Source of the DNA: Kordiimonas sp. SCSIO 12603
GTDB taxonomy: Bacteria > Pseudomonadota > Alphaproteobacteria > Sphingomonadales > Kordiimonadaceae
DNA length: 64,000 nucleotides
Direction: 5' to 3'
Assembly (NCBI RefSeq): GCF_024398035.1
Contig: NZ_CP073748.1
Location: 1,158,001-1,222,000 of the forward strand
Position 1 is the stretch's first letter. Each line of letters opens with the position of its first letter. Below the pieces are notes generated by a model, which searched no databases, had not been told where the DNA came from, and worked only from the letters and a program-made list of their open reading frames with translations. The translations under genes were made by a program, and so were the position numbers. Of the stretch, positions 1 through 64,000 are shown in pieces.

Positions 1-130
1 TAGCTATTTTTGAAAGATCAGGCGCTGTTTGAACGAGTGTAGCCCCCTTGATAATAGTAGTATCTGCCAGCAATGCCTGCGTACAGGCGATAGCGGCGAT
101 ACCCACACAGAGCATCGATTTTAATGACAT
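1..130 (-). CDS. Exported protein, N-terminal fragment (cut by window start)
   Basis: Only the first 43 residues are present; the gene runs off the left edge. The start ATG (128-130 on the minus strand) is preceded by a GAGGAAA ribosome site. Residues 1-22 form a Sec signal peptide (basic MSLKS, hydrophobic core, cleavage near ALLA/DT). The mature start TTIIKGATLV resembles the first beta strand of exported amidohydrolases, but too little is visible to name a family. It is divergent from the MotA/ExbB-like gene and shares the 131-324 intergenic region with it. Confidence 0.6.
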   Translation of the reverse strand, partial: MSLKSMLCVGIAAIACTQALLADTTIIKGATLVQTAPDLSKIA

Positions 131-324
131 GGATTTCCTCGCATATTTATATTTATAACTTATGAGGTGGGAAGAACATCATTCTATTCAAGAGTATTGA
201 ACCTATAAAAATACGCTTTCCTGAAGCTAGGCATTGCAAGTCATAATTTCGCCCTTAAACTAGGCTGGTATGTATTCCAACGTGTTGGTACTATTTGATT
301 TCTTCGCCGGGGAGAGTTGCAGGC

Positions 325-1491
325 ATGCAAAAGCCAAACAATTTCATAACACGCATGGCACTATTTTCACTTGCTGTGGTGCTGTTGGGTGTGCTCCTGA
401 GGGATGCGCTGGTTGATGCATTTATGGCCAATATTGCTCTGAATGGGGTTATAGTTTTCACTCTCCTTATCGGTGCTGGTTTTGCGTTCCGCCGGGTATT
501 TGATCTGAAACCGGAAATTGAATGGATCAATGTCTTTAAACGCCGGGATAGCGCGACCACATCAGTAACACCAAAACTTATGGCGCCCGCTGCTCAACTA
601 CTGGCAGCACAGGAAGAGGGCGGTATGCGTTTGTCCACTCTTTCCATGCGGTCTGTGTTGGATGGGATCGCTTCTCGTCTTGAAGAAAGCCGTGAAATTA
701 GCCGTTATTTCACACAGCTCCTTATTTTCCTTGGTTTGCTTGGTACATTCTGGGGGCTTCTCGGAACTATTGGTGCAATTGGCGGGACCATTAACAGCCT
801 TACGGTTGATGGCGGTGATATGGCATTGATGTTCGATGAACTGAAGGCTGGGCTAGAGACGCCACTTGCTGGTATGGGCACAGCTTTTTCAAGCTCGCTT
901 TTTGGCCTAGCTGGTAGTTTGATCCTTGGATTTATGGATTTGCAGGCAAGTCAGGCACAAACGCGCTTCTATAATAATGTGGAAGATTGGCTAGCGTCGG
1001 TTACGCATCTTTCCCGCAGTGAAATGTCTGAAGGTGTCGCCAGCCCAAACAGCTATATGACAGCGCTTATGGAGCAGACAGCGGACGGCATTGACCGTTT
1101 GCAGCGTACGCTTAAGCAGTCTGAAGATGCTCGTAATCAAACACAGTCGTCTATGATCGCTATCGCAGAAACACTCGCTAGTCTTTCTGATAAAATGGAA
1201 ACACAGTCGGAACTTGTACGCCATAGCGATGAAACTAACCGGTCACTGGCAACAGCAATTCAGCAATTGGCTGCTGCGCAGGCAAAGCCGCATGATGTGC
1301 CCGCGCCCGCGCCCGCAATGGATGATGCCACCAAGGGGCATATCCGAAATCTTGATTTGGGCATCAAGCGTTTGATTGAAGAACAGTCCCGCAATAGTGA
1401 AAACACTGTTGATGAACTGCGGAGTGAATTGAAACTGCTTTCTCGTACTATCGCAGCAGGGCTGGATAGCCGTCGTGATGGGGAGCAATAA
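325..1491 (+). CDS. MotA/TolQ/ExbB-type proton channel protein
   Basis: A 388-residue inner-membrane protein. Two membrane segments lie near residues 11-30 and 35-57, and a MotA/ExbB domain with two more at about 128-155 (FLGLLGTFWGLLGTI) and 181-205 (GMGTAFSSSLFGLAGS). A long predicted helical tail follows, with a PAPAPA linker coded by three GCCCGC-like repeats near 1300-1317. The ATG at 325 is preferred over an upstream TTG at 295 because GGAGAG lies 8 bases before it. The next gene, 5 bases away, is an OmpA/MotB-like partner, so the pair probably forms a proton-driven stator touching peptidoglycan. Its specific job is unknown. No flagellar, Tol or Ton genes are adjacent. Confidence 0.85.
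   Translation: MQKPNNFITRMALFSLAVVLLGVLLRDALVDAFMANIALNGVIVFTLLIGAGFAFRRVFDLKPEIEWINVFKRRDSATTSVTPKLMAPAAQLLAAQEEGGMRLSTLSMRSVLDGIASRLEESREISRYFTQLLIFLGLLGTFWGLLGTIGAIGGTINSLTVDGGDMALMFDELKAGLETPLAGMGTAFSSSLFGLAGSLILGFMDLQASQAQTRFYNNVEDWLASVTHLSRSEMSEGVASPNSYMTALMEQTADGIDRLQRTLKQSEDARNQTQSSMIAIAETLASLSDKMETQSELVRHSDETNRSLATAIQQLAAAQAKPHDVPAPAPAMDDATKGHIRNLDLGIKRLIEEQSRNSENTVDELRSELKLLSRTIAAGLDSRRDGEQ
1299..1317 (+). repeat. Short tandem repeat coding a PAPAPA linker
   Basis: CCCGCG units in tandem inside the MotA/ExbB-like gene, coding Pro-Ala repeats. In-frame and probably just a linker. Confidence 0.6.
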
Positions 1492-1496
1492 GCCAG

Positions 1497-2585
1497 ATGT
1501 TCGCTCGGCGTAAAATAGGCGCTCAAGGGGATAGTAGCTGGCCGGGGTTTGTGGATGCATTGTCCTCGCTCTTGCTGGTGATTATCTTCCTGCTGTCCAT
1601 GTTTGTGCTGTCGCAATTTTTCTTGGGACAGGCACTTTCAGGCCGTGATCAGGCCCTTGCGGAACTCAGAGGGCAGGTGGCTCAACTCGGGAACCTTTTG
1701 AAACTTGAGCAGCAGGCTAATAGCTCGCTTAGGGAGAATGTGGCTAACCTCTCTTCTTCCTTAAATGCTGCGAATGCTGACCGTGATAAATTAAGTGCTG
1801 ATCTTGAAGCAGTACGCAGCGCGCTTTCATCTTCTGATACACGGCTTGAAGAAATGACAGAAGCGCGTGAGCGTTTTGAAAAGCTCGCCAGTGATCTGGA
1901 GCTTAAGCATAAAATCTCGTCTGGAGCACTGGCGGAAGAAAAAGCGATTTCCCAGCGCGCGCAGCAGCAGGTGGCGCAATTACAGAACAATATTAATGTG
2001 CTCAGGGAACAGCTTGGGCGTCTTGAAGCTGCTTTGCAGGCTAGTGAAGAGCGTGACCGCCGTAATCAGGCAGTGATCGTGGATATGGGCCGCAGGTTGA
2101 ACCGTGCGCTCGCCAGTAAAGTGGAAGAGCTTGCAGGATACCGTTCAGAATTCTTCGGACGCCTGAAAGAAGTGCTGTCTACACGTCCTGAAATTCGCAT
2201 CGAAGGGGACCGCTTTGTATTTGCTTCAGAGCTGTTGTTTGCGAGCGGGCAGGCCGATCTGGGTCCAGAAGGCCGTGCAGAACTTCGGAAGTTTGCTGAA
2301 ACACTGATTGAAATTTCCAGCCAGATTCCATCGGAGCTTCAGTGGGTACTGCGGGTTGATGGCCATACAGATAAGCGTCCGATCTCAACAGCGCAGTTCC
2401 AGAGCAATTGGGAACTATCAGCGGCGCGAGCCATTAGCGTGGTGGAATTCCTGATTGAAGCGGGTGTACCAGCGAATAGGTTAGCAGCCGCAGGCTTTGG
2501 TGAATTCCAGCCAATTGATCCTGATGATAATGTATTTGCTTATAGCCGTAACCGTAGAATTGAAATGCGCCTGACCCAAAGATAA
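1497..2585 (+). CDS. OmpA/MotB-like peptidoglycan-binding protein, stator partner
   Basis: 362 residues: a short cytoplasmic start, one membrane helix at about 18-42 beginning with an aspartate (D20 in GFVDALSS) placed like the proton-carrying Asp of MotB, ExbD and TolR, a coiled coil at about 45-205, and a C-terminal OmpA domain at about 225-360 (VDGHTDKRPI, NWELSAARA, NRRIEMRL) that in this family binds peptidoglycan. It starts 5 bases after the channel gene with a GGGGAG site inside that gene's end, so translation is probably coupled. It looks like MotB by layout, but no flagellar genes are nearby. Confidence 0.87.
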   Translation: MFARRKIGAQGDSSWPGFVDALSSLLLVIIFLLSMFVLSQFFLGQALSGRDQALAELRGQVAQLGNLLKLEQQANSSLRENVANLSSSLNAANADRDKLSADLEAVRSALSSSDTRLEEMTEARERFEKLASDLELKHKISSGALAEEKAISQRAQQQVAQLQNNINVLREQLGRLEAALQASEERDRRNQAVIVDMGRRLNRALASKVEELAGYRSEFFGRLKEVLSTRPEIRIEGDRFVFASELLFASGQADLGPEGRAELRKFAETLIEISSQIPSELQWVLRVDGHTDKRPISTAQFQSNWELSAARAISVVEFLIEAGVPANRLAAAGFGEFQPIDPDDNVFAYSRNRRIEMRLTQR

Positions 2586-2593
2586 GAGTTTTT

Positions 2594-3592
2594 ATGCAAA
2601 GATTCGGCACCGTAATATTCCTCTTTTTGGCATTATGCACTTCAGCCTTTGCTGATGATATCAGCCTTGTTGGCGAGGAAATCAGTGAGGGAAAGCACAA
2701 AGGTGTAAAGGGCGGTATTGTTGCGGTGGATGGTAAAATCCTCTTTGAAGCTTATGCGCCGGGTGAGCAGGCAGATAAAGCAAGAGATATCCGTTCAGCT
2801 ACCAAATCCATTACATCTCTTCTGATTGGGAAAATGATTGAGCTTGAAATGCTCAAGAGTGTAGATGTGCGGGTGTCGGAGATATTGCCTGATGAGTTTG
2901 CTCATATGGCAGAGGATGACCCACGGCGGAATATCCGTATTAAAGATATCCTCACCATGCGTACGGGTTTGGCCTGTAATGATTGGCAACCAGCTTCACT
3001 GGGGCAGGAAGATAAAATGTATGAAACGCCTGATTGGGCGGCATTTATACTTTCACAGCCATTATCCCATGAAACAGGAGAACATTTCAGCTACTGCACA
3101 GGTGGCGTGGTGCTCTTGGGCCGTGTGATTGAAAAACTTTCAGGCATGAAAGTACCGGCTTTTGCGGATAAGCATTTGTTTGCGCCGCTTGGTATCAAAG
3201 AAGCTAAGTGGGATGAAACTCCGAAGGGGTATACCGACACGGGAGGTCATCTGAAGCTAACCCTTAAAAGCCTGTACCGAATTGGCGAAATGATGGCGTC
3301 TGGTGGTGAAGGTGTTATCCCTGCATCATGGGTTAAGGATGCCGTAGAACCCAGAACACGGATTTACGAACGCCCTGAAGGGTATGGTTATCTGTGGTGG
3401 CTTCATGGCGGTGAAATTGAAGGTAAGAAGGTTACCCTTATTTACGCTCATGGGAATGGAGGGAATTTTATTTTCCTCGTGCCGGAGCTTAAAATCGTAG
3501 CGGCGTTCACTGGTGTGAATTTTGGTTCACGAGACCAGTTCATTCCTAAAAACCTGCTTACACGGCGCATTATTCCAGCCTTGTTAAAATAG
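2594..3592 (+). CDS. Serine hydrolase, class C beta-lactamase/PBP-like (S12 family)
   Basis: 332 residues with a signal peptide (1-20, cut near AFA/DD), so periplasmic. The S-x-x-K nucleophile motif is SATK (S68, K71). The second catalytic motif has the YxN-like form YCT within HFSYCTGG, and the KTG-like box reads HGNGG near residue 285. This family includes class C beta-lactamases, D-Ala peptidases and esterases; the HGN in place of KTG argues against a true beta-lactamase. It starts 8 bases after the OmpA-like gene, so it may be the third gene of that operon and act on the cell wall or on small esters. Confidence 0.82.
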   Translation: MQRFGTVIFLFLALCTSAFADDISLVGEEISEGKHKGVKGGIVAVDGKILFEAYAPGEQADKARDIRSATKSITSLLIGKMIELEMLKSVDVRVSEILPDEFAHMAEDDPRRNIRIKDILTMRTGLACNDWQPASLGQEDKMYETPDWAAFILSQPLSHETGEHFSYCTGGVVLLGRVIEKLSGMKVPAFADKHLFAPLGIKEAKWDETPKGYTDTGGHLKLTLKSLYRIGEMMASGGEGVIPASWVKDAVEPRTRIYERPEGYGYLWWLHGGEIEGKKVTLIYAHGNGGNFIFLVPELKIVAAFTGVNFGSRDQFIPKNLLTRRIIPALLK

Positions 3593-3703
3593 CCAAACTC
3601 TCGGTTTTCACTGAGCATATTTGACCATTATCAAAGTAACCACTGGCACGAATGCTACTGGTGGGTTTGTGTTATTGGGGGTATGACTGAAAGGGGAAGC
3701 CGC

Positions 3704-4663
3704 ATGACAACGACGCAATCCGAACAGCAGCAAGTAAAGCCAGCTATTAAAGCTGTGCCAAAATCTCAGCCTGTTGATGAAAAGGTGGAAAAATCATCTT
3801 TCCCTGTGGTGTCCCCGGATAAAATCCGTGAAGCATTTGAAACAGGTGAATACCCCTATAAAGAAAAGCTCTCGCGTAAAGCCTATGAAGATGAAAAAGC
3901 CAAGCTGCAGGCAGAGCTTCTTAAGGTGCAGCTTTGGGCGCAGGAAACAGGGCAGAAATTTGTAATTCTGTTTGAAGGGCGTGATGCAGCTGGTAAGGGG
4001 GGCACCATCAAACGCTTTACTGAGCATCTTAATCCGCGTCATGCGCGTGTGGTCGCGCTCAATAAGCCAACGGAGGTGGAACGTGGTCAATGGTTCTTCC
4101 AGCGCTATATCGAGCACCTGCCAACTGCAGGGGAACTCGTTTTTTATGACCGCAGTTGGTATAACCGTGCTGGCGTTGAGCGCGTAATGGGTTTTTGTCA
4201 GCCAGATGAATATCTAGAGTTTATGCGCCAGACCCCTGATCTTGAACGCATGCTCACCCGCTCTGGCATCAGGCTCTATAAATATTGGTTCTCGGTAACT
4301 CAGGATGAGCAGAAACGGCGTTTTGATGGCCGCAAAACAGACCCGCTCAAGCGCTGGAAATTAAGTCCTATTGATGAAGCTAGTCTTGGGAAGTGGGATG
4401 ACTATACAGAAGCAAAGGAAGCGATGTTCTTCTATACGGATACAGCAGATGCCCCGTGGACGGTGATTAAATCAAATGACAAGAAACGTGCCCGTATCAA
4501 CTGTATGAAGCATTTCCTGAGCACCATTGAATACCCTGACAAGGATTATGACCTGGTGAACGGTGTGGATCCATTGATTGTTGGGCATGCCAGCCATGTA
4601 ATTCACCGATCAGAGCATATCCTGGGGCGGTCCCTTCATCCTGAACAGCGGCGCGGGAAATAA
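3704..4663 (+). CDS. ppk2: Polyphosphate kinase 2
   Basis: 319 residues of the single-domain PPK2 family, which moves phosphate between polyphosphate and nucleoside diphosphates. Visible motifs are the Walker A loop in FEGRDAAGKGGTIKRF, the lid segment following LNPRHARVVALNKP, and the Walker B region FYDRSWYNRAGVERVMGFC. The variable first 50 residues precede the usual KLSRKAYEDEKAKLQ start of the domain. The ATG at 3704 has an AGGGGAA site 6 bases upstream and is preferred over the ATG at 3683. A hairpin after the stop codon ends the unit. Direction (GTP/ATP synthesis or polyP synthesis) cannot be read from sequence. Confidence 0.95.
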   Translation: MTTTQSEQQQVKPAIKAVPKSQPVDEKVEKSSFPVVSPDKIREAFETGEYPYKEKLSRKAYEDEKAKLQAELLKVQLWAQETGQKFVILFEGRDAAGKGGTIKRFTEHLNPRHARVVALNKPTEVERGQWFFQRYIEHLPTAGELVFYDRSWYNRAGVERVMGFCQPDEYLEFMRQTPDLERMLTRSGIRLYKYWFSVTQDEQKRRFDGRKTDPLKRWKLSPIDEASLGKWDDYTEAKEAMFFYTDTADAPWTVIKSNDKKRARINCMKHFLSTIEYPDKDYDLVNGVDPLIVGHASHVIHRSEHILGRSLHPEQRRGK

Positions 4664-4674
4664 CAGCAGATAGT

Positions 4675-4698
4675 CCTCAGTATCAAGCTGAGGGTTTT
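4675..4698 (+). terminator. Terminator after ppk2
   Basis: CCTCAG and CTGAGG form a 6-bp stem around a 7-base loop, followed by GTTTTAAG. It lies 11 bases past the ppk2 stop and just touches the stop codon of the convergent sulfotransferase gene. The T run is short, so efficiency is uncertain. Confidence 0.55.
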
Positions 4699-5641
4699 AA
4701 GTGCGCTTCCAATCCAGTAGATACTGGCCTGTTTGCTTTGCTATCAGCTGGATTTTATCAGCGCCTGAATAAGGTGAAAGTACAACCCTGAAGCCATTAT
4801 GACCACCTCGGGGTGTTTTAAGGAGCTGCAGTTCCGGCCGATGTTCTGTGGCTAAGATGGTTTCTTTTAGCTGGCCGTCAATCCAAAGCTCCAGCTCTAC
4901 TGGATTGTCATTGGCCTGGTAAAAAGCCCAGCCGATGATGTGCTGATCTGGAATGAAACCAAAATCGTGATAGCAGAATACTTTGTTTTCATAATATGAC
5001 TGCAGCAGTTTCTGGAGATAGATTTCTACCTCACTCACAAAAACCTGATCACGGTCATTATGCGCTAAGATATCGGACCGCACATCATCAGGAACAGTAT
5101 TTTTACTTGTTTTGTGAGCGATGTTTTCACGCTCTTCTGAGAAGTTTACAGCGTATTTCCCTGAAAGCCGTTCAAGGCATTTACCGTAAGATTGAAGCGA
5201 ACCCACCATATCAAAGGCCCGCCAAGGTACTTGGCCTATCATTCTGAACTGTTTGTTTGTTTCAGCGGGAGAACGGTAAAATTCTTCAAATGGTTGATCC
5301 AATCCGTGTTTTTTCTTCAGGTAAAAATACTCTGAAATCACGCGGTCAACTGGCTCACGTACAAAAGAAATGGTATTTTCAGCACCGAAAAGCTGGAGGT
5401 ATCTATCACTAAAGAAATGACCACCTAACAGTTCTTTTTCTTCCTTTTGAAAAGCTTCATAGAAGCTGTATTCGTCAATCGTAGGCTTCTCGTAAATAAA
5501 CTGCCTTACGAGTTTGGTGCTATGTTCCACATCCGGCCCGTAATCAACCTCCACGGCATCATAGCCCGCAATATTACGCACGCTTTTTAGAAAGCTGGTT
5601 CCCGCTGTTTTAGGGATATGAATGAAGAGCATGCCGGACAT
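4697..5641 (-). CDS. Sulfotransferase family protein with extra C-terminal beta domain
   Basis: 314 residues. The N-terminus LFIHIPKTAGTSFLKSV is the 5'-phosphosulfate loop of sulfotransferase family 2, which binds PAPS, and FVREPVDRVISEYFYL is the 3'-phosphate motif. Residues about 1-220 form this domain. Residues about 228-312 look separate: GWAFYQANDN, a VELELWIDGQL strand pair, HRPELQL and GHNGFRVVL. That pattern resembles a beta-sandwich module found in alphaproteobacterial surface-polysaccharide enzymes (comparison from memory). The acceptor is unknown; a surface glycan is the natural guess. The gene stands alone between ppk2 and an ABC exporter. Confidence 0.82.
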   Translation of the reverse strand: MSGMLFIHIPKTAGTSFLKSVRNIAGYDAVEVDYGPDVEHSTKLVRQFIYEKPTIDEYSFYEAFQKEEKELLGGHFFSDRYLQLFGAENTISFVREPVDRVISEYFYLKKKHGLDQPFEEFYRSPAETNKQFRMIGQVPWRAFDMVGSLQSYGKCLERLSGKYAVNFSEERENIAHKTSKNTVPDDVRSDILAHNDRDQVFVSEVEIYLQKLLQSYYENKVFCYHDFGFIPDQHIIGWAFYQANDNPVELELWIDGQLKETILATEHRPELQLLKTPRGGHNGFRVVLSPYSGADKIQLIAKQTGQYLLDWKRT

Positions 5642-5689
5642 AGGTTGAATTCCAAGGATTATATATTAGTGGTACTGTAAGGAATTAGC

Positions 5690-7474
5690 TTAGTGCATTT
5701 CGCCAAACTGTAAATCGGCCAGACGTTTATACAATCCGTCTTGTTTCACCAGTTCACTATGTGTGCCTTCCGCGACGATCTTACCCTCATCCAAAACGAT
5801 GATACGGTCAGCTTTCTTTACCGTTGCAAGGCGGTGTGCGATCACGATAGTAGTTCGGTTTTTCATTAGGTTCTCAAGCGCCATTTGTACCTTTTGCTCG
5901 CTTTCAGCGTCTAGAGCACTGGTTGCTTCATCTAGAAGCAGAATTGGTGCGTCTCTAAGGATGGCACGGGCAATGGCAAGGCGCTGGCGCTGGCCACCTG
6001 AAAGTCGGGTGCCGCGCTCACCAAGGTAGGTATCATATCCTTCACCAGCTCGTTCAATAAAGCTATGGGCCGCTGCCGCCTCTGCGGCTTCAATAACCTC
6101 TTCGTCGGTGGCATCGGTGCGGCCATAACGGATGTTCTCTGCAATCGAATCGGCAAAGATAATTGTTTCCTGTGGCACGAACGCCAGATGCTGGCGAAAA
6201 TCGGTTGGATCAGTATTTTTGATATCAATACCGTCGATTTTAATGTTGCCTGACTGAGGATCATAAAACCTCAGAAGAAGCTGCAGTACTGTTGATTTAC
6301 CAGCTCCTGATGGCCCTACAAGTGCGATTGTTTCGCCCGGTTTGATATGCAGGTTTAGCTTTTCAAGTGCCGCATCATCTTTCTTGGTTGGGTAGTGGAA
6401 GGTCACATCATTAAAATGGATGCTGCCGTCGATATCTGCAGGAATAGCCAGCGGCTTCTCGGGAGCCTGAATTTTGGCCTCTGCGGCGAGTAGTTCTGCT
6501 AGCCGGCCAGCAGCGCCTGCTGCACGCTGAAGCTCGCTGTAAACTTCTGAGAGGGCGCCAAAAGCACCTGCTACAAAAATTGCCAAGAGGATAAACTCTA
6601 CCATATCACCGCCACTCATGGTGCCGGCAATCACATCCTGTGCTCCCTTATAAAGCACAAAGGCGATGGCACCGAAAATCATGAAAATCATGATGAAAGT
6701 AAGACCAGCACGCACTTGAATACGGCGTTTTGCTGCGATGAAGGCGTCATCCACATGATCACCAAAGCGTTTTGCTTCAGTGGTTTCCTGTGTGAAAGCC
6801 TGAACAATATTAAGAGCCGAGAGCGATTCGTTTGCTCTTGCACCTACATCTGCCACTTTATCCTGACTGGTACGGGAAAGGTTCCGCACTTTCCGGCCAA
6901 CAATGATGATGATGGCAAGAAGAAGCGGTATTACCACAGCGATATAAAGCATCAGTGTTGGTGATTTGATAAACAGAAGCACAGTACCCGCGACTGCAAT
7001 TAACAGATTCCGCGCCCAAACAGAAACGCTGGAACCAACTATAGATTGGATCAGCGTTGTATCGGCGGTAAGGCGAGAGACAATCTCACCCGGTCTATTC
7101 TCTTCGAAGAATTCAGGAGAAAGAGTTATCAGCCGTTCGTAAACACCTTTGCGGATATCTGCTACGACTCGTTCACCAAGCCATGTCACGAAATAAAACC
7201 GGAATGCAGTAGCTACAGCCATGATGGTTACGATAGCAACGAGAACAAGGAAATAGTCATTTACCAGAGTAGCGCTCTCTGAATTGAACTCGTTATCGAT
7301 TATATCACCCATAGCGCGGGGTATAGCGAGCGATGTAGCAGCAGCAATAAGCAAAAACAGTGAAGCGAGAATCAGTTGCGTTTTGTATGGTTTTACAAAC
7401 GCCCACAGGGTTTTCAGCTGCTTAAGTTTGCCTTTTGGCGGTTCATGCTCTTTGCGGATGGTACTATCTGACAT
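5690..7474 (-). CDS. ABC exporter, fused membrane and ATPase domains (MsbA-like)
   Basis: 594 residues from the ATG at 7474, chosen because AAGGAA lies 8 bases upstream; the frame is open for 45 more codons but those look non-coding. Six membrane helices cover about residues 30-310 and the nucleotide-binding domain about 350-590, with Walker A GPSGAGKS, signature LSGGQRQRLAIARAIL, Walker B ILLLDEATSALD and the H-loop IVIAHRLATV. This is the type IV half-transporter family (MsbA, LmrA), acting as a homodimer and moving lipids or hydrophobic compounds outward. It is monocistronic here, so the substrate is not indicated. Confidence 0.92.
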   Translation of the reverse strand: MSDSTIRKEHEPPKGKLKQLKTLWAFVKPYKTQLILASLFLLIAAATSLAIPRAMGDIIDNEFNSESATLVNDYFLVLVAIVTIMAVATAFRFYFVTWLGERVVADIRKGVYERLITLSPEFFEENRPGEIVSRLTADTTLIQSIVGSSVSVWARNLLIAVAGTVLLFIKSPTLMLYIAVVIPLLLAIIIIVGRKVRNLSRTSQDKVADVGARANESLSALNIVQAFTQETTEAKRFGDHVDDAFIAAKRRIQVRAGLTFIMIFMIFGAIAFVLYKGAQDVIAGTMSGGDMVEFILLAIFVAGAFGALSEVYSELQRAAGAAGRLAELLAAEAKIQAPEKPLAIPADIDGSIHFNDVTFHYPTKKDDAALEKLNLHIKPGETIALVGPSGAGKSTVLQLLLRFYDPQSGNIKIDGIDIKNTDPTDFRQHLAFVPQETIIFADSIAENIRYGRTDATDEEVIEAAEAAAAHSFIERAGEGYDTYLGERGTRLSGGQRQRLAIARAILRDAPILLLDEATSALDAESEQKVQMALENLMKNRTTIVIAHRLATVKKADRIIVLDEGKIVAEGTHSELVKQDGLYKRLADLQFGEMH

Positions 7475-7614
7475 AAATGTTTCCTTGCTCCTAGAGTGCC
7501 AGATATAGGGGGCTAAGGGCCTAATTCCAACGAATGTTTTTGAATAAAGATGATCGGAATTGTAAATAAATTGCGAAAAAAGCGCAGGCCATGCGGAAAA
7601 GCGCATCATAGCCC

Positions 7615-7643
7615 TTGCATTATGTCAGAGTTTCTCTTATACG
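7615..7643 (+). promoter_or_regulatory. Housekeeping promoter of rpmE
   Basis: TTGCAT (7615-7620) and TATACG (7638-7643) are separated by 17 bases, a good sigma-70-type promoter. Transcription would start near 7650, leaving a leader of only about 20 bases before rpmE. Read by eye. Confidence 0.6.
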
Positions 7644-7669
7644 GACGGCCTGTTTTGGAGATTTGACCA

Positions 7670-7897
7670 ATGAAACAAGATATTCATCCCGACTACCACA
7701 CTATCAAAGTGGTAATGACTGATGGGACAACTTTTGAGACTCGTTCTACATGGGGCTCGGAAGGTGACACTATGAACCTTGAAATCGACCCGAAGTCTCA
7801 CCCAGCGTGGACAGGCGGCGTGCGTAACGTTATGGAAGGTGGCCAAGTGGCTCGCTTCAAGAAACGTTTTGCCGGTGGTCTTTCTCTCAAGAAATAA
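7670..7897 (+). CDS. rpmE: 50S ribosomal protein L31
   Basis: 75 residues starting [19 protein letters not shown], the typical L31 start. It contains no cysteine, so it is the zinc-free (C-minus) form. L31 sits in the intersubunit bridge of the ribosome. The ribosome site GGAGA lies about 10 bases before the ATG, a promoter is visible at 7615-7643, and a strong terminator follows at 7919-7953, so the gene is monocistronic. High-expression codon use fits a ribosomal gene. Confidence 0.97.
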
Positions 7898-7918
7898 GTG
7901 CACTGCCCAAAGTTTTCT

Positions 7919-7953
7919 TAAAAAAGGTACCGAGTTTCTCGGTGCCTTTTTTT
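7919..7953 (+). terminator. Rho-independent terminator of rpmE
   Basis: AAGGTACCGAG and CTCGGTGCCTT pair around a TTT loop (one G-U pair) and are followed by seven Ts. This is a textbook intrinsic terminator 25 bases after the rpmE stop. Confidence 0.88.
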
Positions 7954-7980
7954 ATTTCTGAAGTTTTTTGATCCTCATCC

Positions 7981-8009
7981 CTTGTAAGCTCAAAATCGCA
8001 TACCTACAT
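7981..8009 (+). promoter_or_regulatory. Heat-shock (sigma-32, RpoH) type promoter
   Basis: CTTG at 7981-7984 and CCTACAT at 8003-8009 are separated by 18 bases. The alphaproteobacterial RpoH consensus is CTTG, 17-18 bases, CYTATNT; only one position of the -10 box differs. Transcription would start near 8015 and produce a leader of about 95 bases in front of the small heat-shock gene. Confidence 0.65.
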
Positions 8010-8017
8010 GAAGTTTA

Positions 8018-8108
8018 CCGGTCGCCGTATAGCGGGGCTGGATAGTTTTAAAGGCCTGACCATGATGGTGGGCGTTAACCAACTTGTCGCTTCATATAGG
8101 AGGACTAG
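8018..8108 (+). promoter_or_regulatory. ROSE-like RNA thermometer in the hsp20 leader
   Basis: Three consecutive hairpins can be drawn by hand: 8018-8041, 8054-8073 and 8083-8108. The last covers the Shine-Dalgarno AGGAGGA (8098-8104). In it GTC-CTTC (8086-8093, with G8089 bulged) pairs with GGAGGAC (8099-8105) around an ATATA loop. Bases 8087-8091 read TCGCT, matching the ROSE signature U(U/C)GCU facing AGGA with a bulged G. ROSE elements repress small heat-shock genes at low temperature by hiding the ribosome site. The layout and downstream gene fit; folding has not been computed. Confidence 0.72.
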
Positions 8109-8110
8109 AC

Positions 8111-8569
8111 ATGCGTAATTTTGACCTTTCTCCATTAATGCGTTCCAGCATTGGATTTGACCATTTATCCCGTCTTGTAGATTCCGCTTTATCCAGCGAA
8201 AGCAGTGCTGCTTATCCGCCGTATAATATCGAAAAGCTGGATGAGGACGATTACCAGATTACCATGGCTGTTGCCGGTTTTGCCCCTGATGAACTGAATG
8301 TAGTTATCCAGGAAGGCACATTATTGATTTCCGGTGCGGCTAAAGAAGATACCGGAGACCGCAAATATTTGCATCGCGGTATAGCAAAGCGCGCTTTTGA
8401 ACGTCGATTTGAGCTCGCAGAAACCATTAAGGTTGGGGATGCCCACTTTGAAAATGGACTGCTGCAGATTGATCTTAAACGAGTGATCCCTGAGCATAAA
8501 AAACCGCGTAATATCGAAATCAGATCAAGTGAGCCACGCGTGAAAACGCTTGAGGCCTCGGATATCTAA
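8111..8569 (+). CDS. Small heat-shock protein, Hsp20/IbpA family
   Basis: 152 residues. A short N-terminal arm (MRNFDLSPLMRSSIGFDHL) typical of IbpA-type proteins is followed by an alpha-crystallin domain at about 33-130 (YNIEKLDEDDYQITMAVAGF, then FENGLLQIDLKR) and a tail containing the NIEI-like anchoring motif. These proteins are ATP-independent holdases that bind unfolding proteins. The ATG at 8111 follows AGGAGG at 6 bases. Expression is probably controlled both by a sigma-32-like promoter and by the ROSE-like hairpins directly upstream. Monocistronic, with a terminator at 8635-8683. Confidence 0.94.
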   Translation: MRNFDLSPLMRSSIGFDHLSRLVDSALSSESSAAYPPYNIEKLDEDDYQITMAVAGFAPDELNVVIQEGTLLISGAAKEDTGDRKYLHRGIAKRAFERRFELAETIKVGDAHFENGLLQIDLKRVIPEHKKPRNIEIRSSEPRVKTLEASDI

Positions 8570-8634
8570 GCCCTGATTTCCCTTTAAGTTGCGATTTCTC
8601 CCTATTCCACGATCCTCGCAGTCGTGAAACTTCA

Positions 8635-8683
8635 GCGGGAACCGACCAATCCTCCCCCGATATGGTCCGTTCCCGCCTTTTTC
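8635..8683 (+). terminator. Terminator of the small heat-shock gene
   Basis: GCGGGAACCGACC (8635-8647) pairs with GGTCCGTTCCCGC (8664-8676) with a single mismatch, followed by CTTTTTCG. Long stem, clear T run; it lies 65 bases after the stop codon and just before the convergent DUF1192 gene. Confidence 0.82.
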
Positions 8684-8685
8684 GT

Positions 8686-8880
8686 TTATGATTTGAAGAA
8701 GGCGTCTGCCGCCGCGCGGCTCGCTTTTTTGGCCTTTATTTCCTCTTCTGTACGCGTAATCTCTATTTTTAAAACGGTAATGCGTTCTTCAAGCTGATCA
8801 ACGCTTGCTTCAGATAGGTCTTCTTTCTCAAGAGCAGCAGTTGGCGTATCTTTCTTCAGTGGTAAGTCATCAAAGTCCAT
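8686..8880 (-). CDS. DUF1192 family small protein
   Basis: 64 residues from the ATG at 8880. The C-terminal half SVDQLEERITVLKIEI...SRAAADAFFK is the DUF1192 pattern, a short coiled coil common in alphaproteobacteria and without known function. The first 25 residues (MDFDDLPLKKD...) are acidic and low in structure. It stands divergent from the quinone oxidoreductase gene, whose ATG is at 8954. The frame stays open upstream of 8880, but that part overlaps the divergent gene and is not coding. Confidence 0.85.
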   Translation of the reverse strand: MDFDDLPLKKDTPTAALEKEDLSEASVDQLEERITVLKIEITRTEEEIKAKKASRAAADAFFKS

Positions 8881-8953
8881 CACGGGGTCTCTCGTATAAA
8901 AACTTGTACATGTATCAAAATTGCCCACATTATACGGGTTATTGGGAGGATGT

Positions 8954-9934
8954 ATGCAAGCAATAGAAATTAGTAAGCCCGGGGCCCCTGAAGTTTTGGT
9001 GCCCTGCGAACGAGATATCCCTGCACCCAAAGCAGGTGAGGTGTTGATCAAGGTAAAAGCAGCTGGTGTAAACAGGCCAGATTGTGTGCAGCGAAAAGGC
9101 TTATACCCCCCACCACCGGGTGTAACAGACATTCCGGGTCTGGAAGTGGCAGGCATTATTGAAGCGATCGGTGAAGAGGTAAAGGGGTTTGCTGTAGGCG
9201 ATTCGGTATGTGCGCTCGTGCCGGGTGGTGGCTATGCGGAATATTGTGTTTCCCCTATGGAAACTCTTCTTCCTGTGCCGGAAGGCTTCAGTTTTATGGA
9301 AGCGGCAGCTATTCCGGAAAACTATTTTACCGTATGGTCAAATGTGTTTGACCGCGCAGGCCTGCGGGCAGGTGAAACCATACTCATACATGGTGGATCA
9401 TCAGGAATTGGTGCAACCGCTATTCAGCTCGCTAAAGCTTTTGGCGCAACTGTTATCACCACAGCTGGTAGCGATGAGAAAGTTGCTTTCTGTGAAAAAC
9501 TTGGTGCCGATAAATGCATCAACTACCGAGAGCAGGATTTTGTAGAAGAAGTGCTTTCTTTCACTGGTGGCGGTGTGAACGTCGTGCTGGATATGGTTGG
9601 CGGAGAGTATATTGGCAAAAATATTATGTGCCTCGCGCCTGATGGCAGGCATGTTTCCATTGCATTCCTTACGGGGCCGCAGGTGGAAGTGAATATGATG
9701 CCTGTAATGCTGAAAAGGTTAACACTTACGGGCTCCACGCTTCGACCAAGAGATAATGGTTTTAAGGGCGATATTGCAAACGCTCTAAAAACACAGGTTT
9801 GGCCACTGCTTGAAAAAGGGCAGGCGAAGCCTGTTATTGATAGTGTGTTCCCTCTAAAGGATGCTGACAAAGCGCATGCTTTGATGGAAGCGAGCACGCA
9901 TAAAGGGAAAATCATTCTAGAAGTTGTTGAATAA
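8954..9934 (+). CDS. NAD(P)H-quinone oxidoreductase, zinc-free MDR family (PIG3-like)
   Basis: 326 residues. The N-terminal GroES-like domain (PEVLVPCERDIPAPKAGEVLIKV, NRPDCVQRKGLYPPP) lacks zinc ligands, as in quinone oxidoreductases. The NADP-binding Rossmann fold starts at about 140 with HGGSSGIGATAIQLAKAFGA. The family reduces quinones using NADPH in the cytoplasm. The ATG at 8954 follows GGAGG by 4 bases; an upstream start would overlap the promoter region. It closely resembles the TP53I3/PIG3 group by NRPDCVQRKG and PRDNGFKGDIA. Monocistronic. Confidence 0.9.
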   Translation: MQAIEISKPGAPEVLVPCERDIPAPKAGEVLIKVKAAGVNRPDCVQRKGLYPPPPGVTDIPGLEVAGIIEAIGEEVKGFAVGDSVCALVPGGGYAEYCVSPMETLLPVPEGFSFMEAAAIPENYFTVWSNVFDRAGLRAGETILIHGGSSGIGATAIQLAKAFGATVITTAGSDEKVAFCEKLGADKCINYREQDFVEEVLSFTGGGVNVVLDMVGGEYIGKNIMCLAPDGRHVSIAFLTGPQVEVNMMPVMLKRLTLTGSTLRPRDNGFKGDIANALKTQVWPLLEKGQAKPVIDSVFPLKDADKAHALMEASTHKGKIILEVVE

Positions 9935-10144
9935 TGAGCGTGATAAAGCTTCTTTGATGCAGTTTTTGTATGAATTAAATCAGAAACCACCATTTCGCGG
10001 TGACAGTAAGCCTGTTACCTGTTAAGAATGATTCAGGAGGATTTTCTCCACCCCCTTTTCATTACAATTGAAAACTTCAGGGGGCAGGCTGGCGGGGGCT
10101 AGTCTGTGCAAGGGAGATATCTGTTTAACAGTTAGGAAATTGGG

Positions 10145-10765
10145 ATGACACAACCTTTAATGCCAATGGCCACTGCGGTGTGGCTGGTTGATAATACGGC
10201 CCTGACATTCAAGCAAATTGCGGATCTCTGCAATCTGCACGAGCTTGAGATTCAAGGTATTGCCGATGGTACGGTTGGTATCAATATTGTAGGACAGGAT
10301 CCAACAGTAAGCGGTCAGCTTACGTGGGATGAAATTAATCGCTGTCAGGAAGATCCAAAAGCATCACTTCAGATTGAAGAAGACGATGTGAAGGCGCTCC
10401 CGCGTACAAAAGGCCCACGCTATACACCGCTTTCCAAACGTCAGGATAAACCAGATGCGATTGCTTGGCTTGTGCGTCACCACCCTGAGCTAACTGATCT
10501 ACAGATCAGCCGCCTTGTGGGAACAACAAAGCCTACGATTCAAAGCATTCGCACACGCAGTCACTGGAATATTTCGAATATTCACCCGCATGATCCGGTA
10601 GGCTTGGGGCTTTGTAAGCAGCAGGAGCTTGATGAAGCGGTTCAAGCTGCTGCATCGCGCCGTGAGAAAATGCTGGCGGACGGTGAAGAAATAGCAACTC
10701 CAGAACCAATGGCTGAAGAACCAGTAGAAGAGCCAAACGCACTGGATACAGATCCAACGTTTTAG
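10145..10765 (+). CDS. trcR: DUF1013 cell-cycle transcriptional regulator TrcR
   Basis: 206 residues, matching the DUF1013 family throughout: N-terminal MATAVWLVDNTALTFKQIADLC, middle helix-turn-helix-like DLQISRLVGTTKPTIQSIR, and an acidic, proline-rich tail from about 180. In Caulobacter-type alphaproteobacteria this essential protein is named TrcR and acts on cell-cycle transcription; that role is carried over from the family. Two helix-turn-helix-like segments (FKQIADLCNLHELEIQGIADG and the second above) suggest two DNA-contacting units. A terminator follows directly. Confidence 0.9.
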   Translation: MTQPLMPMATAVWLVDNTALTFKQIADLCNLHELEIQGIADGTVGINIVGQDPTVSGQLTWDEINRCQEDPKASLQIEEDDVKALPRTKGPRYTPLSKRQDKPDAIAWLVRHHPELTDLQISRLVGTTKPTIQSIRTRSHWNISNIHPHDPVGLGLCKQQELDEAVQAAASRREKMLADGEEIATPEPMAEEPVEEPNALDTDPTF

Positions 10766-10784
10766 GCGATTTGAGATTTAGATA

Positions 10785-10826
10785 AAAAAAGAGCGCGGGA
10801 ACCATCTGGTTCGCGCGCTTTTTGCT
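10785..10826. terminator. Bidirectional terminator between trcR and DUF465 gene
   Basis: AGCGCGGGAACC pairs with GGTTCGCGCGCT (one mismatch) around a short loop, with a run of As before and Ts after. It can end transcription of trcR from the left and of the minus-strand DUF465 gene from the right. Confidence 0.82.
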
Positions 10827-10835
10827 GAAAGCTTG

Positions 10836-11003
10836 TTAATGTTTCGTGAGCCTCGTGAGCTCTTCTTTCAGTTTCAGTTTCTTTCGCTTGAGGTTCATCA
10901 GACGAATACTGTCTGGGGAGGGCCTATGTTCTTCTCGTTCGATAGAGAGTTCAATCTCTGCATGTTTCTGGTTGAGTGATTCTACATGCGTTTCTAGGCT
11001 CAT
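10836..11003 (-). CDS. DUF465 (YdcH family) small coiled-coil protein
   Basis: 55 residues from the ATG at 11003, chosen for the GGAG sequence upstream on the minus strand and because family members begin just before the first helix. The pattern is a helical hairpin: HVESLNQKHAEIELSIERE, a short SPDSIRLMNLKRKKLKLKEEL turn and second helix. Function is unknown. A second member lies at 11823-12026 on the other side of ubiX. Confidence 0.85.
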   Translation of the reverse strand: MSLETHVESLNQKHAEIELSIEREEHRPSPDSIRLMNLKRKKLKLKEELTRLTKH

Positions 11004-11158
11004 ACCTGTCACTCCTCTATAAGCTTTTATGTAAGAGAAGTATTCGACCATCTGAAATGCGACTTGTCACGTAAAAGATTTACCTTCTTCAAGATAGCCT
11101 GTATCTTCGGGTACTTAGCTTGATCACTTTTTTTACCCGCGAAGGATTGTTTCAAAAA

Positions 11159-11743
11159 ATGCGAGAGACTCATCAGGAAAAAGAGACTCGTAACAAACGC
11201 ATGATCGTTGCTATCACTGGCGCGAGCGGTGTGTGTTATGGTGTGAAAGCTCTGGAGCTTTTGAATAAAGCTGGTATCGAAACGCATCTTGTTATGTCGA
11301 AAGCGGCGGAACGCACCCTTCATGAAGAAAGTGATATCAGCCCTGCTGATGTAAAAGCAATGGCCCATACGCTTTATCCCACCAAGGATATTGGTGCTGC
11401 GATTGCCAGTGGTTCTTTCCTGACGGAAGGAATGATTGTGGCGCCGTGCTCCATTAAAACAATGGGTGAGATCGCGACAGGGATCACGTCAAGCCTCGTT
11501 AGCCGAGCAGCTGACGTGGTACTTAAAGAACGGCGCAGGCTTGTGCTGATGGTGCGGGAAACACCACTCCATACCGGACATCTACGGACGATGACCAAGC
11601 TTTCTGAAATGGGCGCTATTATTGCGCCGCCGGTGCCTGCATTTTATTCAAAACCGAAAAGCCTCGATGAAATGGTTACTTTCACAACGGCTAGAGCCCT
11701 AGATCTCTTTGATATTCATATGGATATTAACCGCTGGAGCTAG
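11159..11743 (+). CDS. ubiX: Flavin prenyltransferase UbiX
   Basis: 194 residues from the ATG at 11159, which has GAAGGA 11 bases upstream; an ATG at 11201 right before IVAITGASG is also possible. Family landmarks are the FMN-binding IVAITGASG loop, VAPCSIKTMGEIATG, and the C-terminal RRRLVLMVRETPLHTGHLRTM and PPVPAFYSKP. UbiX attaches dimethylallyl to FMN to make the prenyl-FMN cofactor of UbiD-type decarboxylases in ubiquinone synthesis. ubiD is not in the window. Confidence 0.93.
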   Translation: MRETHQEKETRNKRMIVAITGASGVCYGVKALELLNKAGIETHLVMSKAAERTLHEESDISPADVKAMAHTLYPTKDIGAAIASGSFLTEGMIVAPCSIKTMGEIATGITSSLVSRAADVVLKERRRLVLMVRETPLHTGHLRTMTKLSEMGAIIAPPVPAFYSKPKSLDEMVTFTTARALDLFDIHMDINRWS

Positions 11744-11822
11744 GTGTTTGTTATTCCTCGTCTTCTCTTGCCAGAGAGTTCATGGTATAACCACGGCAGG
11801 GTACTAATATCAGGGCTATTCA

Positions 11823-12026
11823 ATGAATTTGGACGAAGATGCCATTCGGGAACATCTCACCGAAGTTATAGAGCAACACCGCGATTTAGATGATGCAATC
11901 ACTGCTATGGGGGCAGCTGGTTCGTTTGATGCACTTCAATTGCAGCGCATGAAAAAGCGCAAGCTTGCGTTAAAGGATGAGATTGAAAAATTCCAGAGTA
12001 TGCTGGTGCCGGATATTATTGCCTGA
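11823..12026 (+). CDS. DUF465 (YdcH family) small coiled-coil protein, second copy
   Basis: 67 residues: an N-terminal helix (EDAIREHLTEVIEQHRDLDDA), a GAAGSFDALQLQ turn and a second helix (KKRKLALKDEIEKFQ). This is the same DUF465 hairpin as the protein at 10836-11003 but strongly diverged. Small size, in-frame start ATG at 11823 and family pattern support it. Function unknown. Confidence 0.85.
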   Translation: MNLDEDAIREHLTEVIEQHRDLDDAITAMGAAGSFDALQLQRMKKRKLALKDEIEKFQSMLVPDIIA

Positions 12027-12052
12027 AAGCGCACCCTAAAGCGTGGCTGTGC

Positions 12053-12793
12053 TTAACGCACATTTCCTTCGCCTTTAAGTTCCCGCTTGTTTTCATACAT
12101 GGCTTGATCTGCTTTGTTGATAGCATCATCCGGTTGATCGCCAGAACCAAATGTATAGGTACCAAACGCCAGCGACATGGGGATGTTAATCCCGTTATGG
12201 TCCATTGGGTTTTTATCGAGAATACCTGCTAGCTGCTGTGCCTTTTGTGCACCGATAGTTTCATCTGCTTGGGCAAGCAGGATACCAAATTCATCACCGC
12301 CTAAACGGCCAATCACATCGGTGCCGCGAATATTTTCTGAAAGCAGGCGGGCTACATGGAAAAGTGCTTTATCACCCACGTCATGGCCGTAGCTATCGTT
12401 GATTTTCTTCATATCGTTCAAATCAATGAACATCAGCGTAGACGGTGTACCGTAGCGCTCCGCAAAGGAAATCATTCTATTAAGTTCGCGGATAAAGGCA
12501 CGGCGATTTGGTACAGGAAGAAGGGCATCTGTATCGGCCAGATCTTCCATTTCCCGAAGGCGGCGGTTGGTGTTATCAAGTTCTCGGCGTAGGCTATCCA
12601 CTTCTTCCATCAAACCGAGGATGGCTTTTTGTACGCGTTCAGTCATTTCCTCAGGGGGGATGCTTAGAACTTGAACCGTATCGTGGATTTCTCTGGGTCT
12701 GGCAACAGAGCCTGTGCTGGTGGCGCTATCCGCCTTGCGAGTTGGCCGCGCTGGGCCTGTTCTCATAATGCCAGGTGTGTTGGTTATTTTCAT
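12053..12793 (-). CDS. Diguanylate cyclase (GGDEF) without sensor domain
   Basis: 246 residues. A flexible basic N-terminus (1-45), a helix (about 48-85, coiled-coil-like), then a GGDEF domain at about 85-240 with the active-site GRLGGDEFGILL. The inhibitory I-site RGTD lies exactly five residues before GGDEF, so c-di-GMP feedback should work. Two GTPs are joined to c-di-GMP. No membrane or receiver domain is present; dimerisation is probably by the coiled coil, which is the usual signal stalk. Start ATG 12793 is chosen because the longer frame is non-coding-like. Divergent from purE. Confidence 0.9.
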   Translation of the reverse strand: MKITNTPGIMRTGPARPTRKADSATSTGSVARPREIHDTVQVLSIPPEEMTERVQKAILGLMEEVDSLRRELDNTNRRLREMEDLADTDALLPVPNRRAFIRELNRMISFAERYGTPSTLMFIDLNDMKKINDSYGHDVGDKALFHVARLLSENIRGTDVIGRLGGDEFGILLAQADETIGAQKAQQLAGILDKNPMDHNGINIPMSLAFGTYTFGSGDQPDDAINKADQAMYENKRELKGEGNVR

Positions 12794-12997
12794 CTGAATA
12801 CGCCTACTTCTTAGACCCTTAACTATAAGACATACCTTAAAAAATCCTGAATGTGAATCCCTTAGTGAAACTTGTGAACAAAATGAAATTGCCAGCATGC
12901 TTGCATTCGGAGAAACGGTTTCTATAATGCGCGCTCCATCGGTTAGAGGCGCTTGGGGCTTCTAATCAGGTTCGCGGATCATAAAATGGGCCAATCC

Positions 12998-13495
12998 ATG
13001 AGCGACACTACACCACTAGTGGGTATTATTATGGGCAGCCAGTCAGACTGGCCTACCATGAAACACGCGGCAGATATTCTTGCCGAATTGGGAATTCCCT
13101 TCGAAAGTAAAATCGTTTCTGCACACCGTACGCCGGACCGTCTTTACGATTATGCAAAATCAGCCCGTGATAGAGGCTTGAAATGCATTATCGCAGGCGC
13201 GGGCGGTGCAGCACACTTACCGGGTATGGCTGCTGCCATGACACCACTTCCGGTTTTTGGTGTGCCAGTGCAGTCAAGCATGCTTTCCGGGAAAGATAGC
13301 CTCCTCTCCATCGTGCAGATGCCGGGCGGTGTTCCAGTAGGAACGCTGGCGATTGGTAAAGCCGGGGCCAAGAACGCAGGCCTTCTGGCTGCAAGCGTTA
13401 TGGCGCTGATGGATGATGAGGTAGCAGCTAAACTGGATGCTTGGCGCGAAGCGCAAACCGAAAGCGTTGCTTTAGAGCCAGTTGATAGCGAATAA
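12998..13495 (+). CDS. purE: N5-carboxyaminoimidazole ribonucleotide mutase, PurE class I
   Basis: 165 residues from the ATG at 12998 (an ATG at 12986 is an alternative). Landmarks are [14 protein letters not shown], the catalytic-histidine loop [13 protein letters not shown], and [26 protein letters not shown]. It moves the carboxyl group of N5-CAIR to C4 in purine synthesis, using the product of purK, which begins 12 bases downstream. This class I form works as an octamer with PurK. Confidence 0.96.
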
Positions 13496-13507
13496 AGAGC
13501 TTAAAAA

Positions 13508-14581
13508 ATGACGAAGATACAGCCAGGCGGCACCATAGGGATTTTAGGGGGCGGCCAGTTAGGCCGTATGATCGCTCTAGCCGCTGCTAATTTAGGATAT
13601 AAATGTCATATCTTTTGCCCGGAAGAAAACAGTCCGGCGTTCCATGTGGCTTATACTCATACAGTTGCTGATTATACGGATCAGGATGCGCTTAAGGCTT
13701 TTGCCGAAAGCGTTGATGTCATTACCTATGAGTTTGAAAACATTCCTGCTGAAACCGCTGAGTTTGTTGCGAAGATCAAACCACTGCGCCCGGGGGCACA
13801 GGCGCTTTCGCTTACGCAGGACCGTTTGACAGAAAAAGAATTTCTCAATGATGCTGGCGTGCAAACGGCACCTTTTATGGCATTTGAAACAGAAGAAGAG
13901 CTTCTTGCCGCTTATAAAAAAATAGGCCATCCCGCTGTCGCGAAAACCCGACGATTTGGATATGATGGCAAGGGGCAGGCAATGGTGAAATCCAAGCTGG
14001 ATTTTGATGATGTCTTGGCCGTTACCAAGGGTACACCAGCTATCCTAGAAGGTTTTGTTCAGTTTGACCGGGAAGTAAGCGTGATTGTTGCGCGGTCTGT
14101 TTCAGGCGATGTAGCGGCTTTCCCTGTGGGCGAAAATGTACACACCAATCATATTCTCGATACTACCACAATCCCGGCGAATGTATCAGAGCGCTTGGAA
14201 GCGACTGCCAAGGTAATGGCCACAAAAGTTGCAAATGCCCTTGATTATGTAGGGGTGATGGCTGTGGAAATGTTTGTAAACGATGATAGTGGTGAGATCG
14301 TGGTGAATGAGATTGCACCACGTGTTCATAATTCAGGCCACTGGACTATTGAAGGGGCGGAGACCAGCCAGTTCGAACAGCATGTTCGTGCTATTTGTGA
14401 TTTACCGCTTGGTCAAACAGCAGCGCGCGGCAAGGTGGTTATGAAAAACCTTCTTGGTAAGGATATTCTCGATTATGAGAAATATCTGGATGACCCAAAA
14501 GCCAGCTATCACCACTACGGTAAACAGGAACCGCGCGAAGGCCGTAAAATGGGCCATGTTACTTGGGTTGATAGTGAATGA
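13508..14581 (+). CDS. purK: N5-carboxyaminoimidazole ribonucleotide synthase PurK
   Basis: 357 residues, ATP-grasp enzyme. The N-terminal TIGILGGGQLGRMIALAA loop, ATP-grasp core (HPAVAKTRRFGYDGKGQ, AILEGFVQFDREVS) and metal site EIAPRVHNSGHWTIEGA are all present, so it should be active. It carboxylates AIR with bicarbonate and ATP to N5-CAIR, the substrate of PurE. Its stop codon overlaps the start of the ASCH gene (ATGA), indicating coupled translation. Confidence 0.97.
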   Translation: MTKIQPGGTIGILGGGQLGRMIALAAANLGYKCHIFCPEENSPAFHVAYTHTVADYTDQDALKAFAESVDVITYEFENIPAETAEFVAKIKPLRPGAQALSLTQDRLTEKEFLNDAGVQTAPFMAFETEEELLAAYKKIGHPAVAKTRRFGYDGKGQAMVKSKLDFDDVLAVTKGTPAILEGFVQFDREVSVIVARSVSGDVAAFPVGENVHTNHILDTTTIPANVSERLEATAKVMATKVANALDYVGVMAVEMFVNDDSGEIVVNEIAPRVHNSGHWTIEGAETSQFEQHVRAICDLPLGQTAARGKVVMKNLLGKDILDYEKYLDDPKASYHHYGKQEPREGRKMGHVTWVDSE

Positions 14582-14973
14582 CTTTTATCCCTGCTGCCGA
14601 ATCCTCCTTGGGAATGATGGAGTTTGCTTTTGGCGATTCTCCAGAGTTGGCTGATGAACTCCTTGCCCTTGTGCTTGAGGGTAAGAAAACAGCGACATGC
14701 GATGAGGCAGACAGCGAGGAAGTTTTCAAGATTGGTGAGCGCCAGGTTGTTCTGAACGGCAAGGGAGGCCGTGCCTGTGTGATTGAAACTACAGCGGTTG
14801 AGCGTGTGAAGTTTGGTGATGTAACAGCGGCACATGCGGCCCGTGAAGGTGAGGGTGATCTGAGCCTGAAATTCTGGAGAGATGTTCATATCGAATATTT
14901 CACCAGAACGGGTACTTATGAACCTGATATGCTCCTAGACTGTATCACCTTCAAACTTGTGGAAGTATTTTGA
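14578..14973 (+). CDS. ASCH domain protein
   Basis: 131 residues, overlapping purK by 4 bases (ATGA). The ASCH/PUA-like pattern is GDSPELADELLALVLEGKKTATCD at about 20-43, a beta core with NGKGGRACVIETT, then WRDVHIEYFTRTG near 100. ASCH proteins bind RNA or modified nucleosides; some hydrolyse N4-acetylcytidine. The K-T-A-T and W-x6-Y features fit that group, but the activity is not proven. Co-translation with purine genes suggests a nucleotide-related role. Confidence 0.85.
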   Translation: MTFIPAAESSLGMMEFAFGDSPELADELLALVLEGKKTATCDEADSEEVFKIGERQVVLNGKGGRACVIETTAVERVKFGDVTAAHAAREGEGDLSLKFWRDVHIEYFTRTGTYEPDMLLDCITFKLVEVF

Positions 14974-14983
14974 ACACAACAGC

Positions 14984-15301
14984 CTATACCGGGGCAGTGC
15001 CCCGGTATTCGTATAGTTCGCGCATCAAGCCGTCCGGCCCTTCTGCTTCATAAAGAAACTCCCAGTGTTCCAGTGCTGGTTCAATAAGTTCACTCTGAGA
15101 TTTGAATATTTCCAGATGTGCTGCCCCAAAATCCGCAAGAAGTTCCTCGGTTAATAATCCCAACAGCATCTGCGCTTCCCCTGTGGAAAGCGCATTAAGG
15201 GCTGTGATCGTATCTTCCTGAGCTGTTGCTGTAGGGGCACTTCGGCCCACCAGCTTATAGTGGTGGGCACTACCGTTATATGTACATAAAAGTTCAGGCA
15301 T
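14984..15301 (-). CDS. Acidic protein of unknown family, co-transcribed with yjhX
   Basis: 105 residues from the ATG at 15301, which has AGGTGAG 5 bases upstream; a GTG at 15310 overlapping the yjhX stop is possible. No family is recognised. It has about 17 acidic and 5 basic residues, a beta-like start (ELLCTYNGSAHHYKLVG) and helical rest (TITALNALSTGEAQMLLGLLTEELLADFG). The stop of yjhX lies 5 bases before this start, so both are made from one mRNA. Position and opposite charge invite the idea of a toxin-neutralising partner, but that is inference; in E. coli the yjhX partner is the GNAT acetyltransferase YjhQ, which this is not. Confidence 0.72.
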   Translation of the reverse strand: MPELLCTYNGSAHHYKLVGRSAPTATAQEDTITALNALSTGEAQMLLGLLTEELLADFGAAHLEIFKSQSELIEPALEHWEFLYEAEGPDGLMRELYEYRGTAPV

Positions 15302-15306
15302 AAATC

Positions 15307-15564
15307 TCACCTGTTATCCAGTTGGGCGCGTACAGCCTCAAGCCCCTGCAAGGTAATGCGGTAAGGACGGCTGTTCTGGCTTTTGATAAAGCGGCGCTTT
15401 TTGAGTTTTTTGAAAAGCTCAAGCGTAAAGCCCGCGAGATACCATCCCTCACGGTTTACACAGTTTGCTTTGATAATTTTCCGGGCGTTATCGCGTTCGA
15501 TTAAAATTAAACCACCCTGAGCGAGCGCATGAAGCGCACGTTGCTCGTGTTTGGAAATATTCAC
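15307..15564 (-). CDS. yjhX: YjhX family toxin-like protein
   Basis: 85 residues matching YjhX along its whole length: MNISKHEQRALHALAQGG, IERDNARKI, FTLELFKKLKKRRFIKS, PYRITLQGLEAVRAQLDNR. The fold is a small winged-helix-like domain. In E. coli YjhX is described as the toxin of the YjhX/YjhQ pair; family membership is clear, toxicity here is unknown. The protein is basic (about 18 Lys/Arg versus 7 Asp/Glu). A nested inverted repeat 20-65 bases upstream may be its operator. The downstream acidic gene takes the place of yjhQ. Confidence 0.9.
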   Translation of the reverse strand: MNISKHEQRALHALAQGGLILIERDNARKIIKANCVNREGWYLAGFTLELFKKLKKRRFIKSQNSRPYRITLQGLEAVRAQLDNR

Positions 15565-15583
15565 TGGGGAATTCTCCGAGATC

Positions 15584-15629
15584 CATAAGAAAAGGGCACG
15601 GGTACGAATACGTATCCGTGTTGCTTATG
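15584..15629 (-). promoter_or_regulatory. Nested inverted repeat upstream of yjhX
   Basis: CACGGGTACG (15597-15606) and CGTATCCGTG (15611-15620) pair across a 4-base loop with one G-T pair. CATAAG (15584-15589) and CTTATG (15624-15629) add an outer perfect 6-bp arm. The centre is about 43 bases before the yjhX start. No T run follows, so it is a better operator or mRNA hairpin candidate than a terminator. Confidence 0.6.
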
Positions 15630-15803
15630 AAACCTGCCGCGCTGTGGAAAAATGTGTACCTACAGGGGCAGGTGTTAGCGGGTCTCGGTAGAATTGTTCA
15701 TCAAACTCACTCCAAATGTGATGGCTGAAGCATATGGAACATTGCAAAGTTTGTCTAGGTTGATTTAATGCTGGGGGTGTTTGCTGCGTATCAGGAGGTT
15801 GGA

Positions 15804-16238
15804 ATGCTTAAATATTTTGTGGGTGTGTTGTTTGTGCTTGTTGTTTTCGGAATGCCTTCGAGAGCAGATGAAAATGCAGATGTTCGCGCCGTAACTGAGC
15901 TGGCTGAACGCTATATCAAAGCAACTTATGAAGCTGATATTCCTGCTATGCGTGAGATATTCCACGAAAATGCTGTAATGAACGGCCATCTGTTCGGGAA
16001 TGAGCAGCTAGGTACACCCGAAGATTTTTTCAAAAGCCTGAGCGCAAATCCATCTATGAAATCTGCAGGCGCACCTTTTAAAGGTTGGGTCGAAGATGTG
16101 CGGGTGACAGGGAATGTAGCTAGCCTTACGGTTAAGGAAACTGGGTTTTTCGGCAAAGCCAGCTTCACCGATTATATGCACCTCATTAAACTAAAGGGCC
16201 GCTGGTGGATTATCAGTAAGACCTTTACCTCTGAATAA
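15804..16238 (+). CDS. Exported NTF2-like/Lumazine_bd_2-like protein
   Basis: 144 residues with a signal peptide (1-20, cut near SRA/DE). The rest fits the SnoaL/NTF2 cone fold: a starting helix AELAERYIKATYEADIPAMREIFHENAVM, and the final strands VTGNVASLTVKETGF, SFTDYMHLIKLKGRWWIISKTFT typical of the putative lumazine-binding subgroup. Enzymatic or binding function is unknown. The ATG at 15804 follows AGGAGG by 5 bases, so an upstream ATG at 15768 is not used. Periplasmic location follows from the signal peptide. Confidence 0.83.
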   Translation: MLKYFVGVLFVLVVFGMPSRADENADVRAVTELAERYIKATYEADIPAMREIFHENAVMNGHLFGNEQLGTPEDFFKSLSANPSMKSAGAPFKGWVEDVRVTGNVASLTVKETGFFGKASFTDYMHLIKLKGRWWIISKTFTSE

Positions 16239-16342
16239 ATTAGCTCAACTTTTGGTGATTTTGGTATCGTTCAATCCGTGTGTTAGGTGCTTATAGGATT
16301 TTTGAATGTATTGTTAAGGGATGCCCTTAAGGGGATTTTGTT

Positions 16343-16651
16343 ATGTTTCTATTTCGCAATAAACTGGCGATTAGGTTTCTTTCAGTTTTATCTCTGCTAA
16401 TGGCAATAATCGTTCTTTATTTTGTTTCATTGCAAACAGGTACTGAGGAATATGTTCAGCCAAAGAAGGTTGCAGGCTTGCCGCTATTGATATCGGTATT
16501 CTTACCTTTAGGAACCGCTTTGTTCCTTATTCTATCAAAGCATAAGAAAGATCGTCAGAATAATTCTGCATCGAAGCATTCCGCTTTACTATTTGGGATT
16601 TGGATTGGCGTTGTTTTAGTAGGCTTAACTGTAGGCGTTACGCTTCGTTAG
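16343..16651 (+). CDS. Small membrane protein, unknown
   Basis: 102 residues with three hydrophobic helices at about 9-28, 45-64 and 81-100, separated by short polar segments including a KHKKDRQNN stretch. No family is recognised. AGGGGA lies 8 bases before the ATG, and the coding region has normal base use, so it is likely real. The lower GC of this gene and its surroundings differs mildly from neighbours. Confidence 0.65.
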   Translation: MFLFRNKLAIRFLSVLSLLMAIIVLYFVSLQTGTEEYVQPKKVAGLPLLISVFLPLGTALFLILSKHKKDRQNNSASKHSALLFGIWIGVVLVGLTVGVTLR

Positions 16652-16664
16652 AGATAGTGCGTAG

Positions 16665-17324
16665 CTAGCGCGTTAGCACCCAGGTTGCCCAATCAGCTTC
16701 CACTTTAAAGCCGTGTTTTTCCGCGAATGCATTTACGATCTGGCGCATAGGATAGCCTTTGGTGCGGTTCCAGTGCCAGTCATCACCTGTGATGCGGGCG
16801 TTTGGCCATAGTTCAATACATACATCCAGATCATCAGGCTTTTTGGTGCTGTCGATATAAATCAGATCAGGTTCAAAACCTTTTTCTTTCAGGCTCGGTA
16901 GGGCCTCTGGTGAATAAGCGCGGTAAGGCACAAAGCGCTCTTCATAGCCTTTCAGGTTTGCCATGGCGGTGGCAAAAGGGCCTTGTGTTTCAATGTCGTT
17001 TGCGAACTGTTCCTGCACTTTAATATCAGGGTAAGCGCGCGTAAGGTTCGGGCGGCCTACATATTTTTTGCACTGGTCAATAAGCCAGTCAGACCATGGG
17101 TCCACACCCACAATTTTCAGATCTTCCGAAACATTCATCCAGCGCTTGGCAGATGCACCTAGAAAGCAGCCAATTTCTAACATGAACTTGGGCTTGTCCG
17201 TGCGGATGATTTCATCAATCAGTTCGCGCCCGCCGCCGCCAAGGCTATAATCCCACGCGCGGATACCTTCCGGGTTTGGCCACGGGTTTTCTTCACGAAG
17301 TTTCTGGAATGCTGTTTCTGTCAT
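16665..17324 (-). CDS. Class I SAM-dependent methyltransferase (CmcI-like)
   Basis: 219 residues. The SAM-binding motif I is MLEIGCFLGASAKRW, the acidic residue after beta 2 is in KIVGVDPWSDW, and a later strand reads DLIYIDSTKKPDDLD with RITGDDWHW, a pattern of the Methyltransf_24/CmcI group that often acts on sugars or small molecules. Acceptor unknown. It is separated from fsa by a terminator, so it is probably expressed on its own. Confidence 0.82.
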   Translation of the reverse strand: MTETAFQKLREENPWPNPEGIRAWDYSLGGGGRELIDEIIRTDKPKFMLEIGCFLGASAKRWMNVSEDLKIVGVDPWSDWLIDQCKKYVGRPNLTRAYPDIKVQEQFANDIETQGPFATAMANLKGYEERFVPYRAYSPEALPSLKEKGFEPDLIYIDSTKKPDDLDVCIELWPNARITGDDWHWNRTKGYPMRQIVNAFAEKHGFKVEADWATWVLTR

Positions 17325-17343
17325 GGTATTTTACTATACATAC

Positions 17344-17376
17344 AAAAAGGGCGCATGGTTAAACCCCGCGCCCTTC
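17344..17376 (-). terminator. Terminator of fsa
   Basis: AAGGGCGC (17347-17354) and GCGCCCTT (17368-17375) form a perfect 8-bp stem. Read on the minus strand it is followed by TTTTTGT. It lies 14 bases past the fsa stop. Confidence 0.85.
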
Positions 17377-17389
17377 TGGAAATCAGGTA

Positions 17390-18043
17390 TTAAAGGATTG
17401 AGAAGCCTGTCGCTGCCCAGTCTTTATCAAAGCCTGCTAGGCCATTGTCTGTTAGTGGGTGTTTTGCAAGCTTGCGCAGAACATCAATTGGGAATGTTGC
17501 AACATCAGCACCGATGCGCGCAGATTCGAGAATGTGTGTAGGGTGGCGAACAGAAGCAACCAGAATTTCTGTATCGAACGCATAGTTATCATAGATATTG
17601 CGGATATCTTCGATCAGCTCCATGCCGTTGAAGCCGTTATCATCATGACGGCCAACGAACGGCGAAATGAAAGATGCGCCAGCTTTGGCAGCAAGAAGCG
17701 CCTGGTTTGCAGAGAAACAAAGCGTTACATTCACCATAATACCTTCAGCGCGAAGGGCTTTACATGTTTTAAGGCCCTCAAGTGTTAGTGGCACTTTAAC
17801 GGCGATATTGTCAGCAATTTTCGCGCACTTAAGGCCTTCTTTCAGCATAGTTTCGTGGTCGTGTGCTACTGTTTCAGCAGAAACCGGGCCATCAACTTCC
17901 TTGGCGATTTCAGTGATTACTTCGAAAAACTCACGGCCAGCCTTTTTAATAAGAGATGGGTTTGTTGTAACACCATCCAGAAGACCAGTTGCGTTTGCTT
18001 CACGGATTTCATCAATATTGGCAGTATCGAGGAAGAATTTCAT
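17390..18043 (-). CDS. fsa: Transaldolase-like fructose-6-phosphate aldolase
   Basis: 217 residues, the short (about 215-residue) transaldolase family. The start [25 protein letters not shown] and the Schiff-base lysine in [12 protein letters not shown] are all present, and [12 protein letters not shown] follows. These proteins either transfer dihydroxyacetone units or cleave fructose 6-phosphate; sequence alone does not separate the two. The gene is divergent from priA, as in many alphaproteobacteria. Confidence 0.93.
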
Positions 18044-18239
18044 TTTATGCTCCTTGAGGCCCGTTTGGGGCTAGTCCCTTATCGCGGCCGACTATAACAA
18101 GACTATCCTATAAAGCGTGAGGATAGCTTACGCGCTGGTGTCTGCCTATTCGAGATTGGCGCATTTTTCAAGTGCTATAGGTAATTGCGCGCGTGGCTCT
18201 CTATGCTTATGGTGCGGGGAAAGAACGAAACAGGAAATT

Positions 18240-20468
18240 ATGCAACAGTCTTCCCTTATACTTGGTGATGAAGAGGCCCTGGAGGCCACTCGGGTTAAGG
18301 TATTGTTACCACTGCCTCTTAATGGCCCTTTGGATTATCGTTTGCCGGAAGGCTCTGGCCCATTGGTGGTGGGGACGATTGTTGAAGTGCCGCTTTCGGG
18401 CCGCAAAATTGTTGGTGTTGTCTGGCCTGCGGGGAACAACGGCGGCGGTAAAACTCTGCCACTTTCAAAGCTGAAACCGATTGAGAGAATCGTAGACGTT
18501 AACCCTCTTGGGGAAGATTTGGTGAAGTTTGCCGAATGGGTTTCCGCATACACGCTGGCAAATTTGGGTGCTGTTCTCAGGATGTGCCTGTCGTCACCGG
18601 CTGCGCTCCAGCCTGTACCGACCAAACGTTATTATATGCTGGCAGACCCGCTGCCGCCCACGCTGAAGATTACCTCAGCACGCGAAAGTATTCTTGACTG
18701 TATTCAGGATGGTGAACCACGCCTTGTTTCTGAAATTGCGGAAATGGCTGGGGTGAGTGAAGCGGTGGTGCGTGGTTTCCATAAAGCCGGGGGCATGGTT
18801 TCAACTGAGATGTCTGTTGATAAGCCGTTCGGTGCGCCTGATGTTTCGATAGAAGGGCCAATTCTTTCAGGAGAGCAGGATGCGGCAGCTTCTGCGATTC
18901 GAGAAAAAGTGCAAGCGGGCGGATTCGCGCCTTTCTTATTAGACGGTGTAACAGGTTCCGGTAAAACCGAGGTCTATTTCGAAGGCCTGATCGAAGCCTT
19001 GAAAGACCCTGAAGCGCAGGTGCTGGTGCTCGTGCCGGAAATTGCGCTTACCTCCCAGTGGATGGAACGGTTTGTAAAACGTTTTGGCACTAGGCCTGTT
19101 GTTTGGCATTCGGAAATCGGGCAAGCGGGTAGGCGGCGCGCATGGAAAGAAATCGCAAATGGTAGCGCTCGCGTGGTGGTTGGTGCCCGTTCGGCGCTAT
19201 TCCTGCCGTTCCAGAAATTGGCGTTCATTACGGTGGATGAGGAGCATGATCCCTCCTTCAAGCAGGAAGACGGTGTTCTGTATCATGCACGGGATATGGC
19301 GATTGTACGGGCTAAGCAGGCGGAATGCCCTGTGGTGCTGGCAAGCGCAACGCCTTCCCTTGAAACGCTCGTTAATGCGGAAGCTGGAAGATACCAGACG
19401 CTGAAGATGCGTGAACGGCACGGCAGCGCCGTGCTACCAGAAATGAAAGCTATTGACCTGAGGCATGAAGCGCCTGAGGCAGGTACGTGGCTTTCACCAC
19501 CTCTCGTCAAAGCAATTGAGGAAACCGTCGCTGCTGGCGAACAGGCAATGCTGTTTCTGAACAGGCGTGGGTATGCACCGCTCACGTTGTGCCGCACATG
19601 CGGGCACCGAATCGAATGCCCAAGCTGCTCGGCATGGCTTGTGGAGCATAGGTTCAGGAAAGAACTTCAGTGTCACCACTGTGGTTTCACCATGGAAACG
19701 CCAAAAGAATGTCCTGAATGCGACACTGAAGATTCACTTGTAGCGTGCGGCCCGGGCGTAGAACGGATGTTTGAAGAAGCGACACAGCGGTTCCCGAATG
19801 CGCGAATCTCTGTGATGACCAGCGATACGATGACAACAACCAGTGAAACGGCCCGTGTTGTGGCCGATATCGCAGCGGGCAAGTTGGATATTGTGATCGG
19901 TACGCAGATTGTAACCAAAGGCTATCACTTCCCCGGGCTAACGCTCGTAGGTGTTGTGGATGCTGATCTTGGTCTACGTGGTGGTGATTTGCGAGCTGGT
20001 GAGCGCACTTATCAGCAGCTCGTGCAGGTAGCTGGTCGAGCGGGCCGTGCTGAAAAGCCGGGTACGGTATATCTGCAATCATACGAGCCTGAACACCCTG
20101 TTGTGCAAGCGCTTTTATCTGGTGACCATGAAAGTTTCCTCGCGGCTGAAAAGGATGCTCGCCGGCTCCACCATATGCCGCCCTTTGGCCGTTTGGTGGG
20201 AATCATCCTTTCTGGTGAAGATATGAAAGATACGCTGGAGCAGGGTAGAAGGCTTGCCGCTTGTGCGCCTGTTGAGCACGGAGTGGATTTTGTGGGCCCT
20301 GCGCCTGCGCCAATGGCGCGGGTAAGGGGGCAACACCGATTCCGTATGCTGGTGCATGCAAGAAAACAGATAAAGATCCAGCCGCTTATCCGGGATTGGG
20401 TGATGAAAGCCCCTAAAATTAAAGGGGTGAAAATCAAGGTGGACATCGACCCATACAGCTTTATGTAA
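18240..20468 (+). CDS. priA: Primosomal protein N' (replication restart helicase PriA)
   Basis: 742 residues from the ATG at 18240 (AGGAAA a few bases upstream); the longer open frame to 18117 overlaps the promoter region. N-terminal DNA-binding domain (VLLPLPLNGPLDYRLPEG), helicase domain with Walker A LDGVTGSGKTEVYF and DEEH box VDEEHDPSFKQ, a zinc module with CRTCGHRIECPSCSAW and CHHCGFTMETPKECPEC, and the C-terminal helicase half (GTQIVTKGYHFPGLTLVGV). It reloads the replisome at stalled forks. Length and motifs are complete. Followed by atpHAGDC. Confidence 0.96.
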   Translation: MQQSSLILGDEEALEATRVKVLLPLPLNGPLDYRLPEGSGPLVVGTIVEVPLSGRKIVGVVWPAGNNGGGKTLPLSKLKPIERIVDVNPLGEDLVKFAEWVSAYTLANLGAVLRMCLSSPAALQPVPTKRYYMLADPLPPTLKITSARESILDCIQDGEPRLVSEIAEMAGVSEAVVRGFHKAGGMVSTEMSVDKPFGAPDVSIEGPILSGEQDAAASAIREKVQAGGFAPFLLDGVTGSGKTEVYFEGLIEALKDPEAQVLVLVPEIALTSQWMERFVKRFGTRPVVWHSEIGQAGRRRAWKEIANGSARVVVGARSALFLPFQKLAFITVDEEHDPSFKQEDGVLYHARDMAIVRAKQAECPVVLASATPSLETLVNAEAGRYQTLKMRERHGSAVLPEMKAIDLRHEAPEAGTWLSPPLVKAIEETVAAGEQAMLFLNRRGYAPLTLCRTCGHRIECPSCSAWLVEHRFRKELQCHHCGFTMETPKECPECDTEDSLVACGPGVERMFEEATQRFPNARISVMTSDTMTTTSETARVVADIAAGKLDIVIGTQIVTKGYHFPGLTLVGVVDADLGLRGGDLRAGERTYQQLVQVAGRAGRAEKPGTVYLQSYEPEHPVVQALLSGDHESFLAAEKDARRLHHMPPFGRLVGIILSGEDMKDTLEQGRRLAACAPVEHGVDFVGPAPAPMARVRGQHRFRMLVHARKQIKIQPLIRDWVMKAPKIKGVKIKVDIDPYSFM

Positions 20469-20501
20469 AAGCATGAATCTTGAGCCTGAAAACAGTGGGA
20501 A

Positions 20502-20540
20502 TTATGCCTCTTTATAAGAAGAATCGAAAATGAGGCATAA
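20502..20540. repeat. Perfect inverted repeat downstream of priA
   Basis: TTATGCCTC (20502-20510) and GAGGCATAA (20532-20540) are exact reverse complements separated by 21 bases. No T run follows, so a standard terminator is not clear. It lies 34 bases after the priA stop and about 180 bases before atpH. Confidence 0.6.
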
Positions 20541-20688
20541 GGCGGCTTGCATGCTGGAATTCCCTGTGCTAGAGGGGTCACGCATTTTGGCTGGTTTGCG
20601 CCATGCTAAGACATTTTGTCTTGGAGAAAGCATTCCAAATTTTTTGAGCGTGTTCGGGGCCATTCGGCACCGTTTCACATATGATTAA

Positions 20689-20703
20689 CTAGGTTCAACC
20701 TAG
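20689..20703 (+). promoter_or_regulatory. Palindrome directly upstream of the atpH ribosome site
   Basis: CTAGGTT-C-AACCTAG is a perfect 15-base palindrome whose right arm touches the AGGGGAA ribosome site (20702-20708). It can be an operator or a 5-bp hairpin (CTAGG/CCTAG) next to the start of the leader. Whether any protein binds is unknown. Confidence 0.4.
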
Positions 20704-20716
20704 GGGAACGTCTGAA

Positions 20717-21277
20717 GTGACCTCGCACAAAGCGATAGTTTCTGGGATTACAGGCCGCTATGCGGTAGCGCTATTTGAACTCGCACAAGAGGGCAAAGCG
20801 CTTAAGGCGGTCGAATCCGATATGGCTTCACTGAAGGATCTGCTAGCAGAGAGCGCAGATCTTCGTGAGCTTGTTAGCTCTCCACTCATCAGCAGGGACG
20901 AACAGTCCAAAGGCATTGAGGCAGTTGCTAAAACTGCTGAGCTTTCCGAGCTGACTGGCAAATTCCTGGGCACACTGGCTGCGAATCGCCGCCTTGCTGC
21001 TCTTTCAGGAATTGTTACAGCGTTTGAAAAGCTTGTTGCTCACCATAAAGGTGAAATCAGTGCTGAAGTTGTTAGCGCGCATGCACTAACAAAAACACAG
21101 CTGGCTGAGCTGAAGAAAAAATTGAAATCTGCTGTCGGCCGTGATGTTGCCATCGAAGCTTCTGTCGATGAAACATTGCTCGGCGGCCTGAAGGTTAAAG
21201 TGGGTTCCCGCATGGTGGACAGCTCACTTAGAACTAAACTCGATAACCTCGCAATCGCCATGAAAGGGGTTCAGTAA
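20717..21277 (+). CDS. atpH: F1 ATP synthase subunit delta
   Basis: 186 residues starting with GTG after AGGGGAA. The family pattern is clear: [19 protein letters not shown] at the start, [18 protein letters not shown] in the middle, and [29 protein letters not shown] at the end. Delta joins the catalytic F1 head to the peripheral stalk of the F0 part. First gene of atpHAGDC; its stop overlaps the atpA start by one base (TAATG). Confidence 0.96.
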
Positions 21278-22809
21278 TGGATATCCGTGCTGCGGAAATT
21301 TCCAAGGTCCTGAAGGACCAGATTGCAAACTTTGGCAACGAAGCTGAAGTTTCTGAAGTTGGTACCGTACTCTCAGTGGGTGACGGTATTGCTCGTGTAT
21401 ACGGTCTTGACCAGGTACAGGCTGGTGAGATGGTTGAATTTCCAGGTGGTGTTAAGGGCATGGCTCTTAACCTGGAAACTGATAACGTTGGTATCGTTAT
21501 CTTCGGCGACGACCGTGGAATTAAAGAAGGTGACACAGTAAAGCGTACTGGCGCGATTGTGGACGTACCTGTTGGTAAAGGTCTTCTAGGCCGCGTTGTT
21601 GACGCGCTTGGTAACCCAATCGACGGTAAAGGCCCGATCGAAGACGTTGAGCGTACTCGTGTGGAAGTTAAAGCTCCTGGCATTATTCCTCGTCAGGGCG
21701 TTTCCGAGCCTATGCAATCAGGCCTTAAGGCGATTGATGCTCTTGTACCAGTTGGCCGTGGCCAGCGTGAGCTTATCATTGGTGACCGTCAGACAGGTAA
21801 AACTGCTGTAGCGATCGATAGCTTCATTAACCAGAAAGCTGTAAACGACGCTGCATCTGACGATGCTGGTAAAATGTTCTGTATCTATGTTGCGGTTGGC
21901 CAGAAGCGTTCAACTGTAGCTCAGATCGTTAAAGCTCTTGAAGAGAACGGCGCGCTTGAATACTCAATCGTAATCGCCGCGACTGCTTCCGAGCCTGCAC
22001 CTATGCAGTTCCTTGCACCATACACTGGTACAGCAATGGGTGAATATTTCCGCGATAACGGCATGCACGCTGTAATCGTACATGATGACCTGACAAAACA
22101 AGCTGTTGCTTACCGTCAGATGTCTCTACTTCTTCGTCGTCCTCCAGGACGTGAAGCGTACCCAGGTGACGTATTCTACCTACACAGCCGTCTTCTTGAG
22201 CGTGCTGCGAAAATGTCTGACGAGCGTGGCGGTGGTTCCCTAACTGCGCTTCCAGTAATTGAAACACAGGCTGGTGACGTATCTGCATACATCCCAACAA
22301 ACGTGATCTCTATTACTGACGGTCAGATCTTCCTTGAGACTGAGCTTTTCTATAAAGGTATCCGTCCTGCGATTAACGTTGGTCTGTCTGTATCCCGTGT
22401 GGGTTCTGCAGCGCAGATTAAAGCGATGAAACAGGTTGCTGGTTCCATTAAACTTGAGCTTGCTCAGTACCGTGAAATGGAAGCGTTCGCACAGTTCGGT
22501 TCTGATCTTGATGCCGCTACACAGCAGCTTCTGAACCGTGGTGCTCGCCTAACCGAGCTTCTAAAACAGGCACAGTATACACCGCTGCCAGTTGAAGAGC
22601 AGGTTGTTTCCATCTTCGCAGGTGTGAAGGGCTACCTGGACGGTATCGCAACAACAGACGTAACTCGTTTCGAAGAGCAGTTCCTTGCTGAAGTTCGTGC
22701 GAAACACGCTGATGTTCTTGCAACAATTCGTACAGAGCAAAAGCTTTCTGACGATACGACTTCCAAGCTGAAGTCTATCCTAGACGCTTTCGCAAAGTCT
22801 TTTAGCTAA
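21277..22809 (+). CDS. atpA: F1 ATP synthase subunit alpha
   Basis: 510 residues, the expected length. Walker [14 protein letters not shown], the arginine-finger region ([34 protein letters not shown]) and the C-terminal helical domain are present. Alpha forms the non-catalytic sites of the alpha3beta3 head and supplies the arginine finger. Codon use is that of a highly expressed gene (GGT, CGT, GTA, CTT favoured). Confidence 0.98.
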
Positions 22810-22834
22810 GTAACCGGACGGGAGAGGCTGAGCA

Positions 22835-23725
22835 ATGCCAAGCCTTAAAGATCTAAAAGTTCGCATTAACTCCGTTAAGTCGACGCAGAAAATTACTAAG
22901 GCCATGAAAATGGTTGCTGCGTCGAAACTACGCCGTGCACAGGAAGCTGCTGAAGCAGCACGTCCTTATGCAGAGCGTATGGAGAAAGTTCTTGCGGGCC
23001 TCGGTTCTGCCGTGAAAGATCAACCTGGTGCTTCCCCGCTTCTGGCGGGGACCGGCTCTGATGATGTACAGCTCGTTATCGTAGCAACATCTGAGCGTGG
23101 TCTGTGTGGTGGCTTCAACACGAATATCGTGAAAGCAGCACGCCAACACATTAGCGAACTGGTTGCCGCAGGCAAAACTGTGAAAATCCTTTGCATCGGC
23201 AAAAAAGGCGTAGGCCTTCTTCGCCGTGATTACGGTGATCTGATCATCGACACCAAGGATATGTCTGGTGTTAAAAAACTTGGCTTTGCTGACGCACAGC
23301 CAATTGCACAAGAAGTGCTTGGAATGTTTGAGCGTGGTGAATTTGATGTCGCTACACTCTTCTACGCTAAATTCCAATCAGCTCTCGTGCAGATCAACAC
23401 CAAGCAACAACTAATTCCTGCACCAATTCCAGAAGCAGCCAACGATGACGAAGGCGATGATCTGGCTGGTGCGATTTACGAGTATGAGCCATCAGAAGAA
23501 GCAATTCTTGATGACTTGCTTCCACGCAACGTGGCAATCCAGCTTTATCGCGGCCTTCTTGAGAATGCTGCATCAGAGCAGGGTGCACGTATGACTGCGA
23601 TGGATAACGCAACTCGTAATGCTGGTGACATGATTGATAGTCTGTCTATCACGTACAACCGTACGCGTCAGGCTAACATCACTAAAGAACTGATTGAAAT
23701 TATCTCAGGCGCTGAAGCGCTTTAG
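22835..23725 (+). CDS. atpG: F1 ATP synthase subunit gamma
   Basis: 296 residues. The N-terminal helix ([34 protein letters not shown]) and the C-terminal helix ([39 protein letters not shown]) form the rotor coiled coil that turns inside the alpha3beta3 head. Middle Rossmann-like domain contains [21 protein letters not shown]-like site lies upstream, and the gene follows atpA by 25 bases. Confidence 0.97.
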
Positions 23726-23746
23726 TAATTACACGAAGGAGTGTAA

Positions 23747-25168
<1,422 letters not shown>

Positions 25169-25186
25169 TTAGGGTTGAAGGACATC

Positions 25187-25594
25187 ATGGCTGAGACAAT
25201 GCGTTTCGAAATCGTATCTCCAGAGCGTCTCTTGAGAGATACAGAAGTTGCGATGGTTGTGGTACCAGGTACAGACGGTGATTTCACTGCGCTTCCTGCC
25301 CACGCACCAATGATGTCCACACTCCGTCCTGGTGTTGTAGAAATCTTCGCTGAAGAAGGTGCTGAAGGTGAAGAGCTGTTCGTTAAGGGCGGTCTTGCAC
25401 AAATCGGTGCTAAAGGTCTGACAATTCTGGCTGAGGAAGTGATTGCGCTTGATAGCGTGAGCGCTGATGATTTGGCTCAGAAAATTTCAGATACTCGCGA
25501 AGATATCGAAGACGCAAAGGATGATGTGGAGCGTGCATCCGCTGAAAAAGAGCTGGCTTGGATGACAGCTCTTCAGGATGTGATCGCGGCTTAA
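25187..25594 (+). CDS. atpC: F1 ATP synthase subunit epsilon
   Basis: 135 residues from the ATG at 25187 with GAAGGA upstream; a TTG at 25175 is in frame but unneeded. The beta-sandwich domain (FEIVSPERLLRDTEVAMVVVPG, GDFTALPAHAPMMSTLRPG) is followed by a C-terminal helical hairpin. It connects gamma to the c-ring and can inhibit ATP hydrolysis. Last gene of the F1 operon, closed by a terminator at 25626-25652. Confidence 0.96.
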   Translation: MAETMRFEIVSPERLLRDTEVAMVVVPGTDGDFTALPAHAPMMSTLRPGVVEIFAEEGAEGEELFVKGGLAQIGAKGLTILAEEVIALDSVSADDLAQKISDTREDIEDAKDDVERASAEKELAWMTALQDVIAA

Positions 25595-25625
25595 TCAGCG
25601 GTTACTTCAATCGAATATTATGAAG

Positions 25626-25652
25626 AAGGCGACCTTTTGGTCGCCTTTTTTA
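25626..25652 (+). terminator. Terminator of the atpHAGDC operon
   Basis: AAGGCGACC and GGTCGCCTT pair perfectly (9 bp) around TTTT, followed by a T run. Textbook intrinsic terminator 32 bases after atpC. Confidence 0.92.
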
Positions 25653-25684
25653 TTGGGCAATTCGACATGAAGTGAATGCGAAGG

Positions 25685-26143
25685 TTAAGACAGCAGCTCT
25701 TCAGCAACCTTTACGTACACATCGCGTTTGAAATCCACAATCTCACTGATAAGTTCTTCTCGGCTAGACCATTTCCAGCGCGTAAATTCAGGATGTTCTG
25801 TTTCAAGATTAATCAGGCTTTCGTCGCCTGTTAGTTCAAGTAGGAACCAGTGTTGCTTCTGCCCGCGAAATTTGCCGCCCCAGGCCACGCCTATGAGTTT
25901 GGGAGGGAGGTCGTAGGCAATCCAGTCAGATGTTTGACTGAGGACCTTCACAGCGCTTGCGGGTACACTGATTTCTTCCTCTAATTCCCTGAGTGCGGCC
26001 TCTTCGAGACTTTCGCCTTCATCCACACCACCTTGTGGCATTTGCCATGCGCCTGGTCTGTCGAGCCGTTCGGCGGTGAAGATATTGCCTTCAGAATTCA
26101 AAAGCACAACACCAACACAAGGGCGATAAGGAAGATCAGTCAT
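25685..26143 (-). CDS. rppH: RNA pyrophosphohydrolase RppH (NudH), Nudix family
   Basis: 152 residues. The start PYRPCVGVVLLNSEGNIF and WQMPQGGVDEGE, then the Nudix box with RELEEE, identify RppH, which removes pyrophosphate from mRNA 5' ends and so starts decay. In the Nudix consensus G-x5-E-x7-REUxEExGU the late glycine is serine here (EEISV), while catalytic glutamates are kept. Last gene of the gpmI-envC-ctpA-deacetylase-rppH run. Confidence 0.93.
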   Translation of the reverse strand: MTDLPYRPCVGVVLLNSEGNIFTAERLDRPGAWQMPQGGVDEGESLEEAALRELEEEISVPASAVKVLSQTSDWIAYDLPPKLIGVAWGGKFRGQKQHWFLLELTGDESLINLETEHPEFTRWKWSSREELISEIVDFKRDVYVKVAEELLS

Positions 26144-26169
26144 TTATTATATCCTGAATAGAGACGGAA

Positions 26170-27357
26170 TTAACGAGGAAGTGGCTGTAGGTCTGCCACT
26201 GCACTTACAGGTACGAATAGAATACCTTTATCGGCCAGTGTCTCTTTCCATTTGTTAATTGCGCGGATTGTAACCGGATAAGCACGTGCATGACCAAGCG
26301 CAGCTCCTTGTGCTCTAGCACGCTTCTCAAGCTCCTGCAGCTGGCTCATAATTTCGGTTTCCGAAAGTACTTCATCCAGATTACGGTTGTTGATCGCTGT
26401 TGGCATGCCTAGCGCACGAGACATATTCGCTGCCACAGAATACTGTGAAGAACGGCTATCAATAAACATCAGGCCACGACGGTTCAGTTCCGTAAGGATT
26501 GGGCGAATACTGTCTGCGGATGCAGTGAAGCGGGACCCCATGTGGTTAATCACACCTACATAACCAGTTAAACGAGCTAGTGAAGATTTCAGCAGGTTGA
26601 TGTTTTCCCGTGTAGTACGCGCTGTTAACAGTGAAAACGGGCCTGGATCATTCTGTGGATAATTCACAGGTTCCATTGGGATTGTGAGATATACCTCGAA
26701 ACCCTTTGTACGGGCTTCTACACCCCATTCATTTAACCGCGCTGAATAAGGTGAAAACGCTAGTCCTACCTCTGTAGGCAAGCCGTCAATCGCGCGTTTG
26801 GTGTTGCGAGATAATTTGCCAAGGTTGGTCATGATCAAAGCAACACGAGGTGAATTTCTGTCTGATGGTTGAGGCGCCGCATAAACATTACGAGGCTTGC
26901 GACCATCATCAGCAATTTTTGGAAGAAAACCTTGGCTTGTTTCCTCCAAAAGTGCGGGTATTGCTTCGATTTGAACACCTGTCGCAGCAGCTTGGGGCGC
27001 TGGTTGATTATTCACAGGTGCTGCTTGACCAGGTGCTGGCAGGCTTGGCTGCTGAGTAGCAGGCTGTGTGCTGCTATTGTTTTCAACAGGCGCCTGAACA
27101 GGCTGATTAAGCGTCGCTTGTTCTTGTGGTTGTTGCTGATGAGGAATATTCGCTTGCGCAGTAGCCTGTGCAGGCGTGTCCATGGAAGCTTTCTCCATGG
27201 TGTCAGCAGTATCCGTATCTTCTGCATGCGTGTTGGTTGATGCAGGCTGTTCTTTTGCCATGGGCGTGTGAACAGCTTCAAGCAGCACCAAACCACCAAC
27301 AACGGTAATCAGGCTTAATGCCCAAGCGATTAGAAGCGCATTCAGGTTAGACGGCAC
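26170..27357 (-). CDS. Divergent polysaccharide deacetylase family protein (YibQ-like)
   Basis: 395 residues starting with GTG after GAGGG. One membrane anchor at about 8-25, a long Q/P/A/T-rich linker to about residue 140, then the deacetylase-like domain at about 170-390: RVALIMTNLGKLSRNTKRAI, NHMGSRFTA, FIDSRSSQYSVAANMSRALGM, GHARAYPVTIRAI. This family, next to envC and ctpA in many proteobacteria, is predicted to act on cell-wall polymers in the periplasm; no activity is firmly known. Confidence 0.88.
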   Translation of the reverse strand: MPSNLNALLIAWALSLITVVGGLVLLEAVHTPMAKEQPASTNTHAEDTDTADTMEKASMDTPAQATAQANIPHQQQPQEQATLNQPVQAPVENNSSTQPATQQPSLPAPGQAAPVNNQPAPQAAATGVQIEAIPALLEETSQGFLPKIADDGRKPRNVYAAPQPSDRNSPRVALIMTNLGKLSRNTKRAIDGLPTEVGLAFSPYSARLNEWGVEARTKGFEVYLTIPMEPVNYPQNDPGPFSLLTARTTRENINLLKSSLARLTGYVGVINHMGSRFTASADSIRPILTELNRRGLMFIDSRSSQYSVAANMSRALGMPTAINNRNLDEVLSETEIMSQLQELEKRARAQGAALGHARAYPVTIRAINKWKETLADKGILFVPVSAVADLQPLPR

Positions 27358-27414
27358 GTTAGCTCGACCCTCTTTGTTTGCTACAAGCCTGAAGCAATTG
27401 CTTCAGGCAAACGG

Positions 27415-28761
27415 CTATTGTTTAATTTCAGCTTCCGCCACTTGCTCTTCAGGCAAGCGGGAAAGGTTTTTCAATAGCTTAATCGCATATCTCAGTTGTA
27501 CGTCAACCCGTTCTGGCTCTTTTCCTGCAGTTTCTTTTGTTGCTTCTTCAACAGAAACACTATTGTCAAGAGCGCCTTCTTCACCGCTACGGTCAAGTTT
27601 ACGTTGGTCGTTTTTGATTACACCGTTCAAATCTGCTTCACGGCGAGGCTGCGCATTACGCTGGCTCTTTGGGCGCGGGAACTGTAGTGGGATATCTGGC
27701 TCTACGCCGCGCTCCTGGATAGAACGGCCACTTGGGGTGAAGTAACGTGCTGTTGTCAGGCGAATGGCTTGGTTTGCGCGGCGACCTAAACGAATTTCAC
27801 TTTGTACGGTACCTTTACCAAAGGTTTTGTCACCAAGCACGATAGCACGGCGGTGGTCCTGCAAGGCACCTGCAACAATCTCTGAGGCAGATGCAGAATA
27901 AGCATTTGTCAGAACAACAACAGGTAGGCCATCGAGCATATCCCCCGGTGTAGCGTACCAGCGGTTATTGTTTTCTGGACGGCGACCACGGGTGGAAACA
28001 ATCTCACCGCGATCAAGGAAAGCATCTGAAATACGGATGGCTTCTTTTAGAAGGCCGCCTGGATTATTGCGAAGGTCTAGAATAACACCGTCAAGCGCAC
28101 CGCCTGATTGCTCCATCAATTTTTCAATAGCGTTTTCCACACCAACGCCAGATTGCATGTTGAAAGTGGTTACACGGATATATCCGATTGTATCTTCTTC
28201 AATACGGTGGCGAACAGAGCGCACGAGAATTTTCTCGCGGATAATTTCCATATCAAAGGGGCCATCTTCACCTTCGCGAACGATGGTAACGATAATTGGC
28301 TCACCCACTTTGCCGCGCATTTCTTTCACGGCCTCTGTGAGTGTTTTACCGAGAATTGCGTCACCATCAATATGGGTGATATAATCACCGCCCTGAACAC
28401 CTGCTTTGGCAGCGGGCGTGTCATCGATAGGGGAAACGACTTTCACTACGCCGTTTTCCATCTGTACTTCAATACCAAGGCCACCATATTCACCTTCGGT
28501 TTGAACACGTACCTGCTGGAAAACATCGGGGTTCAGATATGTTGAGTGTGGGTCCAGCGATTTCAGCATGCCTTGGATAGCAGCTTCGATCACTTCTTTG
28601 TCGTCCACTTCGTCTACATAATCATTTCTGACGCGCTCAAGAATATTCACAAGAAGATCAAGCTGTTTATATAGTTCATCTTCATCGGATTTAGATTTCT
28701 GTGCTTCTGCTGGCATAGCCATCATGAAAGCAATCAAGGCGCTCGTCACAAATTTACGCAT
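27415..28761 (-). CDS. ctpA: Carboxyl-terminal processing protease CtpA (S41)
   Basis: 448 residues with a signal peptide (1-20, AEA/QK). A helical N-terminal part, a PDZ domain at about 95-165 (YGGLGIEVQMENGVVKVVSPIDDTPA, GGDYITHIDG) and the protease core at about 190-340 with catalytic serine in NAYSASASEIVAGAL and lysine in LGDKTFGKGTVQS. It trims periplasmic proteins, in relatives including cell-wall hydrolases, which fits the adjacent envC gene. Confidence 0.95.
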   Translation of the reverse strand: MRKFVTSALIAFMMAMPAEAQKSKSDEDELYKQLDLLVNILERVRNDYVDEVDDKEVIEAAIQGMLKSLDPHSTYLNPDVFQQVRVQTEGEYGGLGIEVQMENGVVKVVSPIDDTPAAKAGVQGGDYITHIDGDAILGKTLTEAVKEMRGKVGEPIIVTIVREGEDGPFDMEIIREKILVRSVRHRIEEDTIGYIRVTTFNMQSGVGVENAIEKLMEQSGGALDGVILDLRNNPGGLLKEAIRISDAFLDRGEIVSTRGRRPENNNRWYATPGDMLDGLPVVVLTNAYSASASEIVAGALQDHRRAIVLGDKTFGKGTVQSEIRLGRRANQAIRLTTARYFTPSGRSIQERGVEPDIPLQFPRPKSQRNAQPRREADLNGVIKNDQRKLDRSGEEGALDNSVSVEEATKETAGKEPERVDVQLRYAIKLLKNLSRLPEEQVAEAEIKQ

Positions 28762-28786
28762 TACATACCTTTCTACTCATCTGCAA

Positions 28787-30031
28787 TCAGCGAAAAGCCA
28801 ATTGCTTTTGTAACCAAGGTTCTGGGTTAATTGCGCGGCCCTTATGGCGCATTTCCAGATACAGCTGGTCTGTTTCATCACTCAGTGCCATGGTGCCTAG
28901 TGGTTCCCCTGTTAAAACCCACTGTCCAACAGCGCCTGAAAGTTCATCTAGTCCCGCAAGCAAGCTATGGTAACCGCCTGCGTGCTCAATAATCAATAGT
29001 TGGCCATAATCTCTAAACGGCCCGGCAAAAACGATTTTCCCTTCATAGGGGGCAACAACTTGTGCACCTAATCGGGTTTCAATCTTAATACCTTGTGCAT
29101 TTCCAACGGGTTCCTTGTCACCAAAGTGGCTTATCAATCTCCCGATAGCAGGGAAAATCAAACTCCCTTTCCTGCGATTGATTGGCACACCCGTTAAACT
29201 GGCGTTTGCACGTTCTATAACTTTAGGCCGTTTTTCAGCTAAACGTTTCGCTTTTGCGGCCTGCTGTTCCAGTTTTGCGATCAAATCCTGCAAGTTTTTA
29301 GCATCACGTGCAAATTTCTTTAGTTCACGTTCAAGTGCTTCTGCCTGCTGAGACGCTTTTTGCGCTTCACTTCTGCGCTGTCTTACCAGTAGATCAATTT
29401 TTCCTTGATTAAGGGTTAACTGCTCCAAGGTATTTTTAAGGGCAAAGCGCTCTTCACCTAACTCCTTTTGCATATTGGCAAGCAATGTAAGCTCGCCTCT
29501 AAGTGCTTGGGCTTTTTCCCTAATATCAGGAATGATGGTACCCATCAGTGAAGCGCTTCTTGCTGTTGTAAGGGCTTCCCGTGGCTGAAGTAAGGCAAGA
29601 GCTGCTGGGCGCTTGGATAGGCGTTCAAGAGCAGAGAGCAGTTCCAGAAGTTCATCCTGTCTGCCATCTAGCCGTTGTTCTTTATCCCGCACTTCAATTT
29701 CCAAGATTTCAATACGGCTTTCTAGCCTACTGGCGTTCGCCTCTGAGGATCGGATACTTTGTGCGAGTTCAACAAGCTGAATAGAAAGCCGTTCAGCTTC
29801 ACTAAGAGCGAAGGTGCTTTTATCTTCCAGTTCTTGTTTTTGAGCTTCCGTTTCTTTGATGGTTTTGGTGATCTCTTCCAAACGCCGTTTAGCGGCTTCA
29901 TTTTTTTCCTGCGCCAGAAGAGGCTGGCTTACCAGGAGCGTAGTAGCCAGCAAGCCGCTTAAAACCAATCGGCTATGAGCAAAGTGCCCTTTATATTGCC
30001 GCTTAAGCAGAGGCACGAACGTCCGCTTCAT
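28787..30031 (-). CDS. envC: Murein hydrolase activator EnvC-like, degenerate LytM domain
   Basis: 414 residues: signal sequence near 22-41, a long coiled coil at about 45-265, and a C-terminal LytM (M23) domain at about 285-410. The zinc residues of active M23 peptidases are missing: the first His-Asp site reads GIKIE instead of H...D and the HxH strand reads LYLEMR. Such degenerate LytM proteins activate amidases rather than cut peptidoglycan themselves. It overlaps gpmI by 29 bases, unusual but consistent with coupling. Confidence 0.88.
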   Translation of the reverse strand: MKRTFVPLLKRQYKGHFAHSRLVLSGLLATTLLVSQPLLAQEKNEAAKRRLEEITKTIKETEAQKQELEDKSTFALSEAERLSIQLVELAQSIRSSEANASRLESRIEILEIEVRDKEQRLDGRQDELLELLSALERLSKRPAALALLQPREALTTARSASLMGTIIPDIREKAQALRGELTLLANMQKELGEERFALKNTLEQLTLNQGKIDLLVRQRRSEAQKASQQAEALERELKKFARDAKNLQDLIAKLEQQAAKAKRLAEKRPKVIERANASLTGVPINRRKGSLIFPAIGRLISHFGDKEPVGNAQGIKIETRLGAQVVAPYEGKIVFAGPFRDYGQLLIIEHAGGYHSLLAGLDELSGAVGQWVLTGEPLGTMALSDETDQLYLEMRHKGRAINPEPWLQKQLAFR

Positions 30032-31568
30032 TTGATACGAGTGATTGGCCTGTCATCTCTGTTGGTTGTTCAACACCCATAATAGAGAGAAGGGTTGGTG
30101 ATACATCGGCAAGACTACCATCTTCAAAACTTGCCTCATGGTTTATAAGAAGCGCTGGCACATCAAAGTTTGTGTGTGCTGTGTGCGGTTGGCCTGTGTT
30201 TTCATCAACCATCTGTTCCACATTGCCGTGGTCAGCGGTGATGATCATAGCGCCGTTTACCTTTTTCACTGCTTCTTCAAGACGAGTGATGCATGCATCA
30301 ATGGTTTCAACAGCTTTAATAGCCGCTGATAGTACGCCTGTGTGGCCCACCATATCCGGGTTCGCGTAATTAACAATGATTGCGCCGTACTTGCCGCTTT
30401 CAATCGCTTCTACAAGCTTATCGGTTACCTCAGGTGCTGACATTTCTGGCTTGAGATCATATGTCGCCACATCGGGTGACGGGATAAGGATACGGTCCTC
30501 ACCCTCAAATGGGTCTTCAGCGCCGCCGTTAAAGAAGAAAGTAACGTGGGCGTACTTCTCTGTCTCTGCTATGCGGAGCTGTGGAATGCGGGCATTTGCA
30601 AGTGTTTCACCTAGGCTGTTTACAATATTTTCTGAAGGGAAAATTACCTTCAGAAATGCATTATGAGCGCTGGAATATTCAACCATACCGGTTTGCGCGG
30701 CAAACTTAATTGTGGTGCCGCGATCAAAACCGTCGAAGGCTGGATCCACAAGTGTGGTCAGGATTTCACGAGCACGGTCAGCACGGAAATTCGCCATAAG
30801 AAGGCCATCACCATCCTGCATGCCGGCATAACCACCAACAAGTGTTGGCTCTACAAACTCATCGTTTTCATCACGTGCGTATGCAGCTTCAATGCCTTGG
30901 GTGGAATTCTCATATGTATAAGCCGCATCACCTCTAACCATAGCGTTATAGGCTTTTTCCACACGGTCCCAGCGGCTGTCACGGTCCATAGCCCAGTAGC
31001 GGCCTGTCATTGTAGCGATAGAGGCATCGTTTGCACTTGCGATGTCATCTTCGAATTTCTCAAGGAACGGTAGGGCAGAGCGCGGAGGTGTATCGCGGCC
31101 ATCCATAAAGGCGTGGATACGCACAGGCACCCCAGCTTCAGCAATAATTTTTGTAAGTGCTGCCATATGATCCTGGTGGCTGTGTACACCACCCGGTGAC
31201 ATAAGTCCCATCAGATGCGCTGTGCCACCGGATGCCTTAAGCGCATCAATAAAAGCAACAAGTTCAGGGTTGCTTGCAAGCTCACCAGTTTCCGCGGCTT
31301 TATCAATACGCGGCAAATCCTGCATTACCACACGACCACCACCAAGGTTCATATGGCCTACTTCAGAGTTACCCATTTGGCCGTCAGGCAAGCCAACGGC
31401 CAGCCCACTGGTTTTCAGCCATGCACGCGGCACGCTGTTCCATAAACGATCATAGGTTGGGGTATTTGCCAGTTTAATCGCATTATCCGCTTCCTGCTCG
31501 CGGTATCCAAAGCCGTCCAATATGCAAAGAACAACTGGTTTTTTCGGCGTGGCTGTGTTTGTGCTCAT
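30003..31568 (-). CDS. gpmI: 2,3-bisphosphoglycerate-independent phosphoglycerate mutase
   Basis: 521 residues. The alkaline-phosphatase-fold core starts PVVLCILDGFGYRE, with the catalytic serine loop GQMGNSEVGHMNLGGG, substrate loop RDTPP and metal residues in ITADHGNVEQM and HTAHTNFDVP. It interconverts 3- and 2-phosphoglycerate with two Mn ions in glycolysis. First gene of the run that continues into envC, ctpA, deacetylase and rppH. Confidence 0.97.
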   Translation of the reverse strand: MSTNTATPKKPVVLCILDGFGYREQEADNAIKLANTPTYDRLWNSVPRAWLKTSGLAVGLPDGQMGNSEVGHMNLGGGRVVMQDLPRIDKAAETGELASNPELVAFIDALKASGGTAHLMGLMSPGGVHSHQDHMAALTKIIAEAGVPVRIHAFMDGRDTPPRSALPFLEKFEDDIASANDASIATMTGRYWAMDRDSRWDRVEKAYNAMVRGDAAYTYENSTQGIEAAYARDENDEFVEPTLVGGYAGMQDGDGLLMANFRADRAREILTTLVDPAFDGFDRGTTIKFAAQTGMVEYSSAHNAFLKVIFPSENIVNSLGETLANARIPQLRIAETEKYAHVTFFFNGGAEDPFEGEDRILIPSPDVATYDLKPEMSAPEVTDKLVEAIESGKYGAIIVNYANPDMVGHTGVLSAAIKAVETIDACITRLEEAVKKVNGAMIITADHGNVEQMVDENTGQPHTAHTNFDVPALLINHEASFEDGSLADVSPTLLSIMGVEQPTEMTGQSLVSNEADVRASA

Positions 31569-31606
31569 GGCAAATCCGTTACTCGTCTGACAGTTTAACT
31601 AGGGCG

Positions 31607-32068
31607 TTAATCCCTATGATAAGGGTGCCCGGTAATGATCGACCAGGCACGATATATTTGTTCTGATAGCATAACCCGCACCATCATGTGAGGCCACGTT
31701 AAACTACCCAAGGCAATTTTCAAGTCTGCACGGCTGAGAACACTGCTATCCAGCCCGTCGGCACCGCCGATTACAAAAGCAATATGGCTGTAGCCTGCCA
31801 TTTGCCAGTTATCAATTTTACCAGCGAATTCACGGGATTTGAAATTCTTGCCGTTCTCATCCAGCACCACAAGGGCGGCGCCGTCTGGCACTGCTGCGAG
31901 CAAGCGTTCGGCTTCACGCTTCTTGCGTTCAGCCGCTGTGCCTGCGGGCTTTTTCATATCGATTTCTATGATATTGGTCTTCCAGGGAAGGCGCTTTTGG
32001 TATTCATCCACAAGCGCCTGTTCAGGACCCCGTTGCATACGGCCAATAGCGATAATTGAAATGTGCAA
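31607..32068 (-). CDS. rlmH: 23S rRNA pseudouridine-1915 N3-methyltransferase RlmH
   Basis: 153 residues if started at the TTG at 32068 (HISIIAIGRM), which has AGAGG a few bases upstream and gives the family length (about 155). A TTG at 32101 would add 11 residues not seen in the family. SPOUT-fold landmarks are LVVLDENGKNFKSREFA, FVIGGADGLDSSV and the C-terminal SEQIYRAWSIITGHPYHRD. It methylates a pseudouridine in helix 69 of the ribosome. No ATG is available near the start. Confidence 0.93.
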   Translation of the reverse strand: MHISIIAIGRMQRGPEQALVDEYQKRLPWKTNIIEIDMKKPAGTAAERKKREAERLLAAVPDGAALVVLDENGKNFKSREFAGKIDNWQMAGYSHIAFVIGGADGLDSSVLSRADLKIALGSLTWPHMMVRVMLSEQIYRAWSIITGHPYHRD

Positions 32069-32128
32069 AACAGCCTCTTCGAAGCGAAAAGCTTCGGTCA
32101 ATATCCTGATAGCAGAAAGGCAGGGTGA

Positions 32129-32524
32129 TTAGTTCACCACTTCCTTGTCATCAAGATCAGCACCCCACATTTTATCCAGATTATAGAAGCTGCGAACTTC
32201 AGGGCGGAAAATGTGAACTACAATATCGTTAGCATCAATCAATACCCAGTCAGCTTGCTCCAGGCCTTGAACAACAAGGTCTCTGTGGCCAGCTTTTTTC
32301 AGATCTTTGATAACATAATCGGCAAGCGCAGCAACTTGGCGCTGAGAGCGGCCATTCGCGATAACGATATAGTCTGCAATACCTGATTTACCAGCAAGAT
32401 CAATGGATACGATGTCTTCAGCCTTATTGTCATCAAGGCTGGTAACTGCTGTTTTTAAAAGATCCTCAGCAGCGAGTGCCGGGGAAGGATCAGCGACGCT
32501 TGGCGTCTCCGATGATGTGTGCAA
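32129..32524 (-). CDS. rsfS: Ribosome silencing factor RsfS
   Basis: 131 residues starting with TTG (AAGGA 7 bases upstream inside the nadD end). The family core LDDNKAEDIVSIDLAGKSGIADYIVIANGRS, QVAALADYVIKDLKKAG, and QADWVLIDANDIVVHIFRPEVRSFYNLDKMW is complete. RsfS binds L14 and prevents joining of the ribosomal subunits in starvation. Placed between nadD and rlmH as in most bacteria. Confidence 0.95.
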   Translation of the reverse strand: MHTSSETPSVADPSPALAAEDLLKTAVTSLDDNKAEDIVSIDLAGKSGIADYIVIANGRSQRQVAALADYVIKDLKKAGHRDLVVQGLEQADWVLIDANDIVVHIFRPEVRSFYNLDKMWGADLDDKEVVN

Positions 32525-33175
32525 CTAGGTGTCCTTTCTTTTCCAATTCGCATACCAATTATCACCAACTTGGTTACGAATTTGTGTTGCCGAACCCGGA
32601 TGACGGGGAATCGTCATAAAGGTCCATGCAGGTGTTTTAGATTGTTTAAGCTTTCGATACGGCACTTGTTTGCGAGCAAACTGCCGGGCAAAATGGCTCT
32701 TCAATCCTTTTAAAGCATACTCTGGCCGGTCAAAAACCGCAATGGGTAGGATTCCAGCTATCTTTTGCCAATCCCGCCAATGGTGGAAAGTAGCCAGATT
32801 ATCAGCCCCCATCAGCCATATAAAGTTTGTGTGCGGTAGTTCTGATTTCAAGGCAGAAACCGTATGCACGCTGATGTTTGTCTCAAGTCCTGATTCGATA
32901 TCTCTTACCCGGAAGCCTGCACTGCCGTCTACACGGTCGGCTACGCTTTCCATGCGTTCTTCTAAACTGGCCATCCCTTGAGTTGGCTTTAAGGGGTTGC
33001 CCGGGCTTACGAGAAACCACACTTCATCAAGACCAAAGCGTTTTTTTGCTTCCTTAGCAATATGGATATGGCCTTTGTGGGATGGATTGAAGCTCCCACC
33101 ATAAAGGCCGATGGTACGGCCTCTATATTTCGCAGCTTCTCGGAACAGAGTTCCTGATTTCCAAGGGGTATTCAC
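32525..33175 (-). CDS. nadD: Nicotinate-mononucleotide adenylyltransferase NadD
   Basis: 216 residues. The nucleotidyltransferase motif [14 protein letters not shown] and [12 protein letters not shown] are present, with the later [18 protein letters not shown]. It makes nicotinate adenine dinucleotide from NaMN and ATP in NAD synthesis. The start overlaps the proA stop by 4 bases (ATGA). The C-terminal part carries the usual SATQIRN, here written as [10 protein letters not shown]. Confidence 0.95.
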
Positions 33176-34437
33176 GGGCGGGTTTGCCCCGTGCCGCGTA
33201 CTTGATACTTGAAACTGGTTAGCTGCTCTAGTCCAACAGGGCCGCGGGCGTGAATGCGGCCAGTTGCGATACCAATTTCCGCCCCCATACCAAATTCACC
33301 ACCATCCGCGAACTGGGTGGAGGCATTATGCATCACAATGGCGCTGTCTACGCATTTTAAGAATTTCTCTGCGGCTTCCGAATTTTCAGTGACGATTGAT
33401 TCTGTGTGACCAGAAGAGTGCACGGAAATGTGCCCGATGGCATCTGCTACACCGTCCACAAGCTTCACAGAAAGGATAGGCTCCAGATATTCTGTATCCC
33501 AATCTTCATCTGTAGCTAGTTTGTATGAAGCATCAAGTGCTGCGATGGTTTCATCACCTCGGATTTCACAGCCCAAAGCCGCGATAGGTTCGATAATCTC
33601 TGCCGCTCTATCAGCGATTTTGCGATCAATCAGCAGTGTCTCCATAGCCCCGCAAATACCTGTGCGGCGCATTTTGGCGTTAAGCGCTACGTCTTTTGCT
33701 TTTTCGATATCAGCATCCGCATCCACATATACGTGGCAGATGCCTTCAAGGTGCGCAAACACTGGCACTCGGCTTTCGTTTTGAACACGCTCAACAAGTG
33801 AACGGCCGCCACGAGGTACGATGATATCGATTACGCCTGTCATTTTCAGCATCATGCCAACAGCACAGCGATCACGGGTTGGTACAAGCTGAATGGAATC
33901 AGCAGGTAGACCTGCGCCTTCCAGGCCTTCCACCAAACATTCGTGAATGAGCGTGCTTGAATGGAAGCTTTCACTGCCGCCACGCAGGATAACTGCATTA
34001 CCTGCCTTAAGGCAGAGTGCACCGGCATCCGCCGTTACATTCGGGCGGCTTTCATAGATCACGCCAATCACACCAAGTGGTACACGCACACGGCTGATGT
34101 TCAGGCCAGATGGTTGGTCCCACTGGGCCATGATATCACCTACGGGGTCATCCAATTTGATGATTTCTTCAAGGCTGGCTGCAATTGCTTCAATACGCGC
34201 ATCATCCAGCTTCAGGCGGTCAATCATCGCGTCTGTCAGGCTTTTCTCTTCACCGTAGATAATATCTTTGGTGTTGGCAGCAAGCAGACGGCTTTTGTTG
34301 GCGCGCAGGCTGTCAGCCGCCAATTGCAGTGCTTTATTCTTTTGTTCTGTCGGGGCTTGAGCGAGCACACTTGCAGCTTTGCGGGCGCGTTCGCCCATGC
34401 CTGTCATCAACTCAATAATTTCCTCAGCGGTCTGCAC
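33172..34437 (-). CDS. proA: Glutamate-5-semialdehyde dehydrogenase (gamma-glutamyl phosphate reductase)
   Basis: 421 residues, GTG start with AGGAG upstream. Aldehyde-dehydrogenase-like fold with [28 protein letters not shown], the catalytic cysteine region [13 protein letters not shown] and the C-terminal [19 protein letters not shown]. It reduces gamma-glutamyl phosphate with NADPH, second step of proline synthesis, next to proB which makes its substrate. Confidence 0.96.
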
Positions 34438-34448
34438 CCTCAGTACTC

Positions 34449-35576
34449 CTACAATAAAACCAGATCGTCGCGGTGAATTAGGGAAGAGCGGCCAGCATGC
34501 CCAAGAATGGCATTGGCTTCGCTGCTTTTAAGTCCCATCATTTTTTCCGCATCTGATGCCGGGTATGATATCAGCCCTTGTCCGACGAGATGGCCATCTG
34601 GCCCCATGATAGCAATAAGATCACCCCGATCAAAATTGCCGTCAACTTCTGTAACGCCCGCTGAAAGAAGGCTAGCGCCTTTCTTTAAAGCGTTTACGGC
34701 ACCTTCATCCACATGGATAAAGCCCTTTGGTGCCATCATGCCCTGTATCCACTGTTTTCGCACCGCCAGCGGCGTGGTGGTTGCCGGGAACAGTGTGTTG
34801 CGCTCTCCGCCCAGAAGGCGCTTCACAGGATTTGGTTTGCCGCCGTTCATAATAACCATCGAGCAGCCACCGGCTAGCGCAATTTTCGCTGCGCCGATCT
34901 TGGTAATCATACCGCCTGAACCCACTCCTTGCTGTGCAGGTGGCCCGGCCATATCCTCAATATCAGCTGAGATGTTTTCGATCACGGGAAGATGTTGTGC
35001 ATCAGCATTAGAACGCGGATCAGTATCGTAAAGGCCGTCGATGTCGCTAAGGAGTAAGAGCGCATCTGCGCTTGCCATTTGGGCCACACGTGCTGCCAGT
35101 CTGTCGTTATCACCAAAGCGGATTTCAGTGGTAGCTACGGTATCATTTTCGTTGATCAGCGGTACGGCACCGTGCTCAAGCAGGGCTTCAACCGTGTTGC
35201 GTGCGTTGAGGTAACGTGGCCGGTCTTCCATATCATCAATGGTAAGTAGTACCTGCGCGATCAGCGTATCATGTTTGTCGAAAAGGGATTGGTAAGCTTG
35301 CGCTAGTTTGATCTGCCCAATAGCCGCCGCCGCTTGTGCTTCTTCAAGTTGCTTGGGGCGAGATGTATAGCCAAGTGCCTCACGGCCCATGGCAATCGCA
35401 CCGGAAGAAACGAGGATAACCTGTTTTCCTTCCGCGCGTAGCATGGCTACATCTTCTGCAAGCGCTTCCATCCAAGCTTTGCGCAGGCCACCATCATCCA
35501 CAAGTAAAGCCGAGCCGATCTTGATCACGACCCGGTTTGAGTTTTTCAGAAGTGTATGATGGTTTTCGGCTTGCAT
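34449..35576 (-). CDS. proB: Glutamate 5-kinase
   Basis: 375 residues: amino-acid kinase domain at about 10-265 ([54 protein letters not shown]) and a C-terminal PUA domain at about 285-370. It phosphorylates glutamate; proline feedback acts on the kinase domain. It lies 11 bases before proA and 10 after obgE on the minus strand. Confidence 0.96.
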
Positions 35577-35585
35577 AATCTCTCG

Positions 35586-36659
35586 CTAGATTGGAGACCA
35601 GCCGCCTGTGCTTTCAGTCTCTTCTTCTTGCTCTTCTTCGATTTCTTCTTCGTCTTTACGGCGGTTTGCCATATCAACTTTCACGATTTCCCAGAGAGCA
35701 CCGAGAACTTCTGGCACATTGCCGCCAGTGGCACCTGAAAGCGGGTAAACCACATCACCGGAAGCTTCCTCAAGGGCAGCTTTTTTTTCAGCGATTTCTT
35801 CGTCTGTCAGGCTATCAATTTTATTCAGGCCAATGATCATTGGTTTGCCAATCAGCTCACCGCCATATTCATTCACCTCATTCATGATGGTCTCGTAAGA
35901 GTCCACCACGTCTTCTTGCGTACCGTCGATAAGATGGAGTAGCACACCGCAGCGTTCAACGTGCCCAAGGAAACGGTGACCAAGACCAACACCTTCGCTC
36001 GCGCCTTCAATAAGACCCGGAATATCAGCCATCACAAATTCATTGTTCTTGAAGCCAACCACACCCAGTTGCGGACGAATGGTGGTAAACGGATAATCTG
36101 CAATCTTCGGGCGTGCGCGAGAAACGGCGCTCAGGAATGTGGATTTACCAGCGTTTGGCAAGCCAAGAAGGCCAGCGTCAGCGATTAGTTTCAGACGCAG
36201 AACAATCCACATCTCTTCGCCTTCACCACCTGCTGTACAGCGGCGAGGTGCGCGGTTTGTGGATGTTTTGAAATGAGTGTTACCAAGGCCACCTTCACCA
36301 CCTTTTAGAAGGGTGATTGTATCACCTTCTTTTGCGAGGTCAGCGAGGATAAATTCCTGATCTTCATCATAAATCTGGGTGCCAACAGGCACCTTCAGGA
36401 TCATGTCCTTGCCAGCAGCACCTGTCATGTTTTTACCCATGCCGTGCTGGCCTTTTGGCGCTTTATAGTGGCGCTTATAACGGTAATCTACGAGCGTGTT
36501 CAGGCCTTCGACAGCTTCAAAAGTGATATCGCCGCCTTTGCCGCCATCACCACCATTTGGGCCGCCAAACTCTACGTACTTTTCACGGCGGAAAGAAACA
36601 ATACCGTTTCCACCCGGGCCGCTTTTTACAAAAATTCTTGTCTGATCTACAAATTTCAT
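35586..36659 (-). CDS. obgE: Obg GTPase (CgtA)
   Basis: 357 residues: glycine-rich Obg fold at 1-158 ([31 protein letters not shown]), GTPase domain with G1 [10 protein letters not shown]3 [16 protein letters not shown] and G4 NKID, and a short acidic tail ([14 protein letters not shown]). It is needed for large-subunit assembly and links GTP levels to growth. In many relatives it directly follows rpmA; here a receptor and a solute-binding gene intervene. Confidence 0.97.
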
Positions 36660-36743
36660 GGGCGCCTTGTAACAGATAGTGAGGCTGTTGATAACCCGCA
36701 GAAATGCTTATGCAGGCAATTTATTTTTGCATGAGTGGCAAAT

Positions 36744-37502
36744 TTAGCCTGCTTTTGCTTCTGGTGTGCTGGATTGTGAGTTTTTGTTGACGGTATCAGT
36801 CAGGCATTTATCGAATTTACTATAGAGCTCTGTACGGCCCGCTTTACGAGAATATGCTAGGTAAACTGGCATCATGTTAAGTGACTGTTCTGAAGCAACC
36901 ACTTTATCTTCGAGGCCTTGTAAGGAAACACCGTATTCTCCCATACGTCTGTCACCAACAAAGGCATATAGCCGATTGCGGGAAATACTAAGCGCCATGG
37001 CATCATACCGTTCGCGGGCTGCCAGTTTGAAGCGTTTTTGCTTTTTTGCGACTTCAAAAGCTTCAGAGATGTATACGTTCCTGATTGTGCCGATAGTTTT
37101 TCCATATAATTCGCGCAAGTCTGTGCTGATTGGCTGCTTGTTTTCCTTGAGTGTGAAAACGGCCATATCAAGTGTGAAAATTGGTTGCTCGGAAAAAATA
37201 TAGGTTTTGTCACGCCCGTTTGTTTTAGCGAGAGGCGCAATAGCATCTGCATGCCCCATCTCCGCATGTCTGAGAGCGCGTGCCCAAGTGTGATTGCTCA
37301 GTTCGATCTGAATGTTGCAGTTTTTACCAGCAGCTTTCAGGATATCGGCTCCGATGCCGGAGACAGAACCATCATCTGCATAATTGAAATAGGGCGGTAC
37401 ATGAGTAGCGATCAAACGCAAAGGAGTTTGATCTTCCTTGGCATATGAACTTACGGATAAACATCCGATCGATATCGCTAATATTAATAACACTCGAAAC
37501 AT
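36744..37502 (-). CDS. Periplasmic solute-binding protein family 3 (PBPb)
   Basis: 252 residues from the ATG at 37502, with a signal peptide of about 20 residues (MFRVLLILAISIG..., YAKED). The type II solute-binding fold is seen in LRLIATHVPPYFNYADDGSVSGIGADILKAAGKNC and the later IGTIRNVYISEAFEVAKK. Members bind amino acids or other small ligands; no transporter genes accompany it, so it may be a sensor partner for the chemoreceptor upstream. A clear ribosome site is lacking. Confidence 0.85.
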   Translation of the reverse strand: MFRVLLILAISIGCLSVSSYAKEDQTPLRLIATHVPPYFNYADDGSVSGIGADILKAAGKNCNIQIELSNHTWARALRHAEMGHADAIAPLAKTNGRDKTYIFSEQPIFTLDMAVFTLKENKQPISTDLRELYGKTIGTIRNVYISEAFEVAKKQKRFKLAARERYDAMALSISRNRLYAFVGDRRMGEYGVSLQGLEDKVVASEQSLNMMPVYLAYSRKAGRTELYSKFDKCLTDTVNKNSQSSTPEAKAG

Positions 37503-37550
37503 TTGTTTCAGTCTATCTATTTCTTGGGCTGTCAACGCAAGGCGTCGTAA

Positions 37551-37600
37551 GGAAAAAAGCCCAGACTGACAAGCCTAATTTGAGGGTCAGTCTGGGCAAA
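37551..37600 (-). terminator. Terminator of the chemoreceptor gene
   Basis: CCCAGACTGAC (from 37560) and GTCAGTCTGGG (to 37596) form an 11-bp perfect stem around about 15 bases. On the minus strand the stem is followed by CTTTTTTCC. It separates the receptor from the solute-binding gene. Confidence 0.85.
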
Positions 37601-37623
37601 TCACTTAAGTGATTAGTATTACG

Positions 37624-39771
37624 CTATATATTTTTAACATCTGTTAAGAAGCTTTTGACCAGTCTTTGTAATTCTTCATTGTATTTTGCAAGTATACTTG
37701 ATGATTCTTGCACTTTTGAAGAAGAGTTACGCGTTTGACTGGCGATGGTTTGGACTGTTTCCACACGGTGAGATACGGTTTCAGTCCCTTGATAAGCTTC
37801 TTGTACACTGCGAGAAATTTCGCTGGTTGCGGCCCCTTGCTCCTGTACAGATGTTGTGATGGAGGCTGAAATTTGGCTGGTGGCTTCAATTGCCCCTTTG
37901 ATAGAATCTACAACAGCAGTTACTTCGTCTGATACAGCCTGAATGTTGCGAACATGTTGTGCGATATCTTCTGTCGCTTTTGCGGTTTCATCGGCTAGTG
38001 ATTTCACTTCATGGGCTACAACCGCAAACCCTTTACCGGCATCACCTGCACGAGCAGCTTCAATGGTAGCATTGAGAGCAAGAAGGTTGGTCTGTTCTGC
38101 GATATCATTGATAAGCTTCACAACCTCGCCAACCTTTTCGGAAGATTTGTTGAGTTGATCAACAATAGTTGCCGCTTTTTCAGCTTCCGATACTGCATTG
38201 TTGGATTTATGGCTGGATTCAGCTACCTGACGGCCAATTTCCTGAATAGAAGCGCTAAGTTCCTCAGTGGCAGAAGCTACGGTTTGTACGTTGGCATTTG
38301 TTTCTTCAGCAGCAGAAGCAGCAGCAGAACTTTCTGCTTCATTTCCTTCAGCCTGCTTTGCCATATCGTTCGCAGTTATATCTAGTTCCCCAGCGGCTTG
38401 AATTAAAGCTTCAAGGGCCTGGTTCACCGAAGAATCAAAACCTGCAGTAAGTTCTTCCATTTTCTGAACTTTAGCTTCCCGCTGTTTCGCTTCTTCTTGC
38501 TCTAGGGCTAGCGCAGCCGCTTTTTCTTCTTCGGCTTGAAGGCGGTCTTCTTCTTCACGTTGTCTTTGGGCTTCCTCAGCGGCTCTGGCTTCTTCTTCAA
38601 GTTTCAAGCGTTCCCGGGCATTTTGTTTGAAGGAATAGATAGATTTAGCCATCTGGCCTATTTCGCTACCGTAATCAATAAAGTCGACATGGGTATCAAG
38701 ATTGCCGTCAGCTAGTGACACCATTGAGTTCCTAAGTGATTTAAGCGGGCGGGCTATACTGCGGAAGGTAATGAAGCAAGCGGCCAATAGTAAAACAGTA
38801 CCAAGAACGGTTAAGATAATGATGGTGATCAGGCTTGTGTAGGCGCTGGATGAAAGCACTTCCGTTTTATTCCGAATAGTCTGATTGGCAAAATCCTCAA
38901 CTTGCTTAAGGAGATTGATTTTAGCAGTGATTTGTTCGAACCATTCAGGGGCAGTATAATCTGTATTTGAAATAATGCCTTTTGTTTCAAGGGCATGGTC
39001 GCGCATTTGCTGAACGCGCCGAACAGCTGTTCCTGCGACTGTCCTGTCATACATAGCGGCTACCTCAGCAGAACTATAATCTTTGAAGGTACCCATAAAG
39101 GCATTTTGCGCTTCAATCAGCCCGACGAAACGGTTGTAAATATTGGTAGGGAAAGTGCCTTTACTGAAACCATTATTACCCATCGCGCGTTCTTGCCCGG
39201 CGCGTTCTTTCTGCTCCAGTAGGCCAATATAAGAAGTGATTTCACGCGAAATATCAGCATCGCGGCTCAGAAGGGCCATGCTTTTGATGATATCCAAAAG
39301 TTCAGCAATTGTGCCTGTATAATATCCTGCCATTTGGCCTACAGAGAGCTGGCCGTCGTTGATGGACTTACGGGTTTTGCTAAGTGATTTTAGGCTGTTT
39401 TGTGCTTTAGTGATCAGGTTGGAAAAATCGTTTCCGAAGGCGGCACTGTCAAAATCAGAAGTTGTTGACTGAAAAAGTGCTAATTTAGCGTCCGTAACTT
39501 TCCGTTGGTTATTCATATTGCGTTGACTGTCGCCCGCACCTTCCGAACCAATGAAACCAGCTGAGCGCCCGCGTTCTTTTTGTAGTTCATGCACCAGGTT
39601 GCTGACAGATGGCGCATAGTGTGAAAGCTGGCTCAATGCTGCGGCTTCTGAATATGTAGAAGCTGCATTGAAAGCCGTTGTTACTGCAAAAAATAGAGCA
39701 ATGAGGAGAGGGGCTATAGCGAGGGCAGAAATACGAGCAGCTAGTGAAAGCTGATTCAGTTGTTTTTCCAT
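37624..39771 (-). CDS. Methyl-accepting chemotaxis protein with NIT sensor domain
   Basis: 715 residues. Membrane helix at about 11-32, a periplasmic NIT-type domain to about 310 ([19 protein letters not shown] is its signature), second helix about 312-335, HAMP at about 337-390, an unusually Glu/Arg/Ala-rich coil at about 385-440, and the signalling domain at about 450-710 with the hairpin tip [35 protein letters not shown] domains are linked to nitrate/nitrite sensing in some proteins. It should relay ligand binding to CheA. No CheW-binding tail pentapeptide is present. Confidence 0.92.
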
Positions 39772-39807
39772 AGTGGGGTACCTGATTATTAGCTATTGGA
39801 ATTGAAT

Positions 39808-39824
39808 TTTGAATTCAATTCAAA
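39808..39824. promoter_or_regulatory. 17-base palindrome in the chemoreceptor leader
   Basis: TTTGAATT-C-AATTCAAA is a perfect palindrome 37 bases upstream of the chemoreceptor start. Its place between the probable promoter and the gene suggests a repressor operator. No known consensus was matched. Confidence 0.45.
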
Positions 39825-39855
39825 GTTTCTATACGCTTTATGTATAGTAATAGGA

Positions 39856-39874
39856 TTACCCAATAGTTAACCAT
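39856..39874 (-). promoter_or_regulatory. Possible CtrA-type site upstream of the chemoreceptor
   Basis: On the minus strand the sequence reads TTAA, seven bases, GTAA, close to the CtrA box TTAA-N7-TTAA, and the plus strand shows TTAACCAT, the other form of the CtrA motif. Chemotaxis genes are common CtrA targets in alphaproteobacteria. Single weak site; moderate evidence. Confidence 0.35.
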
Positions 39875-39907
39875 AGCTGTACAATTCAACTAACAATCAG
39901 AGAATAC

Positions 39908-39941
39908 ACAAAAAAAACGGGCTCCGAAGAACCCGTTTTCT
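39908..39941 (-). terminator. Terminator of rplU-rpmA
   Basis: AAACGGGCTCC and the opposing GAACCCGTTTT form a hairpin around CGAAGA; on the minus strand it ends in TTTTTTTTGTG. It lies about 24 bases after the rpmA stop. Confidence 0.88.
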
Positions 39942-39963
39942 AAATTCCGAAATTTCGGTGTGC

Positions 39964-40215
39964 TTAGCCTTCAACAGAAACAAAAGCTTTGTTGCCTTTG
40001 CCTTTGCTGAATTTAACCTGGCCTTCAACAAGAGCGAAGAGAGTGTGGTCTTTGCCCATGCCTACGTTTTCACCAGCATACCAGCGTGTACCACGCTGAC
40101 GAACGATGATGTTACCAGCAAGAACTTGCTCACCACCGAATTTTTTCACACCAAGGCGGCGACCAATACTGTCGCGGCCGTTATTGGAACTACCACCTGC
40201 TTTTTTATGAGCCAT
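39964..40215 (-). CDS. rpmA: 50S ribosomal protein L27
   Basis: 83 residues: [28 protein letters not shown] is the conserved L27 start, whose N-terminal tail reaches the peptidyl-transferase centre. No N-terminal extension to be cleaved, as usual for Gram-negatives. It follows rplU by 40 bases with an AGGAGA site, and a terminator closes the pair. Confidence 0.98.
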
Positions 40216-40255
40216 TAGAGTGTCTCCTTAGCTTATAGCTTCAACGGACGCGGAC

Positions 40256-40609
40256 TTAAGCCGCAGCTTCTTCAGTTTTCTTCGCAGCTTTTTTAGCTGT
40301 CTTAGCGATCTTAGTCACACGAAGTACAGTAACCTCCTGACGGTGGCCAACTTTACGACGGTAGTTGTGACGACGCTTCTTTTTGAAAACTGTTACTTTT
40401 TTGTCTTTCTTTTGCTCAAGTACTTCAGCAGTAACATTAGCGCCTTTTACAAGTGGCTCACCCACTTTAACGCCTTTGTCATCACCAACCATCAGTACTT
40501 CATCAAGAGTGATTGACTTACCAACTTCGCCGTCAAGCTTCTCAACTTTAACAACGTCGCCTTCAGTAACGCGGTACTGTTTACCGCCTGTTTTAACGAT
40601 TGCGAACAT
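40256..40609 (-). CDS. rplU: 50S ribosomal protein L21
   Basis: 117 residues: [25 protein letters not shown] and [25 protein letters not shown] are diagnostic. A lysine/alanine-rich tail ([15 protein letters not shown]) extends the C-terminus, as in several alphaproteobacteria. First gene of rplU-rpmA, with a promoter at 40753-40780 and a leader of about 137 bases that begins with a stable hairpin. Confidence 0.97.
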
Positions 40610-40716
40610 TAAATGTTCCTTTCAATTCTTACCGCAGTAAACCGGGTGGGGCTTAACCCTTTGAAATATCCCACACTTTGGGCGGTTTCCGCTGGCTATA
40701 GTTACATAGCAAAAGA

Positions 40717-40742
40717 GGCAGCAGGAATCGCTTCCTTCTGCC
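40717..40742 (-). promoter_or_regulatory. Stem-loop at the 5' end of the rplU leader
   Basis: On the minus strand GGCAG-A-AGGAA and TTCCT-G-CTGCC pair (10 bp, one internal mismatch) around GCGA, a GNRA tetraloop. It begins within a few bases of the predicted transcription start. It may stabilise the mRNA or bind a regulator such as L21 itself. Read by eye. Confidence 0.5.
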
Positions 40743-40752
40743 GAATGGGCGG

Positions 40753-40780
40753 AATATACGGATTTAGGGCTAAGAGTCAA
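40753..40780 (-). promoter_or_regulatory. Housekeeping promoter of rplU-rpmA
   Basis: Minus strand TTGACT (40775-40780) and TATATT (40753-40758), spacing 16 bases. Predicted start near 40746. Strong match to sigma-70 consensus. Confidence 0.65.
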
Positions 40781-40903
40781 CCAGAGTCTGCCTTTCAGCA
40801 AGGTAGGCTCTTTAAGTAAATTGCCTGTGAGCTTAGAATAATTGCATTGGGTATCAGAAAAAGGAAAGCTATAGCTTTTGAAAACCTATAGCGAGATACC
40901 GGG

Positions 40904-41671
40904 ATGATACTGAACAGCTTCATATTGCTCATAAGCCTGTTTTTGCCGTCAGAGCAAAGGAGGCAGGAAGATATTCCTGTCTATAGCTATGAAATTGTGA
41001 ATGTTTATCCGCATGATACTACAGCCTTTACTCAAGGGCTTTTCTTCAAAGATGGCTATCTTTATGAAAGCACAGGGCAGGTTGATCAATCCACCATCCG
41101 TAAGGTGGAGTTGGAAACAGGAAACACGGTGCAGGTAGAGAAGTTTCCAGCAGGTATATTCGGGGAAGGTATTATTGATTGGGGGGACCGTTTAATCGGC
41201 CTCAGTTGGCGGCGCCAGACGGGATTTGAATGGGATATCAATTCCTTCAAGATGAAGGGTACATTCGAATATCAGGGCGAAGGTTGGGGACTAACCCGCA
41301 ATAGCACACATATTTTGATGAGTGACGGTACACCTGATATCCGGTTTCTTGATCCGGAAACGCTTAACGAAGTTCGCCGGATAGAAGTGAAAGCCCAAGG
41401 GCGCCCGTTGATAAATCTTAATGAACTGGAATGGGTGGACGGTGAGATATTTGCAAACATTTGGCAGACAGATTTTATCGCCAGAATAAATCCTGAAAAT
41501 GGTGATGTGATTGGTTTGATAAACCTGAGGGGTTTGTTGAGCCGCGAAGATATTATCCCCGGTTATACGGATGTTCTGAACGGTATCGCTGTTAATGCTG
41601 AGGGCAAATTATTTGTAACTGGGAAATACTGGCCAAAGCTTTTTGAGATACGGCTCGTTAAAATAAAATAG
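40904..41671 (+). CDS. Glutaminyl-peptide cyclotransferase (bacterial QC, beta-propeller)
   Basis: 255 residues with an N-terminal hydrophobic segment (1-15, likely signal or anchor). The glutamine cyclotransferase family pattern runs through it: VNVYPHDTTAFTQGLFF, GYLYESTGQ, FGEGIIDWGDRLIGLSWR, GEGWGLTRN, NLNELEWVDGEIFANIWQTD, VLNGIAVN, FVTGKYWPKLFEI. It converts N-terminal glutamine to pyroglutamate, here likely in the periplasm. A nitrilase gene follows after 13 bases, so the two may be co-expressed. Confidence 0.88.
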   Translation: MILNSFILLISLFLPSEQRRQEDIPVYSYEIVNVYPHDTTAFTQGLFFKDGYLYESTGQVDQSTIRKVELETGNTVQVEKFPAGIFGEGIIDWGDRLIGLSWRRQTGFEWDINSFKMKGTFEYQGEGWGLTRNSTHILMSDGTPDIRFLDPETLNEVRRIEVKAQGRPLINLNELEWVDGEIFANIWQTDFIARINPENGDVIGLINLRGLLSREDIIPGYTDVLNGIAVNAEGKLFVTGKYWPKLFEIRLVKIK

Positions 41672-41684
41672 TTGGGAGGGCTTT

Positions 41685-42605
41685 ATGAGCACGATTATTG
41701 GTGCAGTGGTGCAGGCTGGCACGCCGCTTTATGATAAGAAAGCAACTTTTGAAAAACTGGCAGACCTGATCAGCGATGCAGCAAGCCAGGGTGCAAAGCT
41801 TGTTGTGCTGCCTGAAGCCTTTATTGGTGGCTACCCCAAAGGATTGGATTTTGGGGTAAGGCTTGGCTCGCGTGCGCCCGAGGGCCGTGTAGAATTCCAG
41901 CGCTATGCGGAAAATGCTATTGAGGTGCCTTCTGCTGATACAGACCAGATCGGTAAAATCGTTCAAAAATCTGGTGTTTATCTGGTTGTTGGTGTTGTTG
42001 AGCGAGACGGCGGTACGCTTTATTGCACCAGCCTTTATTTCAGCCCAGATGGCAGCATGATCGGCAAGCACCGCAAACTTATGCCAACGGCGCTTGAGCG
42101 TGTGGTATGGGGCTTCGGTGATGGTTCAACGCTCGCTGCTCCTAAAACCGAGATCGGCACACTTGGGGGCGCTATCTGTTGGGAAAATTATATGCCGCAG
42201 CTTCGCCTTGCTATGTACGGTAAAGGCGTGGAATTTTACTGTGCTCCAACGGTGGATGACCGCGATGTGTGGCTTCCTACCATGCAAACCATCGCTCTTG
42301 AAGGCCGCTGTTTTGTACTTTCTGCTTGTCAGTATATGGAACGTGGGTACGGCCCAGAAGATTATCATCCAGTACAAGGCGAGGCTGATGATACAGTACT
42401 GATCAGAGGTGGAAGTTGCATTATCTCTCCAATGGGGGAAGTGTTGGCAGCCCCTGTGTTTGGTGAGGAAACCATCCTTACAGCTGAGATGGATAAATCA
42501 GAAATTATCCGCGGTAAGTATGATCTGGATGTGGTGGGCCATTACGGCAGGCCAGATATTTTTAGTTTGCATGTAAACGAAGAACCACAGAGCACGTGTA
42601 AGTAG
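41685..42605 (+). CDS. Nitrilase-type carbon-nitrogen hydrolase
   Basis: 306 residues. The catalytic triad segments of the nitrilase superfamily are present: Glu in VLPEAFIGGYPKG, Lys in HRKLMPT, Cys in GGAICWENYMPQLRL. The WENYMP form after the cysteine is that of true nitrilases (branch 1), which hydrolyse organic nitriles to acids plus ammonia. RBS GGGAGGG lies 6 bases before the ATG. Cytoplasmic; substrate unknown. Confidence 0.92.
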   Translation: MSTIIGAVVQAGTPLYDKKATFEKLADLISDAASQGAKLVVLPEAFIGGYPKGLDFGVRLGSRAPEGRVEFQRYAENAIEVPSADTDQIGKIVQKSGVYLVVGVVERDGGTLYCTSLYFSPDGSMIGKHRKLMPTALERVVWGFGDGSTLAAPKTEIGTLGGAICWENYMPQLRLAMYGKGVEFYCAPTVDDRDVWLPTMQTIALEGRCFVLSACQYMERGYGPEDYHPVQGEADDTVLIRGGSCIISPMGEVLAAPVFGEETILTAEMDKSEIIRGKYDLDVVGHYGRPDIFSLHVNEEPQSTCK

Positions 42606-42616
42606 GAGTGCCGCGA

Positions 42617-44737
42617 TTAAGCGGCAATCCCTTTTTTCACTGCAAAGAAATACTCATGCCCAAGATAGAGAGAATAACGAGGAGAGAATTTAGCGATAAT
42701 TTCTTCTTGTTTTTCTTTGTTCATCAAATTCCATTCGGAGAGAATAATATTCGGGGCATGTTTATCCAGATCAAGCGCTTTAAGGAGGGCGTAATCATGC
42801 CCTTCACAATCTGTTACCAGAATGTGTAAGCCTTCATAAAATACATGCCCTAGCAGTTGATTGATTTCTACGAGTTTTGCCTTCTGAGTGTGAATAGCTT
42901 TATAGATGTCTGTTAGTGTCTGGTCATCAGTTTCCTGTATGCCTGTCGAACTCTCAAAAGTTTTGTCTAGCCCGTTTTTGTTGCGCTCAAGTGTTGCCAT
43001 GCCTCTGGCCCAACTGGGGAGGTCAGCTTTTTCAATAGCTCGTAAAGGTAGGTACCGAAGTTCGGCTTCGCCATTATGATTGGAGACAGCGAGATTGAGG
43101 AAGTTTACATTTTCTCTGTAGCTATAGTTTTCAACAAGTTTACAGAAATACTCGGTGATAGGTTCTATCAATGTAATATGAATATCAGGTCGTGATTGCA
43201 AAGGATGGTAGATAGGATCGTAAGAAATGCCGTCATTGGCGCCAATTTGTAGAGCTTTTGAAGCCTGTGGGCTTTTTGCAATCGCTGCCATAAATTTTTG
43301 CAAGATTATTTCATCGGAAAAGTGCTCTGGTATAGCTAATTCTTTTAGCTCATTGTTTACGGTTTTAACAATTGGTTGCGCGGCATTCAGCTCTTCACAC
43401 CTCTGTGCATATTCAGCTTTTGGGTTGTGATTAGATAGGGTCCAGAAAATTGCATTGGTACCGCATTCAATATCGGAAAGCAGTGCTGCATCAATCAGTT
43501 TTGCATCACTATGAATATGTATATAGCTACCCATCAACGCCAACTGGTCAATATACCAAAACCCTTTATCCGGATCACCGCTGTGGAAAACTGTATCAAG
43601 GAAGTTGGCACAATGATTTATAAAGGTTTGCCCAGAGTCTGAACACGGAATGAAAACAAAGGGAGCGGAAACTTTATCCCAGATAGGGCTCTCGCTTACA
43701 TAATAAAGCGCTACTTTTTTTTCACTCCGGTAGAACCCTTCTAAACGCTCTTTGCTGTTTAATAGTGAATCAGCATCGATGATTAAATAATCGGTTTTAA
43801 ACCTGTTGATAAAGTAAGCGGCCCGAATAAACCGGATTGATGCCAGATAGGACCGAATATTCTTACGTGTTTCCGTAAGAGTTTCGGTACTAACAATAAG
43901 ATTTCCACTAAAGTTTTGATCAAGCCATTTTAAATCCTGGTCCGTAGCATCAATGATATGTACATGGATGGTGTGTATATCTTCTGTACCTTTCAATGAA
44001 AGGAGCAGGTTTTTGGTATATTTGTTGAAATAGTTACTATCACTTGAACATAGCAGGGTGGGCTTCTTTGCAGTGGCGGATTTATCTGATGGTAGTCTGT
44101 AAAACTCTATCGATGGTTCTTCAGCTAATAATGTTTTGGGGATATCCTTTGTCTCAAAAAATGGTGCGGTTTTCATGTTGCCTATTTCGCCCGGATTGCC
44201 CGTCAAAAATAAGCTGAAGATAAATGCTTTCGTGAGTGAATGGTGAAGGTGCTGGCCTTTTGATATCGCCTTTTTCGATGCCTGAATAGCCTTGCCGTAG
44301 TCTCGCGCGAGTGATGCCAAAAGCCCTTGCAGTGCCCATGCGTCAGTATGATCCTCGTTATGGTAGGTACATAACTGTAGATATGTCATTGCATCTGGAT
44401 AGTGTTTTGCACTGATAAGAAGGGTCGCAATTGTAAAATAAAGTTTATCGTCACTGGGGTATGTAGAAATAAGTTTGCGTGCTGCGGATAAAATATCACC
44501 CCGGCCCATAGTTTTTGCTGATTTAATCAGTTTATCCATAAGTATAAAGCTGGCCTCATGGATGTTTCTAGGTTCCTTATCTCCGTTATTAAACCGTTCA
44601 ATCACCGCGTTTCTATCTATCTCTGAATAAAAACTGGGCTGTACCGGTTTTATGGTTTGCAGAATTCTTAAGTAATAAGGATGGGAAAGACGAATGCCTT
44701 GATAGTCAATTTGTTGATGTAAATTGCCAAATGTCAT
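42617..44737 (-). CDS. TPR / glycosyltransferase-like / FkbM methyltransferase fusion
   Basis: 706 residues with three parts. About 40-200: helical repeats of TPR type (TIATLLISAKHYPDAMTYLQLC, AWALQGLLASLARDYGKAIQ). About 225-440: a glycosyltransferase-like Rossmann region with TLLCSSDSNYFNKYTKNLLLSL, ASIRFIRAAYFINRFK and YLIIDADSL, a DxD-type site. About 490-700: FkbM-type methyltransferase with ALQIGANDGI as SAM motif, ITLIEPI, and VTDCEGHDYALLKALDLD. Such fusions decorate glycans or flagellin in marine alphaproteobacteria, but here no flagellar gene is adjacent. Function inferred from domains. Confidence 0.75.
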   Translation of the reverse strand: MTFGNLHQQIDYQGIRLSHPYYLRILQTIKPVQPSFYSEIDRNAVIERFNNGDKEPRNIHEASFILMDKLIKSAKTMGRGDILSAARKLISTYPSDDKLYFTIATLLISAKHYPDAMTYLQLCTYHNEDHTDAWALQGLLASLARDYGKAIQASKKAISKGQHLHHSLTKAFIFSLFLTGNPGEIGNMKTAPFFETKDIPKTLLAEEPSIEFYRLPSDKSATAKKPTLLCSSDSNYFNKYTKNLLLSLKGTEDIHTIHVHIIDATDQDLKWLDQNFSGNLIVSTETLTETRKNIRSYLASIRFIRAAYFINRFKTDYLIIDADSLLNSKERLEGFYRSEKKVALYYVSESPIWDKVSAPFVFIPCSDSGQTFINHCANFLDTVFHSGDPDKGFWYIDQLALMGSYIHIHSDAKLIDAALLSDIECGTNAIFWTLSNHNPKAEYAQRCEELNAAQPIVKTVNNELKELAIPEHFSDEIILQKFMAAIAKSPQASKALQIGANDGISYDPIYHPLQSRPDIHITLIEPITEYFCKLVENYSYRENVNFLNLAVSNHNGEAELRYLPLRAIEKADLPSWARGMATLERNKNGLDKTFESSTGIQETDDQTLTDIYKAIHTQKAKLVEINQLLGHVFYEGLHILVTDCEGHDYALLKALDLDKHAPNIILSEWNLMNKEKQEEIIAKFSPRYSLYLGHEYFFAVKKGIAA

Positions 44738-44763
44738 TATTTTACCGAGAATAATAGAGATGA

Positions 44764-44799
44764 AAAACGGGCTAGAACTCTAGCATTCTAGCCCGTTTA
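44764..44799 (-). terminator. Terminator of the nitronate monooxygenase gene
   Basis: AAACGGGCTAG and CTAGCCCGTTT form an 11-bp perfect stem; on the minus strand the stem is followed by TTTTTCATC. It lies about 43 bases past the stop at 44842. Confidence 0.87.
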
Positions 44800-44841
44800 G
44801 ATTCCAGTAAAATTACCTGTCTGAATACAGTCTGGGGAAGT

Positions 44842-45828
44842 TTACTCCGCAGCAGCTTTTGCTGCGCTACCGCCTAAAATACGGTTCTTTGCTGTTGCAT
44901 ACTCATCCATCAACCGTGCAACCACTTCACCCGCTGGGCGAATATCCTTCACAGCGCCAATGCCCTGGCCGCAGCCCCAGATATCTTTCCATGCTTTGGA
45001 TTTTTCACTGCCACCTGAACCGAAGCTCATCTTGGACGGATCGCTTTCAGGCAGGTTATTCGGGTCCATGCCCGCTGCTTCTATGGAAGGTTTTAGATAG
45101 TTGCCGTGTACACCGGTAAATAGGTTGGTATAGACGATATCATCGGCTGCATAATCCACGATGGATTGTTTGTAAGCCTGATCGGCGTTTGCTTCTTCAG
45201 TTGCGATGAAAGCGGAACCGATATAGCCGAGATCAGCACCCATTGCCTCAGCCGCTAAAACAGCATCCCCTGTTGCAATAGAACCAGATAGCGCCAACGG
45301 ACCATCAAACCATTCACGGATTTCCTGAATAAGCGCGAACGGTGATGTTGTACCAGCATGGCCGCCTGCACCAGCGGCAACAGCGATCAGGCCATCCGCG
45401 CCTTTTTCAATCGCTTTCTTTGCGAATTTGTTGTTGATGATATCATGGAGCACAATACCACCATACGAATGGATAGCCTCGTTTACTTCAACGCGGGCAC
45501 CGAGCGATGTGATGATAATCGGCACCTTATATTTCACACATAGTTCCACATCGTGCATCAAGCGGTCATTTGACTTGTGCACAATCTGGTTCACCGCAAA
45601 CGGTGCTGCTGGTTTATCTGGGTTGGCTTTATTATAGGCATCAAGCTCTGTTGTGATTTTGATGAGCCATTCTTCCAGAACCGGGCCCGGGCGAGCATTC
45701 AGTGCAGGGAATGAACCTACAATACCCGCTTTACACTGGGCAATCACCAGATCAGGGTTCGAGATAATGAAAAGGGGTGAACCAATCACCGGAATACGCA
45801 AATTATCAAACTGTTCAGGTAAAGCCAT
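44842..45828 (-). CDS. Nitronate monooxygenase (NMO/2-nitropropane dioxygenase family)
   Basis: 328 residues from the ATG at 45828, which has GAGGGAA upstream; the frame runs further but without a site. FMN TIM-barrel landmarks: IPVIGSPLFIISNPDLVIAQCKAGIVGSFPALNARP, GADGLIAVAAGAGGHAG, and LSGSIATGDAVLAAEAMGADLGYIGSAFIATEEA. These enzymes oxidise alkyl nitronates, and close relatives are enoyl-ACP reductases (FabK). Monocistronic, with a terminator. Confidence 0.9.
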   Translation of the reverse strand: MALPEQFDNLRIPVIGSPLFIISNPDLVIAQCKAGIVGSFPALNARPGPVLEEWLIKITTELDAYNKANPDKPAAPFAVNQIVHKSNDRLMHDVELCVKYKVPIIITSLGARVEVNEAIHSYGGIVLHDIINNKFAKKAIEKGADGLIAVAAGAGGHAGTTSPFALIQEIREWFDGPLALSGSIATGDAVLAAEAMGADLGYIGSAFIATEEANADQAYKQSIVDYAADDIVYTNLFTGVHGNYLKPSIEAAGMDPNNLPESDPSKMSFGSGGSEKSKAWKDIWGCGQGIGAVKDIRPAGEVVARLMDEYATAKNRILGGSAAKAAAE

Positions 45829-46027
45829 GTTTCCCTCTCTACTAATTCTATTGTGCTTTTTGCTTAGCACTCTCGAAAGAGAGAATAGATTTATGGACCC
45901 AATAGTCCAATTATTATTGAAAATTAAAAAATCCATCCCGCTCGCGCTGTGATCACCGAACGGTGAAACCTGTTTATTGGTGTCATCTTAGGTACGGCCA
46001 TACCATGACGGATATTGAATTAGGCAG

Positions 46028-46543
46028 ATGTTTATGTGGTTTGTTTTTTTTAAAGGTATGTTGAAATGGGCACAGCTTTTAGCGTGTGTATCCATTCTGG
46101 CTGCGTGCGGTAAAAGCTATGTAACGCCTGAAACGGTTGTGAATGCAAAAGAAGGTGTAGGCATTAAAGGGTATGACCCTGTTGCCTATCATGCTGATGC
46201 AAAACCAACAGAAGGTAATGCCGAGCAGGCTTATGAATATGCGGGTGTTACTTACCATTTCGCGTCTGCAGAAAATAAAAGTGTTTTCGCATTGGCACCT
46301 GAAAAATACATTCCCGCATATGGTGGTTATTGTGCCTATGCCATGTCGCTTGGTAATGTTGTTGATATTAACCCGAAAAACTGGGCGGTGGTTGATGGAC
46401 AGCTTTATCTTAATGCTAATGGTTTTGCTCAGGCCCTTTGGAATCTGGATAGACAAGGCAATATCCAGGATGCCAACCGAAAATGGAGCGCTATCAAAAC
46501 GAAGGCGCTTGAACCCTCTCCGGAAAATGTTAACCAACAGTAG
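46028..46543 (+). CDS. YHS-domain lipoprotein
   Basis: 171 residues; the ATG at 46058 (residue 11) is an alternative start. A lipobox LAAC (in ACVSILAACGK) makes it a probable outer-membrane lipoprotein. The YHS-like domain at about 47-125 has VGIKGYDPVAYH, FASAENKSVFALAPEKYIPAYGGYCAYAMSLG and NPKNWAVVDGQLYLNANGFAQALW, a small metal- or copper-related fold of unclear role. It lies 11 bases before the ketosynthase gene. Confidence 0.85.
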   Translation: MFMWFVFFKGMLKWAQLLACVSILAACGKSYVTPETVVNAKEGVGIKGYDPVAYHADAKPTEGNAEQAYEYAGVTYHFASAENKSVFALAPEKYIPAYGGYCAYAMSLGNVVDINPKNWAVVDGQLYLNANGFAQALWNLDRQGNIQDANRKWSAIKTKALEPSPENVNQQ

Positions 46544-46554
46544 GACCTCCCCCT

Positions 46555-47652
46555 ATGTTTGATCCTCACTTCCCTGATGCAGATATGAATTTCTGGCACA
46601 ATACCAGCGAGCTTGGTGTTGCCGGTACTGGTTTTGCCCTTCCGGGCGCACCGATTTCCACGCCTGAACTTCTTGCGCATATGGAAAAACAGTTTGGGCT
46701 CGAATGCGCAAAACGTGGCCGCATTTACGCTGAGAAAATGAATATCCAGCACAGGCACATTGCGCGCGATCTTCTAGAGCGTAGGGAAGGCCCAAGAGAG
46801 GGGCACAGCAACCCTGATCTGGCTGCTCAAGCGATTAAGGAAGCCCTTGCTGATGCAGGCATGGTGGTAAGCGATCTTGGTTATATCATTGGCCATACGG
46901 CGAGTCCGGCGCGTCTTATTCCTAACAACATGGCGTTTGTGGCAGATAAGCTAGAATACCGTGGACCTTATATGGAACTAAGGCAAGCGTGTACGGGCTT
47001 TGCCAATGCACTCGCTATTGCATACGGTATGCTTTCCGGCCCAAGCGCAAAGCCCATTGCTATCGTAGGCTCTGAAACCGGTTCTGCTTACTTTGATCCT
47101 GAGCGAGTGAAAGAAGATGCAGGCCAATTAGTGAATCTGGTGCAAATGGGTGATGCGGCTGGTGCGATTATTCTTGTACCAGAAGGATACGAAAACAAAG
47201 GCAAGCTTTCCCACAGTTTCTTCGGGCATATCGGTCTCGGCCGTGAACCCGGGTTTACAGTACTTGAAGGTGGCTCAAACGCGCCCTTTACAAGTGGTGA
47301 CGTGATTGAATTTGCTCATGAATTTGGTTCGGTCCGAGTGAACGGTCCTGAGCTTTTTATCGCAGGCATTCAGGCGTCGCTTTCCATCGGCAGCGGCATT
47401 GAAGATGTGAACCATATTATCCCGCATCAGGCGAATGGCAATATGGGTGCATTGATGGAAGAACATATGGGCATGGATGGCAGCCGTGTCTTTGTGAATG
47501 CGCACAAGCGCGGCAACACAGGCTCAGCTGCTATCTGGTTGGCGCTTGCGGAACTTAGAAAACAAATGGTTGGGGGGGAAACCGCATTGATACTGGGAGC
47601 TGAGGCAACCAAATATCTGTATGGTGGGTTCCGGTACACACATGGATTATGA
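46555..47652 (+). CDS. 3-oxoacyl-ACP synthase III family ketosynthase
   Basis: 365 residues. Thiolase fold with the FabH-type triad: cysteine in RQACTGFANALA, histidine in HIIPHQANGNM, asparagine in HKRGNTGSAAIWLALAEL. A charged segment (KMNIQHRHIARDLLERREGPREGHSNPD) distinguishes it from housekeeping FabH and recalls ketosynthases of secondary lipid or aryl-polyene/resorcinol clusters (recollection, not checked). AGGA lies 9 bases upstream. Its end overlaps the ABC ATPase gene. Confidence 0.85.
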   Translation: MFDPHFPDADMNFWHNTSELGVAGTGFALPGAPISTPELLAHMEKQFGLECAKRGRIYAEKMNIQHRHIARDLLERREGPREGHSNPDLAAQAIKEALADAGMVVSDLGYIIGHTASPARLIPNNMAFVADKLEYRGPYMELRQACTGFANALAIAYGMLSGPSAKPIAIVGSETGSAYFDPERVKEDAGQLVNLVQMGDAAGAIILVPEGYENKGKLSHSFFGHIGLGREPGFTVLEGGSNAPFTSGDVIEFAHEFGSVRVNGPELFIAGIQASLSIGSGIEDVNHIIPHQANGNMGALMEEHMGMDGSRVFVNAHKRGNTGSAAIWLALAELRKQMVGGETALILGAEATKYLYGGFRYTHGL

Positions 47653-48589
47653 ACCACTTCTCAGCGTTTCCGTGCTTCAGAAACGCTTTGGTGAACGTAT
47701 TGCAATTGATGGCTTTGATCTAACCCTTGAAAAAGGGCAGGTATATGGGCTTTTGGGGGCTAATGGTGGCGGTAAAACCACATGCCTCCGTATGCTGGCA
47801 GGGCTTTTACCGCCTGATGGCGGCTTTGGCACGGTGCTTGGCTATAACCTTGAAGGAGGGGATAGAAAAGCATTTGAAAGTATGCGTCACCGTGTGGGTT
47901 ATATGGCGCAGAAGCATTCGCTCTATGATAATCTCACCGTTGAAGAAAATCTCCGTTTCCGGGCTGATGTTTATTGCCTAAGGGATGCCAAAGCGGCGGT
48001 TGCGAAACTTATTGAAGAATTTGAACTAAGTGAATACCGAAATGCCCGTGCGCGCGAGCTTTCTGGCGGTTGGGCACGGAAGCTTCAGCTTGCAGCGGCG
48101 TTGGTGCACGGCCCTGAACTAGTGCTGCTTGATGAACCAACGGCCGGGCTTGATGCTTATGCCAAAGCCGAGGTGTGGGAATGCATCAGCAAACTGGCTG
48201 ATAAGGGTGTTGGTGTTATTGTTTCTACCCATGATCTGATGGAAGCACAGCGGTGTGATAAAGCCAGTTTCTTTGTGGATGGTTCTATTGTTGCGAGCGG
48301 TACTCTGGATGAGATTATTGGGCAATCTCTCGTAACCCGAGTGACTTTCCTGAGCACGGATTATGAAGGGTATTTCAAAGAGCTTTCAGAACAGCCTTAT
48401 GCGCTTAGCATAGTTAAGAAAACAGATGGTTCTTGCCTCGCGCTGCCCTCTGAAGAACTACCAGCGTTGATGGAATTTTCAGAACGAAAAGGCATCCCCG
48501 TACAGATGCAAACCCCAACTATTGAAGATGCGGCCCTTGCGCTCGTTCGAGGTTGGTCAGAAGAAAAGGGCGGGCTTTATGTTCAGTAA
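47642..48589 (+). CDS. ABC transporter ATP-binding protein (ABC-2 type)
   Basis: 315 residues from the ATG at 47642, or 322 from an ATG at 47621; both overlap the ketosynthase gene. Walker A GANGGGKTT, signature LSGGWARKLQLAAALVH, Walker B LVLLDEPTAGLD and H-switch STHD are intact. C-terminal about 80 residues form a regulatory extension. It powers the permease that overlaps its end. The ABC-2 family exports polysaccharides, drugs or lipids. Confidence 0.9.
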   Translation: MDYEPLLSVSVLQKRFGERIAIDGFDLTLEKGQVYGLLGANGGGKTTCLRMLAGLLPPDGGFGTVLGYNLEGGDRKAFESMRHRVGYMAQKHSLYDNLTVEENLRFRADVYCLRDAKAAVAKLIEEFELSEYRNARARELSGGWARKLQLAAALVHGPELVLLDEPTAGLDAYAKAEVWECISKLADKGVGVIVSTHDLMEAQRCDKASFFVDGSIVASGTLDEIIGQSLVTRVTFLSTDYEGYFKELSEQPYALSIVKKTDGSCLALPSEELPALMEFSERKGIPVQMQTPTIEDAALALVRGWSEEKGGLYVQ

Positions 48590-49688
48590 TATTAAACGCC
48601 GCCTACACCGGATTATGGCTGTAGCCCGCCTGGAAACCATACAGTTGATGCGGGAACGCACCACGTTTTCCCTGATTGTGTTGATCCCTCTTGTACAGAT
48701 TGTTCTTTTTGGGTTTGCGGTAAATATGAACCCAAAAGATGTGCCAATGGCAATTGCGGGTACGCAGGATGGGCTTTATGAGCGGCTGGAAACGATTGCA
48801 GAAGGAACAGGTTATTTTCTTCCGCTGGATGGGCTCCTGCCGCAGGGAAGTGCCGAAGCACGCGTGCGCAGCGGACAGGCGCTTATCGGTATTGAACTGG
48901 CGGAAGAAGTCGATTTTGATGATCTGGAAGCAGATGCAAAACCGCTTACGGTGTATGTTGATGCGTCTGATGCACAAGCGGTGGCAGCGGCAGCTAGCAT
49001 GATGGAAAATGCTTACCTGAAGCACCTGCTGATGGGGGAAGTTGGGAATGCTACTTCCAATACGGTTTGGCTCTATAATCCGGAACGAGAAACCGCCTGG
49101 ACAATTGTCCCCGGCCTTGTGGGGGTGGTGATTATGATCAGCATGCTTATGCTTGGCGCGCTTTCACTGGTGAGCGAGCGGGAGCGAGGCACATGGGAAA
49201 CACTCCTCACGACCCCGGTTGAAGGACTTGATGCGCTCTTTGGTAAACTCAGCCCTTGTGTGGTTATGGCGCTTTTGCAGGCGGTGCTTGTTGTTGTGGC
49301 AGCAAATGTGTTGTTCAGTGTACCTATGAGCGGCGTTGTATCGCTCCTTTTAATCGTAGTGCCATTATTTGCCGTGGCGCATTTAATGCTTGGCTTTGCT
49401 TTTTCAGCGCTCGCACAAACACAGTTGCAGGCGGTGCAGGGGGCTGTGGCTTTTTATCTGCCCTCCATGCTGCTTTCAGGTTTTATGTTCCCCTATCAGG
49501 GGATGCCGCTTTGGGCCAAAGTGATCGCTGAAATGCTGCCGCTTACGCATTTTGTAAGGATGGCACGTGGTTTGATGCTGAAGGGACAAAGTTTTGCAGC
49601 CGTGGCACATGAACTACTGCCTATTCTTATCTTTATGGTAATTGCGATGCTGTTTGCTCTCCGGGCTTACCGCGCGAAGCTGGATTAG
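48579..49688 (+). CDS. ABC-2 family transporter permease
   Basis: 369 residues from the ATG at 48579, overlapping the ATPase gene by 11 bases. Membrane helix near 28-50, a large periplasmic loop at about 50-185, then five further helices (VPGLVGVVIMISMLMLGALSLVSERERGTWETLLTTPV and onwards). This is the YhhJ/DrrB-like layout. With the ATPase and the ketosynthase it forms one translationally coupled set, pointing to export of a lipid-like product (inference). Confidence 0.88.
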   Translation: MFSNIKRRLHRIMAVARLETIQLMRERTTFSLIVLIPLVQIVLFGFAVNMNPKDVPMAIAGTQDGLYERLETIAEGTGYFLPLDGLLPQGSAEARVRSGQALIGIELAEEVDFDDLEADAKPLTVYVDASDAQAVAAAASMMENAYLKHLLMGEVGNATSNTVWLYNPERETAWTIVPGLVGVVIMISMLMLGALSLVSERERGTWETLLTTPVEGLDALFGKLSPCVVMALLQAVLVVVAANVLFSVPMSGVVSLLLIVVPLFAVAHLMLGFAFSALAQTQLQAVQGAVAFYLPSMLLSGFMFPYQGMPLWAKVIAEMLPLTHFVRMARGLMLKGQSFAAVAHELLPILIFMVIAMLFALRAYRAKLD

Positions 49689-49789
49689 CTTTATCCCGAA
49701 TAACTGTTTGGCAAATACTACTTGTGCCTATCGGCTCTGGCATTCAGTATCCGTTTTATTGCCAAACGGTTTTCGGGGGTGAAAGCATA

Positions 49790-50935
49790 ATGAAGCTGAA
49801 ATTTCTTGGTATTGCTGCCGCGTTTATGATTTCAAGCGCCAGTGTGGCTGCAGATAAAGCAACAGAAACAGTGGTGCTTATTACTATTGATGGTCTCCGC
49901 TGGCAGGAACTGTTCACGGGCGTGGATAAGGCCTTCTTCGACCAGAAGGATTATATCGCCTACAAGAAAACGCATGGTGATTTTAAAAAGAAATACTGGC
50001 GGGCAACTGGTGATGATCGCCGCCGTGTGATGATGCCGTTTTTCTGGGATACGGTCGGCAAGGAAGGCCAGTTATACGGAAACCGCACTAAAGGCAGCAT
50101 TGGTAACATCACGAACCAATTTCATTTTTCCTATCCGGGATATAGTGAAATCCTCACTGGGTATGCCGATGATGCCCGTATCACCAGCAATGATAAAATA
50201 CCAAACCCGAACCGCACCATTCTTGAATGGTTGAACGGTAAGCCTGTACACAAAGGGAAGGTTGCAGCGTTCGGTTCGTGGGATGTATTTCCGTATATTG
50301 TGAATGAAAGCCGTTCCGGTGTGCCTGTAAACGCGGGGTTTGAAGCGTATGATGAAAGTGTTTCACCAAAGGTGAAAGAACTGAACAAGCTGCAGGAACA
50401 AATCCCAAGCCCTTGGGATACAGTACGCCTTGATGCCTTCACCATGGGGTTCGCCCGCGAAGCAATGGCAAAAGAAAAGCTCGATCTCGTCTATATTGCC
50501 ATGGGGGAAACTGATGATTTCGCTCATGATGGCCACTATGACCTCTATGTGGATGCTGCATACCGAACTGACCAGATGATTGGTGATTTGTGGGCATGGC
50601 TCCAGTCTGACACGCGCTACAGCGGCAAAACCACCATGATCATTACAACAGATCATGGGCGCGGCAGTGAAGGCCTTGAAACATGGAAATCACACGGCCG
50701 CTTTAAATACCGGAAAGAAGACGGTGCAGAAGCTATTTCTAGCTACAAAGGTGATACGGAAATCTGGATGGCGGTGATAGGGCCAGATACCCCTGCGACA
50801 GGGGAGGTATCCGGCGGGCCTGTCGTAACCCTTTCCCAAATAGCAGCAACAACTGCTCGCTTCCTTGGTTATGATTATAAGGGTGACCACGCAGGGAAAA
50901 AAGTAGGCGCTCCTATCAAGGAAATGATGAAGTAA
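49790..50935 (+). CDS. Alkaline-phosphatase-superfamily phosphodiesterase-like protein
   Basis: 381 residues from the ATG at 49790 (GGGGGTGA site); signal peptide at 1-21 (VAA/DK), so periplasmic. Metal-site segments are VVLITIDGLRWQELF with the conserved Asp, MGETDDFAHDGHYDLYVDA, and IIITTDHGRGSEGLETWKSHG, close to nucleotide pyrophosphatase/phosphodiesterases and PglZ-like proteins. Substrate unknown. It follows the exporter by about 100 bases and might process the exported compound. Confidence 0.85.
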   Translation: MKLKFLGIAAAFMISSASVAADKATETVVLITIDGLRWQELFTGVDKAFFDQKDYIAYKKTHGDFKKKYWRATGDDRRRVMMPFFWDTVGKEGQLYGNRTKGSIGNITNQFHFSYPGYSEILTGYADDARITSNDKIPNPNRTILEWLNGKPVHKGKVAAFGSWDVFPYIVNESRSGVPVNAGFEAYDESVSPKVKELNKLQEQIPSPWDTVRLDAFTMGFAREAMAKEKLDLVYIAMGETDDFAHDGHYDLYVDAAYRTDQMIGDLWAWLQSDTRYSGKTTMIITTDHGRGSEGLETWKSHGRFKYRKEDGAEAISSYKGDTEIWMAVIGPDTPATGEVSGGPVVTLSQIAATTARFLGYDYKGDHAGKKVGAPIKEMMK

Positions 50936-51197
50936 GGAAAGACTTCATATTTTAAGACTGGCGCAGTTTTATTCACCTATCAAACTTGAAAACGGCTGAT
51001 TGATTTCTGAAAAATATGTCCTAATCGTCCGAACAGGTCGCTTTAACCGTCTGTTTTCTATAGGTCGTGCGCCCAAGATTGAATTTTGCACAAAGTTCGA
51101 ATTATATTCATTTTTATAATCGAAAGTTTGGCATCCTGTGATGTTCAGTGTAGGGTAAAACCCAGATATTGAACCCATTAACCAAGAAAGTTTTGAA

Positions 51198-52322
51198 ATG
51201 CGTGTTCTAACCTCCCTTCTTCTCGTCGCATTCCTTGCAGCTTGCGGCAGTTCGGAAAATGAAACTCAGAAAGAAGCGCCTGTTAAGGGGCTTCGGGTTT
51301 TTGAAGTAACCCAGTCGGCATCAAAGATGCTGCGTACATACCCAAGTGTTATTCAGCCATCAGAAGAAAGTAAGCTTTCTTTTGAAATCTCAGGCCAGCT
51401 TGGTGAAGTTTCACTGGAAGTGGGAGAACGGGTGAAGGCTGGTGATGTGTTGTTGCAGCTTGATGATACATCGCTCAAGCTTGAAGTGCAGCAAGCGCGC
51501 GCGGCCCTTGAGCAGGCGGAAGCTTCCGAGAAAAATGCCCGTACAGATTTTGAACGTAAAGCAGCGCTTCTTCAATCAGGCAATGTAACCCGAGCGGCAT
51601 ACGATTCCGCTGATACACAGCTTAAAAGCTCTGTCGCGCAGGTAGAACAGGCACGCCAGCAACTTGGTCTGTCAGAAGAAAAACTCGTTAAATCAACCTT
51701 GAAGGCACCGTTTTCCGGTGTGATTTCAGCCCTTAATGTAGACTCCTTTAATACGGTTTCGCCGGGCAATGCAGTGCTCACCCTTTACGGTGAAGGTACG
51801 TATGAAGTTGCTTTTAATGTGCCGTCTACTGTGATCAATGACCTGAAAGTGGGTGACCAAACGAGCGTTGAGGTTTCTGATCTGAACCTTACTGGCCTGA
51901 AGGGGCACATTAAGGAACTAGGTTCCCGCGCACAGCAGGTTTCAGCGTTCCCGGTGGTGGTTGTTCTTGAAGACAGCAACAGTAACTTGAAGGCTGGCAT
52001 GCCAGCTGAAGTGGAAGTTTCCGTGAACCTCATTGGCGGTACAGAAGGGTTCCTTGTGCCTATCCACTGTTTTGTGCTGAGCGAAGCGGGTGAAATGGAC
52101 CGTGCTCGTGCCGTGCGGGATGAGCATAAAGATACAAACCTTCTTTATGTGTTTGATCCTGCCTCCTCAACAGTGAAAGCCCGTGAAGTGGTGATTTCTG
52201 GCGTACGCGGCAATATGGCGATTGTAACATCTGGCTTGAACGCTGGTGAGCTTATCGCTTCTGCCGGTGTATCTTACCTAAGCGACGGCCAGAAAGTTCG
52301 CCGTCTGCCAGACCTGCGCTAG
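51198..52322 (+). CDS. RND efflux periplasmic adaptor (membrane fusion protein)
   Basis: 374 residues, lipoprotein by LAAC at residues 13-16. Membrane-fusion pattern: lipoyl half motif (GQLGEVSLEVGERVKAGDVLLQLDD), alpha-hairpin QARAALEQAEASEKNARTDF to AAYDSADTQLKSSVAQVEQARQQL, second lipoyl half LKAPFSGVISALNVDSFNTVSPGNAVLTL, then beta-barrel. It bridges the RND pump to an outer-membrane channel. The RND gene begins 14 bases later. No outer-membrane channel gene is seen. Confidence 0.93.
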   Translation: MRVLTSLLLVAFLAACGSSENETQKEAPVKGLRVFEVTQSASKMLRTYPSVIQPSEESKLSFEISGQLGEVSLEVGERVKAGDVLLQLDDTSLKLEVQQARAALEQAEASEKNARTDFERKAALLQSGNVTRAAYDSADTQLKSSVAQVEQARQQLGLSEEKLVKSTLKAPFSGVISALNVDSFNTVSPGNAVLTLYGEGTYEVAFNVPSTVINDLKVGDQTSVEVSDLNLTGLKGHIKELGSRAQQVSAFPVVVVLEDSNSNLKAGMPAEVEVSVNLIGGTEGFLVPIHCFVLSEAGEMDRARAVRDEHKDTNLLYVFDPASSTVKAREVVISGVRGNMAIVTSGLNAGELIASAGVSYLSDGQKVRRLPDLR

Positions 52323-52336
52323 TTAGGGGAATTTTC

Positions 52337-55300
52337 ATGTCTCTTACTGAATTTGGATTATCCAAATCACGGTTCGCCTATTTGCTTATGGTAGGCCTCG
52401 TGATGGCTGGTTTTATTCTGTATCCGAACTTCTCCAAGCGGGAAGATCCGGAAATTACCATCAGAAATGCGCAGGTGGATGTAAAATTCCCCGGCCTGCC
52501 GCCGCAAAAGATGGAAAAATTGATTGCCGAACAGCTGGAACGTAAGGTTCGGGAAATCAAGGAAGTGAAGGAAATCAACACGGTTATTAAAACCGGTAGC
52601 CTTCGCACAAGCGTTACGCTGAAAGATGAATATTCTGATCTGGACGGTATCTGGCAGGACCTTCGGGATAAAATGAATGACCTGAAGCGTGATTTGCCGT
52701 CTGGTGCACAGGGGCCGTTTGTAAACACAGATGTGGGCGATGTGGCGATTGCCACTATTGCGCTTACGGCTGAGGGTTTTTCCTATAACGAGATGGAAGA
52801 AACCGCGAAGGATCTGCAGCGCACGCTTTATACCGTGAAAGGTGTGGCCAAAGTTGAAGTTTCTGGTGTGCAGGAAGAACGCATCTGGCTTGAACTTGAT
52901 GCCCGGCGGTTCGCCACTATCGGGGCGCAGGTAAATACACTTATCGATAACCTGCAGAAGCAGAATATCATTCTGCCAGCGGGTGAGCTGAATGCAGATG
53001 GCGCTTCTTTCCAACTTGAAGCATCGGGTGATTTCCAGAGCGTTGAAGAAATTGAAAATATGCTCATTAAGATTAATGATGCAGGTGATTTCGTACGCTT
53101 GAAGGATTTGGTAACGGTGAAACGCGGTTATGTTTCACCGAAGCAGAAACCGATTTTCTATAATTTGCGTCCTGCTGTTGTTGTAACGGTGCAGATGCAG
53201 CCAAGCTTTGATATCCAGCAGGTTGGTGACGGTGTGAAAACTGCCACCGAAGCTTTCGAAGATGGCCTTCCGATTGGGTATAAGCTTGATTTCGCTACCT
53301 TCCAGCCAGCTGAGGTAACTAAATCCGTCAACAATGCACTTAGCAACGTGGGGCAAACCTTCGTTGTGGTGCTTGTGGTGGTTCTTTTGTTCCTTGGCGT
53401 TCGTTCAGGTATTGTTATCGCCTCCATCGTGCCGTTTGCGATTATGTTCTCGCTGATTGGCATGTCTGTGCTTGGAATTGCGCTTGAGCAGGTTTCCATT
53501 GCTGCGGTGATTATCTCCCTTGGTCTCCTTGTGGATAACGGGGTTGTGGTGGTGGAGGATATCCTCCGCCGGATCAAAGAGGGGCAATCAAACCATGAAG
53601 CAGCGGTTGGCGCTGGCAAACAGTTTGCTGTGCCGCTTCTTGTATCGTCGCTTACAACCATGTTTGCTTTCACGCCTTTCTTCCTTCTTGTGGGGAACGA
53701 AGGTGAATATGCCTTCTCGCTAGGTACCGTTGTGGTACTTACACTCACGGGTTCATGGCTTTCTGCCATGTATTTCATGCCGCTTATCGCTGCCAAGGTG
53801 TTGAAGCTTTCAAAGAAGGATATGATACCTGAGGAAGAACGTAAGCCCTCTAAACTGGCGGAGATTTACATGCCGCTTCTTCGCCCCTTTACCAAGCGTG
53901 CGGGTGTTGTTGTGCTGGTGTGTTATGCCCTTGTATTTGGTTCTATGCAGCTCTTTGGGTATGCGAAGAATGAAATGTTCCCAGCAAGTGAGCGCGGTGA
54001 AGTGCTGATTTATATGGATATGCCAAAGGGTGTTCATATTGAAGCAACAGAAGCGGTGGCCAAAGCAACGATGCGCTATATCGCTGATAAGGATATCAAC
54101 CCTGAAGTGGTTGATCATATAGCCTATGTTGGTGATGGTGGCCCCCGTTTCTATCTGGCGCTTAGCCCTGAGGACCCTGATCAGGCATTTGCTTTCTTCC
54201 TTGTGAACACAAGCTCGAATGAAGGCGCAAATGAGTTTGGCGAACGCTTCAAACGGTATGCGTTTGAAAATATCCCTGATGCTGTGTTCCGTGTGAAACG
54301 CCTTAGCATGGGGGCGGGCGAAAGTGGCACGGTTGAGATTGAGCTTTCCGGTCCTGATGCATCCCGCCTTCTTGATATGGGTAATGAAGTGAAGGAAATC
54401 TTCGCGCAGGCTCCAGGTGTGATTGAAAACAAGCATGACTGGGGCCAACGGGTAATGAAATTCCTGATTGATGTTGATCAGGATAATGCTCGCCGCCTTG
54501 ATATTACGTCAGAGCAGATGGCGCAGGTGCTCAGTGCTTACTTTGATGGATATCAGATTTCTGATTTCCGTCAGGCATCAGAAACTATTCCGATTATGCT
54601 CCGTGCTTCGGAACGGGACCGTAACAGTGTTGAAGACCTTCTGAACATTGTGCTTCCGGGCCCGGATGGTTTGATGTCGCTTGAGCAGGTGGCAACGCTG
54701 AATACCCAGCTTGTTATGTCACAAATTCGCCGTAAGGATCAGGTGCGCACAATCACTGTTCGGGCGAAAAGCAACCAGCTTACTGCGCAAGAGCTCTATA
54801 ACACCATTGAAGCTGATCTGAACAAAGTTGACTTATCGGGCGGCTATAAAATCACGATTGGTGGTGAGCTGAAGGATTCTTCTGAGATCTACGGCAAACT
54901 TGGTGCAGGCCTTCCGTTTGCTTTCCTTCTGATGATCCTTGCAGTGGTGTTCCAGTTCAACTCCATGCGCCGCAGTGCTATCATCTTTATGTCCGTACCG
55001 TTGGCGCTTATTGGGGTGCCGGTTGGGCTGCTTGTAACGGGTGAGCCGCTTTCCTTCTTCGCAACGCTTGGCATTATCAGCCTTGCGGGTATCGTGATTA
55101 ACAACTCCATCGTGCTTGTTGATCAGATCGATATTGAGCGAGAGGAAACGGATTTGTTGAGCGCGATTGTTGCCGCGGGCGGAAAACGCCTTCAGCCGAT
55201 CCTGCTTACATCCATCACGACGGTGGTTGGCCTCTTGCCGCTTTACTTAACGGGTGGTGCGCTGTGGTCTCCACTTGCTGCCGTGATGATGTTCGGTTTG

Positions 55301-55381
55301 GCGATTGCGTCTGTTCTCACGCTCTTCTTCGTGCCAGCGCTTTATTACATGTTCTATCGCCGTGAGGCTGTTGAAGCGTAA
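52337..55381 (+). CDS. RND efflux transporter permease
   Basis: 1014 residues of the AcrB-like family, with N-terminal helix (YLLMVGLVMAGFILYPNFSKREDPEI), periplasmic porter domains, and two sets of helices; proton-relay aspartates lie in LGLLVDNGVVVVEDILRRI. The C-terminus GGALWSPLAAVMMFGLAIASVL is repeated in a second partial copy at 57719-57922. It works as a trimer, exporting hydrophobic compounds by proton flow. Group (HAE1 or metal type) is not settled by motifs seen. Confidence 0.94.
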   Translation: MSLTEFGLSKSRFAYLLMVGLVMAGFILYPNFSKREDPEITIRNAQVDVKFPGLPPQKMEKLIAEQLERKVREIKEVKEINTVIKTGSLRTSVTLKDEYSDLDGIWQDLRDKMNDLKRDLPSGAQGPFVNTDVGDVAIATIALTAEGFSYNEMEETAKDLQRTLYTVKGVAKVEVSGVQEERIWLELDARRFATIGAQVNTLIDNLQKQNIILPAGELNADGASFQLEASGDFQSVEEIENMLIKINDAGDFVRLKDLVTVKRGYVSPKQKPIFYNLRPAVVVTVQMQPSFDIQQVGDGVKTATEAFEDGLPIGYKLDFATFQPAEVTKSVNNALSNVGQTFVVVLVVVLLFLGVRSGIVIASIVPFAIMFSLIGMSVLGIALEQVSIAAVIISLGLLVDNGVVVVEDILRRIKEGQSNHEAAVGAGKQFAVPLLVSSLTTMFAFTPFFLLVGNEGEYAFSLGTVVVLTLTGSWLSAMYFMPLIAAKVLKLSKKDMIPEEERKPSKLAEIYMPLLRPFTKRAGVVVLVCYALVFGSMQLFGYAKNEMFPASERGEVLIYMDMPKGVHIEATEAVAKATMRYIADKDINPEVVDHIAYVGDGGPRFYLALSPEDPDQAFAFFLVNTSSNEGANEFGERFKRYAFENIPDAVFRVKRLSMGAGESGTVEIELSGPDASRLLDMGNEVKEIFAQAPGVIENKHDWGQRVMKFLIDVDQDNARRLDITSEQMAQVLSAYFDGYQISDFRQASETIPIMLRASERDRNSVEDLLNIVLPGPDGLMSLEQVATLNTQLVMSQIRRKDQVRTITVRAKSNQLTAQELYNTIEADLNKVDLSGGYKITIGGELKDSSEIYGKLGAGLPFAFLLMILAVVFQFNSMRRSAIIFMSVPLALIGVPVGLLVTGEPLSFFATLGIISLAGIVINNSIVLVDQIDIEREETDLLSAIVAAGGKRLQPILLTSITTVVGLLPLYLTGGALWSPLAAVMMFGLAIASVLTLFFVPALYYMFYRREAVEA

Positions 55382-55431
55382 GGCACAAGAAAGCTTATCA
55401 AGGAAAAGGCGCTCCAGGAGGCGCCTTTTTT
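55183..55431 (+). repeat. RND 3'-end repeat, copy A (inside the intact RND gene)
   Basis: The last 199 bases of the RND gene plus its terminator. Copy B at 57724-57971 matches it over about 248 bases with roughly twenty substitutions by eye and no frame break. Substitutions are mostly at third codon positions and cluster in the first quarter; a long central block is identical. The two copies have the same length up to the stop codon. Confidence 0.9.
55406..55431 (+). terminator. Terminator of the RND operon
   Basis: AAGGCGC and GCGCCTT pair around eight bases, followed by Ts. A very similar hairpin is found after the partial RND copy at 57944-57971. Confidence 0.85.
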
Positions 55432-55444
55432 ATTTCGATAAACA

Positions 55445-57556
55445 TTACTCTTTGGTTTTGTTATATTGCCGATCATGAAATGTATGAAATAGGTACATTG
55501 ATGTATGTATTTCAACATACTGATCTATTGTAGAGCCAACGGTATGGCCGCCGTCCGGTCTGTAGAGTGTTTCTATGCTATACCCTTCATTAACGAGGGT
55601 TTTTTCTAAACTTTTTGAGTGAGCAAAAGAAACGCGATCATCATTTTTATTTGCAATAATTAAAAAGGTTAATTTGTCCAGAGTTTTACCGTAAATTGGA
55701 ATCTGTTTTGATGGGATCAAAAGATTACTTAATTGTTTGCCTTTTGTGTCTGGGTCTGAAAGTTGTGCATCTTTAAGCGGAGCTAAATAAGCATTACAAG
55801 CATCGATAGCTTGGACAGTAATATCATAGCATCCAGCTCGTGCAGAAACCGAGGTAAATATATCTGGGTTTAATAGTGCGGCATTCACAACGAGAGATGC
55901 ACCGGCACTTGCTCCTGTGGCATGAAGTGATCCTGGTCTTGTATAACCTTTTGCCAATACATCCTTTGCAATCAAGATGAAATCATCAACGGTTTTAAGG
56001 CGTTGCTCTATCTTCGTACTACTATATGCAAAATCCCGTTTATATTCGCCACCTCCTCTGGGATGAGCAATTACATATAAGCCACCCCTTTTTAACCACC
56101 CCTCAATTACAGGAGCATGATATTCCGGTTTGAGGGGAATATGATCATAAGCATATGCGGTAATTAAAGTAGGGGCAGATCCTGTTTCAAACGCTTTTTC
56201 TGTCCCGATGATTTCGTAATAAATTTCTATGCCGTCAAAGGTGGTGACAGAATTTTGGTGAGTTTTAAATTCTGTGGCTGTAAGTGAATTTAAACTGCTT
56301 GGTAGTGCAGTGATTTTTGTATGTGCAGCGTCTTTATTGGGGGATATTCGGTAATATGTAATTGGTTGTGTTGTATTTTCTACATAAATAACAGCATCTT
56401 TAGATGTAATGGATGTACCCCAAATATTTATTTTGCCTGATACAGGTAATGGGATTTCCTGAATATTTTTCTGGTTTTCATTATGGATGAAATATAATTT
56501 TTCCCTAGCTTCTTGCGGGGCGTAGGTTTTGATGAAGAGCCCTGTTTCTGTCGGAACCGCTTCTTCAAAAAATTCAGTATCATTATCCTGAAAGATTTGA
56601 GTTATTTCTGGTTTTTCATGAGATACAGGTAATAGGCTTGAAGTGGGTACGGTGGTAACTGCTGTGATTGGAACATCATTTCCTTGTTGGTCTTTACCGT
56701 AATATGAAGCTGAGCAAAATACTCTACCGGATAATGCAAATAACGGGTTACATGAGGGATAAATATTTTTAAGTGTTAGCTGTTTTTGGTTTTTGTCGGA
56801 AAATATTTTCCCCGATGGGTTAACAAATATCGTTTCGATAACTGCCCCATTCTTGCTGTAGTTTACAAGTGCCCCGTGTTTTTTTGATAATACTCTTGTG
56901 AAAGAACCGTCCGCATCTAGTGGTGGCTCTGTTAAGATAGAGGATACGCTACCTTCATCGTTTTGCTGCCAGATTTTATAGGTTTTTGCATATTTCAGAA
57001 GCTTTGGTGAATGCGAATATAATATATCACCATGTTTATTTAGGTAATTAGCACTGTTGTATCCTGTTGAAAGGATAAAACCTCTGGGGTTCAGGGCGCC
57101 TGTTTTAAGGTTCGCTTCATATATAGTAGTTTTGTCAGTCCCCCCTTCGTTGAACGTGATCAGGCATAAGTCCATATTATCTGATAAACATTCAATGTCT
57201 GTGATGATTTTGTTTTTAAGTCTTGGTTCTTGATCATATTTCACAGAAGGATATTGGGTCCATTTTTTATCACCATATACTTGTTCATCAAATGAGCTGG
57301 TTCCAAGGCCTATTGAGCCATTTGATATTGTGATGTTAAGAAAATAACCGTCACGATAGCCGTTACCCCAATAATCATATTGTTGAAGCCGGTGTGATAG
57401 ATTTTTGGCGATTTCTTTGTATGTAGTCTCTTGAGCTAAGGTAGAAGTAGGGTGGCTCATAGCGAGATTGGCTTGATCGCTGGCGTTTTGGCTTTTAGTA
57501 GCCGTTGTTATCCATACAGCGGCTACCACCAATAAAGCTTGTGCTGTAAGTCTCAT
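55445..57556 (-). CDS. Exported S9 family prolyl oligopeptidase
   Basis: 703 residues from the ATG at 57556 (GGGAG upstream). Signal-peptide-like start (MRLTAQALLVVAAVWITTAT). Beta-propeller part at about 60-440, alpha/beta-hydrolase at about 450-700 with nucleophile in ATGASAGASLV, aspartate in NKNDDRVSFAHSK and histidine in RPDGGHTVGST. It would cleave peptides outside the cytoplasm. The gene is much more AT-rich than its surroundings, opposite in strand, and is flanked by two copies of the RND gene end, signs of insertion. Confidence 0.88.
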   Translation of the reverse strand: MRLTAQALLVVAAVWITTATKSQNASDQANLAMSHPTSTLAQETTYKEIAKNLSHRLQQYDYWGNGYRDGYFLNITISNGSIGLGTSSFDEQVYGDKKWTQYPSVKYDQEPRLKNKIITDIECLSDNMDLCLITFNEGGTDKTTIYEANLKTGALNPRGFILSTGYNSANYLNKHGDILYSHSPKLLKYAKTYKIWQQNDEGSVSSILTEPPLDADGSFTRVLSKKHGALVNYSKNGAVIETIFVNPSGKIFSDKNQKQLTLKNIYPSCNPLFALSGRVFCSASYYGKDQQGNDVPITAVTTVPTSSLLPVSHEKPEITQIFQDNDTEFFEEAVPTETGLFIKTYAPQEAREKLYFIHNENQKNIQEIPLPVSGKINIWGTSITSKDAVIYVENTTQPITYYRISPNKDAAHTKITALPSSLNSLTATEFKTHQNSVTTFDGIEIYYEIIGTEKAFETGSAPTLITAYAYDHIPLKPEYHAPVIEGWLKRGGLYVIAHPRGGGEYKRDFAYSSTKIEQRLKTVDDFILIAKDVLAKGYTRPGSLHATGASAGASLVVNAALLNPDIFTSVSARAGCYDITVQAIDACNAYLAPLKDAQLSDPDTKGKQLSNLLIPSKQIPIYGKTLDKLTFLIIANKNDDRVSFAHSKSLEKTLVNEGYSIETLYRPDGGHTVGSTIDQYVEIHTSMYLFHTFHDRQYNKTKE

Positions 57557-57718
57557 TATATACTCCCACACCTTACAAATATTCAGCTATCGTGAACACT
57601 TGATAAACATATGATGTATTATGGCAGTATAATGGCTTTTGGGTGTAAAAGATGAGTGGGGCTGGATCATTTGGAACTGTTGTATTACGGCCCTTTTAAC
57701 TGCTGTAATTAACGCGAT

Positions 57719-57922
57719 ATGTTAAAACGCCCGCAGCCAATTCTTCTTACTTCCGTCACAACAGTGGTTGGCCTTCTGCCGCTTTACTTAACGGGTGGTG
57801 CGCTGTGGTCTCCGCTCGCTGCCGTGATGATGTTCGGTTTGGCGATTGCGTCTGTTCTCACGCTCTTCTTCGTGCCAGCGCTTTACTATATGTTCTATCG
57901 CCGTGAGGCCGCTGAAGCATAA
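57719..57922 (+). pseudogene. C-terminal fragment of a second RND transporter
   Basis: 67 codons ending in TAA; from position 57724 onward identical in sense to the last 66 residues of the RND protein at 52337-55381 apart from a few substitutions (LQP to PQP, SIT to SVT, VEA to AEA). The frame is closed by stop codons just upstream, so no complete gene exists. The fragment lacks a promoter or ribosome site of its own and codes a membrane-helix pair only. It is best read as the remnant of a paralogous RND gene. Confidence 0.85.
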
Positions 57923-57971
57923 GGCACTGGAAAGCTTATCAAGGAAAAGGCGCCCCATGAGGCGCCTTTTT
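57724..57971 (+). repeat. RND 3'-end repeat, copy B
   Basis: Second copy of the sequence at 55183-55431, including stop codon, the AAGCTTATCAAGG spacer and the terminator hairpin. Synonymous bias of the differences argues that both copies were once functional. Confidence 0.88.
57944..57971. terminator. Terminator after the RND fragment, shared with aldo/keto reductase
   Basis: AAGGCGCC (57947-57954) and GGCGCCTT (57961-57968) form a perfect 8-bp stem with CCATGA in the loop; Ts on the right, and on the minus strand TTTTCC follows, so it can also end the convergent aldo/keto reductase gene (stop at 57975). Confidence 0.8.
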
Positions 57972-57974
57972 ACA

Positions 57975-58916
57975 TTATGGCATGCGAACGCCGTTGTAGG
58001 CTTCAATGATGCTGTACCAGTCTTCCCTGTCCAGGGTGCACTCAAGCGCTGCAACAGCTTCATCGAGGCGTTTGGTTTTGATCGTTCCTGTTATAGGGAT
58101 AATCTTCGCAGGGTGTGCCAGAAGGAAAGCAAGGCAAACAGATGCATTATCTGTTTTATGCTTGAGGGCGATGGCATCAATCACTGCTTTTATGCGGAGG
58201 AGACGTGCGGCTTTATCTGTGCTCAAGCCTTCCGTATTCCCTGTAATCAAACGGCCGTGCCCGAGGGGGGACCAAGCAATAGGCGCGATCTGCATTTCCA
58301 TACATTGATCAAGTAGGCCACCTGTCATTGGGCTTATCTCAAACGGCGAGATTTCAAGTTGGTGTGCTACAATGGGGCTATCTAAATAGGATGCAAGCGC
58401 GCTTACCTGAGGCGCAGTGAAGTTTGAAACACCGATGTGCTGGATTTTCCCTGCAGCTTTAAGAGCTTCAAGAGCACCAGCAAGTTCTTCTGGGTGTGTG
58501 AGCATATCAGGGCGGTGGATATAGTAGAGATCAATGGTTTCTACCCCAAGGCGCTTTAGGGAAGCTTCGCAGGCGCTGGTGATATAATCCCGAGACTGCA
58601 CATAAGGTGCACCTAGTTCTTTGTTGATGCCGCCCTTGGTCGCGGTGAAGGTTCCTTTGAATGCTTCAGGCGATGCTTCACGTGCTTTGCCAAGCAGTGC
58701 TTCGATGCTGCCGAAACCTAAAGGTGATTTGTATCCATATATGTCAGCGCTGTCAATTTGGTCAAAACCAAGAGAGCGAGCGTGTTCGATAACAGCCACC
58801 GCATCGCTGACAGATTCTGGATTAAGGCCCATGGTACCAAAGGCGAGAGGGAAAGATGTTAATCCTGATTGGCCCATAGGGCGTGCGTCTTTTGAAAGGG
58901 GGAGAGAGAGTGCCAT
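57975..58916 (-). CDS. Aldo/keto reductase
   Basis: 313 residues from the ATG at 58916. Family landmarks: GTMGLNPESV, catalytic Asp in DQIDSADIYGY, Lys in TKGG, the IDLYYIHRPDMLTHPEELAGAL strand with His, NFTAPQVSAL and the NADPH-binding PITGTIKTKRLDEAV. TIM barrel enzyme reducing aldehydes or ketones. A perfect inverted repeat 56-79 bases upstream could be an operator. Monocistronic. Confidence 0.92.
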   Translation of the reverse strand: MALSLPLSKDARPMGQSGLTSFPLAFGTMGLNPESVSDAVAVIEHARSLGFDQIDSADIYGYKSPLGFGSIEALLGKAREASPEAFKGTFTATKGGINKELGAPYVQSRDYITSACEASLKRLGVETIDLYYIHRPDMLTHPEELAGALEALKAAGKIQHIGVSNFTAPQVSALASYLDSPIVAHQLEISPFEISPMTGGLLDQCMEMQIAPIAWSPLGHGRLITGNTEGLSTDKAARLLRIKAVIDAIALKHKTDNASVCLAFLLAHPAKIIPITGTIKTKRLDEAVAALECTLDREDWYSIIEAYNGVRMP

Positions 58917-58971
58917 GTGATTCTCATGTAATAATAACAAGTTGCAAAAATGGAGGGGTTATAGTGGCTTA

Positions 58972-58995
58972 ATTTTGGTCGATGTCTACCAAAAT
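58972..58995. promoter_or_regulatory. Inverted repeat between aldo/keto reductase and respiration cluster
   Basis: ATTTTGGT and ACCAAAAT are perfect reverse complements with 8 bases between them. It lies 56-79 bases upstream of the aldo/keto reductase start, a usual place for a dimeric repressor or activator. Confidence 0.5.
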
Positions 58996-59079
58996 GTCGC
59001 ACCGCAAAGCTCAAATTGGGGACAAACTGACGCAGTTAAAGGCATTTTTTGTGACAAGCTGCCGCACAGACATTCCCTT

Positions 59080-59093
59080 TTGACAAAAGTCAA
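59080..59093 (+). promoter_or_regulatory. FNR/FixK box (anaerobox)
   Basis: TTGAC-AAAA-GTCAA matches the FNR/FixK consensus TTGAY-N4-RTCAA and is fully palindromic. Spacing to the TauE/SafE start at 59158 fits a class II promoter with the box centred near -41.5 and a start near 59128. It suggests low-oxygen induction of the cbb3 cluster. Confidence 0.75.
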
Positions 59094-59157
59094 ACCAACT
59101 TCTGGCCCAACAACTTACACCTTTAAGCATGGTGTAATACCTATAAGGGCCAATATT

Positions 59158-59892
59158 GTGGAATACTTCTTACAGCAATGCCAAGTTGCGTTAGACGCAA
59201 ACGGCAGCATTATCTTTTCGCTGTTCCTTGGCGGGCTGCTGGGAAGTGCGACCCACTGTGTTGGTATGTGTGGGCCCTTTGTTATGGCTCAGGTTGGCGG
59301 TAAAAAATCGGGCGGTGAAGAAGGTGTATTAAAACGTCTTCAAGCTGCGGCGCTTTTGCCGTATCATCTTGGCAGGGTCACAACATACATTCTCCTTGGG
59401 ATAGTCGGAGCAAGTCTTTCCCAATTCTTGGTAGGTACACCTGTGCAGCGCGGCGTAGCTTTTGTGCTCCTAAGCGTTGCAGGACTTTTGTTTCTAGTTA
59501 ATGCAGTTCCGAGTTTAAAGCGCTTGGTTAAAGCTAACACTGGATTGGTGGTTGGCCAGAAGTTTGGACATATTATCGGAAGATTGGCCCGTCCTTTTTT
59601 CGCGAACCCAGATCCTTTGCAGCGGTATGCTCTTGGCATTCTACTTGGCTTCTTGCCTTGTGGCCTTGTAGTTGCCGCGGTGATGGCAGTTGCTGCTACA
59701 GGGCACGCCGCTACAGCCGCGTTTGGCATGTTAGCTTTCGGGGTAGGAACCGTACCTTCGCTTTTTCTTGTTGGAACTGGAACTCAATTTGCGCTTAACC
59801 GCTGGCCCGCCCAGGTCCGTTCGGTTGCAGCGTTTGTTATGGCCGTAAATGGCGTCAGCTTAATGGTAATGGCTGGCGGCATGGTCTTGTGA
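59158..59892 (+). CDS. TauE/SafE-type membrane protein of the cbb3 cluster
   Basis: 244 residues from the GTG at 59158, chosen because AAGGG lies 8 bases upstream and because it follows the FNR box; earlier in-frame starts would overlap the promoter. About six hydrophobic helices. Near the start a Cys-rich [10 protein letters not shown] motif suggests metal (copper) handling, and a second Cys lies in GFLPCGLV. In pseudomonads a TauE/SafE-like gene also sits by cbb3 oxidase genes. A role in oxidase assembly or copper supply is inferred. ccoN follows after 10 bases. Confidence 0.82.
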
Positions 59893-59902
59893 GGGAAGAG
59901 GC

Positions 59903-61342
59903 ATGAATAAACTCACGGAAAAACCAATCTATAATGACGAGATCGTAAAGAAATTTACGCTCGCCACTGTTTTTTGGGGTGTCGTTGGCTTCGCGGTCGG
60001 GGTATTTATCGCGTTGCAAATGGCGTTCCCGGAACTAAACTTCGGTGAATATTTCACCTTCGGTCGCTTGCGTCCGCTCCATACTTCAGCTGTGATTTTT
60101 GCATTCGGTGGTAACGCACTGTTCGCAACCAGCTACTTCTCAGTTCAGCGTACTTGCCGTACGCGGTTGTGGGGTGATGGTTTTGCAAACTTTACTTTCT
60201 GGGGATACCAGTTCTTTATCGTCTTAGCGGCTGTTGGTTATGTAACAGGTGTTACACAGGGTAAAGAATATGCTGAACCTGAGTGGTATGCCGATCTATG
60301 GCTAACCATTGTTTGGGTTGTGTATCTGGTTGTGTTCCTGATGACCCTGAAGAACCGCGAAGAAGCACACATTTATGTGGGTAACTGGTTCTTCCTGTCG
60401 TTCATTGTAACAGTGGCGGTTCTGCACCTTGCGAACAACGCAGTGATCCCTGTGTCTTTCACAAGTGTGAAAAGCTACCCACTATGGGGCGGTGTGCAGT
60501 CTGCACTTATCCAGTGGTGGTACGGCCATAACGCTGTGGGCTTCTTCCTGACAGCTGGTTTCCTGGGTATTATGTATTATTTCGTACCAAAGCGTGCTGA
60601 GCGTCCGGTATATTCTTACCGTCTGTCTATTCTGCACTTCTGGTCGTTGATTTTCATCTATATCTGGGCTGGTCCTCACCACCTTCACTACACATCTCTT
60701 CCAGATTGGGCGCAAACACTGGGCGCAACATTCTCTATCATGCTTTGGATGCCTTCATGGGGCGGCATGGTAAACGGTATGATGACCCTTTCTGGTGCCT
60801 GGCATAAGCTACGTGAAGATCCTGTACTTCGTTTCATGATCATTTCACTTGCTTTCTACGGTATGAGCACATTTGAAGGCCCACTGATGTCTATCAAAAC
60901 AGTGAATGCCCTCAGCCACTATACTGACTGGACTATTGGTCACGTACACTCCGGTGCGCTTGGTTGGGTTGCTTTCATCAGCTTCGGTGCCCTTTACCAC
61001 TTGGTTCCGGTTCTCTGGAAACGCGAAGGTCTTTATTCACTCAAGCTTGTGAATATGCATCTGTGGATCGCGACAATCGGTATCGTGCTTTATATCGCAG
61101 CAATGTGGGTATCCGGCATCATGCAAGGCCTGATGTGGCGCACATACGACGATATGGGCTTCCTTGAGTACAGCTTTGTAGAATCTGTGATGGCTATGCA
61201 TCCATTCTATCTGATCCGTGCACTGGGCGGCATCCTGTTCCTCGTTGGCGCACTGATCATGGTTTACAACTTCTACAAAACAATCAAAGGCGACAGAACT
61301 GAAGAAAGTGAATCTCGCTTTAAGGAGGTAGCTCATGCTTAA
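59903..61342 (+). CDS. ccoN: cbb3-type cytochrome c oxidase subunit I (CcoN/FixN)
   Basis: 479 residues, twelve membrane helices. Heme and copper ligands are visible: His in [40 protein letters not shown], and [12 protein letters not shown]. It reduces oxygen to water with high affinity at low oxygen and pumps protons. AGGGAAGAGG site upstream. It overlaps ccoO by 8 bases, so translation is coupled. Confidence 0.97.
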
Positions 61343-62072
61343 GCATCACGAGAAGTTAGAGAAAAACTCAATCCTTCTGCTCCTTTGTACTGTGATTGTG
61401 ATCTCAATCGGTGGGATTATCGAAATCCTGCCACTCTTCCGCATGGAAACCACTATCGAGCCGGTGAAAGGGGTTCGCCCTTACACACCGCTTGAGTTGG
61501 CTGGTTACAATGTGTACCTGCGTGAGGGTTGCTATAACTGCCACAGCCAACAAATTCGTCCACTCCGTGACGAGGTTGAGCGTTATGGTCATTACTCTCT
61601 TGCAGCAGAAAGCATGTATGACCACCCATTCCAGTGGGGTTCAAAACGTACGGGGCCTGATCTCGCACGTGTAGGCGGTAAATATTCTGACGAATGGCAC
61701 ATTCAGCACATGAAACGCCCGAAAGATCTGGTACCGGAAAGCATCATGCCTCCGTACCCGCATCTGGCTGAGCGTGGTGCTGATCTGGAAAATATCGCCA
61801 GAGATATGCAAGTGCTGCAGACCATTGGTGTTCCGTACACTGATGAGATGATCGCCAATGCTCATAATGATGCCTATGCACAGGCGGCAAACGAAAGCGA
61901 TTATCATGATGGTCTGGTTGAGCGTTATGGTGAGAAAGTGAATTACCGTAATTTCGACGGTAAGGAAATGACCACCGAACTCGACGCACTTATCGCTTAT
62001 CTGCAGGTTCTTGGAACAATGGCAGAGCTGAAAGACTATAAAGCTGCGCCTCCGAAAAGAGGAGGTGAGTAA
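61335..62072 (+). CDS. ccoO: cbb3-type cytochrome c oxidase subunit II (CcoO/FixO)
   Basis: 245 residues: one N-terminal membrane anchor ([20 protein letters not shown]) and a periplasmic monoheme cytochrome with the heme-binding [12 protein letters not shown]; the Met ligand lies in SIMPPYPHL. It passes electrons from CcoP to CcoN. ATG at 61335 lies inside ccoN; the stop overlaps ccoQ by one base (TAATG). Confidence 0.97.
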
Positions 62073-62224
62073 TGGTTGATTGGCTTGCCAACAACGCCGG
62101 CACAACGGGACTTTTGTTCTTCTTCGGCACGTTCCTTGTTATCGCCATTTGGGCGTTTCGTCCAAAAGCGAAGCAGCAGATTGAATCCTATAAAAACATT
62201 CCTCTAGCGGAGGATGACGCATGA
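62072..62224 (+). CDS. ccoQ: cbb3-type oxidase small subunit CcoQ
   Basis: 50 residues ([18 protein letters not shown]...): one membrane helix at about 13-29 followed by the charged, short tail RPKAKQQIESYKN. It stabilises the CcoNOP complex in relatives. The start overlaps the ccoO stop by one base; its stop overlaps the ccoP start (ATGA). GGAGG lies 8 bases upstream in the end of ccoO. Confidence 0.93.
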   Translation: MVDWLANNAGTTGLLFFFGTFLVIAIWAFRPKAKQQIESYKNIPLAEDDA

Positions 62225-63096
62225 GACCTGAGAAAAAAGATATTGATGAACTAAGTGGTATTGAGACCACAGGCCATAGCTGGGACGGTATTAAAGAGCT
62301 TAATACACCTTCCCCGCGCTGGTGGCTGATCATCTTCATCGTTAGCTGTGTTTGGGCGGTTGGGTATTGGTTCTATTACCCGGCATGGCCAACTCTAACC
62401 GGTAACGGTGAACGTGGCGGCACCGAAGGCACTGCAGGCTGGACCCAGTATAAACAGCTTGAAGAACAACAGGCAGAGATCGTAGCTCGTAAAGCCGCTT
62501 ACCAAAGCCGTTTTGATGCTTCGGATTTCTCAACAATCCAGAATGATGAAGAGCTTTATGCCTTCGCCATCGCTGGTGGTAAATCTGCCTTCAAGGATAA
62601 CTGCGCAACTTGTCACGGCACTGGCGGTGCAGGTGGCCCTGGTTATCCGAACCTCAATGACGATGATTGGATTTGGGGCGGTACCATCGAAGATATTCAA
62701 CAAACTCTTCAATATGGTATCCGTGGGAATCATGACGAAACACGTTTCAATGAAATGCCAGCTTATGCTGATATTCTGGATGCGGAAGATATCGAAGCTG
62801 TTGCCGACTATGTTGTGGCAAAAGCTGCCGGTAATGCGCTTCCTGAACGTGGTGCCGTTGTGTTCGAAGAAAACTGTGCTGCATGTCACGGAGAGGACGC
62901 CAAAGGTCTTCGCGAGCTTGGTGGGCCAAACCTCGCTGATGCGATCTGGCTTTATGCCGACGACCGCAATGCCATTGTGTCACAGATCAGAAAGCCAAAA
63001 CACGGCATTATGCCGGCGTGGGAAGGCCGCCTGAGCCCAAGTACTATTCGTCAGCTTACAATTTATGTTCACAGCCTTGGTGGCGGTGAGAAGTAA
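62221..63096 (+). CDS. ccoP: cbb3-type oxidase diheme subunit CcoP/FixP
   Basis: 291 residues. An N-terminal membrane helix (WWLIIFIVSCVWAVGYWFYYPAWP) and two periplasmic cytochrome c domains with heme sites CATCHG and CAACHG; Met ligands in FNEMPAY and HGIMPAW. It receives electrons from the bc1 complex or soluble cytochromes. The first about 30 residues are polar as usual for FixP. Confidence 0.97.
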   Translation: MRPEKKDIDELSGIETTGHSWDGIKELNTPSPRWWLIIFIVSCVWAVGYWFYYPAWPTLTGNGERGGTEGTAGWTQYKQLEEQQAEIVARKAAYQSRFDASDFSTIQNDEELYAFAIAGGKSAFKDNCATCHGTGGAGGPGYPNLNDDDWIWGGTIEDIQQTLQYGIRGNHDETRFNEMPAYADILDAEDIEAVADYVVAKAAGNALPERGAVVFEENCAACHGEDAKGLRELGGPNLADAIWLYADDRNAIVSQIRKPKHGIMPAWEGRLSPSTIRQLTIYVHSLGGGEK

Positions 63097-63117
63097 GAGT
63101 AACTGAAAGAAAACATT

Positions 63118-64000
63118 ATGAGTGATACTGCTGCACCCTTGAAGCTGTTCGCCAAAAAAGAACGCGTTTTTCCAAAGCGTGTTTGGGGTACATTCCGTAA
63201 GATTAAATGGGTGGCTATGGTCACCCTCCTCGGAATTTACTATCTCGCACCGTTCCTGCGGTGGGATAGGGGAGAGTTCGCACCAGATCAGGCTATTCTT
63301 ATTGATATGCCTGCGCGTCGTGCCTACTTCTTCTTTATCGAGATTTGGCCTCAGGAGGTATATTACCTCACCGGCATTCTTATTGTCGCGGCGGTGTCAC
63401 TCTTCCTTGTTACCAGTTTGTTTGGCCGCGTTTGGTGCGGTTATGCTTGCCCTCAAACAGTATGGACAGATTTGTTTGTGTGGGTTGAGCGGATTGTGCA
63501 GGGCGACCGTGCCAAGCGCATGAAGCTTCATAAAAGCAAATGGACTTTTGAAAAAATCTGGAAGATGGCGCTTACCCATTCTATCTGGCTGGTGATTGGT
63601 ATGCTCACTGGTGGTGCCTGGGTTTTCTATTTTAATGATGCACCAACGCTTCTGGAGCAGATTATCCACCTTGATGTACCGATGAGCGTGATCAGCTGGG
63701 TAATTGCCCTTACGCTCTCTACATACATCATGGCGGGTTTTGCGCGCGAGCAGGTGTGCGAATATATGTGCCCGTATGCTCGTTTCCAATCAGCCATGTT
63801 TGATAAAGATACGCTGATTATTTCTTATGATGAAGATCGTGGTGAAAAACGCGGTAAGCATAAGAAAGGTGAAAGCTGGGAAGGCCGTGGCCATTGTATT
63901 GACTGTACAGCCTGTGTGCAGGTTTGCCCGGTTGGTATTGATATTCGTGATGGTTTGCAGATGGACTGTATCGCCTGCGGCCTGTGTATTGATGCTTGTG
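63118..64000 (+). CDS. ccoG: Cytochrome c oxidase accessory protein CcoG/FixG (cut by window end)
   Basis: 294 codons present; the gene runs off the right edge. Starts MSDTAAPLKLFAKKE after the ccoP stop. Membrane helices near 30-50, 85-105, 155-175 and 190-205, GRVWCGYACPQTVWTD in the middle, and ferredoxin-like cluster motifs CIDCTACVQVCPVGID and CIACGLC near the end. It handles copper reduction or delivery during oxidase assembly. Next genes in relatives are ccoH, ccoI and ccoS, outside the window. Confidence 0.95.
   Translation, partial: MSDTAAPLKLFAKKERVFPKRVWGTFRKIKWVAMVTLLGIYYLAPFLRWDRGEFAPDQAILIDMPARRAYFFFIEIWPQEVYYLTGILIVAAVSLFLVTSLFGRVWCGYACPQTVWTDLFVWVERIVQGDRAKRMKLHKSKWTFEKIWKMALTHSIWLVIGMLTGGAWVFYFNDAPTLLEQIIHLDVPMSVISWVIALTLSTYIMAGFAREQVCEYMCPYARFQSAMFDKDTLIISYDEDRGEKRGKHKKGESWEGRGHCIDCTACVQVCPVGIDIRDGLQMDCIACGLCIDAC

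Follow-up and report, generated by a model that had tools for sequence, protein, structure and literature searches.

A probable ROSE-type RNA thermometer in the leader of a Kordiimonas small heat-shock gene

Introduction

Does the leader of a small heat-shock gene in Kordiimonas hold back translation until the cell warms, as ROSE elements do? The question is raised by the hsp20 locus of the window, by which we mean the whole 64,000-nucleotide stretch of DNA that was analysed. In the accessible text of PMC3669281, the sequence U(U/C)GCU set against the Shine-Dalgarno sequence is named as a major ROSE characteristic, and both sigma-32 control and thermoregulation are reported for ibpA of Pseudomonas. 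A 2014 review (PMC4166951, accessible part) describes ROSE elements as always associated with small heat-shock genes.

Results

An hsp20 gene behind a heat-shock-type promoter

The locus comprises the following features, all on the + strand.

7920..7952, +, intrinsic terminator of the upstream gene (15-pair stem followed by a T run)
7981..7984, +, -35 box CTTG of an RpoH-type promoter (read directly; pattern also found in relatives)
8003..8009, +, -10 box CCTACAT, 18 bases after CTTG (read directly)
8018..8041, +, hairpin I with bulged G8024 (folds; two-sided change in 7 of 10 pairs)
8054..8073, +, hairpin II with bulged G8058 (folds; two-sided change in 6 of 7 pairs)
8083..8108, +, hairpin III, proposed thermosensor over the Shine-Dalgarno sequence (folds; two-sided change in 2 of 6 pairs)
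8087..8091, +, ROSE motif U(U/C)GCU, here UCGCU, with bulged G8089 (read directly, folds)
8098..8104, +, Shine-Dalgarno sequence AGGAGGA (read directly, folds)
8111..8569, +, hsp20 gene for an IbpA-type small heat-shock protein of 152 amino acids (Pfam and NCBIfam matches)
8635..8682, +, likely hsp20 terminator with 14-base arms, one mismatch and a T run (by eye)

The product of 8111-8569 matches Pfam HSP20 (E 1.9e-19), and its best NCBIfam model is IbpA, at 171.2 bits and thus below the cut-off of 212. In the search of relatives, the protein was 99% identical to its counterpart in K. laminariae 5E331; because of such relatives, the window was placed in a Kordiimonas genome. In the homologues, the alignment begins at ATG 8111. 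Translation from a TTG at 8084 would add nine codons, running across the thermometer hairpin, to the hsp20 frame. The gene upstream of the terminator at 7920-7952 presumably encodes ribosomal protein L31 (rpmE). The terminator scan allows loops of 3-8 only, and the structure at 8635-8682 is absent from its output.

The CTTG-N18-CCTACAT promoter proposed in the first-pass annotation is present at 7981-8009, and the pattern recurs in 28 of 30 related hsp20 leaders compared to 54 of 3000 shuffles. The spacer measures 17 or 18 in 25 of these 28. The RpoH1 promoter consensus of S. meliloti, as quoted in the accessible part of PMC4843759, is CTTGAA-N15-16-CCTATAT; read as CTTGTA-N16-CCTACAT, the Kordiimonas promoter has the spacing of this S. 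meliloti consensus and shares 11 of its 13 letters. By analogy with the ROSE families, hsp20 would be under RpoH control, with transcription probably starting near 8015-8017.

The leader folds into three hairpins

About 100 bases separate CCTACAT from AGGAGGA, after which the gene begins. Folding of 8010-8125 and 8015-8125 at 20-45 °C kept hairpins I, II and III at every temperature. The three hairpins drawn by hand in the first-pass annotation, the last hiding AGGAGGA, were thus recovered by computed folds and also by RNAalifold, and the hairpin that covers the Shine-Dalgarno sequence was present throughout the temperature range. In the fold, hairpin III contains the pairs G8086-C8105, U8087-A8104, C8088-G8103, C8090-G8102, U8091-A8101, U8092-G8100 and C8093-G8099, and G8089 is bulged. 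TCGCT therefore faces AGGA just as had been drawn. Hairpins I and II likewise have a single bulged G on the 5' strand (8024 and 8058), and each of these is preserved in 90% or more of the 28 aligned leaders.

According to the accessible parts of PMC3669281 and PMC4166951, ROSE elements lie in the 5' UTR of a small heat-shock gene, form two to four hairpins, the last with the Shine-Dalgarno sequence, and pair U(U/C)GCU imperfectly with the latter. In Kordiimonas, ATG 8111 of hsp20 stands directly downstream of the leader, folds and covariation give the hairpins with the Shine-Dalgarno sequence in the last, and UCGCU occupies the position of the motif.

The hairpins are conserved by compensatory change

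We searched 59 genomes including the window's own, found an hsp20 match in 58 and read the leaders of 49, namely loci L001-L030 plus 19 stretches belonging to other families of the order. By the grouping of the genome tool, 28 of L001-L030 belong to the window's family (own leader included) and two to other families of the order. The alignment A1 contains 28 of the 30; L002, near-identical to L001, and L027, an odd leader, were dropped.

All 30 leaders carry UYGCU followed by AGG or GGA within the last 45 bases, compared to 169 of 3000 shuffles, and a like motif stands directly before the gene in 19 of the 19 further stretches, which were read without a shuffle control. Folded on their own, the last 45 bases give a minimum-energy structure with a bulged-G YYGC hairpin in 25 of 30 leaders versus 1 of 1500 shuffles; the five leaders lacking the exact hairpin count against the reading. 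RNAalifold found the three hairpins with their bulged G unaided in the 28 aligned leaders. Among 23 consensus pairs in A1, 15 showed two-sided change, and 96.4% of cells were paired compared to 36-54% for slid partners. None of 500 shuffles matched the alignment on any of five measures; these counts ignore kinship and are therefore not probabilities. A further point on the other side is that two-sided change falls mostly in hairpins I and II (13 of 17 pairs); in hairpin III, it affects 2 of 6 pairs.

Genome-wide, the bare motif stands ahead of an ATG 91 times, and the backwards pattern 36 times. As the motif is this common, we discarded the motif alone as evidence and relied on its conservation. 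A second bare-motif site in the window (61315-61337) sits at the junction of two genes, which we take to be ccoN and ccoO, and was regarded as chance.

The leader stands between two Rfam families

The ROSE families of Rfam, to which the first-pass annotation had pointed, did not claim the locus: neither ROSE nor ROSE_2 nor any other family reached its gathering score in the window. ROSE_2 (RF01832, E. coli ibpA) gave 16.9 bits on the leader against a cut-off of 65 (E 0.47), in register and with hairpin II inside the weak match. The likeness extends to the Hsp20/IbpA gene, the CTTG before the leader, UYGCU near the Shine-Dalgarno sequence and a hairpin that falls in register with the CCUGUCCAUgaUGGAAGG hairpin of ROSE_2. 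ROSE (RF00435, the rhizobial hspA type, cut-off 45 bits) resembles the leader in its several hairpins and in the ROSE motif before hsp20, but has no match in the Kordiimonas genome. The ROSE-like elements of Pseudomonas ibpA, as described in the accessible part of PMC3669281, share U(U/C)GCU set against the Shine-Dalgarno sequence, a sigma-32-type promoter and a small heat-shock gene, but have two hairpins where the Kordiimonas leader has three.

Controls revealed that the Rfam models work but are narrow. ROSE_2 exceeded its cut-off at 3 of 20 loci (Citrobacter, Salmonella, Escherichia) and RF00435 at all five plasmid loci of rhizobia and relatives. At its cut-off, RF00435 found nothing in 142 sampled alphaproteobacterial genomes or in 14 control genomes; on 19 order relatives plus the second hsp20 of the window's own genome, it matched 5 of 20 at E<=10, with 23-30 bits compared to the required 45. 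Rfam gave no match at 17 of 20 hsp20 loci of one set, nor at any of 20 loci made up of 15 hsp20 loci of the family or order, four clpB loci and one second hsp20. The missed cut-offs are a reservation about the ROSE reading; as Rfam misses these loci as well, we treat them as a failure of database membership and not as evidence against the mechanism.

Two covariance models of our own reached further. R2 was built from 32 hsp20/ibpA leaders, none labelled as belonging to the window's family (alignment A4). Taken from a set of 73 other named leaders, these 32 comprise 21 from alphaproteobacteria (most of them labelled as Rhodobacterales) and 11 from gammaproteobacteria, and include three Rfam ROSE_2 members as well as L071, labelled only Alphaproteobacteria; L040 and L042 (labelled Sphingomonas) stayed outside A4. 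The RNAalifold structure of R2 is the Shine-Dalgarno hairpin alone, with one unpaired base at the motif G. R2 matched 8011-8113 with E 7.3e-9 in the window and with E 4.4e-7 over the 3.85-Mb genome, where it was the sole significant site (next match E 2.5). At E<=0.1, it also detected 26 of 29 additional leaders from the family and order; all five Rfam ROSE loci were found weakly (E 6e-4 to 0.012, two of them only partly).

R1, built from the 28 relatives' leaders, detected 66 of these 73 named leaders at E<=1 (2.7e-19 to 0.027), among them L086, L105 and L107 at the places of Rfam ROSE_2 (3 of 3). It also detected four of five Rfam ROSE loci, and 15 of 19 order relatives plus the left-out L027. 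The UYGCU motif is present in all 73 of these named hsp20/ibpA leaders. The search of the named leaders also returned 17 places just 3' of the first gene in gammaproteobacterial loci, and three elsewhere. The 17 (L058, L060, L082, L086, L090, L094-L096, L098, L100, L103-L107, L109, L110) lie at about 1910-2084, 3' of ibpA; in L107, a second hsp20 gene begins at the R1 match downstream of ibpA.

Judged by sequence, the Kordiimonas leader is ROSE-type by every descriptive feature tested and stands between the two Rfam families, formally in neither. Because the relatives' model finds members of both, and RF00435 at its cut-off none in the 142 alphaproteobacterial genomes, this suggests that each of the two families covers a narrow end of a single continuum.

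A proposed switch and its rivals

Together, the conserved parts, the compensatory changes and the kinship with the leaders of Rfam ROSE and ROSE_2 make it very probable that the leader at 8010-8110 is a ROSE-type RNA thermometer. The first-pass claim of a sigma-32-type promoter joined to a ROSE-type element agrees with the sequence tests, that is, with architecture, compensatory changes and the covariance model. By analogy with the ROSE families, the leader would repress hsp20 at low temperature and melt on warming. In the proposed mechanism, the heat-shock sigma factor RpoH would start hsp20 transcription at the CTTG-N18-CCTACAT promoter. As long as the cell is at growth temperature, hairpins I and II would fold stably, and hairpin III, with its G bulged out, would hold the AGGA of the ribosome-binding site paired to UCGCU and so keep protein output low. 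Heat would open hairpin III, the weaker one, and let ribosomes bind.

In the B. japonicum ROSE element, the bulged G of the motif is reportedly needed, and removal of the corresponding G reportedly locks the site. In silico loss of G8089 likewise locked the Kordiimonas site, with an unpaired fraction of 0.00-0.02 at 15-55 °C versus 0.12-0.43 for the natural leader. Nearest-neighbour folding of the natural leader predicted a slight opening, from 0.15 unpaired at 25 °C to 0.26 at 45 °C, which counts against the thermometer reading. The same calculation gave a similarly slight opening for three other outside leaders (L105 0.02 to 0.06, L050 0.11 to 0.20, L039 0.00 to 0.05), and in it the ibpA leader of Escherichia, L107, did not melt (0.52 to 0.40). 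Given this behaviour of the Escherichia leader, we did not use melting curves as proof.

The strongest rival to the thermometer holds that the leader chiefly serves to bind Hsp20 itself, with free chaperone blocking translation as in E. coli IbpA. Aggregates would draw Hsp20 off and free the mRNA, and temperature would act through protein damage and not through RNA melting. In the accessible part of PMC10474464, self-repression of E. coli IbpA via the 5' UTR needs Y34, R93, R97 and K98, a K98R protein still represses itself, and R93 is common in alphaproteobacterial IbpAs. The Kordiimonas Hsp20 carries Y35, R94, R98 and R99 at these positions, so that each of the residues Y34, R93, R97 and K or R98 has its counterpart. 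However, the leaders share the pairing of ROSE motif and Shine-Dalgarno sequence, which a mere protein site would not demand. Moreover, both thermometer and feedback have been reported in E. coli, which makes feedback more a complement than an exclusion. As the main function of the leader, we consider it unlikely; as a serious complement, it may add to RNA gating on the same leader, given the conserved self-repression residues. The earlier reading is supported in its thermometer and its promoter; it had left self-feedback of Hsp20 unconsidered.

Far less plausible is that the hairpins merely stabilise the mRNA or are a relic, and that induction is purely transcriptional via RpoH. The well-conserved heat-shock-type promoter could be enough for induction, but a hairpin over the ribosome-binding site is the consensus in the family, in the order and in outside leaders, and the presence of the motif in 30 of 30, 19 of 19 and 73 of 73 leaders argues against a relic or stabiliser. 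That hairpin and motif arose by chance in a random leader is scarcely credible, for in our view covariation, the outside model and the shuffles refute it, whatever the 91 bare motifs of the genome might suggest.

Further matches and a structured clpB leader

The second, divergent hsp20 of the same genome has a leader (L171:805-925) with CTTG, a hairpin and AUUCGCUCGCAAGGGGAAU before the ATG; it was detected, also as L130, by none of R1, R2 and Rfam. A third R1 match in the genome (E 0.015) falls where two reading frames meet, and we attributed it to chance. Further R1 matches from 118 genomes led to nine fetched regions, eight of which were read; the unread one, L276, is a clpB leader. L277 and L278 are hsp20 leaders, and L270-L274 (E 3e-6 to 0.012) end at no heat-shock gene and look like chance, for which reason an R1 E-value near 1e-5 does not count by itself. 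L275:86-202, from a family relative, matched with E 0.004 and contains a hairpin-I-like GGUCGCC...GCGGGACC; neither hsp20 nor clpB was seen after it.

The clpB leader of the genome lies as follows.

contig 889579-889712 (L169:580-713), own clpB leader with heat-shock promoter pattern, bulged-G hairpin and covariation in relatives

R1 matched it with E 7.7e-6. A CCAAUCGCUUC...GAAGGAUUGG hairpin holds the ROSE motif, and a 9-codon frame AUGGGG...UGA overlaps the clpB start. We collected 30 clpB leaders including this one and aligned 24 of them in A2 and 21 in A5. The promoter pattern recurs in 23 of 30 leaders versus 23 of 3000 shuffles. The first hairpin, which has a bulged base, showed two-sided change in 8 of 10 pairs. 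The second, with a bulged-G YYGC, was found in 22 of 27 CAUGGG-bearing leaders compared to 7 of 1350 shuffles. In 21 of the 30 leaders, 90.1% of its cells were paired and 39 were two-sided versus 12.8 in shuffles; the count of two-sided pairs was reached by 13 of 500 shuffles. R1 also matched the clpB leaders of five more genomes (G008, G009, G016, G021 and G028, E 1.8e-8 to 0.047). None of the remaining clpB leaders appeared at E 0.05 among 118 genomes searched under stricter filters, under which the window's own clpB leader was lost too. The case for clpB therefore rests on recurrence at the same place and on covariation, and not on the E-value.

From these data, it is possible, if doubtful, that the ROSE principle in the window's family extends to clpB, with a hairpin whose bulged-G YYGCY motif faces a purine-rich AGG/GGG strand and which would gate translation. 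Warming would open the motif hairpin and free translation, either via the GGGGU ribosome site or via the leader mini-frame. Several observations count against this. R2 detected none of seven clpB loci, the strict UYGCU-AGG/GGA pattern occurs in 9 of 30 clpB leaders (47 of 3000 shuffles), the family clpB leader L226 lacks CAUGGGG, and in many rows the sequence opposite the motif makes a weak ribosome site.

In 20 of 24 leaders, the mini-frame AUGGGG... terminates no more than a few bases from the clpB start, and its stop is partly forced by clpB codons. The mini-frame is poorly kept: MGLxTHEY appears in 8 of 24 rows, the frame stops after three codons in L222, L224 and L225, and it has no stop within the bases read in L210, L214, L217 and L220. 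The second hairpin could thus gate a mini-frame coupled to clpB, gate the clpB ribosome site, or only shape the leader. All 24 rows, each from the window's family, carry CAUGGGGU...CACAUG. Here CAUGGGGU may be no more than the ribosome site of clpB, placed in a start hairpin; this hairpin gives no evidence, as 6 of its 7 pairs never vary.

Beyond the order's relatives, 29 class-level clpB loci were fetched and 28 leaders read by eye only. By eye, L243, L255 and L260 from other alphaproteobacteria have a G+C-rich CCGC...GGGG near the start, and structured clpB leaders may be more widely spread. Among the papers found on clpB with ROSE or RNA thermometers, or on Kordiimonas, none described such a clpB leader in its title or the start of its abstract.

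Significance

If the reading of the hsp20 leader is right, ROSE thermometers reach the marine genus Kordiimonas and its family, with a leader that Rfam misses. The relatives' covariance model makes a wider ROSE survey possible. A ROSE-like element on Pseudomonas rhlA is an exception to the rule that these elements accompany small heat-shock genes only. Should the clpB leader respond to temperature, it would be the first ROSE-type switch known to us on a chaperone gene outside the small heat-shock genes, and one RNA switch would set the timing of disaggregase and holdase chaperones alike.
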